DNA from: Balamuthia mandrillaris
Taxonomy: Eukaryota > Discosea > Longamoebia > Balamuthiidae
Assembly (NCBI GenBank): GCA_031835245.1
Contig: JAVKOQ010000154.1
Location: 62,001-126,000 of the forward strand
Length of the DNA stretch: 64,000 nucleotides
Direction of reading: 5' to 3'
Shown here: piece by piece, positions 1 through 64,000 of the stretch
Position numbering within the stretch: position 1 is the first letter of the stretch
How the letters are laid out: each line of letters opens with the position of its first letter
Program-made: the position numbers and the translations under genes
Notes under the pieces: generated by a model
Database searches by the model: none
Told to the model about the DNA's origin: nothing
The model's input: the letters and a program-made list of their open reading frames with translations, nothing else

Positions 1-45
1 TTGATGGGGTGATGCAACGCCTCCCTATCTGGTTCCGGTCGATGT

Positions 46-1004
46 TTGTATTTCGGGGATATTGTGCCATCATCAACAAAAAAAAAAACACACACATTGG
101 CGCTGTCCACAAACAAAAGGCTGCAGCGAACCTACACAAAGCGCCAGGGCTTCTCCACGGCTCGCAACGACGTCTACAAGGCTTACGTGCGGTACTGCCA
201 GCAACAGGGCAGCAACCCCTTGAAGCCAAACATTTTGGGTAAAATGATGCGCAGGGCCTTTCCCAATGTGAGATGTCACCGAGTGGGGCCGCAGGGCAAG
301 CAGGTCTACCACTACACTGGCATCACCCTCGCTCACGCTATGGGCTCACCGGAAGCCGCCTCAGCCGACAATACTTACTATGTATGCTCCCCCACTTCCG
401 CCTCTTCCCCACAACACAAATCAAACAGTGACTCCACATCGTCCCCGCTTTCCTCTCCCCCGACCTACCAACACAGCGCCGTCCCATCTCCCCCACATGC
501 CGCCCTCTGCAACTTTCACACAGACATCCTCCTCCCCCCTTGCTCTTCTTCTGCTTCGTCGTTCTCACCCTCTCCAGCCTCCGCGAGCTTTTCCCTAAAT
601 AGGAACTGGGAACCGACCTACCCGCTCTGCCCTGACCCAGTTGTATCCTCCGATGCCCATTTGGCCTTTATGTCAAGCCTGCACGCCTGCCATGGAGCCT
701 ACTATCACGTGTTTTCTTCCCCCAGCCCCGTCGATTATCTACGAACTTTTCCCTTTGTACAGCTTGACCCCGCGTCGTTATCTCATCTTTTGTCTTGTCC
801 GGAGGGCAGTCCCGAACGCTGCACCCCCTACTCTCTTGCCTTAAATTTTGTTCTAAGCTTTGGTTTGTTTTTTGTGTTTGTTGCTCTCTCTCTTTCTCTC
901 TCTCGCTCTTGGGCGTTTTGCTCTATGTCATCGTTTCGCTTCCGCCCCTCTCTTAAGAATCGAAATGAATATAAACTCTGGGATTCCTCAGTCCCTCGCT
1001 TGTT

Positions 1005-1051
<47 letters not shown>

Positions 1052-2236
1052 ACAAATGGTTACTAATCTCGTTGTAACTATTCTACAGGAGCTTTTATAT
1101 CGGGTCACAGGGAAACAGGGCTGAGCTTTTATGCTCGCACAAGACAAGACCTGGGCTATTTATTTGATCGAACGGACCCAGTGGTGGCCAAGGTGCTTAC
1201 TGGAATGCACCTGCTTGCTTTCTTCGCGGAGGAAGACTACGAAACAGGCATTGTTATATCCAACTATTACATGACGATAGCCAAGGCCATGTGGCCAACG
1301 GTGGGGGACAACGGCTCAACTAGCTACCTCTACTGTTTGGGATGGTTAGCGTGGAAAAGCAGGGGAATGCTGGATAATGTCGAGGGTGGTTGGGGAACGC
1401 GACAACGCTTGGAAGAATTGGAGGACTTCACGGACCGGCACTACTTTCTTCATCATCTGTTCTTCCAGTACTACCATAACCCAAAGAAGCGGCACAAGCT
1501 GAAGCACCTCGTGACCTTGTTAGAGGTGCACGAGGAACAGGGAATGGCTATGCGGAACACGTATTCCATGGTAGGCCACCATTCCCATCACTTCTCCCAT
1601 CACCACGACCACCACCATCACGAGAACTCTGTCCACGTTTACTGCTTCTTGCATTGGGTTAGAATCCTTCGGCTCTCTTGTTGTTATTGTACAGGAGATG
1701 TTCAGCGAGCGTTGGAGGAAGCAGAAAGGGTTGTGGACTCCATGGGCAAACTGGCTGCCCTAAGCCCTCAGTGCTTTGGCCTGTGTTGCGCCACCTTCCA
1801 GGAACTATACTTGGAGATACTGGCCCCAATGCTGGTCCAGAACGCTTGCCACGAATTACTACAGGAGATCTTCAGGATAATGGAACCGTTGGTGCTGGTT
1901 GGTGGTGGCCCCACTCAAGCACGCATCACTTTCATGCAGAAGGTCGCCGAATGTGGTCGGTTCTTTACCCAACATACGCCTACGAGCAGCAGTAGTGATG
2001 GAGGTGATGATGGCTTGCGGTCAGAAGCAGAGCTAATGTTGGAAGAGGAAGTCATTGGGGAAGGCAGCGCCCAGTCTCTCTACTGCATCAAACAAGAACA
2101 GAGCCAGGAGGGAGCTGTGGGAGAAGAGCAAGTGGATGAGGAACACGGCGTAAAAGGAGAAGAGGTATGGCGCAACTTTGAAGAGGAACAGAATCAGGAA
2201 CAGGAGAGTTTATTTTCCTCGCCGGAACCTGGTTAA
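46..2236 (+). CDS. RFX-type DNA-binding regulator with fungal-TF-like middle domain (5' end not resolved)
   Basis: Predicted nuclear transcription factor. The first exon (codons from about 110) encodes an RFX winged-helix: a run beginning RNDVYKAYVRYCQQQG, then ILGKMMRRAFP and a VGPQGKQVYHYTGI end, which is the RFX signature of F/Y-P-x(n)-R-x-G-x-R-G-x-x-x-Y-H-Y-x-G-I. A Ser/Pro-rich linker follows. From about 640 comes an FMSSLHACHGAYYHVF/FISGHRETGLSFYARTR segment that resembles the middle homology region of fungal-type regulators. Intron 863-1088 joins the two exons in frame (phase 1) and holds a CT microsatellite. A second, His-rich in-frame stretch at about 1571-1705 may also be an intron. 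The C-terminus is acidic and Gln/Glu-rich, as in activation domains. The true start is unclear: an intron acceptor may lie near 125, and the 5' exons may be outside the window. RFX identity is firm; the second domain is an inference. Confidence 0.72.
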
Positions 2237-2289
2237 CTAATAAACGAAGCAATGAACAGCAACAAAGAACGGAAACAAGAAATGTGGAA

Positions 2290-2887
2290 TTAAGGCAAGC
2301 CCTTATCTGAGATGTGCCAAAACTTGGTCTTCCGCAAACCGGCGCGTCCTTCCTCCAAGTTAGGCACCTCATAGTGGCCACTGCCAGTAAGGCTCGTGGA
2401 GAAGACCTTCCACCAGAATACGCTGTTCTGATAAAGCCACTTGCCAAAACGAGAGACCAAAGACGGAGAAGGAAACATGCCCTCGTGATACCGCTTCCAC
2501 GTGTTTGTGAGGCGGCGAATCTTAGCAGCCCTTCCCATGCGTTGCTCCTCATAACGGCTGTAAATCCAACGGCGCAGTGAGGCTCTCGGTATGTCTTTTG
2601 GGTACCGTCTGCTATCTTTATCAGAGTAACGAAGCACACAAAAGTTACGTAACACATGGCTTAGTTCTATCGCATCCTCCATGGCCAGACTGGCATCTTC
2701 GTTCTGGTTATGATGGTCATTGTATTGGGGGGGGTTTTTTTTTGATAAGCACATGAGGAGGTGAATGAAAAACCAAACTGGGAGAGAAGTGTGAGAGAGA
2801 CCAGGTAAGGTTCAATGGCATGACATGCATCGCCAACCAGAACAGTCTGATTGTTTGGTTGTTTAAGCTTTAGTGGTTTTGCCTGTT

Positions 2888-2931
<44 letters not shown>

Positions 2932-4544
2932 CTTACACGTAACATTCCCCAACGGAGCATATGGGGAACGCGATACAGGCTCCGCTCCACGATCGCGTCA
3001 TCATCGGTCATGTCAATGATGGAGGGCACAACGTCTTCAAAGTCAGAGAAATAATGGAGAAGAGCAGCTTTACGTTCGCTACCCTCTTTGAAAACTGATT
3101 TGTGTTCCGCTAGAAAGCCTAACATGGCAGACCAGTAAACCTTTCTATCGCTGAGCGGAACGACTTGTATGAGTCGGGCGTCACCCCAATACTGATGGAT
3201 TAAAAGTCACACCAGTGAGAAAACTCACAAATGAAAGTTCTTGCGAGAATGCGGTGATGGGTGTGGGATGAAAGGCTACAAAATCGCCCACCCACGCCCT
3301 TCACCATCTCCTGCGGGGGTGATGTGGTGTTTTGGGAAATAGAGGGGAAGTATGAAATTTCACTCACCTGTAACGGCCCTTCCTCCACCATTTTGTGGTA
3401 CTCTTCCTCCGCAGTAGGAGGTAGGGTCGCAATGCCCTGAAATTGTTGTCGCTGTTGATAAACAGCTGTTATCCCCTTGGATGCTGGCCCCAGGTAGTAC
3501 TGTTGTGGTGGTTGCACTTGGCGTCAGCTTCACACCAAGAGAGAGAAGGATGGAGAGCGAGAGGAGACCAACCAGCGCTCTTACGGTAGAGTGTGTCCCA
3601 TCAGCGCCTGTATCATGTCTTTAGCTGAACAATGCCTAATCAACAACAGACGAGACAGAGGAGGCTACAAACCAACAAGCAAATCGGATACCTCTTCTGC
3701 TCCGTTCTCGAACGAGGCAGAAACCTTGAGGTTACCGTCGGTAGCCTTGGCGCGCACAAAACGATGACCGTACTCAATGCTGGTCTCCATTGACAAATTC
3801 TCGCGCAATAAGTTCTCAAGCTCAACCTGTTCTACCCCTTTCTCCCAACCACTCTGGTCAGCACCCTCTTAATTTCAACAGCAGAAGAGAAAGGGAGTGG
3901 GAGAGCAAAGAGAGGAGAAAGGGAGAACAAAAAGGAAAGACAGCAGAGAACGAGAGAACGAGAAAAAGAAAGGCATTAGACAAGGCGAATGGTAGCAAAG
4001 GTACGCACAAAATACGGGAGGAGCAGTGGCGGCGACATCGTTGGGGGCAGCAAAGAGAAGGTGACCCTTGTTGTTCTTGATGCGAGGAAAGAGAGAATAA
4101 GGTCTATGTAGTGTATTGTAGATGCGCGTCCTTCCGCCAATGGCACGTTGATGTTGCGGTTCTTGCTCAGCTGCCCCGCTGCTGCCTGTGAGAAAGCGGT
4201 GCTTAAGGCCTATGGCTTGCAAGCAGGCCAATGCTTGTGGACCCAAACATACCACGCTGGAACGTAGGGCGCGGTTCTTCTCGGCAAGGGAGGGCGCTGC
4301 TTCGAAGAGCTTTGCCGCTATACCCACTTTTTGTAAGCCATTGGCAAGGGTGAGACCACCTGAACGGCAAACGAGAGGGTTAAACACTCATCGACAACAA
4401 CTGCAACAACAAACTTTTGGGAGAAAGAAGGAGAGGCGATTAACTTAACCCGGCACCGATTATGCTTACCCGTTCGATGGCGTGTATGCCAGGCGCGGCG
4501 GAACGCAGCATTCCCATCGTGACTTTTTGTTGTTGCGCATTCAT
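2290..4544 (-). CDS. FAD-dependent monooxygenase (PHBH/kynurenine 3-monooxygenase-like)
   Basis: Flavoprotein hydroxylase expected to oxidise a small aromatic or polyketide-like substrate with NAD(P)H and O2. At least seven exons can be followed on the minus strand. The start exon 4544-4446 carries the dinucleotide motif IIGAGLSGLTLA, split by intron 4360-4445 (phase 1). Exon 2 runs LFEAAPSLAEKNRALR. Later exons carry EYGHRFVRAKA, VGADGTHSTVRALVG (the DG fingerprint, near 3590), WGDARLIQVVPLSDRKVYW (3193-3125), TVLVGDACHAIEP (the GD FAD/ribose motif, near 2800) and SLAMEDAIELSH (near 2700). The order of motifs is that of class A monooxygenases. One exon around 3370-3520 is only tentatively placed. 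The gene is transcribed away from the DENN gene, sharing the 4545-5201 spacer. The substrate cannot be read from sequence. Confidence 0.8.
3194..3300 (-). repeat. Structured ~105-bp repeat, copy 1 (inside a monooxygenase intron)
   Basis: Shares TGATGGATTAAAAG, ACTCACAAATGAAAGTTCTTG and AGAATGCGGTGATGGG (plus strand) with 38291-38398. On the minus strand its 3' end CCATCAG coincides with the acceptor of the intron preceding the exon that starts YWGDARLIQ. Potential hairpins: GTGAG-aaaa-CTCAC and TTCT-tgcg-AGAA. Confidence 0.65.
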
Positions 4545-5201
4545 TGTGTGTCTATGTTTGGTGGGAAGGGCAATCGAAGGAAATCGAAGCAGAGGGGGTG
4601 GTGGCAGGCCAGCAAAAAAAAAAAAAAAAAAAAAAAAACAGAAAAGGCGCCCTTCTTCTTCCCTTTCTTCTTCTTGTTCTTCTTCTTGTTCTTCTTCGCA
4701 GCTCGCACCGGGGGGGGAAGGGGTAGCCAGCGCTGCCTGTCTTGTGCTGCAAAAGGTGTGCAGCACTGGTGCAGCACCTCCTCGTGGTGACATCAGCAGA
4801 GCCCCAAACCCAGCCCCCCCCCCCCTAAAGCGAAGCAGTCGACAGAAATTGCTACCAGCTAAAATAGCAGAGAAGGCAAAGTGTTGTCCTTTTTTCCCAC
4901 CAAATTTTGCTGCGTGGCGCCGCTTTACCCCCCCAAATGAAATGAATTGACTTTTTCTCCCCCTTCCTTCTGTGGGGTGAGGAATACTCGAGGCCACCGC
5001 CACAACGAAGCAGTAGCAGCAGCAGCAGCAGCCGCAGGAACTAGATTTGGCTTTGGGCTTACCCCTTTTTTTTTTGGTTTGATATTGTGCTGCTGCTGCT
5101 GCTGCGGCTGCCGCTGCAAGCCTTTACTGCTAATTAGTACTAGCAGCTTGTGCACACGCGCTACGCGATCCCCAACACCCGCTTGCTGGCACGAGACGGC
5201 C
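4545..5201. promoter_or_regulatory. Divergent intergenic spacer between the monooxygenase and DENN genes
   Basis: Likely bidirectional promoter region. It is low in complexity: an A-run at 4615-4638, TTC/CTT repeats at about 4655-4700, C-runs, and GCA/GCT trinucleotide tracts near 5010-5115. Long open frames cross it, but they are homopolymer or trinucleotide artefacts with no conserved domain. No discrete promoter element can be named. Confidence 0.35.
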
Positions 5202-8200
5202 ATGTCAAGGCATGCCTCCAAAACAAATGCAAGGGAGGAGGGAAAAGGAGACGGGGGAAGAGGAAGAGTAACCCGCCCCTGCAAACTCACAGGTGGGGAT
5301 GACAGTGACAATGAGAAAAACCAAGTAGAACCCCAACAGGCAAGACAAAAGCACAGGGGTCAGGGAGGTATCACAAAATCAAACAACGTTGTTACCGAAA
5401 CCACCACCACTCTTCCCACTCGTAAGCTCTCGGCTCATCGTAATGGCAATGGTGATGAAGAGAGTAGCAGCGGGTGTAGGCGGCAGCAGGCGCAGCAGCA
5501 GAGGGAAGCAGAGGCAGAGGCACCAGCAATTATGCAATTAAATTTAGAGAGGGGAAGGGGACGAGCAGAACGAACCGAGGACACAGAAGAAACCTGTCCG
5601 AAGAACCAACAAGGCAAAGCACCACAACAACAAAAAGAAGAAGAGGAGGAAGAAGAAGCACAACAACTACAAATCCAACAAGAAAAGGAAGGAGAGAAAA
5701 AAACTGCCCCACAGACGAGCGACATGGTATTTTTGCGGAAGCCACAGCAGCAACAAAGACGAAACAAAGATGAACATGCTGGCACCGGTCTTACCGACTC
5801 CGACAGCGGCAACGACAGCTATAGCGAGAGCGAAGAGGATACCACCGCCACCTCTACCTCCGCCTACAGCAGCAGCGAAGAGGGCGGCAGCGAACACAAA
5901 GCAGAAACTGTGGAAACAGACAGCAACGCTGGTCCCGAAAGAAGGGCAACAGTCACCATTGCTCCCCTTGGCGACGCTGCAACGAAGGCTGGCATGGAGG
6001 ATGCTTCTCACCCACCCCATAAAGTTGCTTGGGCTGCTGCTCAAAAGGTCGCAACCTATTCCTTACCACTTGTGGCCATGTATTTATGCTGACTGACGTC
6101 CAAAATTAGAAACGATCCAGGCGCCATAAGCAAGGAAAGAGCACAGGATCTAGCCGGCGGCAACGCTCAAACAAGTTTGATGTCCTACACGCACAGCGAG
6201 ACAAGTAGACCCCTCCCCTCTTTTTCGCATCCCTCACCCTCTCACATATTTATATCTATCGTTTCACTCACTGATATGTACATGCAGACGCGTAAGCTAC
6301 AGCCTGGGCATGGCGACGAAGGCCGCAAGAGAAGGACGCTTGTTCGAGCATTTTCTTGTAGTTGGCTACCCGGCCTCCGCTCTCCAAAGCAAAGATGATA
6401 CTTCACTATCTTCGCCTTCCCCGCCTTTAAGCTTCCGTATGTCCAGCCATCGTCAATCACCAGAGGAACCAGAGGAAGAGGAAGAGCGCGATGGTGCCGA
6501 GGAAGATATTCCTTCTCCTAATCAAGTAAGAAAAGGCCAAGAAATGGAAACAGAAACAGAGAAACCAGTCGTTCTCTTTCAGTACCCTGACAGCAAAACA
6601 GAGCTAAATCAGGTATGCATTGCTCTTGTTCTTGTAAGTACCGAAGGAACTGAACAAACCATTTCTGGCTAGGTTGCCGATTTTTGCTTTCCAGAAGGAG
6701 TGAAAGCACGCTGTATTGACATTAGAGCCTCTATGACCAAGCTTAATGAGGTGCTGTTTGCCAGCCTTTCCAAGCTAGAAGAATCTGAGCACTCTTACTC
6801 TTTTGTAATGACTGGGCAAGAAACACTGTTCTATGGATTCTGCGTAAAGCAAGAGGAGTTGGTAGATGTACGTCTGCCGTGCTGCTTTCACATGATATGT
6901 CTATTAGCATTGCGCTTATGTCTTCCATGATTCGTTTCGTTGCTGCTATAAAAGGAGCTACCGAGTTTTGTCAAGTCTGCGACAATGGAGCAAGAGATGC
7001 TTTCAAAAGACCTTCCCATGGGTGGGAGGCGAGAACGCTCAGGTCTACGCTATGCGGCGCCACGGTGCTATTGCCTCATTTCCCGTTTTCCCTTTTTTCA
7101 ACTCCACTTTCAAGTATTGTACAGTTTGTTAGGTAGCATTCTGACCTTTTCTTTCTTTGCATGTTTGGTACTGACTCAATCTAAAACATTAGCCACTGAG
7201 AGATTTAATCTCATTAACTCTCAGCCAGACGATGCCTTTTGGGAATCTTCATTGACCACGCTAAGTCCAACCCCAAGCCCTCGGAAAGAAACAAGTAAAA
7301 AGAAAATCCGAGAGAAGAAGAATAGGTCAAGATCTCCTTCTGTTGAAGGGATTCGTTCTTCTTCTTCCTCGTCTGGCTCTGATCCAGGGTCATCCACAAG
7401 AGGTGGCACCAAAACAACTCCAACCTCCAACAATCCTACAAATATCCAAACTACTGCCTCGCCCAACGAGGCTATAAAGATGTTGAATAGCTATCATAAT
7501 ACCATGGTTTCGCTCAACAAACTTTCATTTCAGCTTCCAGGTGAACTTCAGAGCCAAATTAAATTCACTTGTCCGGTATGGCTTCTTCCTACTTTTTGTT
7601 GCCGCTCAACCCTCTGACATCTTAGCTTTGCTAAAATTTTTTACGTTACAAAGGAGGGCAGTGAGGAAAAATTGATTGCTGATTGGTGTTTAGCTTCGTT
7701 GATGCGCCTGTTTTCCTTGTCAGACTTACTATTTATTTTTCGAGCCCTTTTGGTCGAAACAAAGACCATCTTTGTGTGTAAAAATCTTGGTGTTCTTTCT
7801 TGTATAGTGTACGGCCCTGACTTTGTTTTCAATCATTTTCCCTTCTTCTGGTAAAAGCTAACTTTTGTGGTAACTTTTGTAGGTTTTCGTTTATACCCTT
7901 GTTGCGGCCCTACGTTTGGCAGGGGCCGTTCATTCCCATTCTTCCTGTAGATTTAGAAGAGTGTATACAATCTCCAGGTCAGTAATCACTCACCGTACAT
8001 CACTGGCACTAAAAGGCTCACCATTCCTGTAATTACATGTTCGCTTTCCAGTTCCCTTTTTGATTGGAATTCCCGAGTTGTCACAAGAGGCCCGCCAAAA
8101 TGAAGAAATAGCGGAGGAGTGCCTGGTTATAGACATCGACCGCTATTCCATTTCCCTCCCAAAAACTCCCATCCCCAGTCTTCCTCGAGAGGATAACCTG

Positions 8201-10594
8201 TATTGCATCTCTTTCCCAATCCTTCTCTTTATTCTTCTTGGGCTTAACAAAACTTCAGGATAAGCAGGCTACGGCCCTATTGGGATACGTTGAATCCAGG
8301 GTCAGCTTCGCCTGTTGGCAGCCCTAATGAGTGTCCTTCTCCCTGCATGCTTCGGCCAAGCATTACCAGTAACAACGATAATAAGACCTTTGCTTCTCCT
8401 TCTTTAGGTTCCAGGCGTTTTACAGCTCTTCAGCGTATCCGGTCATTAAAGAATCGAGTCGACACGCCGAAAGATACTCAACCAAGCAATCCTTTTGCTC
8501 AACATCGGCACCTCATGTCTAAAGCTTTCAGGTATATTCCGTTACTTAATGTTGCGTTCTGTTCTGTTACTCCTCTTGTTCCTTCACCTTCTGCCTATTA
8601 CTCAGCGCGCGTTCCCTTTTTCATTATTAACTGCTGCCACTACGATGTTCTTAGGCGCTGGCTTGAGGAAGAGGCAGACACTTTTGACATAGATGAGACG
8701 GGAAAGGTAGTACACAAGAAAGCAGTAGGGGTCACCAACAATCTAAGCAAGTTAGGCCGAAATTTATTTGCTGATAATGATAAGCGAAGTAAGACTACCG
8801 ATACTATAGATGACCGCACCACGGTGAACGAACTTAAGACACCAAGAGAAAGTCTTCGCCAAGTTTTAAGTAACAGCTACAACGAGAGAAGCGCCCTAAA
8901 TTCCATTATACGACGTGATAAAGCTGTTCGGCGGAAGGCAGACAGTGATTTGCAACCACGCCTCGAGGAGACAGTGGCAGTCAAAAATGCATATATTGAA
9001 GAAGGAAATAGTGGCGACGAGACGTCCAATAATCGTTCTAACAAGTTTAGCTTCGAGAAAATGCTTACTGAAAGCCGCCGAAAGAAGAGCATCGGTGAAA
9101 AGAAAAGTTGGAGCTGGGGCACAAAATCTACAGACAGCATCACAAAAAATGCTCCTGTTGTTCCAGATAACGACACTTCTACTGTAGAAACTTCAGCTCC
9201 TTCATCATCAAACTTCAGTCCTCCTCCTTTCAGCCGACATTCCAGCCTGGAATCAACAGCCCTTTCCTCTGCGTTAGTGGAGCATGCTGCAACCCCTTCC
9301 TCACCCATTAGACGGTACGTAACTTTAGATATGTCTTGTTTTTTGTTTTTTTGTATTTGCTTCTCGCTTATTTTGCTCCTTGGCAATGACTGTTTTGCGA
9401 TACTGGCAGGAAAATGTCGGCTAGCAAGCCCATTCCCCCAAAAAAGAGCGGCCACAAACGGAACTGGAGCTGGGGCACAAACAAAATCGGCAAAAAAACA
9501 GAAGTCAAGAAATCTCCCCCATCTGCTGTCAGTGCTGCTGCTGAAGCCAAAAAGAACCTGCCCCCGTTGCACCTTTCCTCCGTTAGCGAGTCAAGGCGAC
9601 CTACCCTATCTGTCTCTCCTCTGTCTCCTCAAGTTGAGCGCAAGCCTACCCCACACGGCAAGCAAGAAGGTACTTATTTTTGATTTCTTATGCCATGTAA
9701 TAGTACTTTCACATGTCATAACGATTTGTTCTACTTCGTCCAGGCCTACAAGTGGATAAGCGTTGCAAGCACTTTGTTTATCCATCCAAGACCACTGAGG
9801 AAGAGTTAAAAGCTGTGCGCCTCTTCCTGCACCATATTCGGAGGTACCAAGACTGGTTGATGGAAGAGATCATTGCCCAAGTGAAGCACCACAATCTGGA
9901 TATCTACCACCTGCAGTTTTCCCAGTTCGCAGAGTTGTTGGATAGCTTCTACAGAGATTCCAGTGGTCTTGAAGCACTCATGACAGCTGGCGGCGATAGC
10001 GGCGAGGGCTTGGAAGAACGAGAAAAAGAGGGCTTGTCAGAGGGATTAACGCCCTTTCCGGGCATCCCTCTCCACAACGCCGCAACTGCCACTCCTACTT
10101 CCAACCAGTTCAACACTTGCACTAACAAAGACGTGCACATTGGCGGCCACAACCCTAAACGAAAGAAGAAAGAGAAGAAGAAACAAAAGGCGCTGGTATT
10201 CTTCGAGCACGAGAAGGATTTCCTCAGTCGCCTATTCAGCACCCAGCAATTCATGTTCTTCATCACCACTAAGTTCCCGCGTCTTCTTAGCGAAGTCCAA
10301 AAGAGGAAGCGGGAAGCCAAAATAGAGAAGCTCAAGGAAATGATCAAGGAAGAGAAGGTCAACAGGAAGATCTCCAAGTCTTTACTCAATGTCTATGACG
10401 TGGAGGGGGCCATCACCGGCGAAACCAAAGAGCAGGAAGAGATCACCAAGAACCAGTTGCGGCAAAAAATAAAGGAGAGCGAGGCCAACATCCAGCACAT
10501 GAAGATGCTCCGCAAGCACCTCAAGATGGAGAAGAAGAACAGCAGGAAGGAGGAGCGTGCTGCCGCCAAATCCAAAAACCCTTCCTCCCAGTGA
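5202..10594 (+). CDS. DENN-domain protein (putative Rab guanine-nucleotide exchange factor)
   Basis: Large multi-exon gene. The ATG at 5202 opens a charged low-complexity N-terminal region rich in Glu/Gln/Ser, to about 6080. The upstream DENN motifs follow: GRLFEHFLVVG at 6330, a VLFQYPDSKTELNQ / VADFCFPEGVKAR pair across an intron near 6613-6672, then TGQETLFYGFCVKQEEL. At about 7040-7130 comes APRCYCLISRFPFFQLHF, the typical uDENN end. The central DENN begins with RPYVWQGPFIPILPVDLEE (about 7905-7965) and PFLIGIPELS (8056). A Ser-rich insert (8290-9670) holds a repeated WSWGT motif. The last exon (about 9745-10594) has LFSTQQFMFFITTKFP, a dDENN-like segment, then a basic coiled coil. Such proteins activate Rab GTPases on membranes. 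The link of 5202-6080 to the rest relies on a 41-nt intron (6080-6120) and is the least certain part. Confidence 0.72.
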
Positions 10595-10869
10595 GAGGTG
10601 GCGCTCGTTATCAATCATGATGCCCCCTAGCCTCTCTTTTTTTTGTGGGCTGGTGATGGAGAGGGGGGGTTGGCCCAGCTGTGTTGTGGTTGTTGTGGTT
10701 GACAAGAAAGAAATAGACTTTAAACAGCTGGTGGTGGTGGTGGTGGTGGTGGACTAGAAACAAATAGACTTTACAAAAAATATAAGAGAATACCAAAAAG
10801 AAATAAAATATTCATTTAAAAAACGAAAAAAAAAACAACAACAACAAAAGAAGAAGAAGAGAAAGAGGG

Positions 10870-13545
10870 ATGTTGTTTATCACGCGACAGCAGCAGCAGC
10901 AGTGGAGGGCGCTGCAGTGGGGATGCACCTCCAGCGCAAGGCCAAGGGCAATGCCCCTACCCAGGCGGCGACGGTCGGAGCTAGCGCTGTGCCATGCTAA
11001 CACGCTATCGCCTCCTCCAGCTGCCGCGATAGCCACTGTTGGAAGTGGGAGGGGAGGAAGGTGGCTGGCAGGAAGTGCCGGGCGTGGCTTACCTTGCTTT
11101 TGCCACGGGAGAAAAAAAGCGACCACGTCCTTTCGTCATGGGGCTTGGCAAGAGAAGAAGCGATTCGCTGGTGGTGAGACAAGGAGGGAATATGCAAGCC
11201 AGGCGGACCTCTCATTAAAAGAAGAGGAGGGGGAGCCCTTGTCTCTCACTACAGTGCTTCCTGGTGAACGAGCGTCTCCTGCCGAGAAGCTGATACGTTT
11301 GGCGGAGAAGGGCCAGTGGAACGCCTTCTGCACTACCGTTCTAAAACATGAGAAACAAGGCCTCCTCTTTGGCAATGGCGAAGTGAACTTCCTCCTCGAG
11401 AAAGCCTTGCAGAAGAATGCTTCCATGGAGGTAGCTCATGCCATTGCAGCGCCTATCCTGCGGCAGCAGGCTTCTTCTGACGGGCGAACCTCCTCCCTTT
11501 ATCAGCCCTCCGCCCAAACTTACTACTTGCTGGCTCTCAACTACGCCCAAAACGACGCTTCTTTCTCCGCACCCTCATCAGAACAACCACCACAGCAACA
11601 GGAACCAGAGAGAGAGCGAATGGAGCCTTCATCAGCACGCCTAACGCAAGGCAGGTTGTTTGACAAGGTAACAGAGATGCTGGACAAGGCCCTTGCCATG
11701 GAGGGACACTTCTCCCCCATCCAACGCGCCCGCCTGTTCAGGTACTTAGCGCATTGACCTTTTTCCAGCATTAGACGATGATGATGATGGCTAAAACCTT
11801 TGCTGCTTATTGTCATGACTTAAACGACCCTCTTTATCCGTGACTGCAGCGTTTATTTGATGATGAAAGACCTGGAAAGCGCCTTGCAATTAGCCTCGTA
11901 CTTCAAGGCCAATGGCCACCTGGTGACTCATCCTACTATCCAAGAGCTTTTGCGTCTGATGGTCAATACGAAGTTACCCGACGACTTGTACCTCGCCTTT
12001 GAGTTTCTCAACAGGTTAGAGAGCCAAAACGAGGTTGTCGTAAATGTAAAGACTTTTGCTCTAGTACTGGGCCTCCTCCAACAGCGAAAGGAGTACGATC
12101 TGGTGCTTGCCCTCTTCGAGCATGCCCGCAACGATCCAGCTGTGCTCACCGCTCTGCGGACTCCTAGTAAAGAAGAAAAAGAAGAGAAAGAGAAGGAAAA
12201 AAAGGAAGAGACACGAGCAGACAGAACAGAGTATCGCCCACGGCTCGAACGTACACAAAGTTGGAATGAACATAGCGAATTTATTGTACCGGGTCTCAAG
12301 ATAGCAAGTAAAGAGCAAGAACTAGAGGAAATTAATGCTGACGAGGATGATGACTATGAAGATGGCGATGAAAGCGACTATGACGACAAACTCAACAATG
12401 AGGACGAGGAAGCAGCAACGCAATTACTCGATGAGGTCAACCAACAGCAGATGACCTCTCAAACTGTTTTGTGCATTTACGGAGCCGTCATTCGCAGTCA
12501 AGCCTCCCTCGATCGGGTGCTGGATGCCTTCGATACTCTAAAAGAAATGAAACGATATAATCATCCTCCAACCCCCGAGTTGATGGGAGCGCTTGCTGGT
12601 GCCCTGATCCGAAACAAAGGTTTAGAAGCTTGCTTTTCTTTTCTTGATCAGCTCAAGGAGGAAGGCGTCTCTTTGGATTCTTCAATCTTTGGTCAAATCA
12701 TTACCAATTGCAATGATGATCCAGAACAATGCTTCTTGGTAATCCAGAGACAGCTGAAAGAAGGCATCATCCCAGATGGTGCTGAGGCGGTGATTCTCGA
12801 CCGCCTGTGCAAGAAAAACCGCCAAGGGGCCGCCCTTACCTTATTCAACAAACTGAAAGAATTGTATGGTCCTGCAGTCCATCCCCGGCTATATTACACC
12901 CTCTTTCGCCACTTCGCCAGTGCTGGCGAGATGGGTAGAGTTCTTGAACTCTTTGTGGAACTTCGCTCCACACAAGTTATGCTCTCCACCGAACTGCTTG
13001 TTCAACTCATCCGAACCACTTGCAAAGAAGGCTACCCAGAGGTCGCTTTGCAGGTTAGCACAATCTCAACGTGGTTATTGTTCTTGCTTCCCCAACTGCC
13101 TTCTTCTGAAACGAAAAAAAAAAAACCAATACAGGTGGTAGAGGATAACAGCTTGAGGAGATATGTGCCTCCAAGGTCATTTTCGGTGATCGCCAGGCGC
13201 TTAACTCGAAAGGGCAAACTGGATGAAGCGCTGCGATTACTATACCGGAATGTTGATCATTTTGACCAAACCAATTCGAAACTACTGGATAACCTATTGG
13301 CTGGCCTCACCGCAAGAAGACAGTGGGAGAAGGCTGTCAACTTGGTTAGATTCGTGCGGCTTAGCAAATTTCTTCCCACCTCATCTTTTCTTGCACGGTG
13401 CCAAGTGCTGCTTTCACAGTTGGAGAAGCAAGGCGTTAAGCATGCAGCAGATGCTCTACGGCACCACTTGCCGCCTTTGCGGGAAGCGTTTCGGAGAGGA
13501 AGCACCAGAGAACTGAGTTTGAAGGAGATTCGTAGGGAGAAATAA
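10870..13545 (+). CDS. Pentatricopeptide-repeat protein, probably mitochondrial
   Basis: Three-exon gene; introns 11742-11849 (phase 2) and 13054-13134 (phase 0) splice cleanly. The N-terminus is Arg/Ala-rich with almost no acidic residues for about 90 codons, as in a mitochondrial presequence. Beyond it is a helical repeat protein with PPR-like units such as TFALVLGLLQQRKEYDLVLA, YTLFRHFASAGEMGRVLELF and RLTRKGKLDEALRLLYRN. An acidic insert (about 12160-12420) rich in Glu/Lys/Asp interrupts the array. PPR proteins bind organellar RNA and act in its processing or translation. No editing (DYW) or SMR nuclease domain is visible. The gene lies 268 bp upstream of the PRC1-like gene on the same strand. 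Confidence 0.78.
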
Positions 13546-13812
13546 AAAAAGTCGTGTGGATATCCTCATGTCGTCTTGGGCTCCTTTGTTTGGATTTTCC
13601 CGCCAAAACAAAGTTCGTTACAAGCGGGAAAGTCGTAGTGGGCCCCCCCCCCTTTCGCCCACCTCTGTTTTATTATTATTATTATTATATAGTCTGGATT
13701 GAACAACAACCACCCAACCAACCAACCACCCACTTAGGCCAAGCAAAAGGAAAAGGAAGAGGAAGGGAAGCTCAGGATATAGATAAGCCCCCCACCACAG
13801 ACCAACGCACAT

Positions 13813-15749
13813 ATGGAGAGCTTATCATCGCACGACTTTAGCACGGCCTCACCTTCCAGTTCGGAAGACCTTGCGAGTGTTGCAGAGGCATCGCTAAGGC
13901 AGCTTCAGCGCTTGTGGGACGAGATCGGTCTGCAAGACAAGCAAAGAGAAGATCAGCTGAAAAGGTTAGCGCATAATGTGGCCCTCGTCTACAATAATAT
14001 GCTGCAACAGCAACACCAAGAAAGAGAAAAATTAAAGGAAGCTGTTGAAGATGGTGTGGAAAAAATTTGCCAACTGGCAGCACAGTTAGGGGATGGGGAA
14101 GTCGAAATGGTATGAGGCCTTTTTCACCAAGGTTTCTGTTCTATTTTTCCTCTAATCTCATCGTTGTTGCCTACCAAGGCACCACAAGTAGCCGAGATGC
14201 CGCTGATGCAAAGGCTATCCGTCATAGAATACCATGTGGCTTCTCTGACCGAGGTAACAACACACTGCTTTCTTTTAACTCTGTTGTCCATTGCTTACTT
14301 TTGTTGTGCTAAAACAGCGAAGGAAAGAGCGAAAGGAACTTCTTGACTCGTTGCATGAACAACTGCACACTTTGTGGAAAGAGCTTGGCTTTTCTTCCAC
14401 AGATGCAGCAGAGGAGGGGACGATGTGGACCCCACCGACTTTCCACGAGTTTGAACAAGTTGGCGAGGCGTTGACGCTGCAACGTATTGCCGAGTACGAA
14501 GAACAAATCGCAGACGCCACAAATGAAAAGGAGCGACGGAAAGAGAAGATACAACAGTTGACGGTGGAGCTCATTGACCTCTGGACTGAATTGGAAGAGG
14601 CCACAAACAGCGAGTTCGATCAAGCTGTGCTTCATGGCAAACTCGGTTGTTCTCATCAAGTCATTATTGCATTGGAAGCGCGAAAGGCAGAGCTGCTTCA
14701 CCAACAAAAACAAAGAGAAACTGTCATCAAGGAGCATGCCGTCAAGATAATGGCTCTTTGGGACAGGCTAAGAGTACCCGAGAAAGACAGGGAAGCTTTT
14801 TACGCAAAGAACATTGGCCTTGGTCCCTCCGTACTTCAAGCTGTATGCTCTACATTCCTGTTTTTGTTGTATTCTTTGTTGTTGGTGTTGTTCTTTCTAT
14901 TGGACTCAGTGGTTTCTTCTTACGTCTATGCTTTATCTTCTTCCTCCTCCTTTTGTACACCAGTGCAAAGAGGAGCTAGCTCGTTTGCAGGATATTTTGC
15001 AGCAAAGCTTGAAGCAATTGGTAGAAGATGCACGAAGCAGATTGACGGCCCTTTGGGACGAGTTACATGTGAGCTTAGAAGAAAGGACCCGATTCTCCCC
15101 ATTTTATTCCCAAGCCTTCACTGACATCCTGTTGGAAGCCCACGAGGAGGAGATAGGCAAAAACCAACAACTTCTCGCTGTTGCCAAACCCATCATGCTG
15201 CTAATCGAGCGGCGTGAGAAGATCCTTGAAGAGAAAGTGGCATTTGAATCCTCTTCTAAGGATCCAACTCGCCTGCTAACCAAAGGGAACCGTGATCCAG
15301 GACGCCTATTGCGAGAAGAAAAGTTTAGAAAGAAAGTGTTAGGCAAGGAGTTGCCGCAACTGGAAGCCACTTTGCTGTTGAAGCTCAACCAATGGGAGAA
15401 GTCAAGCAGCAAGCCCTTCCTCTTCAATGGCAAGGATTACCACCAGCTCATGTTGCAATCCCAACAAGCAGAAAAACAACAAAACCAAGAAAGGACTGGC
15501 AGTTCCTTGCGTCTCGTCAGCCCTGCCCGCACAAACAAGCCACAAAGCAAGACCCTTGTCACAACGCCCAAGACATTTGCTGCCAAAACTCCCACCAAAA
15601 CGCCACTCTCTTCCTCCAAAAAAACTTTGCAACAAGGCAATAAGGCCCGCACTGCCTTTGCATCAAGAACAAACTACCAACCGCCAAGAACAAAAGTAGA
15701 AACTGACGCCCCACAAAAGAAACGAAGACTTTCTTTTTCAAACAGCTAG
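13813..15749 (+). CDS. PRC1/Ase1/MAP65-family microtubule bundler
   Basis: Microtubule-associated protein expected to cross-link antiparallel microtubules at the central spindle. Four exons; introns 14110-14178, 14254-14317 and 14843-14963 are all phase 0 and in frame. The protein is almost entirely coiled coil and repeats LW-D/E-E-L motifs typical of the family (LRQLQRLWDEIGL, LHTLWKELGF, TALWDELHVSLEERTRF). The spectrin-like microtubule-binding part is clear: a DPGRLLREEKFRKKVLGKEL block, then LNQWEKSSSKPFLFNGKDY, very close to the conserved core of PRC1/MAP65. A basic, Ser/Thr/Lys-rich tail ending KKRRLSFSNS has Pro-directed TP sites (TTPKT, KTPTKTP) as in CDK-regulated homologues. The start ATG is the first in frame after a spacer with an ATT tract at 13671-13687. 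Confidence 0.88.
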
Positions 15750-15792
15750 CAAGTGTGAACAGCTTTCAAACTATTTGTATACAAATAAAAAA

Positions 15793-16027
15793 AATCCTCT
15801 TCTCTTCTCTTCATCATTCTCTTCTCTTCTCTTCTCTTCTCTTCTCTTCTCTTCTCTTCTCTTCTCTTCTCTTCTCTTCTCTTCTCTCTTTCTCTTTCTC
15901 TTCTCTTCTCTTCTTCTTCTCTTCTCTTCTCTTCTCTTCTCTCCTCTTCTCTTCTCTTCTCTTCTCTTCTCTTCTCTTCTCTTCTCTTCTCTTCTCTTCT
16001 CTTCTCTTCTCTTCTCTTCTCTTCTCT
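15793..16027 (+). repeat. (CTTCT)n pentanucleotide microsatellite
   Basis: About 235 bp of near-perfect TTCTC/CTTCT units directly after the PRC1-like gene, with a few interruptions. Long open frames on both strands (Ser/Leu/Phe or Arg/Glu runs) are by-products of the repeat. It marks the border between the gene-dense segment and the transposon-rich island. Confidence 0.95.
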
Positions 16028-16077
16028 TTGTTGTTCTCTTTGTCATTCTCTCCTTTAAAAAGAAGAAAAGTAAACAT

Positions 16078-16185
16078 GTTGGAAAACCAACAATTCTCAT
16101 CTTTTTGACTTCCTGTCAACACACTCAAAGCACACACCAGTATTACACCCCTTTTTCTTGTGAATAAACCCAGAGTTGCCTTTGA
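16078..16185 (-). repeat. Inverted copy of a dispersed repeat (left arm)
   Basis: About 105 bp starting GTTGGAAAACCAACAATT. Read on the minus strand it matches the plus strand of 20335-20493, including the stretches ACTCTGGGTTTATTCACA, GTGTGTGCTTTGA and GTTGACAGGAAGTCA. The minus frame encodes a small Lys/Cys-rich peptide of unknown origin. Confidence 0.75.
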
Positions 16186-16784
16186 AAACAAAGGAAATTT
16201 TGGTTAGGTGTTCTAATGTGTTGAGGTCTTGGTACTGGCCTAGTTGGAGACGGCGCTTTGTCTGATGAGCGACCCAGTTTTCTGCCAGTACCCTCATGAA
16301 CTTTTGAAAGTCCTCAGAGGGAGCATGCAAGCGTCTACACAGCTTGTTCAATCATACATGCATCCTAGAACAAGAAAAAATAAACTTACAGAGGCAGTGA
16401 AAGAGGAAGAACTGAGGGAACTCACCTCATCCCAGAGGTTGTATTTCCTTAGAACATCAGGAAAGGTCTTGCACCACCAGTACGACCTTCATTTGGTCAC
16501 CAGTGCATGCACACAGATACAAGCACCTCTGAGGAAGTGCCTATTTTAAAAAAGAATTATTTTTCACTGTTGTGCAGCTTCAATAAGAGGAAAGAGGAGG
16601 TCAAACTGTTTAAAAACAGAGTTCCACTTCCCACTGATCCTGGAAAACGAAGACTCATGTTTAAGAAAAATACTAAATGTTCACCAGCAGGGGAGGAATG
16701 CAAAAGGAAAAGATCTGACTTTGAGGTATTAATGTCTTGTTGATAGGGAATAACCCTGCAGACCAAGAAAGGGACAGAACGTAA

Positions 16785-16900
16785 GCGACTCTGGGTTTAT
16801 TCACATGAAAAAGGAGTGTGGACCAGAGTGTGAGAAAATTTGGAGGTATCCAGGAAAGTGTCAACAGGAAGTCATAATGAGAGAAATGGTTGGTTTTTCA
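16785..16900 (+). repeat. Dispersed repeat, middle copy (same orientation as the right arm)
   Basis: Shares CTCTGGGTTTATTCACATGA, GTGTGGACCA and CAACAGGAAGTCATAATGA with the copy at 20335-20493. It lacks the internal segment around the second copy's AAAAAGGGAAAATAAAAA. It lies inside the interval bounded by the two arms. Confidence 0.7.
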
Positions 16901-17639
16901 ATAGTCTCTTTGGAGTTGGTTTCATAGTCCTACCATTGGGACGGAGTCACATAAAAATCTGATGGAACATAGGAGCATCTCCAATCAGAGGGGAAAAGTC
17001 CTGAGGGGTTTGACTACATATTGTTGATAACTAATTACAATGAAGCAAAATGGTTGAGCAGAAAATACAACAGCCTTATGTGAAAAGGGACAGCAACCCA
17101 TGTCGCATTCCTGCCTCATTGCATTTGAAGGAGGATTAGGTGATCAGCCTGTGACCATTGTTGCAGCATCAAACACCATCCTAATAAAAACAACAACATC
17201 AACAGCAACAAAACAAACACTACTACAACTCCTAGAAGAAGGACAACACATATTAAAATGTTAACAACAGCTGCAACGGCTGTTCTCTTCAAGAAGGTCC
17301 TTGATGTGGTCTACAATGGCCTTTTGAAGTTCTGGAGGCAAAGGACACTCTACGTACTTATCAGAAGAAGCAACATTCTTATTGTCTGGTACTGAAGGCT
17401 TAGGACCAGGGAAGCTGACCAGAATTCCAAACAGACCAATGCCTATCCTATCAAGGTTGTATTGGCCAAAGATCACTTGAGTAGAACCAGAGCTTAAGAA
17501 CAAGAAAGTTGTGGAAGAACTTTTGAGTATCACATGCCACATATGCCAGGCAACAGCAGACACATAGGCAGAGGAATCATCTCCCAGAACCACATCCTGT
17601 TGAGTGTGGGCTGTTTTAAGGTAGAAACTGTTCCAACAA

Positions 17640-18260
17640 GGAATGGACGAGATCTTTGGTGAATTCAAGCGGAAGTGTTCTTGGTATCATATCAACGACC
17701 TCATCATCTTTTCTAAACCCACCTCGTTCACCTATGCAAGGTCTTTGCGCGTCTCTGTGAGTATTGCCTCACAAGTGCACCTTCATGAAGGAGACGATGG
17801 AGTACCACATATGGTGTCTAGCAATGAAATAAGCCCCGTACATCTTGCACAAGCCCAAAGACAAAGTTCATGTGGAGCAATGAGCAGGAACAGGCATTTC
17901 AAGGAATAAAGAAGGCTCTGATCAGTTCTCCTGTCCTTGCCTATCCCGATGCTGAAAAAGACTTTCAGATCTGCTGTGATGCCAGCGATTACGCCATCAG
18001 GGGAACTCTGGAACAGAAAGGAGAGAACGGGCTATACCATGTTGTAGCAAGAAGCTTTCCAGTTTGTAGCTCGATTGGAGTGCACCATGGAGAAGGAGGC
18101 TTATGCTGTTGTTTTTTTCCTACAGCATAGAATGTGTCATCACCGACCATTCAGCACTGCAGTGGCTGTTCTCCCAGAAAAACCCTTTAGGCAAGTTGGT
18201 GAAGTGAATTGCCACATCGGAGTTACCTACCAACCAGGGAAGAAACATTCCAATGCCGAT
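17640..18260 (+). pseudogene. Ty3/gypsy retrotransposon pol relic (reverse transcriptase to RNase H)
   Basis: Decayed coding sequence, readable only by switching frames. At 17643 MDEIFGEFKRKC is followed by a degraded catalytic box (YHINDLIIFSK for the usual Y-x-D-D-I-I-I-F-S). At 17870 the RNase H connection NEQEQAFQGIKKALISSPVLAYPD and the RNase H start CCDASDYAIRGTLEQ are clear. At about 18135 ITDHSALQWLF continues in another frame. The loss of the second catalytic Asp and the frame changes show that it is dead. No LTRs or integrase could be assigned to it. Confidence 0.75.
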
Positions 18261-18660
18261 AGTCTCAGCCATGAACTGTTTGCTCTTGTACTGTTTGCTC
18301 ATTAACTTTGTGAGTCAGTGCCTCAAGTCACCTTGGTTTAGCGTCTCTCCTCAACTTTATACTGCCAAGACCTTCATGAGTGATTTGGCCAAACAGGAGC
18401 TTATTGTCCTCATGCCTACTACCAGCACAACCCTGCTTTGTAAGGCCGAAATGCCCACCCATAGGAACATCATGGAATTGACAAAGTATCTTGTTTCAAA
18501 GCTCCTTGGGCACAATTTGTTGGAGCTTGTTTGACCTTGGCTTTATCAGGCCAAATTGCATGTAAAAGATGTCCATCTTGAAGGAAGCACTGCTCCATGA
18601 TCCAACTTACAGGGGGTCTGGTCATCTTATTAATCAGACCAAGATCGTGCTACATTACAG

Positions 18661-18730
18661 CTGCACTGTATAGTGCAGATCTGCTGAATTTTTGAAGAGA
18701 GGATGTTGGCTGCACTGTACAGTGCAGATC
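18661..18730. repeat. Pair of near-identical short palindromes
   Basis: CTGCACTGTATAGTGCAG at 18661-18678 and the perfect palindrome CTGCACTGTACAGTGCAG at 18710-18727, each followed by ATC. They lie 32 bp apart, just upstream of the LINE tail fragment. Their function is unknown. Confidence 0.7.
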
Positions 18731-18781
18731 CTTCTTATTTGCAAAGGAAGGCATTGGATGCGTCATACAGCACTGAAGAGG

Positions 18782-18975
18782 AGTGTAAGTGCCCTGCATA
18801 CAATGCGAAGGAAGAAACAGCAGAACACTTCCTATTAAGATGTTCCAAAGCCATGCTCTTGTTCCTCTTTCTCCTTTAGCTAGATACTCTGCCTTGGTTA
18901 CTCTGAAAAAAGCATTGTGTAGTTCTTTTCAGTTTGGAGGGGAATTGTGATGCCATGGTGCTCTTGTTTTCCTGT
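18782..18975 (+). pseudogene. LINE-type retrotransposon C-terminal fragment (copy 1)
   Basis: About 195 bp, nearly identical to 22673-22865. The translation CPAYNAKEETAEHFLLRCSK fits the zinc-knuckle (C-x2-3-C / H-x4-C type) found after the reverse transcriptase of non-LTR elements, with one Cys already lost. The rest is non-coding and ends at TGTTTTCCTG in both copies. Confidence 0.65.
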
Positions 18976-19436
18976 GTCAAGTTGCAACTACAACAGCACA
19001 GTGGAGCAGGTGGCAATGGTCAGCTGCTCCAAAAATGGGACAACATTCTAGCCATTAACATTGGAAACTGAAGGTGAAATTGTTTACATTGTGATATAAG
19101 TAATGAGTTGCAAGAAAATCAAAAATATGTGATAAAATTGGTAGAAAAACTATTCAACTTGATAACTAAAGGAAAAGACCTTTATTTGAGTGAAGAAAAA
19201 AGAGAAGGGAGAATGGGAAAGGTATTATGGAAGAGTGGTTTAACAAAAAAAATAATTTCAATATCAAAAAGTGTTTATATTTTTCATTTACTTTCATTCC
19301 AATATTGCATAGTGTAAAAAATCCGGGACAGTCAAAAATCCAGAACAGTGTTGACATTTTTGTGGTGAAGAAAAAGATGCAAGAACCACAGGATGCATGC
19401 CGAAGGTACCTCGCCACTTCAGAGTTTTGACAGTTG

Positions 19437-20270
19437 ACTCCAATGGAAAGGGCAATAAAGCTTGTTCAGGATGTGTCTATGAGTATAAGAAACACCACAG
19501 TGCTCACTGGCATCTCCAAAAGTAGTCTCCATCGAGTGATCAGAGCTCAAGAAGAAGGTTGGGAACTTGAGTGAGTTGGAAGGCCAAGAATACTCTCTTC
19601 AGAAGAGGAAGAAGAGGTGAAGAAGAGGATCGTTGACAGAGAGGAAAAGAAATTATATATGACCTTTGAGCAGTTCAAAACAAAGGTAACGTATTTTAAT
19701 CTTTTTGATTTCAACAAGCAAGTTAAAAGATTCTTGTCCCAACAAACTTTTTTTTGGCCAGGTAACTTTGGAGAAATACCCAAATAGAAACCTGGCAAAA
19801 GGCGTTCCAGTGATCCCTTGCGGATACATACTATTCTTCACTAAGTGACACAATGTGAGGATGAAACCACTACAGCCTGTTGAACCTATTAGTGTTTTTA
19901 TGTCTATTTGTTTTCAATGGTAAGCTTTAATGTTATGCTTCTTGTTTAGCACTACATCCTACAACAAGAAACTATTGAGGAGTGAATGGACTAACTTGAG
20001 AGCCTTATGATGACATCACATTATTTTCCTACCTTCATCTTCAACTATGATAAAACAATGCTCTGGATGGGAAAGACTTGCCTGAAGGTCATCAGGTGTG
20101 CAATCAACTCTCAAGCAGCTTGAGAAGAGGGAAAACATCACACTAGGAGTAGTATGGCAGCTGGTGGAAGGTACCTTACACCCTTGTTAGTGCTTCCTTT
20201 GAAAACACTATCAGCTCTTCCCTCAACCCTCAAAGAATTCTACGCAAAACTCTGGATGGGTCACAGAGAA
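19437..20270 (+). pseudogene. pogo/Tigger-like transposase relic
   Basis: From 19437 the frame reads a helix-turn-helix of the psq/CENP-B kind (SIRNTTVLTGISKSSLHRV). After an in-frame stop comes a GRPRILSSEEEEEVKKRI linker, typical of pogo-like and Tc1-like transposases. Near 20040 IFNYDKTMLWMGKTCLKVI resembles the first catalytic-Asp block (N-x-D-E-T) with the Glu changed. Stops and frame changes between the blocks mean that no active protein can be made. Confidence 0.55.
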
Positions 20271-20334
20271 GTTTGACGACTTGTTGATGGAGAATAACCC
20301 TGTGGATCAAGAAAGGGACGGCATGTAAGCAACT

Positions 20335-20493
20335 CTGGGTTTATTCACATGAAAAAGCGGTGTGGACCAAAGTGTGTGCTTTGAATGTGTCACAAGGAAA
20401 AAGGGAAAATAAAAAGGGGTGAGAGAATTTGGGGTATCCAAGGAGAGTGTTGACAGGAAGTCATAATGACTCAAATTGTTGGTTTTCCAACAG
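20335..20493 (+). repeat. Dispersed repeat, right arm (inverted relative to 16078-16185)
   Basis: Ends AATTGTTGGTTTTCCAAC, the exact reverse complement of the start of the left arm. The two arms bracket 4.4 kb containing the gypsy, LINE-tail and pogo relics. Confidence 0.75.
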
Positions 20494-22119
20494 ACTTTGG
20501 GTGAGAGACATCTTTATTCCCTATATTGAAGAGAAAAGGCGACATGCTACAAAAGAAAAGAAGAGCTACTATGTTGGAGTTTTCCAACAAGATGACAGCT
20601 CACCCAAGGGAAACCTGGCTGTTTGTTCTACCAGAGTACAACTGCTATGTACCACTAGCTAATGGTGTGGTCATCATTTAGAATTCAAACAAGACACAAC
20701 ATGGTTTTTAAATAACAGAGGGAGTGTGACTGCAACTATTGAGGTATGGTATCTAAACTCAAATTGCAGTTGATTAACAGTATTAAAAAAGTGTAAAGCC
20801 TTTGCTTCACGATGATGCGAACTAAGGAGAAATGAAAAAAAAAAGACCATGGAGTACTTATTTGCTAGATGTTTATTCCCTCTGTGGGGGTTCCCAAAAA
20901 TGACAACAATGCCATGAAGAAGTGCAGAAACACAGGAAAGCTTTGATTTTGCTGCAAGTACAGCAGTCCTTTCAGGACCACACCGAAGTGCCAATTGCTG
21001 ATGATGAACAGAACTTTCCCACAGAAAACAACAATGGGGCATCCATAACAGTTGCTGAGTTTGAGCCACCCTCTCCTCTTTATCTTTTGCTTCCTATGGA
21101 GCACAACCTTCTGTGAAAGGAGGCCAAGATTTGGATGTACTTCACTCATGTGAGGAGAAGCATGTTCTTTCTATCATCCCTTCCAGCATTGATATAGACC
21201 ACATATTCTATAAGAGGTCGTGGTTTATCCATGCCATCTTCTTGAGCAAAGCTATTATTTATCCTAATCAACAATGATCACTCAGTGGGTGTGCAGATTC
21301 CTATTTGCAGTTGTTGGTGAACACGTGGGATATGCTCAGATAAGTGGAACAGCAGGGCCTTGTTCCAAGAATCCTTCACAATATACCATTGTTGGTTGAA
21401 TCCAACCTTAGGAAGGAAAGAGTCGGTGATGAGACAAGGAGTGTATTCAAGAGAATAGAGGAAGGACAATGAGAGTGAATCTCCGACGTTGCTTCAAAGT
21501 ACACCGAGAGAAAGGGGAAAAGGGAGAAAGGAAGGATGGGGGATACAAAAGAAAGGAGAGCTGAGGGTCTAGGACGGATCCAACATAAAGAGTCTTGAGA
21601 TAAGTGTTGGTGATTTTACCAACACCATGATAAATCTATTGAACATTTGGACTTCACCCTCTACAATCCTTCACTCATTGTATACTTTTGAGCTCTTCAA
21701 GGAGCACAACCCAGCAGTTGTGTACAGTTTGCTGCATGAGTCTACTGGAAGCCTGTGCCAAACTCAAGGCCATAGGTATCAGCAAAAAGAGTCTTGCAAA
21801 ATTGCTGTGGTCTCAATAATATAACAGCCTTGGTCTGTAGATTCTCCAGCCTTAGAGTAACTTAACTAGGGTAGGTTATTATTGATAGACAAGTAAAGGA
21901 GGAAGGGATGGCCCCTTGTCAACATCGACATATTGTTCACAACCACTAAATATAATGGCAATTGACACTGACAAAAATCTTAATCATATCTTGGAGAGAA
22001 ATAGGTACAGCTTATGCTTTGCTTACATTTGGCCAGGCTGGCATAGCCCCTGCAACTTAGTGCTGATGTCCAACAAATGAATAAAGTGAACACTTTAGTG
22101 TGTTGAGATTCAGGGGCAC
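20494..22119. other. AT-rich decayed transposon DNA, no gene seen
   Basis: No open frame above about 130 codons and no recognisable domain. Short frames on both strands have no coding-like composition. Probably old mobile-element debris. Confidence 0.5.
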
Positions 22120-22316
22120 TCATTCCTCCTGTTGACAAAATATATATAAATATTAATAGTAAGTTATTTGCTCTGAGAGCAACACCAATCTATACATAAA
22201 AAGTAAGCATTGTATGTACATAGTATACTCCTACTTTCTAACCCCCTTCTCCTCAATGCCTTCTCAATTGTTATGATAGTTCACAAGTGAAAGGTGTCGA
22301 ATCAGCTTTCAGACTA
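22120..22316 (-). repeat. Inverted repeat arm matching 30117-30310
   Basis: Read on the minus strand it follows CACCTTTCACTTGTGAACTAT, ACAATTGAGAAGGCATTGAG, ATACAATGCTTACTTTTTATG and GTTGCTCTCAGAGCAAATAA. The same order, with scattered substitutions, occurs on the plus strand at 30117-30310. The arms bracket about 7.8 kb with the LINE and the hAT-like transposon. Confidence 0.75.
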
Positions 22317-22672
22317 ACTTTGTATCATCTTGTTATCCTTTTCTTTCCTTTTTCCGCTTTTATCTTCTCCTTGGAATGGCTAGGTATCAACATGAAAGAT
22401 CAATGACAGCTGACATGAGATTGTCAACAGAAAAGAGAAAAGAACAAGGAAAGAAATGAAGAACGAGTTGGTTAAGTTGGCAGTTGCCAACAGCTTGCAT
22501 TGTTTCATCTCTTGAGCTCTGTCGCATTTCTTTCCACTTGACTGCAGCTTTGCTGTGCAGTCTTCTATGATCAGCTTTCTAACAGAAGGAAAGAAGGATT
22601 GATGAATGCCATTTGATGTGGTAGACTGCCCATTAGTAAAAAGTGAGGAGCCATTCAGCAGTCTGAAGAGGA

Positions 22673-22865
22673 CAGTAAGTGCCCTGCATACAATGCTGAG
22701 GAAGAAACAGCAGAACACTTCCTATTAAGATGTTCCAAAGCCATGCTCTTGTTCCTCTTTCTCCTTTAGCTAGATACTCTGCCTTGGTTACTCTAAAAAA
22801 AGCATCGTGTAGTTCTTTTCAGTTTGGAGGGGAATTGTGATGCCATGGTGCTCTTGTTTTCCTGC
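22673..22865 (+). pseudogene. LINE-type retrotransposon C-terminal fragment (copy 2)
   Basis: Near-identical duplicate of 18782-18975. This copy keeps AEEETAEHFLLRC. The sequence diverges sharply after TGTTTTCCTG (copy 1 continues TGTCAAGTTG, this one CTATTATGTT), which fits a shared 3' end or a secondary duplication. Confidence 0.65.
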
Positions 22866-23047
22866 TATTATGTTTGAGCAAAGAAAAGGAAATCACATAA
22901 GTTTACAAGAAGGATGGATACAAGTCAAACATTTCACAAGAAATAAAATAACATCACAAAGGATTAAGGAAGAATTTGAAGGTGAATGAATCAAATGGAA
23001 AAAAATAATTAGCACTGTAATTAAAAAGAAACAGGACGGGGGAAAAA

Positions 23048-23490
23048 ATGCGGAAAAATAGGGCACTGCCACGCAAGAGCACTGAATTGATTGACAGTCA
23101 GGAGAGGGAACAGGTCCTACGTCGATGGGTGGATCTGGCCATGAAGGAACGTCTTAGACTGGGGACCTTAAACGGTAATCATTCGTGGAAGCCCGCTTTG
23201 CAAGCTGTGCAAAAAGAGGCAAAGATCCCCTACTTCCTCGACAAAGGGGACAAGCTAAATCAGTTTTTAGAGGAAGCGTTCACTGATCCTCTGCTAACTT
23301 GGTAGTGGATTCGCCCCGCCAAGATTCAGTTCGTGGAAGCCCGCTTTGCAAGCTGTGCAAAAAGAGGCAAAGGGGACAAGCTAAATCAGTTTTTGGAGGA
23401 AGCGTTCACTGATCCTCTGCTAACTCGGTAGTGGATTCGCCCCGCCAAGATTCAGTTCATGGAAGCCCGCTTTGCAAGCTGTGCAAAAAG
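23048..23490 (+). repeat. Tandem monomers at the 5' end of a LINE-like element
   Basis: Units starting TTCGTGGAAGCCCGCTTTG at 23182, 23330 and (as TTCATGG) 23456. Unit A is 148 bp. Unit B (126 bp) lacks about 23 bp between two AAAG copies. Unit C is cut at 23490 by a transposon and resumes at 27077-27183. An 85-codon frame (23048-23305) crosses unit A, with SWKPALQAVQKEAKIPYFLD and a stop. Each unit ends in GGATTCGCCCCGCCAAG, which at 27183 runs directly into the LINE ORF1. Tandem 5' monomers act as promoters in some LINEs; that role here is an inference. Confidence 0.75.
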
Positions 23491-24374
23491 TGTAGCCCTG
23501 CAGACTTTATATGAAAGTCTATAGGGTAGAAATACAGAAATTTCAACCAAATACCTCAAAAATCGAACTTCTATTGGTAGATGGCCGTTGTGTCCACTAC
23601 CCCGTCGTTTCATCGCACTTTCCTTTTTAAAAGAGTTGTGTCTAGCCCTAACCTACACTTTTTGCTTTATTTCTGTCTACATTCTCTCTTCTCTTCTCTT
23701 CTCTTCTCTTCCTTCCACTCTTTCTCATTTTTCCATTTCTCCCTCTCCCTGTCTCTCCGTCTCGCTGTCTCTCTGTCTCTCTCTTTCCTCTTATGACATA
23801 GTCACCATTTTGGATGAATTCATTATTTATTTTTACTTTTTTTTTTTTTTTTTTTGCTGCCCGCCACTTCAGCTTTCCTGCACAGAAAGAAAGCACAAGA
23901 CAAGAGAGGCGAAGCCCAAGAACACAGCGCCTCTTCCGTGCTCTTGAACCCCATGTCTTGGCTCCTTTCCATTGCAGTTCTGCTTTTTGGGTTGACAACA
24001 AGGATGCAGAGTACCACAACAGCGCCATTTCACACTCATCTCAAAACAAAAGGGCAAGCAGAAGACAACAACCCGCCACCATCCAGCTTCAGGGGTAAAG
24101 AGAGGGCGTGGGGAGCTAAGTAAAGGTCCGTGCGCACAGTACCCAAACCGCCACCACCACTTAATGCGTCGACGCCCACCCGTACGATAAACCTCTCGTC
24201 ACTTCCTCCACTAGACAGTCTTGCGTTGCCATCTCCACTCACGTCTAATGTAAGGTCAAAGTGCTAATAGATGCTGTGGCACACTGTCACCCTGCAGAGA
24301 AGGAGAAACAATACATAAGAAGAGCAGTAGGAGTTACTGTCGCTGCTGCTGAGGCCACCTCAGTGGCTGCAGGA

Positions 24375-24413
<39 letters not shown>

Positions 24414-27066
24414 CGCCAAGCTGTTCCAGGAACTGCAGGAAGTTGTTCACTGTCTCCTCTCGCCGGTTGCCAAGGCAAAGTCGAAGCTGGGGATAGTCAC
24501 CCTTCACACGCCGCATGTGGTCCTTCATGTGCTTCACAGTGAGGCGCTTGCCAGACGGCAGGACAAAGCCATAGCGCTGCTGCAGGAAGTCTCGAATGGG
24601 CTTCTCCCTGTGATCATCTTGTTGACGGCGCTGGTTCCGTGCTCGCGTGCTTTCTTGTTGCTCCAAGCGACCCTCATAGCGAGTTCGGGTGATTTCAGTA
24701 CGGGAAGGCGTTTCGTCTAGCAAATTTCTGGCCTGAGTGCGAGTTTTGAACCGTGCCGCAAAGCGCTGGAATAAAGCTGGCAGCTCGAACTCGGGGAGGT
24801 CAGGAAGGGCGCGGAGTTTCACCACTGCTTGCATGATGGGCGCTCTCATGAGGCGGTTGTCACGCCAAAGGAGGTTGACCATGCTGAAGATGGTTTCTCC
24901 AGAGCGATTAGTAGGACAAAAGGCGGCAAGGTTCTCCGCCAGCGGGTCCATTGTAGCAGCATCCGTCATCATCATCGCCTGCTGTTCTTCTTGCTCCTGC
25001 AACTCCTCTTCTGTTTCCTTTTGTTTCTCCGCCTCATATACCGCCTCCATTTGACTCAGTGTTAAGCTGTAGGTTTCCCAGTCATCCTTCTCTTCTTCCT
25101 CTCTCATTTCCATGAACTGTCCCACATGCTTGTAGAGCATAAACAGAGCGCTGGAGATGAACTCCTTGGCCAGCAGCGCTTGCAGATCTCTGTCATCTCC
25201 TGGAGCCGTCCAAGACTGTGCAGCAAAGTTTTCCATTGTTGGTAGAACCTCGCTTGACAGCAATGGCGAAGCATAGCTCTGCACAGGACAGGCAAAGCAC
25301 TGTTGCAGCATCAATGGATAGGAGGCCAAGGCCAAGAGATGGCGCTGCAGCAACCAAAAGTCATGAAGATAAGGAAGAAGTTCTCAGTGATGATTACCAA
25401 TGTGCATCAACAGCAACAACACTTGGCTTTTAAAAAGATGAAATAAGAACTAAGAAAAACACAAGCGAGGGAAAAACAAAAATAAATAAATATGCATACC
25501 TTAAGCCACAAACAAGAACTTTGCGCATTGCCACAGCAAGAGAGTTGCTGAACAATCCTGTCTGGATTTCATCAGCGAAGGCATGCTCACCCACTTTTTT
25601 CTCAAGGAAACAATGCAAAAGCTCTTCATGATCCTCCACAAAGCGTGCCATGAGAGCATAGGATGCATAGCGTGTCTTTGAGGCTTTTGGGATGGCCCTG
25701 CTCTTGTCAGAGACCAAGTTAGGGTTGTGTTCCTTTTCATGCTCCACAAAGCCCATCCAATCAGCGTTCCAAAGGCCACGCAACAAACAAGAGAGCTTCT
25801 TCAAAGCCGTGGTAACACCATTGCTCTCGTTGACAGCAGCAGCCACATGTTCTTCATTCTCCTCCATCGCATTGGCTTGAAGTAGGTCAGCAGCACCCCA
25901 CCCAGTTGCAAGCTTGTTTGTACGGCGGAGGAATTCATTAAGAATCAAGGCAGCAATGTGATCATCGCAACCTTTGACCAGCAGCGGTGTGAAAGGAGGC
26001 TTTGGTGTGGATTCTTGCTCCCATAGCTGTCTCCGCCGTTCATTGAGCAAGTGCCCAATTAAGAGTAAACAAAGAGAAAAAAAGAGGACAGAGAGATAAA
26101 GAGATTAAAGAGAGAGAGCAAGAGAGAGAGAGAGAGAGAGAAAGGAGGCGAACAGGAAGAGAGACGTTTAGTACCTGCTAAAGTATTTTCAATGTAGCCA
26201 AGCATGTTTTCAGAAGTGTGAGAAATAACCTCTATAACAGCAGCAGGGTAGAGAACAAAGCCAAGCTTAGGGTGAGAGCCAGCAAATTCAATCTCCACAA
26301 AAGACCGGCCATTCACTTTGGAAGACTCATCAATGCCTACCCAGAGGTCTTTGGACTCTACCAACAGACGAATCATAGCATAGTCGGCCAAGATCCCACC
26401 CTCCACAGTAGCTCGGTGGATGGTATCCGCAGAAGGTTGACGAACAGAAATGCCATGGCAAGCAAGGACCGCTTTGTAAGCTTTGGCGCCAGCCTCTGCG
26501 CTGGTCAAGCATTGAGCTCGTAGCATTGCAAAGCAGGCACGCTCATTGTCTGGGAAGGCCTTGCGGTTGGCTCGAGAGCGGCGGCGAGAGGGCTGCTCGG
26601 GTGGGCTTGAAGGAACCTCCATGGAAGGCGGCTGCTCCTCTTCCAACTCAGGCTCTTGCTCATGTGCAACATGCTCCATAGTCTCCGCTGCCATCTGTTG
26701 CTGTTGTTCCAGTAGCCGTCGTTGACGTTCTTCGTTGCGCTTCCTGGCAGCATAGCAGCGCTTGCGCCCATTGAATTCCTTTTGGTTGGATAAGCAAGTG
26801 TAGCACCAACCTTTGTAGTGTGGCGTGAAACGTTTTTTGCAGTTCTTACACAAAACTTGTGGGCGTCGTTGTCGGGGCATGGTTTGTTTGGAACACTGTT
26901 GTTTGTTTGTTTGTGTAGTTTGTTGAGCGAAAAGAAAAAGGAATAGCTGCCTGTGGTAACCCTAATCAATTTATTCGAGGAATAATTTCGAACTAATGAA
27001 ATTCCTATTACTAAGCCAATAGTAAATCAAAGCATTTGGGCCAATAGCAATGATGGCGGGGCTACA
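23491..27066 (-). mobile_element. Complete hAT-like DNA transposon with a 10-bp target duplication
   Basis: 3576 bp. Flanked by GTGCAAAAAG on both sides (23481-23490 and 27067-27076). Removing the insert and one copy restores an uninterrupted LINE monomer exactly, so both ends are defined to the base. The termini are short inverted repeats, TGTAGCCCTGC and TGTAGCCCCGC (10 of 11 matching). The single large gene inside runs on the minus strand. Left-end content at 23690-23790 is CT-rich. hAT elements normally make 8-bp duplications, so 10 bp is atypical. Confidence 0.85.
24334..26880 (-). CDS. hAT-like transposase (multi-exon, possibly damaged)
   Basis: Starts at 26880 with a Cys-rich module (CKNCKKRF-x7-CYTC), then a Gln/Glu linker. 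The core has LWVGIDESSKVNGRSFVEIEF, comparable to the DEST block around the first catalytic Asp in hAT enzymes. Next come KGCDDHIAALILNEF, then SKTRYASYALMARFVEDHEEL (compare the hAT T-R-W/F block). At the C-terminus, SGETIFSMVNLLWRDNRLM resembles the hAT dimerisation region. A poly-Gln tract precedes the stop. Three exon-sized frames (26880-26059, 26050-25430, 25353-24334) are separated by intron-like CT-rich stretches. I could not find donor/acceptor pairs that keep frame at either junction, so the gene may carry small lesions or use unusual sites. Confidence 0.6.
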
Positions 27067-27164
27067 GTGCAAAAAGAGGCAAAGATCCCCTACTTCCTCG
27101 ACAAAGGGGACAAGCTAAATCAGTTTTTGGAGGAAGCGTTCACTGATCCTCTGCTAACTCAGTA

Positions 27165-27941
27165 GTGGATTCGCCCCGCCAAGAGGAGGGGACCAGTGTT
27201 GTGCCCAAGGGGAAGATTGATTCCGACTCAGTCAGTGCGGACGGCGTTAAGGAGCGAACCAACAGTCAAGTGGCGCTGCTATTTGATTGTATTAGCAGTG
27301 TTTCTTGCGAGTGTGGTAAGCTCTCCGAGGCAGGCGTACTCTCACTCACAGTGATTGTACGATTCAGGGACCTGATTGAATCTCTCGACAAGGAGATCAA
27401 TAATCTTATGGTAGGGAAAGAAGGAAGCGCAAATACCAAAGGCGGCCCTGCTCTGGGTTCCCAACAGTCTTACGGGGAGGTGGTCGGATCAGCTTCGCCG
27501 TGTGATACGATTACTGCGGAAAGGAATTTCTCTCCAACGGCAACTACAGCTAGCGCACCAAGCTTGGAATACTGGAAGGAAGAAATGGCAAAGGAACAAG
27601 GGATATGTTGGCAGGATAACTCCAACATATACAGGAGGACGTGGACCAAAGATACGGTAACCGACCTGAACTATTGGTCTACAGTAAAACCAAAGTATGG
27701 CTTTGCCAGTCCCTACTCCAAGGTAGGGGCTGTGGAGGGCAGATCAATTGTGGTGAGCGGTAAGGACCTTAAGAAGGAAAAGGTATGTGAGAGGATCTTC
27801 GAGCTGGGGCTCAAGCACGTCGGAGTGTGGAAAGTAGGAGAGAAGAATGGCATGCAGCATTGGGGAGTTACTTTGGAGAAGGCCCAGGCTGCCGAAGACA
27901 TTATTGCGGAAAGAGCCAGGCTGTATGCTTTTACCCACTAG
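27165..27941 (+). CDS. LINE-like ORF1 protein
   Basis: About 258 codons opening with GTG at 27165, right after the last 5' monomer; no ATG marks the start. Contains SLEYWKEEMAKEQGICWQDN, VVSGKDLKKEKVCERIFELG and a Trp-containing GVWKVGEKNGMQHWGVTLE block. No classical CCHC knuckle. Position immediately upstream of an EEP endonuclease frame makes an ORF1/gag-like RNA-binding role likely, by inference only. Confidence 0.5.
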   Translation: MDSPRQEEGTSVVPKGKIDSDSVSADGVKERTNSQVALLFDCISSVSCECGKLSEAGVLSLTVIVRFRDLIESLDKEINNLMVGKEGSANTKGGPALGSQQSYGEVVGSASPCDTITAERNFSPTATTASAPSLEYWKEEMAKEQGICWQDNSNIYRRTWTKDTVTDLNYWSTVKPKYGFASPYSKVGAVEGRSIVVSGKDLKKEKVCERIFELGLKHVGVWKVGEKNGMQHWGVTLEKAQAAEDIIAERARLYAFTH

Positions 27942-28165
27942 TGGGTGGGCAAAGCCCAAATTGAAGAAGCCAAGAATGAAGGCAAACCGCTGTGGAAGCC
28001 TAAAGAGCAAAGAAAGATGGAGAAGAGGAAAGAAAAGGAGGAGAATATTGGAACAGTGGCTTTGGACAGCTCATTGGAACTCTCAGGCGTCGCGTAGGCT
28101 GAGGAGGAGTATCATGGTGCTGCCAACTGGTCTGACATTGTGGAGGAGGAAGGGGAGGAGACCCA

Positions 28166-28576
28166 ATGACTTCAGTAGCATTTGTCAACTCTAGGGGCTG
28201 GGGACAAGAGGAATTGGTCAGCTGTTGGGCTGACAGTAAGCAATTTGACATTATTGGAGTGTGCGAACATAGGAGGATGATTGCCCCTCGCTTGGAGGGG
28301 TATCGATGGATGGGTGGAGGGGCTGCTCCAGGGAGGAGTGGCTATGGAAGGGGTGGCGCAGGTTTCTTTGTTCGAGAGGGCTTCAAGGGGAACATCAGAG
28401 AAAGGAAAGAGTGGCGAACGCCCAACTCCACTTGGGTGGAACTGGCGGGACAGAGTTGTATCTTTATAATCGGTATAGTGTATCTCCCTCCAGGAGGTAT
28501 CGTGGACAACTTTAAGGTCACCTTGGCTGTGATTGAGACTGTCCAGGGCATTGCCGCATTAGACATTCTTGTTGCT
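28166..28576 (+). pseudogene. LINE endonuclease (EEP/AP-type) domain, truncated
   Basis: MTSVAFVNSRGWGQEELVSC, FDIIGVCEHRR, GGAGFFVREGF, TWVELAG and IFIIGIVYLPPGG match the N-terminal half of the endonuclease of non-LTR retrotransposon ORF2 (N, then E, then the Y-x-P-P block). At about 28576 the expected G-D-F-N block is missing after LDILVAG, and the frame continues into unrelated sequence. No reverse transcriptase follows in place. Confidence 0.75.
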
Positions 28577-29263
28577 GGTACCCCTTGTGCATGGACACTT
28601 TCTCATGGTGCCTCAGCTACTCAGCCCTGTGTTGGTGGGCGTGGACATCCTGTCAGTCTTTACTGCTGTCATCAATTTAAAAAGTTAGACATTCATGGCC
28701 AAGCTTACCACCCTAGTATACCTATGACCTGGCACTATTGGCTGTGTCTGTGTAATATCTATGTGCATGATTCTGGTGTGTTTGGTTGCTTATGGGCATG
28801 GCTTCACCAACTTTGGGCCAGCACAGGACATGGATGTCTTTATCATCTCAAGGAACAAGGTAATGGCTCCCACTTTGGATACTGGGTTGCTCATGGCTTA
28901 GTATGCACTGAGATTCATGATGGTCATACAGCAGTTTACATCTGCATGGCAAACCTCATGAATGAGGACGTCAAGCTTCATGCCTCCTTGGAAGTCTATA
29001 AACCTGATGTTTCCACTGTTGCATTTGCTGATTGTAGTATTTCTCTAGGTTCTTCCAGTATGCTTCAAGAAGGGACAATCTATTTAGATACCAGAGATCA
29101 CCCTCCGATATATATCCTATACCAAAAGTCTGGCCTTCCCTTTAGGGTGATTGCTTCACTATTACCTGTTTATGAAGCATTGTGTGTAAGGTTGAGGGCA
29201 GAGGCAATGAAAAAGCCTTGCTCTTTGGAGATAATGCTGCAGATAGTAGGGTTGGGTATGTGA
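28577..29263 (+). other. Unidentified 229-codon open frame fused to the LINE endonuclease
   Basis: Continues the endonuclease frame without a stop to 29263. Rich in Cys, His and Trp (HYWLCLCNIYVHDSG, GCLWAWLHQLWAS), with YLDTRDHPPIYILYQKSG near its end. I do not recognise a family. It could be a second inserted element read by chance in frame. Confidence 0.3.
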
Positions 29264-30116
29264 GGTCCAAGAGGAGCTTGTTTAGGAGGCACAGATTGAT
29301 GCAAACATGCCACTGGGTAATGTTGCAGTCAGCATTCTTCTTGGGTATGATGGTGAGAAGAGAGTTCCAGGGACTGTCAGGTGAGCATGATGATGCTGGT
29401 GCATAGCCGTTTCACCACTTGCAGATCAATTATGAGCATTAAATGGTGTGGAATGGGGTATTGGTAGCAAAAGACAGGAAGCTGGTCTCCAGTGTCAGGA
29501 ACTGCTTCAAGGAGGGAACAAGAAGGTACTGTCAATCAAGCCTCATTCTCCTAGAGGTATTCTCAATGGCTTCGAGAATATGCTTGTAGATGTGTTCCTT
29601 GACAGATTTTACCAAACATTGATGTTTTGTCAGGTGATGTCGTGGTCCTTGGAGCGGGTAGAGGTTCCTCAGGAATAACCACTGTATTGGATCAAAACAA
29701 AGTGCAATAAGGTTTAAAGGCTTTGAAGAAAAAACAAAAAGTCTTAGAAGATTAACACAACAAAAAGCTGATGAGGAGTTAATAATGAAGAAAGAGGATA
29801 TTGAGGATTTACTTGAAGAGGAAAATGAGAAATAAAATTTATATCGAATAAACAAAAATAAATCAATATTTGTAGACAAACAAAAGAAAAAAAGACCAAA
29901 ACTCTTTAAAAGACCAAAATCAAACACAAAAAACAAATAAAAATCAAAAAAATCACAAAGATAAAAGTTAATAATCTCCTTTTTGTTTGTATTATATTAA
30001 AAGCATGTTGAAAGCATGGAAATTCTTTTGCATTTTATCAATCTTTGGAAATATTGTAAAAGTAAGGAAAAGATAAAAGAGAAAAGGGGAAAGAAAAGGA
30101 TAGGTAGATAGTACAT
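29264..30116. other. AT-rich sequence without recognisable genes
   Basis: Strong A-richness from about 29690 to 30000 on the plus strand. No coding signal above short frames. Confidence 0.5.
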
Positions 30117-30310
30117 AGTTAATTTGAAAGCACATTCAACACCTTTCACTTATGAACTATTAACAATAACAATTGGGAAGGCATTGAGAAAGAGGGAGTA
30201 AAAGAAATAAGAGTACCCTCTGTATATACAATGCTTACTTTTTATGTATATATTATTGTTGCTCTCAAAGCAAATAAACATCTTATTACTACTACTTGGA
30301 GGAGAATAGA
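30117..30310 (+). repeat. Inverted repeat arm matching 22120-22316
   Basis: Contains CACCTTTCACTTATGAACTAT, AACAATTGGGAAGGCATTGAG, ATACAATGCTTACTTTTTATG and GTTGCTCTCAAAGCAAATAA in the same order as the reverse complement of the partner arm. Confidence 0.75.
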
Positions 30311-30689
30311 TCTCTTGCCAAATTTGCCTAATAAGGGTAACTGCAATTGTTTGCTATTGAGATACTCACCTGCCTAACAACCCTTTGAATGCAAAACTAG
30401 TTTGTTCTTCCAAGATTTTAACTTTAGGTGGTGTAATACACCATGACTTATAAAACCTCTGCACAACTGCATTTATTGTGGCACAACAGTGTTGGCCATA
30501 CTGTGATAAGGCTGGTGAGGGAACAACCCAACAGATACCAACTCGTTGTGTGCAGGGAAAAGACCTTTAATAGAATGAAAAAAAGAAATATATATACAAG
30601 GAGAGATAGGGATAGGTATTATGGAGAGTGGTATAACAATACTGTCAAAATTTTGTTGTAGTTGCTCTGGCATGCTGGATCTTTCTTGT

Positions 30690-30715
30690 CAAGAGGGAAA
30701 AAGAGAGGGAGAGAG

Positions 30716-30750
<35 letters not shown>

Positions 30751-30925
30751 TTCTTGTCAAGAGGGAAAGGGAGAGGGAGAGAGGGAGAGGGAGAGAGGGA
30801 GAGAGAGAGAGAGAGAGAGAGAAGAACAAGAAGAAGAAGAAGAAGAAGAACAACTAGAAGAAGAACAAGAAGAACAAGAAGAAGAACAAGAACAAGAGGA
30901 AAAAAAAGAAAAAGAAGATGGATGG
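30690..30925 (+). repeat. GA/GAG/AAGAAG low-complexity block
   Basis: Purine-only microsatellites with an imperfect duplication of ATCTTTCTTGTCAAGAGGGAAA at 30677 and 30746. Long Arg/Glu and Ser/Leu frames on both strands are artefacts of composition. Confidence 0.9.
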
Positions 30926-31012
30926 GATAAAAAACGGAGAATGAACAAAAAAATCGTGGAAGGTGCATTTGATTTTTCACTTTCTTTATCCTGCAGATCT
31001 GCTGTAGAAGTG

Positions 31013-31384
31013 TCACATAAAAAAAAACTTTTTTTTGGCTTTTCTGGATTCCTCTATTATAGAAACCATCCCTTTGGGTCCGCATGCTTTACTTAGCCAG
31101 GGGTGCTGCACAGACTCTTGTTAACAATGAAGGAGGAGGAATCAAAGAAAAGAGGAGATGTACCTGCAAAAGTTCTGTTGTGCTTGCTCTATTTTCTGCT
31201 TCTGTGCACAAACATTTGGAAAGAAAGTCTTTCATTCCTTCCGACCATTTCTTAGGTTTCTTTAATGGTGGAATACCTTTAGTAGTAATCATGAAAAGTG
31301 CTCGCAATGGTGGGTAATCCATATAAGGCGGTTCTCCTTCTGCCATTTCCTGAGAGAGAGAGAGAGAGAGAAGAGAGAGAGAGA

Positions 31385-31422
<38 letters not shown>

Positions 31423-32233
31423 TCAACTAAGTTTGTATATAAAAAAACTAAGGACACATTATGTACCATGAGCATTATTCCTAAGCTGTTCCCAAAGACA
31501 ATTCAGAAAACAATACTGAAAAAAAAGAATAGCAAACCAAATAAATACCTCCAAATATCCACTTTAACTCCATATTGTTGGCCTCTGATCAGCTCGGGAG
31601 CCATCCAGTACGGCTATCATTTTGGAAATGAATGACAACATATTCGATATCTAAAATAAACCAAAATGGTACCTACCGTTCCAACAACGGTATTGCGCTT
31701 CTCTTTCTCTCGAGTAAGCTGAGCAGCATAACCAAAGTCAGCTTTCAAGAAAGAAGTGAGAAGTTGACCAAGGATACTATAAGAATTTGTACAAACCTAT
31801 TTTGATGTCTCCTTTACTGCTTAATAAAATGTTGTCACTTTTGATGTCTCTATGGATTCGATGTAGACTATGAATGTACTGTAACGATTTAAGAGTCTAG
31901 AGCGACAACAAAAGAAAAAGAATGAGGGAGTAGAAAGAGTAAACAAAGCGATAGAGGGGTAAATATTCGTCTTAATCTAGGTGGAATAGGTGGAATGAAG
32001 ACACACCTCTAAGCACACCCAAGCCATCTGCTCCTCTGACATCTTGCAATAGTCAAACTGTTCTAAAACTTCGGTTAAGCAACCCCCTCCCATGTACTCC
32101 ATCACCACCCAAATTTGATCTCCAATCACATAGGTATCTATATATTCTACAATATTTTCCTAAAAATACAATTCATAATTAATACCACACCACAAGCAGG
32201 CAAAACGATTTAAAGAAAGTCAAAACCAAACAA

Positions 32234-32279
<46 letters not shown>

Positions 32280-33238
32280 TCGTACATGTTTGCTTGTTTT
32301 CATGATGCTGATTTCATTGGTCAAGAGCTTGACACTGTCATCGTTGAGTGACATTTTTTTTATAGCAACTTTGTCACCAGAAATTCGGTCTGTGGCAATG
32401 AACACTTCCCCAGCAGCCCTAATGAGCTCTGAATGAGAGGAAGTTTAAAGCTGGAAGAAGAAAAAACAAAGGAAAGAATACCCCTCTCCGATCTTTTTGA
32501 TGTCACGAAATACTTCATTCGGGTCCCGACGATTGATAAGGTCCTCTAAAGCCAGAGAGGTTTAAATATGTTAAATCATTAGGGAATAGCTTATAAGAAA
32601 CAGTGGTTAAACAAACCCAAATTAACTTGCGATTCCACAGGTAAAGGAATAGGTGCCTGCGTGTACTTGTCATAAAATTCCAAGGCGTTTAGGGCGTCAT
32701 TAGGATTTTCCTCCACTTCAGCTTTGGATATGGAGGCTTTGAGAAGGCTTTCCCACTCAGCAGGTAGACCAGAAAAACCACTTTCTGAATCAAAATCAAC
32801 GTGGACGTGGTGCCGAACATTGTAGGGATCACTTACGCCACCACCTTTTCCTGCAAATGATGCGGCTTGTATAGCATCTATCCATTCCTCCATTTCTTCC
32901 TTGCTGTGGGTGGTTACATAAAATATTTTGTCCATCAATGGTGCATTCAGCTCAAAAGCGAAAGGTTTGTTCACGCGAGTGGTTGGAATGACAGAGCACC
33001 TTCGCAAAGGAATGCCTGCGATGGGTTTTGGCTCCTAACCAATAAAAACCAATCAGCTATGGTGATGGAAAAATGGAAGCACGATGAGAAAGAAGAGATA
33101 GAGCAAAAAACGCACGAAAGAAAACTGCACAGAAAGAATATGACTGAAGAAAGAAAGAGAAGAAACAAGAAACAAGAAAGAAAAAAACGAGGAACGCAAA
33201 AATGCCTCATGCAAACGTCAAGAGCGGCGACAAGAAGA

Positions 33239-33293
<55 letters not shown>

Positions 33294-33479
33294 ACGAGGA
33301 GAACCTTTTGGTTTTTAAAATAGAAGAGGTAATCTTCTTGTAGCACGAACCACCGATCTTTCCAGTTTTTTCTCACATGTCCTGTTGCGCAACAAGATGA
33401 GAAAACAGCCATGCACCAAGAAGGAACCAAACAAACCTCTTTTGCAGAGCATAGCTGACTTATCCGGGCTGGACCACAT
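31013..33479 (-). CDS. p21-activated kinase with N-terminal PH domain (PH-CRIB-kinase)
   Basis: Ser/Thr kinase of the PAK/STE20 group, activated by Rac/Cdc42-type GTPases at membranes. Exons on the minus strand encode, in order: PH domain (GHVRKNWKDRWFVLQEDYLF at about 33385, FAFELNAPLMDKIFYVTT, ending EEMEEWIDAIQAA); CRIB motif (VSDPYNVRHHVHVDFD, about 32840-32790); a linker; and the kinase (GDKVAIKKMSL with the ATP-binding Lys, catalytic loop HRDIKSDN near 31850, ADFGYAAQL, GTPYWMAPE split by an intron, PPYMDYPPLRALFMITTKG). The last exon ends HPWLSKACGPKGMVSI and the stop at 31013. All catalytic motifs are intact. Start taken at MWSSPDKSAMLCKR (33479), which splices in frame to the PH domain; an acceptor-like CTGCAG precedes it, so a further 5' exon is possible. 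AAT and GA microsatellites lie in its introns. Diverges from the RapGAP gene. Confidence 0.87.
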
Positions 33480-34024
33480 ATCAGCGGAGAACTGCAGCAA
33501 CGGTGAGTTTGAAAGCTGAAGGGGGAATTGGTAAAGAACAAGAACAAGAAGAAGAAGAAGAAGAAGCACAACAACAACAACAACAACATAAGACAACAAC
33601 AACAACATAAGACAACAACAACAACATAAGACAACAACAACAACATAAGACAACAGAAAGCAAGTGTACCTGAGTGGGGGCACCAAGCGGCTGTTGCATC
33701 GTGCTGTTGCGGGGAGTTGTGAACAGTCTCTAATTCTCACACGATCGACCCCTCAACTTGGGTGGGGCAGGCGTTCCCGCAAGCGGAGCAACACAAAGCG
33801 AGGGGTAGTTGCTATGACTACGGCTAAAAATATGCCCACAGTTAATAATTAAAAAAATAATAATAATAATAAAATAATTTGGGGGGGGGGGGCACAACAA
33901 GGTAGGCCGCTTCCCCCCTGGCATACTACTTTGCTTTTGGTTGTGGCCTTCTCTCTTCTTCTTAGCTCTCATTGTCTTCTTCTGAACGGGTTGCAGAGAG
34001 CGCTACGCTTTCTTCTTTTCTTCA

Positions 34025-34182
34025 ATGCAGCAGTCTCCACGGGCAGCAGGGAGCCTCCCCTCAGCGCAGAGCCTGTTGGGCGAAGAAGGCGGTGCGCTAT
34101 GGCGGAGGTGCTGCGGTGGGCAAGAGGGGGAGGAGGTACCTCTTATTGTTGTTGTTCCTTTTTCTTTGTTTGCTGGTTTGTG

Positions 34183-34227
<45 letters not shown>

Positions 34228-37200
34228 CATGTGTACCCCCATACCATTTGTGCGTGTAGGCGAGGGTGCCATTTCATGTGTTAACCCAACAACTTGGCCA
34301 AACGCTGGGCACGGAGCTCTCACCGCTCGATGTGCTTTGTCTGGAAGCCCTCTTTTCCCAAGCAATTGGTAGTAAGTACCTGCCTACCTGCCCTCTTTTC
34401 TTTTAGTTTTTCAACAAAATCTGTATCGGGGAGCCCCTCACCTCTTTCGCAAGCAGATGGAAGCCAACAACTCTTGTTCATCCCTCTTTCCGAGCTTGCT
34501 CTCTTTCTGAAGAGGTTTGGCCCTCTTCAGCACTGCATTGAGAAGGTGGGTTATTCGTTGGCTCGTTTATGTTGGCTTTTCCCCCTCTGTTCTTTTCTTG
34601 CTGCATGTTGTTGTTGGCCCTTTCTCTCTTGGGTGATAGCATGTTGTTGACCTGGAGTGATGGCGGTGGGATATGGTGGTGGGATTGCGTTTTAGGTCAA
34701 AGACGCAGTGATAGGTGGTAGGGCTTACTTCCACGGAGGGATCAGCAGGCAGGAGGCCAATGAACGGTTGCAGGGGAAACCGGAGAAGAGCTTCTTGATC
34801 CGCTACAGCAGCAGCAATCCTAGTGCATTCTCTGTAACCTACATGCAAGGCCAGAGCATAAAGATATTCAATGGTGTGGAAAATCACGAAACAGGGCCAG
34901 GCGTACGCCTTCATTCTGGCAACAAAACCTCCTACTTCAAGAGTCTCTCTGAATGCATCACGAAGAACGCTCATATCTTCAAAGAAAGTTGCTCAGCTCC
35001 CTCAACCGACTGTTTGGAGCGCTACAAGCAAAGGATTGATGAGGCTTTAGGCCTCGTTACAGGAGCCACGATAGGAGGTGAAAAGGAAGGGGAAGGAGCC
35101 GAAAAAAGCGATGCTATGAATGCTGCACGCTCTCCTTTGTTGCTGGCTTATCATGATGCGATGAGCGGACGGAAATCATCCCTTGTTTTGTCAAGCTTGG
35201 GACTCAATTCCTTTCCCTATAGTTTTGACTTAGGCGCCCTTGCTGATTTTCTGTGCGAACTTGACATTTCTGACAACAGTCTCACCGCTCTCCCGGAAAG
35301 CTTAAGCAAGCTTCACCACCTTAAAATTCTTTGTGCGAACGACAACCAGCTTTCATCCTTGCCTTGCTCCATTTCTAGCCTCAGAGCTCTGGAGCAGTTG
35401 AAGCTTGCTAGGAACACTTTCGCATCGATTTGCCAGGAAGTAGGAATGCTCAACCAGTTACGTTATTTGGACGTTTCCGACAATCAACTTGTTCGCATTG
35501 ACCCTCAGCTCTTCCAGCAGCTCCAGTTGTTGGAGGTATGTTTATCCCTCGCTTCCTTTTAACAGATAAGTAGTTTGCTTTTACTGGACGTTTTCTGATC
35601 CCCCTCCCTCTCTCCCCTCTTTCGAACAGCACGTAAACTTGGCAAGGAACAGGTTATCTGAGATTCCACAGGCTATCTTTAAGCTGCCTCACTTGCAAGA
35701 ACTGCTTTTAGGGCACAACCACATCCGCTGGCTGCCAACAGCCATTAAGGAATGCAGTGGCCTACGAGTTTTAGATTTGAGTGGAAACCACATCACCAGG
35801 TAAGGTATATGACCGAGTTTCAGTTTTTCGGTCTGACGAAGTGCTTTGAATTAAACAGGCTTCCCGCGGAGCTAATCGACTTTTATCGGCAACTGGAAGC
35901 GTTGAATGTGGAAGGGAACGACATGAGCTCTCCTCCAAAGGCGGTGTGCGCGCAGGGAATCGCTGCTATTGTCAGATTTTTCACCGTTGCAAGGAACGCA
36001 TCTGAGAGTGACGGGATGCTGATCCAGGCTTCTGCCACTCCCAGCCGCAAGAAAGAAGATGAGCAAAAGGAATTAATTGATGGCAAATCGCTTGTGTTAC
36101 TTCCTGAATCAGTTGTTGGAGATTTTGACAGCAGTAGCGACGATGAAGAACTTTCTTCTCTTTCTGAAAGTGTTTGGACAGACAAGTCGCAATTCGATAA
36201 GTTGAAGTTCCAAACCATCAACGATTTTTTCTTGTTGGACGACGATTTGAAAGAGCTAAAGAAAAAAGAGACTAGGCGCTACGACCAGTTGGAAATTATC
36301 CTCAAGCTAAAGGAAAAACGGGAAGAACTTATGAAGGGGACTGGCATAGAGGTTTGCTTTCTTGGCCCATTATCTTCTTATCTCCTTGCTAACTCGCTGT
36401 GACTTTATTTCTGGCCATACAATAATGTAGGATCAGCGCTCCAGGTCAAAGTTGCGTGGGTCTTGGCAAACCGGTGCTATCGTTTCGCCATCCCCAGAGT
36501 TTTGGGTGGAAGCTGGGTCAAATGATGATCCCTATGACCCTAAAAATTGTTGTGTTGATGCCAGTAACGATTGTATAGAATATTCTCGCCATATTCTTAA
36601 AATGGGTTTGTTATTCCTTGGGGCTGTGTGTTTTTCTCTCTTAGTTCTTGTTTTTTGCAAGTTTTATCGATTTTCTTCTCTTTATTAGTAACTATGTTTG
36701 TCTGTTGTGTGTTCTGTTAGAACTTACTCCTTTGTATGAGCAGTGCATACCAACCTCGTCGGAATTGATCCAGAACTAGGGCCGGTGGCTATTTCAATGA
36801 GCAAGCAGCTGGAGAAAAGCGAGTATAGCGCCATAAGCGCCGAGTTTTATAGGGCTCTTGTGCGTACAGGAAATGTACGTTTGTCTTGGTTTTCGGTTTT
36901 GTCTTGGCTTTGCTCATTGCCTTTTGATTGGTGCACATCCAAGGAGGATATAGTGACAGAAATTCCCGCTGCCTTGGTCAAACGAAAAAAAGCGCGAGGA
37001 AAGTCCGATGCAGCTCCTCGGTCTAAAGATTTATTACGAGGACTGCGCAAAATATTAGAGCCTCGACTAAAGAAAGCGGATTTACGTGTAGTACGGGTAC
37101 GGAAATCGCAACAAGAGTTTATGAAGCTGGAACACACGCTCAGAGTATGTGCCCCTTCTTCTGTCTCTTTCTTTTCGCTTTTAACAACTATTTGTTTATG

Positions 37201-38259
37201 CATTGCAGGCTCCTCAATGGTTTAGGTTTGGTGTGCTCTATGCTCAAGATGGTCAGACTAGTGAAGAGGAGATGTACAATAATGGTTTTAACTCCTGCAA
37301 AACCTTTCTAGTCTTTCTCTTTAGGATACATTGCTAATTTTGGTGCTTCAGCGATTGGTAGTGAGCGGTTCCACGAATTTTTGGAGTTTTTGGGAGAGCG
37401 TATTCGCCTAAAAGGCTGGAAGAAGCATAATGCAGGCTTAGATGTGAAAAGTGGGTTCTTTTATTGGTTACATCCGTTTTTCTGACTATTTGCGATAACC
37501 GTGTGCAGGGGATTCAACCGGTACTGAATCATATTTTACGGAGTTTGAGGGCTTTGATATCATGTACCACGTATCTACGCTCCTTCCATACCTTCCCAAT
37601 GATCCTGATAGGGTAAGAAGTTCATCCAACTCCAGTGAGTATCTTTGATTCACTTACAATTTCTTTGCTTTCTTTGTTTTTAACAGTTGGAACGAAAGAG
37701 GCATATTGGTAACGATGTGGTTGTAATTGTATTTAAGGATACCGTGCCTGGAGGAACTTCTCATCCTCTTCCTCTTGTTTTTAATTCGCACATGACACGT
37801 ATGAAAATGCTTTTTTCTTTGCTGTCGTTTCCATGTTTGCTGATAGCATTCCAAACTGTAGATGTGTACGTGATAGTGGAAGTTGATTGGGCAAAGACCG
37901 GCCAAAAAACATTCTATCGGGTCAACATTGCCTATAAAGATGATGTACCTGAAAGCCAGCCCATCCTGCCTCAACCTCCCTCTTTTGAGAAAAATGATCT
38001 CTTCCGGAAGTTTTTGCTAACCAAACGTACGCTTGGCCTTTAGTTCCTTTTTTACTTTGTAACTTGCTAAATGCTTGTTTCGTGTTTTCTGGTAGTCATC
38101 AATGCTGAACGGGGCTCTTACTTTGCGAGGGAACTTCGCATGGCAAATAGGAGGAAGCGTTGGGCTGTCTTAGAGGATCTTGAAAAGAACCAATTGCCGA
38201 AGATCAAAAAGAAACAAGAAGACAAGACAGCAGATTACTATCGTCCTATATTTGACTGA
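34025..38259 (+). CDS. SH2-LRR-RapGAP signalling protein
   Basis: One multi-exon gene joining three signalling modules. Start at MQQSPRAAGS (34025), whose exon splices in phase 0 to ARVPFHVLTQQLG. A helical segment LFIPLSELALFLKRFGPLQ precedes the SH2 domain, as in STAT-like amoebozoan SH2 proteins. The SH2 (34708-34980) has AYFHGGISRQEANERL and the phosphotyrosine-binding Arg in SFLIRYSSSNPSAF. At least seven leucine-rich repeats follow (35160-35900; CELDISDNSLTALPESL, LLLGHNHIRWLP). The C-terminal Rap/Ran-GAP domain (about 36740-38100) includes RFGVLYAQDGQTSEEEMY, EFLGERIRLKGW, MYHVSTLLPYLPND and RKRHIGNDVVVIVF, the last containing the catalytic Asn of RapGAPs. Predicted to switch off Rap-type GTPases in response to phosphotyrosine. 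Some introns in 36650-37500 are placed only approximately. Confidence 0.85.
34190..34226 (+). repeat. (CA)n microsatellite in intron 1 of the SH2-LRR-RapGAP gene
   Basis: About 18 CA units inside the intron that runs from 34136 to 34259. Confidence 0.95.
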
Positions 38260-38290
38260 AGGGACACATGTTTTTCTACATGTTTGCTAA

Positions 38291-38398
38291 ATGCTGATGG
38301 ATTAAAAGCCACACAAGTGAGTAAACTCACAAATGAAAGTTCTTGCAAGAATGCGGTGATGGGGTGGGCTAGAGGGCTACAGAAACGCCCATCAGCAC
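38291..38398 (-). repeat. Structured ~105-bp repeat, copy 2 (3' of the RapGAP gene)
   Basis: Same sequence family as 3194-3300, 32 bp after the RapGAP stop. Here the outer ends pair (GCTGATGG with CCATCAGC). The inner hairpins GTGAG-taaa-CTCAC and TTCT-tgca-AGAA keep their stems while their loops differ from copy 1. Strand of function unknown. Confidence 0.6.
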
Positions 38399-38399
38399 A

Positions 38400-39252
38400 C
38401 TCCCATATGGCTCCATCGGGCAACGCTAGCAACAGAGGCTCCGGAGGAGTATGTTGCGAGCTCCATTTACGTCTAGATCCAGTCGTATCCCACAGTCCCT
38501 ATGCTAAAGCGGAGCAATGAATTTTTGTCGACGTGAAAGATCTCTGCTAGAGATGAGACAATGAAAAAGACAACAGAAATGGCCTTTTTATGGTAAGATA
38601 AAGCCTCTGTTTTGATTTTTGATTGGTGGTTTGAAACTTTCAGTAACCGATCAAAGCATTGAGCCGCTTTAATATTACGCCGAAGCTATATTTCGACAAC
38701 GAAAAAAGAAATCACGACATTAGTCTTTTGGGCCAATGAGCATGTTTCCCGCCAAAACAACCCTTCCTTCTCCCACGCCTTTGAAGGCAAAGTGGTGGGT
38801 TGGGGTGTACGGAATGGATGCTCATGCTGCTGCTGCCGCCAATAAACTTTTGGTACTCGTCATTCGCCTTGACACTTTTCTGCTACTCGTTTTCTTTTCT
38901 TCTCTTCTCTTCTTTTCTTTTCATTTCTTTCTTTTCAAAAGTAAACACACAGACACACACATCCACGAAGCTCCACGCACCACCGTATTTCTCATTGCTA
39001 CGCTTCTACTACACAAGGAGGAAACCAGCCGAAGGAGGCAGAGGTGGAAACCGAAGCGGTTCAGCCGCAGGCAGGGGCACTGCTCCGATTGAAAAGGTAG
39101 CGTTCTTTTTTCTCTGCTCGCTCACTACATTTTTTGATGATGGAAACAAAATTTGTTACCAACCACTCACTAATGATTTCTTTTGTTTAAAAAAGAACAG
39201 CATCACGAACCTCTGTGCGCCTCTTCCACAACGCTGCTGGAAGCTGGCCTGA
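38400..39252 (+). other. Region upstream of the Fanzor gene; no clear gene
   Basis: Contains a CT/CTTTT-rich stretch (38880-38940) and an open frame with a possible spliced continuation (38960-39096, donor AAAAG/GTAGCG, acceptor near 39199). The spliced frame that reaches 39252 ends in TGA immediately before the Fanzor ATG. The left end of the Fanzor element should lie here, but no repeat with the second copy was found to define it. Confidence 0.4.
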
Positions 39253-41028
39253 ATGGCAAGTTGCCCACAGTGCGGAAAAAAGTTTGCTACCTCTCACGGG
39301 TTGGCCATCCACTTCGGTCGGGTCCACAAGGAAGGGGGTCGCGCCACTACTTCTGCTACTTCCACTGCTACTCGGAAAAGAAGAGCGGAAAACGCCCCAG
39401 CGGCACCTCAGGCAAGGGCACAGAAGCGTGGAAGGCCGCAGGCTGCACCCGCCCAGCCCTTTTGGAACCAGTTTTCCAGCTTAATCGGGAGAAGATTAAT
39501 ACGCCCGGAAGCCTTGTGCTTGGAAGAACCCTTTGCCTGTGGTTCAGGATGGTTCACCGCCTGCAAGCACATTCCTAACGGAGAAAAGGTGTTGGAGGAG
39601 GAGGAGGAGAAGAAGGAGAAGGAGAAGAAGGAGGAAGAGGAAGAGGAGAAGGAGAAGGAGAAGGAGAAGAAGGAGGAAGAGGAAGAGGAGAAGGAGAAGG
39701 AAGAAGAGGAGAAAAACCAGAAAGGCTTGTTAGGTCTCATCGAGGGACTCGTTCCGTCTCGCCCAGCCGTACAGCTCACCAAAAAAGGCAAGAACGGAGA
39801 GGAGAAACCGGTAGTGGGGCGAGTGGAGAAGATCCGCCTTTATCCGCGCCCGGAACAAAAGAAGACGTTGGCCAAGTGGTTCGGCACAGTACGATGGACC
39901 TACAACAAGGCCGTGGAGTTCCATCGTGAACATCAAGGAATGCCTCGTGATGAGATGAAGGAACAAGTCAGGAAGAAATTCCTAAATAACAGCAATTTCA
40001 AGGGAGAGGACAAGAGCCTTGCGTGGGTGTTGGAAACTCCTCGATTCATTCGGAGTGACGCTGTCGATGATTTCTTCAACGGCGTGAAAACCAGCTTGGC
40101 GGCGGGCAGAGGCACGACTGGATTCCAGATGAAGTTCCGTGGTAGGAAGGACAAGAGCCAGTCTCTCAGCATCCAAGCCAGGGAGTGGAACCACAACAGC
40201 TCTATCCGCCAACTCTTCTTCGGGGAGGCGCGAATCAAAGCGAGGGACAAGAACTACAAAGTTCCGTCAGAGGTGCTCTATGCCGTTCGTCTGGTGAAGG
40301 ACACTCGACTGGGCCATTACTACCTCTGCGTGCCTCAGCCTTTGAAGCTCATGGGCGAGAGCCAAGCCCGTGAGCACCGAAGGAGAGAGGCAGGCATCAT
40401 CGCCTTGGATCCAGGAGTGCGCACATTCATGACCACCTACAACGGCTGCGGGGAGGTCACCGAGTGGGGCAAAGCGGACATCAACGAGATAGGCAAGCTG
40501 TGCCACCGCCTGGATCGCATGCAGAGTAAGGGCACCAAGGTCAACCACAGACAACGGCGCCGTCTCCGAAGGGCCGCTGCTCGGCTTCGCCAGAGGATCC
40601 GCAACCTGGTGGATGACCTCCACAAGAAGCTCGTGTTTTGGTTGGTCAGGAACTTCTCCCTCATCCTTCTGCCAGAGTTCAGGAGCCAGCAGATGGTGCG
40701 GCGAGGCCACCGCCGCATTGGCTCGCGAACGGCCAGAGCCATGCTGACCTGGTCCCACTATCGCTTCAGGCAGAGGCTCCTCAACAAGGCCCAGCAATTT
40801 CCGTCCTGTACGGTCTGCCTCTGCGATGAGGAATACACCTCCAAAACCTGCGGCAAGTGCGGCCAAGTCCACCACCAGTTGGGGGGAAACAAGACCTTTC
40901 GGTGCCCCCAACCCGAGTGTGGCTACCAGGCCGATCGAGATGCCAACGCCGCCCGAAACATCTTGATCCGCTTTTTCACTTTACAAGCACTTACCACCTC
41001 CTCCTCCTCCTCTGTGAGGGGGCGGTAG
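39253..41028 (+). CDS. Fanzor: eukaryotic TnpB-like RNA-guided nuclease, apparently intact
   Basis: Single 591-codon frame without introns, in a genome where almost every gene is split. An in-frame TGA directly precedes the ATG, fixing the start. Residues 4-25 form a C2H2 finger (CPQCGKKF...H-x4-H), followed by an Ala/Arg-rich basic stretch and a Lys/Glu tract (about 117-156). The TnpB core begins with RLYPRPEQKKTLAKWFGTVR. RuvC-I is IIALDPGVRTF (Asp about 386), RuvC-II LILLPEF (Glu about 475), and RuvC-III DRDANAARN (Asp about 563). The zinc ribbon EEYTSKTCGKCG-x(n)-FRCPQPECG lies between II and III. All catalytic and zinc-binding residues are present. TnpB and Fanzor enzymes cut DNA guided by an RNA encoded at the element's 3' end. 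No transposase is adjacent. The extra N-terminal C2H2 finger is an added domain. It could be a mobile element's gene or a host-kept copy. Confidence 0.92.
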   Translation: MASCPQCGKKFATSHGLAIHFGRVHKEGGRATTSATSTATRKRRAENAPAAPQARAQKRGRPQAAPAQPFWNQFSSLIGRRLIRPEALCLEEPFACGSGWFTACKHIPNGEKVLEEEEEKKEKEKKEEEEEEKEKEKEKKEEEEEEKEKEEEEKNQKGLLGLIEGLVPSRPAVQLTKKGKNGEEKPVVGRVEKIRLYPRPEQKKTLAKWFGTVRWTYNKAVEFHREHQGMPRDEMKEQVRKKFLNNSNFKGEDKSLAWVLETPRFIRSDAVDDFFNGVKTSLAAGRGTTGFQMKFRGRKDKSQSLSIQAREWNHNSSIRQLFFGEARIKARDKNYKVPSEVLYAVRLVKDTRLGHYYLCVPQPLKLMGESQAREHRRREAGIIALDPGVRTFMTTYNGCGEVTEWGKADINEIGKLCHRLDRMQSKGTKVNHRQRRRLRRAAARLRQRIRNLVDDLHKKLVFWLVRNFSLILLPEFRSQQMVRRGHRRIGSRTARAMLTWSHYRFRQRLLNKAQQFPSCTVCLCDEEYTSKTCGKCGQVHHQLGGNKTFRCPQPECGYQADRDANAARNILIRFFTLQALTTSSSSSVRGR

Positions 41029-41073
41029 GCGGTAAGGTTGCTTTGGTGCCGGCACCGTTGCTTATAGCGAGTC

Positions 41074-41204
41074 GTAAGACAAGCCGTGATTAGGCACGCC
41101 GGAGGTGGTGGGTTATTTTTTGTGTCTGTTTTTTGTTTTCCTTTTACTAATTTTGCTTTATTTTCGTTGTCCCATGGATCGGCTTGATCTTGGCGCCGCC
41201 TTAG
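41074..41204 (+). ncRNA. Candidate Fanzor guide-RNA scaffold / element right end (copy 1)
   Basis: Begins 45 bp after the Fanzor stop. Nearly identical to 44243-44374, which follows the broken Fanzor. Contains a CGTG-attagg-CACG hairpin, a GT-rich and T-rich middle, and near the end GATCggcttGATC plus the palindrome GGCGCC. Both copies end ...GGCGCCGCCTTAG and then diverge completely (here TCCCTATGCC). In TnpB and Fanzor loci the guide RNA overlaps the 3' end and reads the spacer from adjacent target DNA, so bases from 41205 would be the guide. The RNA role is inferred from position and conservation. Confidence 0.55.
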
Positions 41205-41629
41205 TCCCTATGCCCGCTTTTATTTTGCAGACCGAATTTATCAATGCCTTCAATGAAGACCACCCAGAGCAGCCAATTGTACTAGTTTGTCCACGGACCA
41301 ACGCCATGGGACACGTTATCTATGGTACTGAATGCTACAAAAGGCTCAAAGAAATGCTGCAAGGACCAGAGAGTGGCACCAAACGAACCAAGCGCACGTT
41401 AAAGGCTGAGGAGTTTGTGATGGCGTTGTGGGAACAGGAAAAAGCTTGGTGTACGGTTGTGAATTGTGGAGAGTATAGCAAAGAAGAGGAAGAGGAGGAG
41501 GAGGAGGAGGAGGAGGAGGAAGAGAGTGTAAAAGTAGAAGAAAAGACAGCACCAAGGCAAGCCAAGCGTAAAAAAACGGGGAAGCAAACTGCAGACCATC
41601 AAGCCGTCCTTGATCCAACTCTCTCGTAA
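41174..41629 (+). CDS. Acidic/basic low-complexity protein or host exon next to the Fanzor element
   Basis: Open frame running out of the conserved 3' block. The piece after TTTTATTTTGCAG (41230) looks like a real exon: FINAFNEDHPEQPIVLVCPR, AEEFVMALWEQEKAWCTVV, then a poly-Glu tract (GAG repeats at 41487-41524) and a Lys-rich end KRKKTGKQT. The part before 41230 is probably element sequence. It may be what remains of a host gene into which the Fanzor element inserted. No family recognised. Confidence 0.35.
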   Translation: MDRLDLGAALVPMPAFILQTEFINAFNEDHPEQPIVLVCPRTNAMGHVIYGTECYKRLKEMLQGPESGTKRTKRTLKAEEFVMALWEQEKAWCTVVNCGEYSKEEEEEEEEEEEEEESVKVEEKTAPRQAKRKKTGKQTADHQAVLDPTLS

Positions 41630-41689
41630 CAAAAGGAACCCCGGAGAGAGGAAGACGAGTGCTAATTGCCACCCAGTAAAACATAAGAA

Positions 41690-44001
41690 TTAGACAGGAG
41701 TCAGTTCAGTGGCGACGACGATGACCCAACAGAGCCAAGCAACGTCCTCGCCGAGGACCTCCTCTCCCTCGTTACCGTCTTTGTCTGTCGACACCGGTAT
41801 ACCGATCCCCATCCAACAGCATGAACGGGCTCCCGATAACCAAGGGAGTATTGTGGCTTTGGATCCAGGGGTTCGTACCTTGCTAAGTTCGGTTGGAAAG
41901 CAACAGCATAGAAAGGAGAGGAGGGTGACCTGTGCGTGAGTGAAACCTGACCACGAGACGATGAATCGAATGTGGCACACAGACTTGGACTTCTGGCGAA
42001 GCAGCTCAAGTTGGTCTTGCCAAAGCTTTTGCAGGTGGGCATGATTGTCCAGCTGCACTTTCCGTTTTTGTTTTAAGAACCAGTCCCGAGAGGTGCTGTG
42101 AATCGCCTCGCTAAACGAATCGGGAGGCAGCCGCTGCCTCCAGGTTTTAACCTGTATGGAGCACAAGCAGAGTACCTGGTCGGTCTGCGCAGTGAAAAGA
42201 ATATCGGGCAGGCACAGGCCTGTTTTTGCTAAAATGACTTTATCTTGCAAGATGTCAGGTCGCAGGAACTCGGCAGACGGGATCTTAAAGTCGTCCATGC
42301 GTCCAGCTGTAAGTGCACAAACCTTGGCAGACCTGAGTAACCGGAGGACCTGCGTGGGAGCCCTGACAATTCCATCGCACCACTCGGAAATCAGATCACC
42401 AAGCTCTGTGTCATGGCGCTGTAGCAACTGAAGAGCAATAGCATGCTCGGCAAACACAGCTAAGTTCGTTCCAAACTCGTGTTGTAAGTGACGATCAGCA
42501 TTGAGATAAGCATTATTCCTATTGTCGACGAGGGCCTCTTCCACAAGGGGATCGCTGATGACCGCCTCTATGTGTTGAGTGTCTAACTTGTACCGCTTCA
42601 CGCGCGCATACCCAATCTCCACAACATCGGCCAGATGAATTCCACTCCCCGTCAAACGCTTGTTGCAAAGCAGCAACGAGAAATGGATCAAATCGGTCAA
42701 TTGTTGGGCACGAGCCAGGGTTGTAGATGACGGATGACGAAGCTCGTACTCTCTGATGAGCAGTTTAATGAACTCAGTCGCCAACTTCCTTGCTTCCTGC
42801 TCGTTGGCCTCTATGGACTGAAAGTCATCGGTTTCAGGTTTGAGCTTCCTAAGGTGGGGTAACAGAAATTCGAAGAAGAAGCCAGGCCGTCCAGTCCAGC
42901 GTTTGAGCATGCGTTCCAGTTGGGTAGTGTTTTCAAGGCTAAGCTTCTCCAGGCCTGGAATATGATGGCGGATTGTTGCCAGCATTTCGCCTACAGTGAG
43001 GTCATGTAGGTGGAAGAACTTGATAATGTTGGGTCTCTCACGAGAGGCGCTGGCAGAGTCGAGCAATGGTTCCCAAGCAGAAAAATGGGTCGAGGTGAAG
43101 ATGGTTACTTGAGGCTGTTCCATTTTCAGGTATTCGGTCACAACCCACCGAAAGGCCCAAAACAGATCCGTTCTGGAATGGTAGGGGTAACCTGGGGGAG
43201 GACCTCTACCTTCTTGCCGCATTTCGTAGAGCTGCCACGCTATGACATCCTCTGGTAAATGGTCATTGTAGTCGGAGTGGAATAAACAGCCTTTGAAGTA
43301 CTGCTGAGGTGTATGGCACTCGTCAAGCACGAAGTAGGGCGTTCCAAGCTTTTCTGAGAGCTGTCTATGGCAGGCAAGTAGGTCTGATTTCGTCTTCTTA
43401 AGGTCGTCCCCTCTCAAGCTGTCCACCCGCCACTTATCTATCTCTTGCGAGAAGAGTTCCGAAAGAAGAGTGGTCCCCCCCCATTAAGAAGTAGTCCGTT
43501 AAAAATGCGCCTTTCGTTGTACTCAACACTTCCCCAGCGTTCCCTCCCCATAGCCTGAAGGAAGTACTCGGTGAAACGCATGTAGCAGAAGAAGAAGATT
43601 CGAATCTTAAGCATCATTCGTCTGTTGTGGTCTCTTCGCTGCTCGAATGAAAGGTTGTCGTAGACGGCATTGTTGGCGAGGTGCTGAATAAGATCATTAT
43701 ACACCGCGTTGCTAGTGGCAAGAAGGCGGATCAAAATGATGGGTCTGTCTAGCATTTTGTAGACCAGCTCCAGCAAAAGGCGCGTTTTGCCGGAGAGGGT
43801 AGCTTGGACCAGCGCCACGAAAGAGCGAAGTTGCGGGTTGGTTTGGTCCCTTGGGAAGCAAGCCAGCAGTCTCTCGACAGCATCTCCTAGGTATTCGGTT
43901 TGGAGGAGTGGTACCTGTTCTCCCTCAAGTTTTTTCTTAAAAGCTTCAACCCGGTCCTGTAGTCCAGCTTCAATACTGCCCGCAGGCGCAGAGACCTGCA
44001 T
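41690..44001 (-). pseudogene. CRN-like P-loop NTPase with PD-(D/E)XK nuclease-like end, frameshifted
   Basis: Intronless, read from 44001 downward. The N-part has a P-loop-like VQATLSGKTRLLLELVYKM and, further on, a Walker-B-like PYFVLDECHTPQQYF. The middle is all-helical (LPHLRKLKPETDDF, ATEFIKLLIREYELRH). Near 42250-42160, LCLPDILFTAQTDQ-x5-CSIQVKTW fits a PD-x(n)-Q-x-K nuclease core, the arrangement described for Crinkler (CRN) family proteins. The frame breaks at a C-run (about 43478-43486), which could be a true lesion or a base-calling error. The last about 80 codons before the stop at 41690 are antisense to the RuvC-I fragment, so the natural C-terminus is lost or altered. The whole gene lies between two pieces of one broken Fanzor. 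Confidence 0.6.
41700..41895 (+). pseudogene. Second Fanzor copy, RuvC-I fragment
   Basis: Translation contains NQGSIVALDPGVRTLL, the RuvC-I box of a TnpB-like nuclease, preceded by a short VDTGIPIPIQQHERAPD stretch resembling the strand before it. No N-terminal domain is attached upstream. The frame loses similarity after 41890, where the antisense NTPase gene starts to dominate. Confidence 0.7.
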
Positions 44002-44039
44002 GCTTGTTGTACTTTTGAGTTATTTGAGATTATCTGCGC

Positions 44040-44246
44040 CGCACACAGCAAACGCTTGGCGCAAAGTGGTGACGGAGGCCCACACCACCAAGACCTGCGG
44101 ACACTGTGGGCAAACCAACGAACGAATGGAGGGCAAGAAGGTCATTCGTTGCGGAAACTGGATTGGTGGCAGACAGAGACGTCCATGCTGCCAGGCACAT
44201 CCCCTTGCGTTTCCTGGGCGACATGGAGATCTTGCCCCCGTGGTAA
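44040..44246 (+). pseudogene. Second Fanzor copy, zinc ribbon and RuvC-III fragment
   Basis: AWRKVVTEAHTTKTCGHCGQ followed by KKVIRCGN gives the first zinc pairs of the ribbon. After a frame change the sequence RDVHAARHIPLRFLGDM supplies the RuvC-III D-x-x-A-A-R region, and the frame stops with TAA at 44244-44246. Different enough in protein sequence from the intact copy to be another subfamily, yet followed by the same 3' block. Confidence 0.75.
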
Positions 44247-44374
44247 GACAAGCCGTGATTAGGCACGCCGGAGGTGGTGGGTTATTTTTGTTTCTCTGTT
44301 TTTTGTTTTCCTTTTACTAGTTTTGCTTTATTTTCGTTGTCCCATGGATCGGCTTGATCTTGGCGCCGCCTTAG
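44243..44374 (+). ncRNA. Candidate Fanzor guide-RNA scaffold / element right end (copy 2)
   Basis: Overlaps the stop codon of the broken Fanzor and is almost the same as 41074-41204, with a few substitutions and a one-base indel in the T-rich middle. After CGCCTTAG the flank is GGATGTGGATG, unlike copy 1. It ends 64 bp before the last codon of INTS4 on the other strand. Confidence 0.55.
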
Positions 44375-44438
44375 GGATGTGGATGTGCAAGAGTAGTCAT
44401 ATCACAAAGTGTAAAATGTTGAAATTTTGCGCGATATG

Positions 44439-47400
44439 CTATATTAATAAAGGCGCCTTAGATATTGTTAAAGGGTTCTTGGCTTTGGCAGGATGTGGTA
44501 AAAGTGGGGCGGGCCATAAAGTCACAACCCCTGCAGCTGATTCTGAGACGGAGGGGGGCACAGAGCTGTTGCTGCTTGGAGGCGCTTTGGGGTCCTGCCA
44601 CGATGCCGCTGTTAATGGTGATGGCACACCCTCATGGAAGGCCTGTACGATTTGTATCTGGAGAGAGGCCTGCCCTGACCATTCTCTCTGCGGAATCGAG
44701 ATGGCTAAAGTCTCTGCCATACGGTAGCAGTTTGGGCGTAAGGGCTTGAACGATTGCTTGTTCAAAGAGAACAGCTGACTGGTGAGATCTGGAAATGTCA
44801 CTTGCACCATTAACCGGCTCACGTCTCTTACATTGCGCACAGTTGCCTCCACACGAAGTTGCAAAGGAAGGCTTGAAAGGAACTCCTCTGCTTTATCTGG
44901 GTTAGTTCTGGGTTGAGTAATTTCCGCAGAGCTCCGTTTAAGCTGCTGCCCAGGAGGTTGTGCGGCCTGTGCAGAGGCCACCATAGCTGGCAGAAACATC
45001 TGTGTATCACAACTGCGCAGTAAGTACAGCGAGGTGCTCAACCATTGGAGAAATGCAATAGAGAATCAAGAACAAACCGTGAGGAGGTCCAACACTTGGC
45101 GATGCCCGTCGGTAGCAGCAAAAGAAGAAACAAGATCTTGAACTCGTTGGTTGAAGACTTCAAGTTGATGTGACAAGGGTATATTGTGGTGTTGGCTGTA
45201 AGAGGTTAGGGTGTTGGTGATGCAGTTTAACAAGTGGGTTGTGGTTTGTATGTGAGAGGTGGAGATGCCAACGGGGCTGTGGCTGTTGTAAGAGGTTTTT
45301 AGAAGCTTTTGAAAACTTGCTTGGTATTTTGCATCTTCGCCACTGTGGTTCATTTCCTGTTCTATTGTTGGAGTATTGGAGACATAGAAAGCAGAGAGGA
45401 ACAGTAGGTAAGCGTAGAGGCGAAGCTGATAAATATGAAATTGAAGAGAAGAATGGACTCCAAGGAAGAGATGTTGCAGCTGATAAGTTAGCCGCAGCAG
45501 TTTGTGGGCGCTGTCTGTTGTCGTTCCACGTAGAGGATCTCTTTTTGTCTGTAATGGAGATTTAGCAAAGAGAGAGGAACAAGAGAACGAGAGCAAGAGA
45601 GAAAAAGAGAAACGACGAAGGGAGAGAGAACGGCACCTGGAACAGAAAAGAGAAAGAAAAAGAAAAAGAAAAAGAAATAGTTATACCTGTACAAGGATAG
45701 TAAGGCACTGAAGATAAAGGAGGTAAAACTCGGCTTCATCACAGAGAGTTGGGTCGGTACTAGCAAGGTGTTTAAGGTTCCTTGCGCATGTGCTGATCAT
45801 ATTTTTGGCTTGTGGCAGGTTTTGTGTTGCGATCAAAGACAATATGTGCTGTGACTGGTTGACGGTGCTGCGAAAGAAGCTTGGCGGACTTGTTTCAGGG
45901 TTGTTGATAGCTGAAAGTGAGGCCAGCGAAGAGAAAGAGGAAGTGGGAGAGGATGCAGAAACTGTAGACGTTGATGCGGAAGAAGCAGGGGAAGGGTTGT
46001 GAAAAACAAAAGCAGTTGTTGGGACAGTTTGGAAATTCGGAATAAGGTCTGGAAATTTGTCTTTGAGGAAGCGGTGGTGTCGCATAGTGAAGGAAGGGAG
46101 CAAGCGGAGTATGTTGGGGCTAGAAAGGGCGGCATTAAAGAGGAACACCATGATGGCAATATAAGGCACGTCGTTGGTATGAGGCTCCACAGCGAGAAAA
46201 CGCATGTCCATGCCTCGATAGAGATGGAGTATATCCTCTACAAGAAATTCAGCAAAGTTGCCGTGGTGTTTGCCTAAACTCTTGAGGCAGTGAAGGATGC
46301 TGAGTTGGTCATCAGGATAGCGCTGGAAGTTGGCGAGGAGAGCTTGCACCGTGGCCAGAAGACAGGTTATGTTGGAAACCTTAATGGTAGCAAGCAAGTG
46401 ATGCACAGCTTCCCTAATCTTGGCAGAGGCCTCCTCCAGCACGGCAAGAATGGTGTGGAGCTGCTCTTCCTTGATTTGCACTTTGGCACCAATCTTATGT
46501 ACACTTTCGATGGAGTTAATGCATACTTCATCTATTTCATCGTTGAACATGTCCACCAAGTATTCCACCGCTCGTGTAGCCAGATGTTGAGACCGCATGC
46601 TCAACTCGCACAGGGAATCCACCGCAGCTGACCGCACTTCATAGTACTCATCCTCTAGACCATGCACAAATGCTCCTGCTGCCGCTGCGATATCTGATGT
46701 CAACATTACACTATCTTCAAAGAAAGCGCTGATGTCCATATCTCCTGCTGGATTGGTGTACCGATTCCTGGAAGAAGCAGAGCTTCGGGCGCGGCTGCGT
46801 TGTTGTTGTTGTTGATACGGATCTGATTGGGAACCTTTGCCTTGCACAAGTACATCTTTGGTCAACGTTTGCAGAAGATAACCTACTTTGACTTCACGGA
46901 TGCTCCCCAATAAGCTACATGCCTGCACAAAAGTTCTTTCATTAACATGTTTGTAATGGGGTTTGGTAATTTGCAAAGCCGTACCAGCTGGCGGACTGTA
47001 GGGGAGGCATCATTCACTGTGTTGCAAATCTTCATAAAGCCATCATCGACAAGTCTCATCTTTTTCTGTTGGACGGTCATTCCAGATGATATGTTCGTGT
47101 CAGGATACATGTTGCTCAGCACCCTGTTAGACAAGTGAATTGAGGAGAAATGAGTGACAACAGAGATCAGCATTACTTTGGCAATCCATAGGTAGCCTGC
47201 AGCCAAAAGATAGGGTACCAGAGCAGTTTGACAGCTTCCAGCCGCACGCTTTCATAGTCATCATTCAAAGCCGCAACGGCGCTACTGTAGAGATGGACTA
47301 CATCCAATGTAAAACCGCGTGTCTGCAGTATTAACACTCCTTGTAAGGCAGCCTATTACATTGGTGTACACGTTCAGTGCCATGGAGTAGTGACTTGACT

Positions 47401-48453
47401 GCAGTAGGATTTAAAACAAAACACAAAAGAAAGAAGAAAGAAATGTGTACTGTTCGAACGCGCGGATCAGCATCGCTGAGAAATTGGCTGAGCAACGGGA
47501 GTGTAGGCTGTGCCCCGGATGAGGAGGGAATAAATAGAGGCAAGGAAGACGACGATGGCAGCTCTTTAGCAGAGGTCAAGTGAGCAAGCACCAGAAGGCA
47601 CTGTCTCCGAATGAGATGGCTGGAATGGCATAAGTTAAGCTGGGCCACAGAGATCAGGGCTTGACTGGGTAATCCCTTTACTTGCGCCAAAGCTAGCAAT
47701 GCTTTGAGCAGCTGCACCTTAACGCTGGTGGAGCGCTCACTTATCAGCTGTAATCATGTGCATAGAAGCTAATTTAGTGCATGCACTCATAATGGAAGTA
47801 GAGTTGGGAGGCACTGACTTGATCTAGCAGCTCATCCCAAACGGGCAGTGCGTTGACAAAGGGCTGACACGCTAGTTTCGAAAGAAGAGTGACCACCATG
47901 TTTTTTATGTCCACATCGACCTCTGCTCTAAGCCTTTGTTGCAATACTTCCACCAAATGTGACGTCTGTTGCCCTTCAGGAAGTGGTATGCCTTGAAGCA
48001 GCGCGAGCGTGGCCATTCGCCTCGTTCTCACTGAGCTGTCTCCTAGCTCCTCAAACTCACTTTCCATCTTATCACAAAAAAAGTGTCATTGTCGGCGCCT
48101 AAGGAGAGAGAGGAGAGAGGGAGAGTACCAGTTGTCTGATACGAAGAGGAATGACTCGTAGGTCCCTCCGCTCGGGCTCAGCGGGAGTAACTTCAAGGGG
48201 ACGTCTGGCTGCTGGGAACGTCATTGTTTGTGCAGGAGCAGCCTGCTATTGATTTGATAACATTTGGGCATTTTTGATGCATGTAATGAACAGAACAGTG
48301 AGCTCGAAATGAGAAAGGCAGGAAGGAAGGAGATAGTACCACTGGCGTTGGTTCTCCCAAGACGATAGTTTGTGAGGAGGAGGCATATGGCCTGTTTGTA
48401 GCAGATGGACCTCGCCTGCTTGCGGTGGGAGGCAGCACTTGCCCCCGCTCCAT
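44439..48453 (-). CDS. INTS4: Integrator complex subunit 4
   Basis: HEAT/ARM-repeat scaffold of the Integrator complex, which cleaves nascent snRNA and other Pol II transcripts; INTS4 holds the INTS9-INTS11 nuclease module. Multi-exon on the minus strand, starting MERGQVLPPTASRRG (48453). HEAT units: RTRRMATLALLQGI, DVDIKNMVVTLLSKLA, ESVRLEAVKLLWY-type exons near 47220, then GLEDEYYEVRSAAVDSLCEL and EEASAKIREAVHHLLATIKV. The long exon 46976-45681 includes YPDDQLSILHCLKSLGKHHG, a well-conserved INTS4 stretch. The C-terminal exon (45041-44439) has LQLRVEATVRNVRDVSRLMV and KPLRPNCYRM, as in the INTS4 beta-sandwich end. The C-terminus lies 64 bp from the end of the second Fanzor block, so the 3' UTR may have been altered by that insertion. 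Confidence 0.85.
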
Positions 48454-49070
48454 TTCTGTTTGGTTGCGTAAGCTATAAAACTATATTCTGCTCCCTCGGG
48501 CGAAGTTTTTCTTTCCTTTCGGTCTTGTTGTTCCTCCTCCTCCTCCTCCGCTGCTTCTTTTTTCTTTTTTGTTTGGCCACAAAAGCATTGCATGCATGAC
48601 ATTCATCAAATACGTTGCATTCCGGGCATGCCTCGCATTTTTAGGTGCTACTCACCCCTTGTGCTGCATGCTTCTCATGGGTGGGGGGATCCTAATGGAG
48701 TGCGCACTCCTCCTTTGTAACCCATTGCAGTCAACAACAGGAGCCCTGCAATGAGAGGGACGGGCAGCTGGAACTGTTAAAACATACGGGCCTCTTCGAT
48801 AGGAACAAACATAAAAGGAATTCTCTTATTTACAAAGAGGCAAGCAATGGGGCAGTCACAGAGATGAAGGTTGGTGCGGCTGTAGAAGAGGTGTAGGCCT
48901 CTGTCTCGCTTTGGCGGACAGCTTCGTCCAATGACCATCCCTCAGAGAGCAACACCTCTTGCTCTGTCCACCGAACAAGGACCCTACATTGGTTAGCAAC
49001 AATACGTTCGTGTGCACAAGTCAGTCATTGCAGACGAGCTATCTTCCAGAGAGAGGAAACAAAAGGTGGC
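48454..49070. other. Intergenic, no gene seen
   Basis: Head region of INTS4 and tail of the secreted-protein gene. Contains a TCC tract at 48531-48551. No supported coding region. Confidence 0.5.
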
Positions 49071-49930
49071 TTAAGAGGACTGGCCAATGCCAATATTAGA
49101 ACAGTACCTAAAGTGTTCCGAGGTGGGACAGCCACAAGCCTCGCATACCGGCAGGTCCACAATTTCGTAAGCCAGCACCTCGATGCCCTTCGCGTTTAGC
49201 GCATCTAATACTTGGTCTTCCTGTAGAAGGCCTTGCTTTTCATGGCATTGAAGTCCTCTTGGAATCAACATCCAGGCCAACACTATCGGATCATCAATGA
49301 AGCCATCCTCCAAGTCGTCCCCGTAGTCATCGTTGTCATCATCATCGCCCTCGTTGTCATCATCCTCCAAGTCGTCTCCGTAGTCGTCGTCATAGTCCTC
49401 ATCGTCGTCATTCTCCTCTTCGAAAAGGTCCTCAAAGTGGAAGGGCTTGGTGTTGCATTGCTCTTCGGTGGGCTGTGCAACCACTGTCCAGCCTTCCTGT
49501 TGAAGAGCCTGCACGCCGCCCTCCGCCGTCGTCTTCACGCTTTATTCCAGGACAAAACGATACAGCGTTTAAAAATCGTTGAACAAAGGGGAAGAAGAAA
49601 AGAGAGAAAGAGAAGGAGAAGGGGTGGCCCAAAGAACGAAAAACGAGGGACAGAAAAAAGAGAGAAAAGAGAGAAAGAGGCCTACTAGTATTGTTGAGAA
49701 TTGGGGCATATGGAACAAGCAGCACAGACATTGAGGAAACCTTCCCCAGCCTCATAGACCCAGGGTTTCAGCTCACTCGGCAGGGCCTTCAAAACTTGCT
49801 CGAGGGTGAGGACAGGGTCCTCGCATTGCATGCCGCTGCCTTTGGCCAGGCAGACGAGCTGCTCCTCCTGGGCCAGCGCCAGGCCTAACAACGCCGTAAG
49901 GACAAGCAACAGCAGGAAAACAACCTTCAT
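49071..49930 (-). CDS. Small secreted Cys-containing acidic protein
   Basis: Two exons. The first (49930-about 49687) opens with a clear signal peptide, MKVVFLLLLVLTALLGLALA, and carries Cys-containing segments (LVCLAKGSGMQCEDP, NVCAACSICPNSQQ). An intron then joins in frame (TAC TA / C GTG) to the exon ending at 49071: VKTTAEGGVQALQQEGWTVV, an Asp/Glu tract of about 45 residues, a DDPIVLAWMLIPRGL stretch, and a final CEACGCPTSEHFRYC cluster. The acidic tract could bind Ca2+ or basic partners. No known family recognised; secretion is the only firm prediction. Confidence 0.7.
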
Positions 49931-50412
49931 CGCAGAGGAAATAGCGTAGTGCAGCAGCTAGCGATAGTTCGTTTGCCCAAAGGAGAGGCCGACTGGTATT
50001 TATACGCGGATAGCAGCAGCAGCAGGAGTTCGCGTAACGAAGAAAACGACAAAGTGGCCAAAGGTACTGACAATTACGGCAGTTCTCCTCCGAAATTCGC
50101 CTCGTTTTAGGAGTCATGTCGGCAATTTCGGGTAAAATCATAGAGATCGGGATGATTGAATCCGATCAATAAGGGCGTGACGTGGCTGTTTATGTAGACG
50201 TTGGCACGCTGACGTGCACACCCCCCCACGACGTGGGAAAACTGTTTGGTAAAAACCCATGAATTCATGAGTCCCATTGAAAGGCAATAAAACGCAGCGG
50301 CTGCCTGCAGCGACGGATGACACTCAAGCAGCCTTGTGCCCTGCCCTCTCTCCTATCCACCACCATTTCAGTGCCCTCCTCTTATATCTTCGCTGGTGAA
50401 GCGCCTTTGGCG

Positions 50413-51515
50413 ATGGTAGCGCAGGAGCAACAACCCTTAGTGAAGGCCCAGCCGGCCTGCTGCTACTTTGCTGACGAGGAGAACCGCTTCCAGCCGCTCG
50501 GCAATGCCTCTTTATCAGAATACGGACCGCTACCTCCACTGGCCTCCTCTGCCCTCCACCACTTTTTTGAAGAAGACAAAGAAGCCCCAACAGCCACTAC
50601 CACTGCTCGAAACGTTACCATACACCCGCTGCCACTGGAGGAGAAGGTCCTTCCGCCATTTGGCCTAAGTTGTGGTGGCAGCCACCACCTTGAGGAAGAT
50701 TCATCTACCACCAAAGTGGAGAACATGTATGGCGCCGGCGCAGCACTTCCCCCATCCCCGCCCGATGGCGGTGCCTCCCACACGATACATAATTGGAACG
50801 CGGTGCGCTGCCTCTCTGCATGGAGGCTGTGGCTGCGGTTGCGGTGGCTATGGCAAGCACCGTTCTACTCTCCCTCCCATTTTTCAACAGAGGAACCAGG
50901 CAGTGCTCCTTCCTCTCCCTCCTCTTCTTCTTTTCAGTGGTGGCGTGCTTTGCGGCACGCCTGCCAAGGGCCTACCTTCCCAAACTCCTCCTCCTCTGCT
51001 TCCCTCTCCTTCTCCTTCCCAGAAGACAACACAGAACATCAACAACAAGAGCATTTGTTCCTTCCCTCCTGCTTCCCCTCTTCTCAACGGCTACCATCGC
51101 GGCTGCAGCGGCGGCAGAGACGCTACAACATGGCAAAGACTCTTCTGTACAGTATGTTGGGAGTTCTGGTCCTGGCTTCCTTTTTGTTTTCCGGCTATTG
51201 CATCTTGTGGCAGACGGAGGACGTTCTATCCGCTTCTCGACTTGATGAATTGGCAAATGACGCTCTGCCCTCCGCATTTGCTGATGATGAGGACGAGGTT
51301 CCCCTATCATGGAAACGCAACCCTGAACATATCGTACGTTGCTTCTAAAGTGTTTCTTGTTCTTCTTGTTGTGCTCCCTCTTTCTCTGGTTGAAGGGCTA
51401 GCTTCTCACTTTTATTCACAAAGGCCTTTTCAAGAAACTTTCATCAGAGCCTATAACTCAAGATTGGACCGACTGCCCTGCTGCCGTAGCAACTGCTCAT
51501 TCTATCAGTTTATAA
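50413..51515 (+). CDS. Single-pass membrane protein of unknown function
   Basis: ATG at 50413 (MVAQEQQPLVKAQPACC) begins a long Pro/Ser-rich cytosol-like region of about 240 residues with Arg/Trp patches. One hydrophobic helix follows (LLYSMLGVLVLASFLFSGYC), preceded by basic residues (RLQRRQRRYN), suggesting a type II orientation with an acidic outer segment (FADDEDEVP). A probable intron (donor after CATATC at 51332, acceptor ending TTTTCAAG) leads to a last exon KLSSEPITQDWTDCPAAV ending at 51515, with AATAAA overlapping the stop. No homology recognised. Confidence 0.55.
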
Positions 51516-52524
51516 TAAATGAGCAACTTTATTTATTGAAACTACAAGTGCAAATACTATACGTTCAGCAATGTGCGCGGTGACGATAGCGACGATCACA
51601 CACGCACGGATATCGCTTACGAAGGGAGATGGCCAACATCACCAAAAGAACAATCTTCTCTGTCGCTCGGAATCAAAGAAACAAATTCAACAATTTCGTT
51701 TATCGTTTGCGCTTATGTGCAAGCACCCAGCGAATGGGTGTAATGCAGGTTTAAGTTCAAGTTCTCATCCGCAAACAATGATGTGAATAAATACGCCAAG
51801 AGAAAAAAAAAAGGAATCGGGGAATATAACAAATAGGCGCTCAAATGGTTTGGAAGAGGAAGTAAGGTTACAGAGAGATAGAGAGAGATAAGAAGAGGGG
51901 GAAAGGAGAGGGAGGAGAGATAGAGAGGAAGGAGGAACAACAAGACAAAGAAAAATCCTATAAAACTATCGAGCAGAAAAAAAACAACCAAAAGGAGAGC
52001 AAACAAGGAATTTAGCATGGGAAAAAGGTGAGTATCGCAATGAATTCGAATGATCAGGCAATAAGAACAAATAGATAGATTTGTTAGAGTAAATACAAGC
52101 TCTTCCCATGAAAGAAAAGATACAAAACTAAGAGTCCTAAAATTGAGATAAAAATAATGACGTGCTCTCCTTCATAATCACCATCACGACTAACTTCCTA
52201 ACTATTTTTCTGAAGGGGATACCTTCCGCCATCCATTCCATTGAACGTAAAGCATGATGAATGTTCATTTAAAAATACATTCATCACCTTTCACTATTTC
52301 ATGAAAGTATAAAAATGTTTGGGAGAAAGAAAGATAAATGTTGGTCTAGGAGTTTTGGGGGCAGAAAAATATGGATCGAAATAACAATAAAACAAAATTA
52401 AAAAGAACGGAAATAATATAATAAAAAAAATAAATAATAAAAAAATGGCAAGTGTAGGGAAACGCAAACGAGAACGAGTGGGGCAAAGAAAGGGACATAA
52501 AAAGAAAAATCAAACCTAGTGAAC
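51516..52524. other. AT-rich and purine-rich spacer, no gene seen
   Basis: GAGA-type low complexity at 51865-51935 and A-rich sequence at 52380-52445. No coding support. Convergent gene ends meet here. Confidence 0.55.
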
Positions 52525-55500
52525 TTAAGCCTGCCACCGCTGATTGCTCCGGGACAGGGGTGCAGAGGAACCAGAGGGGCCAGGAGGAGGTGGCTGCTGG
52601 TGTGGAATGGCGCCGTAGTGTGGTTGAGGGTAGGAAGGATACTGATAATAATGAGAAGAAGTAGGAGTGGAGTAAGACGCATAGGCACTAGTATGCTGCG
52701 CTTGTGGCACATTGGGCAATCTGCCAGGAAAAGATTGCTGAGGAGGATAGGGAGAATATGGCGCTGGGGAACCAACGGAGGGCGAAGACGATACGGGATG
52801 AGAATAGCCGCCCCACTGTTGCTGTTGTGGAGGCGCATATGGTTGTGGTTGAGGGTAAGAAACGGGGTACACATGAGGATAAGGTTGAGAAGAAGGTTGG
52901 TAGTGTGTGGGTGGATGCACCGTGGGGGATTGGTATGATGGAGTCTGGGGGTAAGCAGGAGAAGGGTACACTGGCGCAGGTGGCATTGGCTGAGGGGGAT
53001 GAGGGGGAGCAGAAGGAGGGGGAGGATGGGGCTGTGTTTGGCTTAGAGGTGTATGTGCCCGAACAAGATTTTGAGGGCAGGAAGATTGTCCCTGGAAAGG
53101 TTGATGAGCAGGAAGGGGTGGAGGGGATGCATGGGGAAGAGGTCCTGCAGTGCTAACGTGGTAAGGCGGTTTCTGTTGAGAAACAGGGCCTCCTTTGGCA
53201 CCCCAGTGACCACCTCCGCCTACCACAATAGGCAAGTCGTGGCGGATGTCGCGTCCTCGCCCGCGTCCGCCTCTTGCTGTTCCCCCTCCCCTTATAGGAG
53301 GGACGTTGTGGTGGTGGTGGAGGGCCGGAATGGTTGGGGCAACAAAATTACCAACTGTTGGGGCACCCATAACTCTTGGCGGAATGTGTTTTCTTGAGTC
53401 TCCTTTGTTGCCACGATTCCAATTGGTGAGTCGTCCGTCCTCTAACCGCGGTCTGGGATTGCGTTGAAAGTTCTGTGCGTTGTTGATATTGGGGCGTTTT
53501 CTGCCTCCCTCAGCGTTGCTACCCATAGCAGGTGGGGATTGGGGTATCATTGGCGAACCAGAGGGTATGTTTTGTTCCACAGGAGAAGCAGGTGTTTGGG
53601 TAGCTGCCTGTTGAGTATGACTTCCTTTGTGAACTTCTCCTTCAACCGCTGACACAGTTGGAGTAGCTTGGTCTGCCATTTCTGGATTTACAGCTCTACA
53701 AAATGAAGAGGTGAGAATGCACGATTAGGAAGAGGCAAAGCAGATGGCAGATAGGGTTACCTCATGTGCTGCTTGCCTTGCAGATGCTGCTGTAACTGGC
53801 TTTCAGAGTTGAGAGTAACGTTGCACACATCGCACTTGAAAGCAGAGCTAGAACCACTGCCTGTACCAGCAGAAGAAACGGGATCGATTCCTTTTCGGTG
53901 GCTGGGATTTCCCCCAGCAGGAGCCCCGCCTCCCCTAACCCTACTGCCGCCACGTCTTCCTGCTTGAGCGTAGCTGCCGTTTCCGCCTCTGCCACCTCCA
54001 CCAATCCAACTGGGGGAAGGTGGTGTTTGGCTTATGGTGATGTAGAGCTCTGGGAGGGCCGAGCCGCTGACGAGTTGGGGAGGCCTCTGAAGGAAGGGTG
54101 CACCTCGCCCTCCTCGAGCACTGACGCCTCCTCGCGCCCGCAAAGGCATTTTTCCGCGGATAGCCACCAGTCCCCTCCCTCCTCTGCTAATGACACCAGG
54201 GGGAAGAGCCATGCGAGCAGCTGGCCCGCCACCAGGAACTCGCCCTGCACTGATAGGACGAAGCAGTAGAGGAGCGGTACCAACAGAAATTGGCGGAGCT
54301 CTCCTGGGAGGCCCAGAGCCACGTCTTCGTAGAGGATCGCTCATGACGAGAGGTGGTCCGGATGGCGGTGGCATACCGCCAGCGCCTGCAGCAGCAACGG
54401 GTAGCGCTGATGGTATTGTAAGCATAGCAGGAGGAATAGCAATAGTGGTAGCCGATTTAGATAGCCTGCCAGCCTTGGGCCTGGGCTCATTCTTCCTTTC
54501 CAAGACAGGTTTAGCTAAGGTGACGCTCAGTTGTTTGCCTTGTACAACGTGTCCGTTTCTCTCCTCAATGGCCTTGAGGGCACTTGAGCGATCTGTATAA
54601 TTGACAAAAGCAAAGTCGTTTCTTCTGGCTGACTGTAGATTCTTGGATAAGACTATTCTCTCTATCTCGCCGTACTCGCCAAATAGTTGTTTGATGAGGT
54701 CATCGTCCACGTACAGCGGGAGATTACAAACGTAGACGGATTTGACCTGGGCCATCACTTCCACACCTGGATCGTTTAAAGGCTGCGCCCAGTCGATGTT
54801 CACCGCCATTTTGCCCAATTTAAAGTCGGGCCGAGACATCTTGCCGTGGGCCTTGGCCGCCATGTGGTGGTTCTGAAACTCGAGAAAGGCGAAGCCTCTA
54901 TTCCTATTTTCGTTGACGGGGTCCATCATAAGAGTTATTTCCGTTACGCCTTTGATACCTGCCTCTAGAATAAACTCTTCCAACTGCTTTTTCTGCCAGT
55001 CCTTGTTTATGTGACCCAAGAACAGGGTTTGGTTGTCATTGGATATCATGACACCGATTTTCCTTCCCTGCATGGTGGTGCACCCATTAGAGCCGCCACT
55101 AGGTAGAGGAGAGTAAAGGGGACAGATATCAAACCATTAAAATATGGCCATGGAGCTTTTGTACAGCAAGTTCGGCGTTTTGTGGAGTGGTAAAACGGAC
55201 AAAGGCGAAGCCTTTGCTTTCTTTTGTTTTGGGATCTCGCATCAAGCGAACGCTGTAGAGTTCGCCTATGTTGCCAAAGAGCTTTTTCAGTTCTGCTTCG
55301 TCGGCGCTGCGGGGAACACCACCGACAAATACTTCAGAGCCCTTTGGAGGTTCCGGTTGGTCCTGGTGCTTCTCTTCCTCCCCGTCTTTTTCTTTGTCAG
55401 AGCGAGTGGTGGTCTTATGTTCGTTCTCATCTCCCTCCTCTTCGTTTTCCAGGGTTTCGTTTTCATCGTGTTCTTGCTCATCTTCCCGTTCCTCTCCTTC

Positions 55501-56481
55501 TTGTTCCTCTTCTTCCTGGGCTTCTTCTCCCTCACCAAAGGAATACTCAAACATAGGCTCTTCCGTGTCACCTTCTGGAGCGCCATCGTGGTGAACCAAT
55601 TCCGCGTGTTGGTCCCCTTCCTCTTGGTCTGCCTCTAAGAGTTGATATTCTGCGTAGTTAGCGTAGTCCACACCTTCGTAGCCCAGCTCGTCTTCTCCTT
55701 GGCCGCAATAGGCATACTGATCCTGAAACGCGTACTCCTCTTGATAAAATTCTTCTGCAATCGCACGATCAGCTTGTTCCTCTTTAACAATGCCTTGCTC
55801 CTGCATTTGGGGCTGATAGTCTTCGAGTTGGTCGTTTTGTTCTTCTTCCTCTTCCTCCTGGGTAACTGCACGTTTTTTACCATTTTCTTGTTTTGGGATT
55901 TGCTGCGCTGGTACATCATCTTTTTCTCCTTCCTGTTTTACTTCTCGTTCAGCTGCCACTGTATCTCTTTCCTCCCCCTCCTCCTCTTCTTCTTGCTCTT
56001 CAGCGACAGCACTAGCTGCCATTTTCGCACTGGCGCCCCAATCTTCTTCCTCTTTGACAGGCAGCAGTTTCCGCCCCGCGTAAGGAGAGGAGCTATCGCC
56101 TTGTTCCCCTTCTTGTTTTACTTCTGCTTGTTCCTCTTCCTCTTCTTCTCGCTCTTCATCAGCGGCTGAACGACCCCCACCTGCGTCCCAGTCTACTTCC
56201 TTTTTGACAGGGAGTAGCATAGCTGATCCTTGCATTGCACCTTCTGCTTCTTCTGCAGCAGGTGGTAGCTCAAAGTCGCACTTTTGGTGTTCCTCCTTAA
56301 CACCGTCGATAGGATTGGCCATTGTGTCCACAGTAGAAGAGCCACTCGAAGGATTGTCGCCACCACCACCCTCACTCTCTGCAGGGAAGGTCAGCACCTG
56401 CTCACAAAAATCAGTGGCGGTGGCCGCAGAAAAAAACGTAGCCCCTGACTTTTCCGCCTTCACCTTCACCTTCCAATCCAT
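52525..56481 (-). CDS. Three-RRM RNA-binding protein (hnRNP Q/R-like) with RGG and U1-type zinc finger
   Basis: One gene of three main exons. Exon 1 (56481-about 55133) has a long Glu-rich N-terminus and RRM1 (SEVFVGGVPRSADEAELKKL, GFAFVRFTTPQNAELAV). It splices ATG/GGAAGG to exon 2, where RRM1 ends and RRM2 (TLFLGHINKDWQKKQLEEF, GFAFLEFQ) and RRM3 (KSVYVCNLPLYVDDDLIKQL, DFAFVNYTD) follow. Then come RGG/GR-rich stretches and a C2H2 finger of the U1/matrin type (CDVCNVTLNSESQLQQHLQGKQH). Intron 53696-53760 joins in frame (phase 2) to a Pro/Tyr/Gln-rich C-terminal exon with RGRGRD repeats. RRM order and spacing recall hnRNP Q/R. Likely role: mRNA processing, transport or stability. The proline/tyrosine tail is a likely phase-separating region. 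Confidence 0.85.
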
Positions 56482-56573
56482 CGTTGCAGATGTGGAAGCG
56501 GAAGATCGATCGGAGGCACCGATGAGAGGATCCTCCGTGTTTTTCCTTCTCTCTCAAAAGAGCTTTGCACGCG

Positions 56574-56576
<3 letters not shown>

Positions 56577-56616
<40 letters not shown>
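56577..56616 (-). repeat. (TC)n microsatellite upstream of the RRM gene
   Basis: About 20 TC units between the start of the RRM gene and the end of the thiolase gene. Confidence 0.95.
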
Positions 56617-56619
<3 letters not shown>

Positions 56620-56752
56620 GGCTTCTTCCTTTAGGCTATTTTTTTTATTTGGCCGAACCCGGAAACCCCTGTGTCGACAAAAAAGTAGGTGGAAGAGGAG
56701 CGAGCCGACTTGGTCCTCTATGCGGTCCTCTGAAGATGGGAAGGTGGCTGGT

Positions 56753-58811
56753 TCAGAGGCGTGGGCGAGGACCCTTGTTTCTTGGTGTTGCTGTTGTTTT
56801 CTTCATGTTTTGCTCCTGCCCTTGGCTCTCTTGATACTTTCGGTAGAGAGTGATGACCGCTGCGCTGCCCAAACCAAAGTTGTGTTGAAGAGCGACCTGA
56901 GCCCCTTCCACCTGCCTCTTGCCTGCCTTGTTCCTCAACTGAGTGGAGGAGTGGTTGGGTAGGTTGTTGTGGCGTGATGAAACACGGGTTATTGAAAAAC
57001 AGAAGAGCGTGCGGATTTGGTTTTAAAGCGCTCTCCTACCTGCCAGCAGAGCTCTGCGCACTGTGCAAGGCCTGTGGCTCCGATGGGGTGACCCTTTGAC
57101 TCCAGGCCGCCGCTGGGGTTGACCACCCACCGTCCTCCTACTTGATACAATTGGCCTCCTTCCTTGTTCGATACCCACCGTCTTTGTTTGATGTTTGGTA
57201 AGTCAGCTCTGGAGAAGGGAAAGCTGCGTGAAGACTTACCCATTCTCGACCAGAGAGCCACTGGCGCCAGGTTGGCAGAGCCCCACAGCCTCCATGACCA
57301 GCATTTCATTACAGGAGAAGCAGTCATGCACCTATTTGCGTGGTAGCAAGTAAGCACGGCAATGGACGTCCAGCGATGTAGAAGGGCAAATCGAACCTCC
57401 AGAACGTCTACATCTCGTGGAGTGAGGCCGCTCTCTCGAAAGACGGCAGCAGCTCCTCTTTGCACCATTTCGAAGCCGCACAGGTTGATGAAGCTTTAGG
57501 TAGTTACAAATGGGTGGGTTAATTTTTTGTCATCAAGGCCGGAGGAACATGAGCCAGACAGAAACCTTTTGTTGCGTTGGTCGAAAGATGAAGGAAGGTC
57601 GGTGACCAAAGTCTGAGAGAGAATCTCCACAGCATGTTCTTGCAGGTTGTGTTTCTTGACAAATGCTTCAGAGCACACGATTGCAGCAGCGCTGCCATCG
57701 CCCGTGGGGCAGGCCTAACCATCGTGGTTAGTAGAGAGAATATGAAAAACGAAAACGGAACGCAAAGCAAGGTAGACAAGACAAAACAGGGAACCTGGTA
57801 TAAGGTCAATGGGCCATAGAGGTGCATATCTTTGCTCATTATGGTCTCCAGTGAAAACTCTCGTTGTAACTTTGGGTAAAGCAGCAGGCATTCAGTGCAC
57901 GGATATCGCGAGATAGGAGGGCAAGAAAATAGAATGGCGTGTTAACAAAGAGATGTACCTGGGCATACGGATTGTTAACAGAGTGTTTGTGGTTCTTCCA
58001 TGCCACGATTGCAAACTGTTTATCAGTGGTGCCATACTTTTGCTGGTGCTCCACAGCAGCGTCGCCAAACATTTTGATAACGTTGGATGTCATGTCATTG
58101 AGCTTGCCGATAGGCTCCTTCTGGGAGCCGCAGTCGAACATGTAGTCAAAGTGGCGTGCCACCGGGCTAGTGTAGCCAGAGTCTGTGTACTATCCATCCG
58201 CTCAGAAGGGCCAGTGCCAAGCACAATAAAAACATGGGCAAAGAAAGCAGAAGCGCAAGAACAAACAAAACAACACAAAGCAGGAAAGTAACCTTTTGGC
58301 TGAGGTTCTTTTCCATCTTCTCAAAGCCAACGGCCAACGCGCACTCATAAACACCGCCTTTGACAAAGTTCCTGGCTACAAACAGGGCCGTAGACCCGGT
58401 CGAACAGTTGTTGTTGACGTTGACAACGGGCACGCCGGTAAGGCCCATCTCGTAGGCCACGCGCTGGCCGCAGGTGGGTTCCCCGTAGCAATAGCCAGCA
58501 ACGACCGCCTCCACGTGCTCGTAGCGCAAACCGGCGTCTTGTAGGGCCATGCCGATGGCAGCTCTGGCCATCTCGGGATAGTCTTGCCCTTTCTGGGCCT
58601 TTTCGAACCTTCGCCAAGGGTGGTAGTGAGGTTGGTTGGGGGTAATGCATGAATGGGATATATAAAAATATATATAGAGGTCCTCATCAACAACAAGCGG
58701 TTTAACAAAACAAAAAAAACAACAAATGGACGAACAGATGAGGAAAAGAAGATAATGCGGTGTGACTTACTTGGTAAGGCCAACCCCCACCACAAACACT
58801 CGTTCGCCCAT
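56753..58811 (-). CDS. SCPx-like thiolase (acetyl-CoA acyltransferase) without SCP2 domain
   Basis: Thiolase-fold enzyme of the sterol-carrier-protein-x group, cleaving 3-oxoacyl-CoA in peroxisomal or mitochondrial beta-oxidation. Start [14 protein letters not shown] (58811) splices in frame to [17 protein letters not shown]. The nucleophile Cys is in [13 protein letters not shown] (about 58410). Other exons: [39 protein letters not shown], and the second catalytic block [20 protein letters not shown] (about 57130-57070). The last exon, [20 protein letters not shown], ends at 56753. All catalytic residues (Cys, GHP His) are present. Unlike animal SCPx there is no C-terminal SCP2 domain. The C-terminal tripeptide PRL is not a standard PTS1, so location is open. 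Confidence 0.86.
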
Positions 58812-59362
58812 GATGTGGTCCACCACCAGCCCAGCTTATCACCGCCCAGTTCTTCCCCCCAACCTTCTTTTTCTGTTTTGCTCTGTGGCAAATGACCATC
58901 ATCATGTCGTCATTGCTGGCTTTTTGCCCATGGCAACCCAGCGGCGGGGGGGGCGGGGGGGACCACCACTTGACTTTGCTTTAAATCATAAAACGAACGT
59001 TGCTGCTGCAGGCGGTGTTTGAGACAACAAAGCTTTCCGGCATGTTGAGATATTGCAACACAGCTTGCTTTCGCCAACCGAGCTGCTCCTTCCCTACCCA
59101 TCCGCCCTGGGTTTTGTTTACCCCTACATGCCCACACACCAAAACACCTCTAAATTACACTAATGGGACATTATTCATTCATTCCTATATTCATTAATAT
59201 GCCGTTAAACAGCATTACACACTTGAAAAAAAAAACAACAACAAACCTATCACAAAACAAAAAGGGGTTAACACACAAAAAACAAAGAGCTCAGTGAATT
59301 ATTGTATTTTTGTTGCAGTTGTTGTTGAAAAAGCAAGCCCGAAGAAGAATCAAAACGTTAAC
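58812..59362. promoter_or_regulatory. Divergent spacer between thiolase and G-alpha genes
   Basis: Contains a G-run at 58947-58960 and A-rich sequence (59224-59290) before the G-alpha start. No gene visible. Likely holds both promoters. Confidence 0.4.
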
Positions 59363-61002
59363 ATGGAAGGCGGAAGCAGCAGCCATTTCCCGGAGGAGTT
59401 GAGCGAGAAGGAATTGAAACAACGGTCCCGCCTCATCGACAAGCAACTGCAATCAGAGGCTAGAAGCAAAAAGGATGAGCAAACCATTCTTATGCTCGGT
59501 TCGTTCTTTGCTGTCCTTTTGTTTTTTTTTTTTGGCCCTTCTTTTAAAAAAAATGTTTGTCGCTAAAGACCCTCCCCTCCGGTAACACCCGTTTTTCCTC
59601 CACCACACAGGACCCGCACAGTCCGGCAAAAGTACGTTCTGCAAACAAATGAAGATTTTGCACCTTTTTGGCTTCACTGAGAATGAAAAGGAGAACTTCA
59701 AGTGGATTGTACACACCAACACTCTGGACGCCATTCTTGACCTTATCCAAGGAGCGCAAGAGCTTGGCATTACGCTCGACGGCGACAATCAGGTACGTGT
59801 GTCCTCTTTGTCTCCTTTGCTTCTCTCTCGCTTCTCGCTGTACGCGCCTCTCTCTTCTCTTGCTCGCCCGATTTCGCTCCTCCCTTTTCCCTCCCATTTC
59901 CATCTCTTCTCACCTTCCAATCTCTGCTGGCCCTTCCCTCCCCTCTCCTATGATTTGTTTTCGGGGCGCAATGAAGGAGGTGGCCACGGACCTCTATGAA
60001 CAGTACAGAGTGAACAAGGACGTGGAGCCAGAGACTATAGAGGTTGACAATGTAATGACACCCGTGTTTGCCATCGACCAAGCGTTAGGCAAGGTCATCA
60101 AGACCCTATGGGAAGACCCCGGCATTCGTCAGACCTACAATCAACGAAGCCAACTTAAGTTTCATTTGGGTGACTCCGTTGCATAGTTGCGTTTCCTCTC
60201 CATCCTGGCTCTTCCTCTTTCTTTTCCTTGCATTTTGAAGAAGAGTAACCCTATTCTTGTGCAGTTACCTGGATGAAGTGGAAAGGACTTCAGACCCCAA
60301 GTATGTGCCCGATGAGATTGTATGTGTTTTGCTTTCCCTTTTAATTGGTCGCTTCTAACCGAGTTATTCCTAACCTTGTGCTTCATGTTGTGCAGGATAT
60401 CCTACGAGCTCGTGTAAAGACCACTTCGGTGGTAGAAACGACGTTTGAGTGGGAGGGAGCCGCATTTCGTTTGGTGGATGTGGGCGGCCAGAAGGGAGAG
60501 AGGAAGAAATGGCTTCCTCTTTTCAGCGGCGTTACGGCCATTCTCTTCTGTGTGGCCATGAATGAGTACGACGTGATGATGGAGGAAGATCCCACTACAA
60601 ACAGGATGCACGACGCCCTGCAACTATGGCACGACGTTGTGAACAATCACCATCTGATCAACGTACCCATTATATTGTTTCTCAACAAAAAGGACTTGTT
60701 CGAAAGCAAGATACAGAAGAAAGACCTGAAGGTGTGCTTTCCAAACTACAAAGGTACAGTTTGCCATCCCGTGACCGTCTACCTTTCAATGTTTTCCAAC
60801 CACGCCTCTTCGTCATTACACAGGAGGAAAGGACTATGATAAGGCATCTACGTACATTAGAGACAAGTTTTTGAGAGAGGTTCCACGGGGAAAGGTCGTA
60901 AAGGCACACTTCACGCAAGCCACCGACACAAAGAACATTCAAATCGTGTGGAACTCTCTGCGAGAGATATTTATCTCAAAGGTCATGGAGGAAATCGTAT
61001 GA
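59363..61002 (+). CDS. Heterotrimeric G-protein alpha subunit, divergent
   Basis: GTPase that couples membrane receptors to effectors. Seven exons splice in frame. P-loop GPAQSGKSTFCKQM follows intron 59499-59610; switch I is RARVKTTSVVET, switch II VDVGGQKGERKKWLPLF, base recognition LFLNKKDLF and the TQATDT box. The helical domain lies in exons 59611-60180. Departures from the family: no Gly at position 2 (it starts MEGGS), so classical N-myristoylation is not possible; the P-loop Glu is Gln (GxGESGKS becomes GPAQSGKS); and the TCAT box is TQAT. The switch II Gln that activates water and the switch I Arg are kept, so GTP hydrolysis should be possible. The tail ends KVMEEIV without a Cys near the end, so pertussis-type ADP-ribosylation is not expected. 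Confidence 0.88.
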
Positions 61003-61409
61003 TGCTGCTAACTTGTCCCCAGCGTGTGTTTCCTTCCTGTTCTCACCCGTCACTGTATTGTAGTGGTAGCAATAGCACAAATCATGTTTGCAAAATGTGG
61101 CGAGGATAGCACGCACCTGCAAGAGAGGGAGAGGGAGAGGGAGAGGGAGAGGGAGAGGGAGAGAGGAGAGAAGCAAAAGGAGCCACGTCAAAACAGACTT
61201 TGCCACGACGACATGGAAAAATTAAATCCCACAATAGCAAGTAAAAGCAGGGGAACGCCTGTTTTTATGAGCCAAAAAGTCTTCTCATAATTTTCTGGGG
61301 ATCCGTCAAGTTCCCCTTTTTATTATTTTTTTGGTGGCCGTTTTGTTTGCCAGCAGCCCACCACCAAACAAAACATAAAAAAAAGGCCCTCTCAAGGGAT
61401 CCACAAGCA

Positions 61410-64000
61410 ATGGCTTTCTCTTTGGCCCACTCTACAGAGGGGAACGCGGCTCAGGTCGCACTCTATCCGTTCGGCTTGAAGAGTTCCATTTTGAAAGACT
61501 TGGTGCCCGAGCATGAGACGCCCCAAAAAATGTATGTAGCGAATCAACGCTCTCCGCTCCTTCGTGTGGCGCAAGTGTTACTGACTGTCGTTCTCTCTTC
61601 AACCAACAAACAGCAAGGCCATACAGTTTGGCATGTTCTCTTCTTCCGACATGATGCGCATGTCTCAGTTCCAACTGGTAAACAGGGAACTCTATCAACT
61701 TCCGAAGCGAGAGCCGATGCCCAACGGCCCTCTCGACGCAAAACTGGTTTGTTGTGCTCTTCTCTCTCTTTTCACCTCCTCCTTCCTCTTTATTTTAACA
61801 GCAGTGTATTATGCTGCTTCCCGATTTAAAAAAACAAGGGTGTGAGTGGCAAGTCAGGCACCTGTGAAACCTGCGGCCAAGGCATCGCGGAGTGTACGGG
61901 ACATTTTGGTCATGTGCGGCTTGCTCTTCCTGTTTTCCACATTGGGTTTATGAAGGACATTGTTCTTCTTCTTCAGATCTTGTGCAAGGTTCCTCTTCCT
62001 CTTCCTCTTCCTCTTCCTCTTCCTCTTCCTCTTCCTCTTCCTCTTCCTCTTCCTCTTCCTCTTCCTCTTCCTCTTCCTCTTCCTCTTCCTCTTCCTCTTC
62101 TCTTCCTCTTCCTCTTCCTCTTCCTCTTCCTCTTCCTCTTCCTCTTCCTCTTCCTCTTCCTCTTCCTCTTCCTCTTCCTCTTCCTCTTCCTCTTCCTCTT
62201 CCTCTTCCTCTTCCTCTTCCTCTTCCTCTTCCTCTTCCTCTTCCTCTTCCTCTTCCTCCTTTTCCAATTGATGTTGAGGTCTTTTTTATTTTACTTTGTA
62301 GAGTTGCAGCAGGGTCAAGCTGCCGGAAGTGGAGCGACGTTATTACCTCAAGTTGGTCCGCCAGACTACGGAGATGCTTCAGCGGAAGGTAGTAGTCAAA
62401 GAGATTACTAGTCGGGCAAAGAAAGTGAACTTGTGCCCTTATTGCAATGCTATCAATGGTCCCCTCTCTCATTCCCTTTAGTACAATTTATGAGCAAAAC
62501 CGTAGTGCTGACTTGTTATTTATGATCTTCAAAACAGGCACCGTGAAGAAGGTCGGTGTGATGCGCATAACGCATTACAAGTACAGAGAAAAGAAGTTTG
62601 ATACTATGAAACGCGAGTTCCTCAACGAGTTCGAGGAGGCTGCGAAGATGAACGAAGCGCTAGCTCCACACTTGTCGAGGGCCAACGATGACCTGAACCC
62701 ACTTCGGGCACTCCATATCTTTTCTCGTGTATTGGATGAGGTATGTTATTGTATTTCTTCTTCCCGAGGCTTCAACGCTGTAATGCTTTGCTAACATTGT
62801 CCTTCACAACTACCAATTTGCCATTCGATACCAGGACCTTGAGTTGATAGACATACACCCTGATATAAGCAGGCCTGAGGACATGATTCTTCAATATCTA
62901 CTCGTGCCCCCCGTTTGCATCCGCCCTTCTGTGGCAATGGATGCCTCCCAGGGCAGGTACCTTTCTTCTTTCTCCTTATCAGAAGACACAACTAATGTGC
63001 GTCGGGCGATTAAAAATAATTACAGTAATGAAGATGATTTAACAATGGGAGTTAGCAAGATTATTGGCATCAACAACTCAATTGAGGCTGACATGGCAAA
63101 AGGAGGAAACATTGTACAATTGATGGAAAAGTGGGACATGCTGCAAATACATGTAGCCATGTACATTAACTCGGAGATGCCCGGAGTTCCACCCAGCCTT
63201 GCCAGCAGCAAACCCGGCCGTGGTCTGTGCCAACGGCTGAAGGGCAAGAAGGGACGTTTCAGGGGAAACCTTTCTGGAAAGCGTGTAGATTTTAGCAGCA
63301 GAACAGTTATCTCGCCAGACCCTAACTTGAGCATCGATCAAGTGGCGGTTCCAGTTCTCGTCGCTCAAATTTTGACCTTCCCTGAGAAGGTATTTGCTCA
63401 CAATATTGACCGGCTGCGGCAGTATGTTATTAACGGTCCGGACAAGCATCCTGGAGCCAATTTTATCATCGACCGAGACGACGGCTCGAAACGGCTTCTC
63501 AAGTTTGTTCCCGATAGGAAGCAAGCAGCAAATGCTCTGAAGCTAGGAGATACAGTAGAGCGCCACTTGATTGATGGTGACGTTGTTTTGTTCAACCGAC
63601 AGCCTTCATTGCATAGGATCAGTATCATGGCCCATCGTGCCCGTGTAATGCCTTGGCGTACATTCCGTTTCAACGAATGCGTTTGCGGTCCTTACAATGC
63701 TGACTTTGATGGTTTGTGTCACGTTCTCTTCTCCTCTCTCTCTCTCTCCCTCCCGACACTGACAAATGTATGTCCTCATGGCAAATAAGGTGACGAGATG
63801 AACCTGCATTTACCGCAAACAGAAGAGGCTCGTGCAGAAGCCATGCAGTTAATGGCTGTGAACTACAATCTCATCACCCCAAGGAACGGAGAACCGCTGG
63901 TAGCAGCCACACAGGATTTCTTAACAGCCTCTTTTCTCATTAGCCGCAAGGATACCTTTTTTGACAAATCCGAGTTTTGCATGTTGTGCTCGTTCCTGTG
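61410..64000 (+). CDS. POLR3A: RNA polymerase III largest subunit, N-terminal part (runs off the window)
   Basis: Clamp and active-site part of the Pol III catalytic subunit, which makes tRNA and 5S RNA. Exons encode [20 protein letters not shown], the zinc site [18 protein letters not shown], a second one [18 protein letters not shown], then [51 protein letters not shown] and the Mg2+-binding NADFDGDEMN split by an intron at 63713-63789. NEDDLTM directly after SxG, HPGANFI and [16 protein letters not shown] distinguish it from Pol I and Pol II subunits. Intron 61990-62301 is filled by a CTTCCT microsatellite. Intron 62958-63025 is inferred because skipping it restores a family-typical join. 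The gene continues beyond 64000. Confidence 0.9.
61988..62258 (+). repeat. (CTTCCT)n hexanucleotide microsatellite in a POLR3A intron
   Basis: About 270 bp of CTTCCT units with one slip (TCTTCTCTTCC near 62098). It fills most of intron 61990-62301. Poly-Glu, Arg/Gly and Ser frames across it are artefacts. Confidence 0.95.

Follow-up and report, generated by a model that had tools for sequence, protein, structure and literature searches.

The DNA analyzed here (64,000 nucleotides of one contig of the Balamuthia mandrillaris genome, hereafter the window) contains an uninterrupted reading frame that, on a first reading of the letters, was taken for an intact Fanzor nuclease that had arrived recently or is mobile and that carries an added C2H2 finger at its N-terminus. 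The question raised by this locus is what kind of nuclease the frame encodes, from where it came, and how it relates to the DNA that carries it. The answer that we consider probable is that a Fanzor2-type RNA-guided nuclease is the sole long gene of an approximately 2.5 kb Balamuthia transposon with terminal inverted repeats (TIRs), a so-called Fanzor2*, and that it would act by the mechanism proposed below. The features on which this answer draws are collected in Table 1.

Table 1. Features of the Fanzor locus, in window coordinates (position 1 is the first nucleotide of the window).
Feature	Position	Strand	Basis
CAG, then left copy of target duplication TCCCTATGC	38493..38504	+	Sequence; insertion-free site on haplotype contig C145
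MITE-like stretch, 168 bp, with related ends; outer left part of inserted unit	38505..38672	+	Sequence, copy comparison
Element body common to other copies; window copy lacks outer 30 nt including left TIR	38695..41204	+	Edges of other copies
Intron-like GT...AG stretch in 5' leader	39097..39200	+	Sequence; sister-copy gene model P0002
Fanzor2-type ORF, 591 aa	39253..41028	+	Translation, Pfam, NCBIfam, structure-profile matches
C2H2-pattern finger CPQCGKKFATSHGLAIHFGRVH, residues 4-25	39262..39327	+	Pattern present; Pfam below cut-off
Lys/Glu-rich linker, residues 114-155, length-variable among copies	39592..39717	+	Sequence, copy comparison
HTH_OrfB_IS605 match, residues 193-223, start of TnpB core	39829..39921	+	Pfam
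RuvC-I Asp D386 (DPG)	40408..40410	+	Invariant in 51 aligned sequences
TNB/zinc-ribbon domain, residues 502-570, with DRD (D561, D563)	40756..40962	+	Pfam, alignment
Likely RuvC-II Glu E526, alternative position, six residues before zinc ribbon	40828..40830	+	Invariant in 51 aligned sequences; signature in PMC10711439
Candidate omega-RNA scaffold, right end	41074..41204	+	Position; right-end block recurs at 44240-44374
Right TIR GATCTTGGCGCCGCCTTAG	41186..41204	+	Copy comparison, TIR search
Flanking DNA forming putative guide, first 9 nt = target duplication TCCCTATGC	41205..41225	+	Sequence

Identity of the Nuclease

The frame opens with an ATG directly preceded by an in-frame TGA, continues without an intron for 591 codons to a stop, and matches TnpB-family models in Pfam (TNB, PF07282, 2.4e-16; HTH_OrfB, PF12323, 2.6e-10) and NCBIfam (guided_TnpB, NF040570, 124.5 bits against a cut-off of 100). 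Together with the catalytic signature described next, these matches bear out the predicted intact Fanzor frame and its zinc ribbon, and they supply the RuvC/TnpB profile match without which that identification would have fallen. PADLOC returned mainly Cas12f/Cas12u-type cross-matches and one match to a model named Csx1. The protein of a gene model for a sister copy (P0002) reads as if the intron-like stretch of the 5' leader had been spliced out. A 214-aa antisense frame lies within the element (40267-40911), and the window also holds eukaryote-type genes, namely those for an INTS4-like HEAT protein and RRM proteins.

In the passages of PMC10711439 on their signature, Fanzors are defined by a DPG motif in RuvC-I together with a Glu that precedes the zinc-ribbon CxxC by six residues. 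D386 and E526 reproduce this signature, with both residues invariant among 51 aligned sequences and E526 placed six residues before C533; D561 and D563 are conserved in at least 90% of the same sequences. By simple patterns, DPG and the alternative Glu were detected in 116 of 117 relatives (a set from which three other Balamuthia proteins were left out), in 10/10 ORFs from viral contigs, and in 72/73 from prokaryote contigs, these 83 ORFs being the loci, of 124, at which our script found a frame. E475 (LLPEF) occupies the usual RuvC-II place and was rejected as the catalytic residue because it is variable: the pattern was readable in 111 of the 117 relatives, and only 30 of these carry Glu at this place. 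The RuvC-II Glu is probably E526 and not E475; the three RuvC acidic residues of the original prediction are present, but the Glu is probably a different one. The nuclease core is an ordinary member of its family.

Relatives and Phylogenetic Placement

The closest solved relative is the TnpB-like protein L79 of mimivirus (PDB 9b0l; 2.6e-27 in a single-sequence search, improving to 8e-45 when the family profile was used), a viral protein that aligned over the core with low identity to the Balamuthia ORF. No Fanzor1 chain was recognized among 20 PDB profile matches (Fanzor structure is treated in PMC11423790). The protein looks like a Fanzor2 rather than a Fanzor1, judging from its compact TnpB-like core and its best PDB match and with a tree that holds no Fanzor1 reference. 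Among the listed relatives, three carry the name Balamuthia mandrillaris, and the best two of these match at 96% and 82%. The best match in phage records was 35.8% (68 records).

Phylogenetic reconstruction was conducted on 96 rows, comprising 60 of the 117 relatives, 25 of the 73 prokaryote-contig ORFs, 8 of the 10 viral-contig ORFs, two Balamuthia proteins of a second Fanzor family (family 2, discussed below), and the query. In this tree, a check that the original prediction had itself named, the query sits on a long branch in a group of 62 rows (98/93) with a EukProt protein; of the 25 prokaryote rows, 24 fall outside that group, and every one of these is cyanobacterial. The exceptions are L141, from a 3.5-kb contig of an uncultured bin, which lies inside the group, and the viral L097, which lies just outside on the same side. 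The group as a whole, most rows of which are metagenome proteins, we infer in part to be eukaryotic. The ORF itself is encoded in the 64.8-Mb genome of Balamuthia (775 contigs), in agreement with the restriction of the term Fanzor to proteins encoded by eukaryotes or viruses.

These placements bear on the idea that the ORF is a contaminant or a TnpB taken up not long ago from bacteria on which the amoeba feeds. In favor of this idea, the frame lacks an intron, and cyanobacterial TnpBs, the 'pro-Fanzors' of PMC10711439, carry the same DPG and alternative Glu, as in the prokaryote-contig ORFs above, with 35-38% identity to the Balamuthia ORF. However, the query groups with a EukProt protein and apart from nearly all rows of the prokaryote collection, and its element bears TIRs and occupies many places in an amoeba genome (see below), all of which renders a bacterial origin highly improbable. 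Fanzors have been described from Dictyostelium, Polysphondylium, and Acanthamoeba (Bao and Jurka 2013, PMC3627910), those of Acanthamoeba being Fanzor2 in IS607-type elements according to the same source; therefore, Amoebozoa as Fanzor hosts are not new.

The Element and Its Copies

To delimit the element, the Balamuthia genome was searched with the sequences flanking the ORF, and 40 of 377 candidates for the left edge and 40 of 116 for the right were scored, such that the resulting counts are lower bounds. Among the other scored copies, 34/39 begin at window position 38695 and 35/39 end within a few bases of 41204. The family occupies at least 58 places (40 with a left end, the window included, and 18 with a right end alone), some of which may be alleles on haplotype contigs. 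Most copies that were read extend a further 30 nt to the left, to TAAGGCGGCGCAAAGATC, which is the inverted repeat of the right end. A pattern search for the TIR allowing up to two mismatches returned 268 sites (133 and 135), against 2 in a reversed control; several pairs of sites are separated by only tens to hundreds of bases, resembling in this the ghost elements known for SpuFz1, and deletion derivatives are many. The Fanzor is the sole long sense frame of the element.

As for an IS607-type alternative, the element carries TIRs and target duplications, and no credible recombinase match was detected in the window (best 25.8%, E = 0.10). A MULE transposase was sought genome-wide, and none of its 68 matches lies less than 42 kb from a TIR site among the 100 of 268 sites checked, a point against the mechanism proposed below. 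The TIRs, together with duplications of 9 bp described below, support the predicted mobility. The predicted recent arrival gained no support; the family is resident, with at least 58 places and with intact copies that differ at 3.9% of synonymous sites. As separate observations, MULE-domain matches often occur at a distance of approximately 1.29 kb from where a contig begins, which would suit a position close to the ends of contigs or chromosomes, and TNB matches with frames of 181 to 732 aa on five contigs (C774, C27, C71, C622, and C57) are tied to neither of the two families studied here, possibly representing a third Fanzor family.

The window copy lacks its own left TIR. The 9-bp sequence TCCCTATGC, preceded by CAG, is present at 38496-38504 and again at 41205-41213, and between the two lie the 168-bp MITE-like stretch, 22 bp, and the Fanzor element. 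The occurrence of this repeat on both sides indicates that the MITE and Fanzor form a unit that sits between two copies of one target, and for this reason a simple loss of the left end next to unrelated DNA was rejected. Contig C145, which looks like a second haplotype, is 99.06% identical to window positions 36700-38504 and carries CAGTCCCTACGCCCGC without the insertion; it is rearranged relative to the window beyond CCGC, so the right side is comparable over a short part only. The target of the insertion was a relic of an IS607-type Fanzor2, as revealed by matches of the family-2 protein P0122 at 38395-38500 (- strand) and 41799-41888 (+ strand). Further downstream, the remnant of another Fanzor C-terminus, far more diverged (44072-44216, + strand; two pieces, 48% and 57%), is directly followed at 44240-44374 (+ strand) by a 96% copy of the block at 41071-41204, an arrangement which hints that the module may have been preserved or exchanged as a unit.

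Target Sites and a Predicted TAM

Among 17 copies with both flanks, exact 9-bp duplications were identified in 7, duplications of 7 or 8 bp in 2, and none in 8, the last of which counts against the mechanism that we favor. In two of these eight, L003 and L030/L089 (contigs C98 and C114), the right flank is roughly the inverse of the left rather than a direct duplication. The 26 left flanks have C at position -12 in 20 cases and G at -10 in 18, with exact CAG at -12 to -10 in 10/26 against 11 of 650 background positions. A separate set, obtained by fetching 39 further left ends of which 34 were unique, has CNG at -12 or -11 in 25/34, with a background of 4.8% per position; the middle base of these 25 sites is A in 18, G in 6, and T in 1. 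At the mirrored place on right flanks, CNG was observed in 3/27. The C(A/G)G target motif is one-sided and lies 5' of the duplication.

Published TAMs include CCG (NlovFz2), TAG (MmeFz2), and CATA (SpuFz1), and SpuFz1 elements have a conserved CA before their left end (PMC10432273). Because of the one-sided C(A/G)G before insertions and these published TAMs, we predict that the TAM of the Balamuthia Fanzor is CRG. The many insertion sites thereby yield, from sequence alone, a prediction that can be tested. Occupied sites read TAG before the guide position, and the difference between C and T could separate empty from occupied sites.

Candidate Guide RNA and Proposed Mechanism

The omega-RNA in published Fanzor elements includes the TIR (passages of PMC10432273 and PMC10711439), and from this and the position of the right end we infer a candidate omega-RNA that would derive from the right end and carry a guide derived from the flank. 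The right-end RNA folded no better than shuffles (z of +1.2 and +1.6), whereas the right end of family 2, which is IS607-type, gave a z of -1.93. Across 12 copies, conservation of the right end did not exceed that of the ORF (pi of 0.031 versus 0.016), and no compensatory changes were evident by eye among right ends that are nearly identical. Rfam returned no match at the gathering score over the whole window and, at a lax threshold over 38200-44500, four weak and unrelated matches (best E of 0.85). The folding, the conservation, and the Rfam result at the gathering score count against the mechanism proposed here.

Under the mechanism that we consider probable, a transposase acting in trans would move the element, generate the 9-bp duplications, and insert for the most part immediately 3' of C(A/G)G. 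Transcription of the right end would then yield an omega-RNA with flanking host DNA as its 3' tail. After excision, the restored site (C(R)G, duplication, flank) would match the guide and offer a CRG TAM, whereas an occupied site would present TAG before the guide, such that the nuclease would cut empty sites only. Repair from the sister copy would put the element back, as in the published OMEGA model.

The same sites might instead be explained if the Fanzor were a passenger, with a transposase alone fixing the C(R)G target and the 9-bp duplication while the nuclease does something else (e.g., controls the element) or simply hitch-hikes. The motif could reflect transposase preference alone, which would produce identical flanks to those observed, and it adjoins TIR ends more generally, not all of which belong to Fanzor copies, as well as the MITE in the window. 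But the motif is one-sided, and the Fanzor is under purifying selection (see below), and we regard a mere passenger as unlikely. A one-sided target motif is unusual for a two-fold symmetric transposase. A more elaborate and rather doubtful variant of our preferred mechanism is that the nuclease itself shapes at which sites the element survives, with retention of those insertions that have a CRG TAM 5' of the guide, a bias that would account for the one-sided motif, and with the C2H2 finger binding the element ends and coupling transposition to RNA-guided re-copying.

The N-Terminal Finger

The finger conforms to C2H2 spacing (Cx2-4C-x12-Hx3-5H), a pattern that arose 12 times in 20,000 shuffles of the first 60 residues, and it matches PF00096 with E = 0.016 and 16.1 bits, below the cut-off of 25.2. 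Its frame is intact in 22 of 25 distinct Balamuthia copies (matches collapsed by contig, with a partly covered 26th set aside) and is broken in the other three, on C114, C56, and C591 (L030, L035, and L038), by a 4-nt duplication that they have in common. The matches with a broken finger on C114 and C591 keep open frames of 601 and 610 aa, and a finger-less subfamily may exist. Polymorphic codons in the finger number only 2, too few to show selection on it.

The original prediction that the finger is an addition gained support, since the pattern is absent from all 117 non-Balamuthia relatives in whole-protein scans; at least 39 of these possess a stretch of 60 or more residues ahead of the core, while many are short with little N-terminal sequence, and the core motif was not found in 45/117, so that the N-terminus could not be judged for many. 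As far as seen, then, the finger appears to be an addition confined to this Balamuthia Fanzor family, and it may serve in DNA binding. In one metagenomic relative (P0009), the N-terminus instead gave a weak match to a TCR/CXC cysteine domain (residues 9-42, E = 0.0084, below cut-off). Our literature searches found no description of a Fanzor with a C2H2 finger and no publication on Fanzor or TnpB in Balamuthia, and a term search of the main text of a Balamuthia transcriptome paper (PMC8569187) found no mention of transposons, TnpB, or Fanzor.

Maintenance of the Family

Besides the window copy, 20 fetched stretches were read, one of them extending past its contig end. Eleven of these 21 copies keep frames of 579-591 aa with both signatures. 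Among 99 TNB matches in the genome, 21 that were assigned to the family by their location show a full zinc-ribbon match and lie in open frames of 568-610 aa. The 11 intact copies have a pS of 0.039 and a pN/pS of 0.24. Polymorphic codons common to two or more copies comprise 14 nonsynonymous and 29 synonymous changes against a site ratio of 3.54:1 (p = 2.5e-10), and singletons comprise 11 and 11, also below neutral (p = 0.004), with no significant difference between singletons and shared codons (p = 0.19); these p-values are only a guide, as the copies are non-independent and broken copies were left out. The intact copies are under purifying selection, which supports the view that they encode a functional protein.

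These data also bear on whether the family is dead or dying, with the window ORF being intact by youth only and no longer acting. The remaining 10 of the 21 copies read, including the one that runs off a contig, lack a full-length frame with both signatures, the window copy has no left TIR of its own, and deletion derivatives are many. Set against this are the deficit of nonsynonymous changes among shared codons, which persists among singletons, and the 21 open frames noted above, and we judge it quite improbable that the family has ceased to act.

Comparison With Known Fanzor Elements

The element fits the description of Fanzor2*, a class in which a cut-and-paste transposon that bears TIRs and makes target duplications has captured a Fanzor2, as published from the alga Chloropicon primus and from molluscs such as Mercenaria (PMC10711439). 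The Balamuthia copy differs from these in belonging to an amoebozoan, in its N-terminal C2H2 pattern, and in its 9-bp duplication after C(R)G; it thereby extends the captured class to an amoebozoan host. The SpuFz1 element of Spizellomyces punctatus likewise has a single ORF, TIRs, dozens of copies, and ghost elements, and the conserved nucleotides before its left end agree with its TAM, as predicted for the Balamuthia element; however, SpuFz1 belongs to Fanzor1, its REC region is larger, and its TAM is CATA, whereas the Balamuthia core is compact and Fanzor2-like (PMC10432273). NlovFz2 and MmeFz2 are also Fanzor2 with N-terminal extensions, and their TAMs resemble the predicted CRG, but the extensions (96 and 61 aa) are described as disordered in PMC10432273, in contrast to the C2H2 pattern and Lys/Glu linker of the Balamuthia protein.

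The Balamuthia genome also encodes the IS607-type Fanzor2 of family 2 (P0122), which is likewise multicopy with a DPG/alternative-Glu TnpB core, but its gene model includes MerR and Resolvase domains, its core is approximately 30% identical to that of the TIR family, and its right end is different. The two families represent two stages of a published evolutionary model within one genome. P0122 was not accepted as a recombinase-Fanzor fusion, the Fanzor frame being open upstream with unrelated residues, and it may be a gene model that joins two overlapping IS607 frames. Other models combining Resolvase and TnpB are P0164 (named Dentiscutata heterogama), P0185, and P0187. A right-end block of approximately 100 nt belonging to the IS607-type family is present in the window at 38290-38391 and 3188-3290, and several of the 40 genome places scored keep this block alone.
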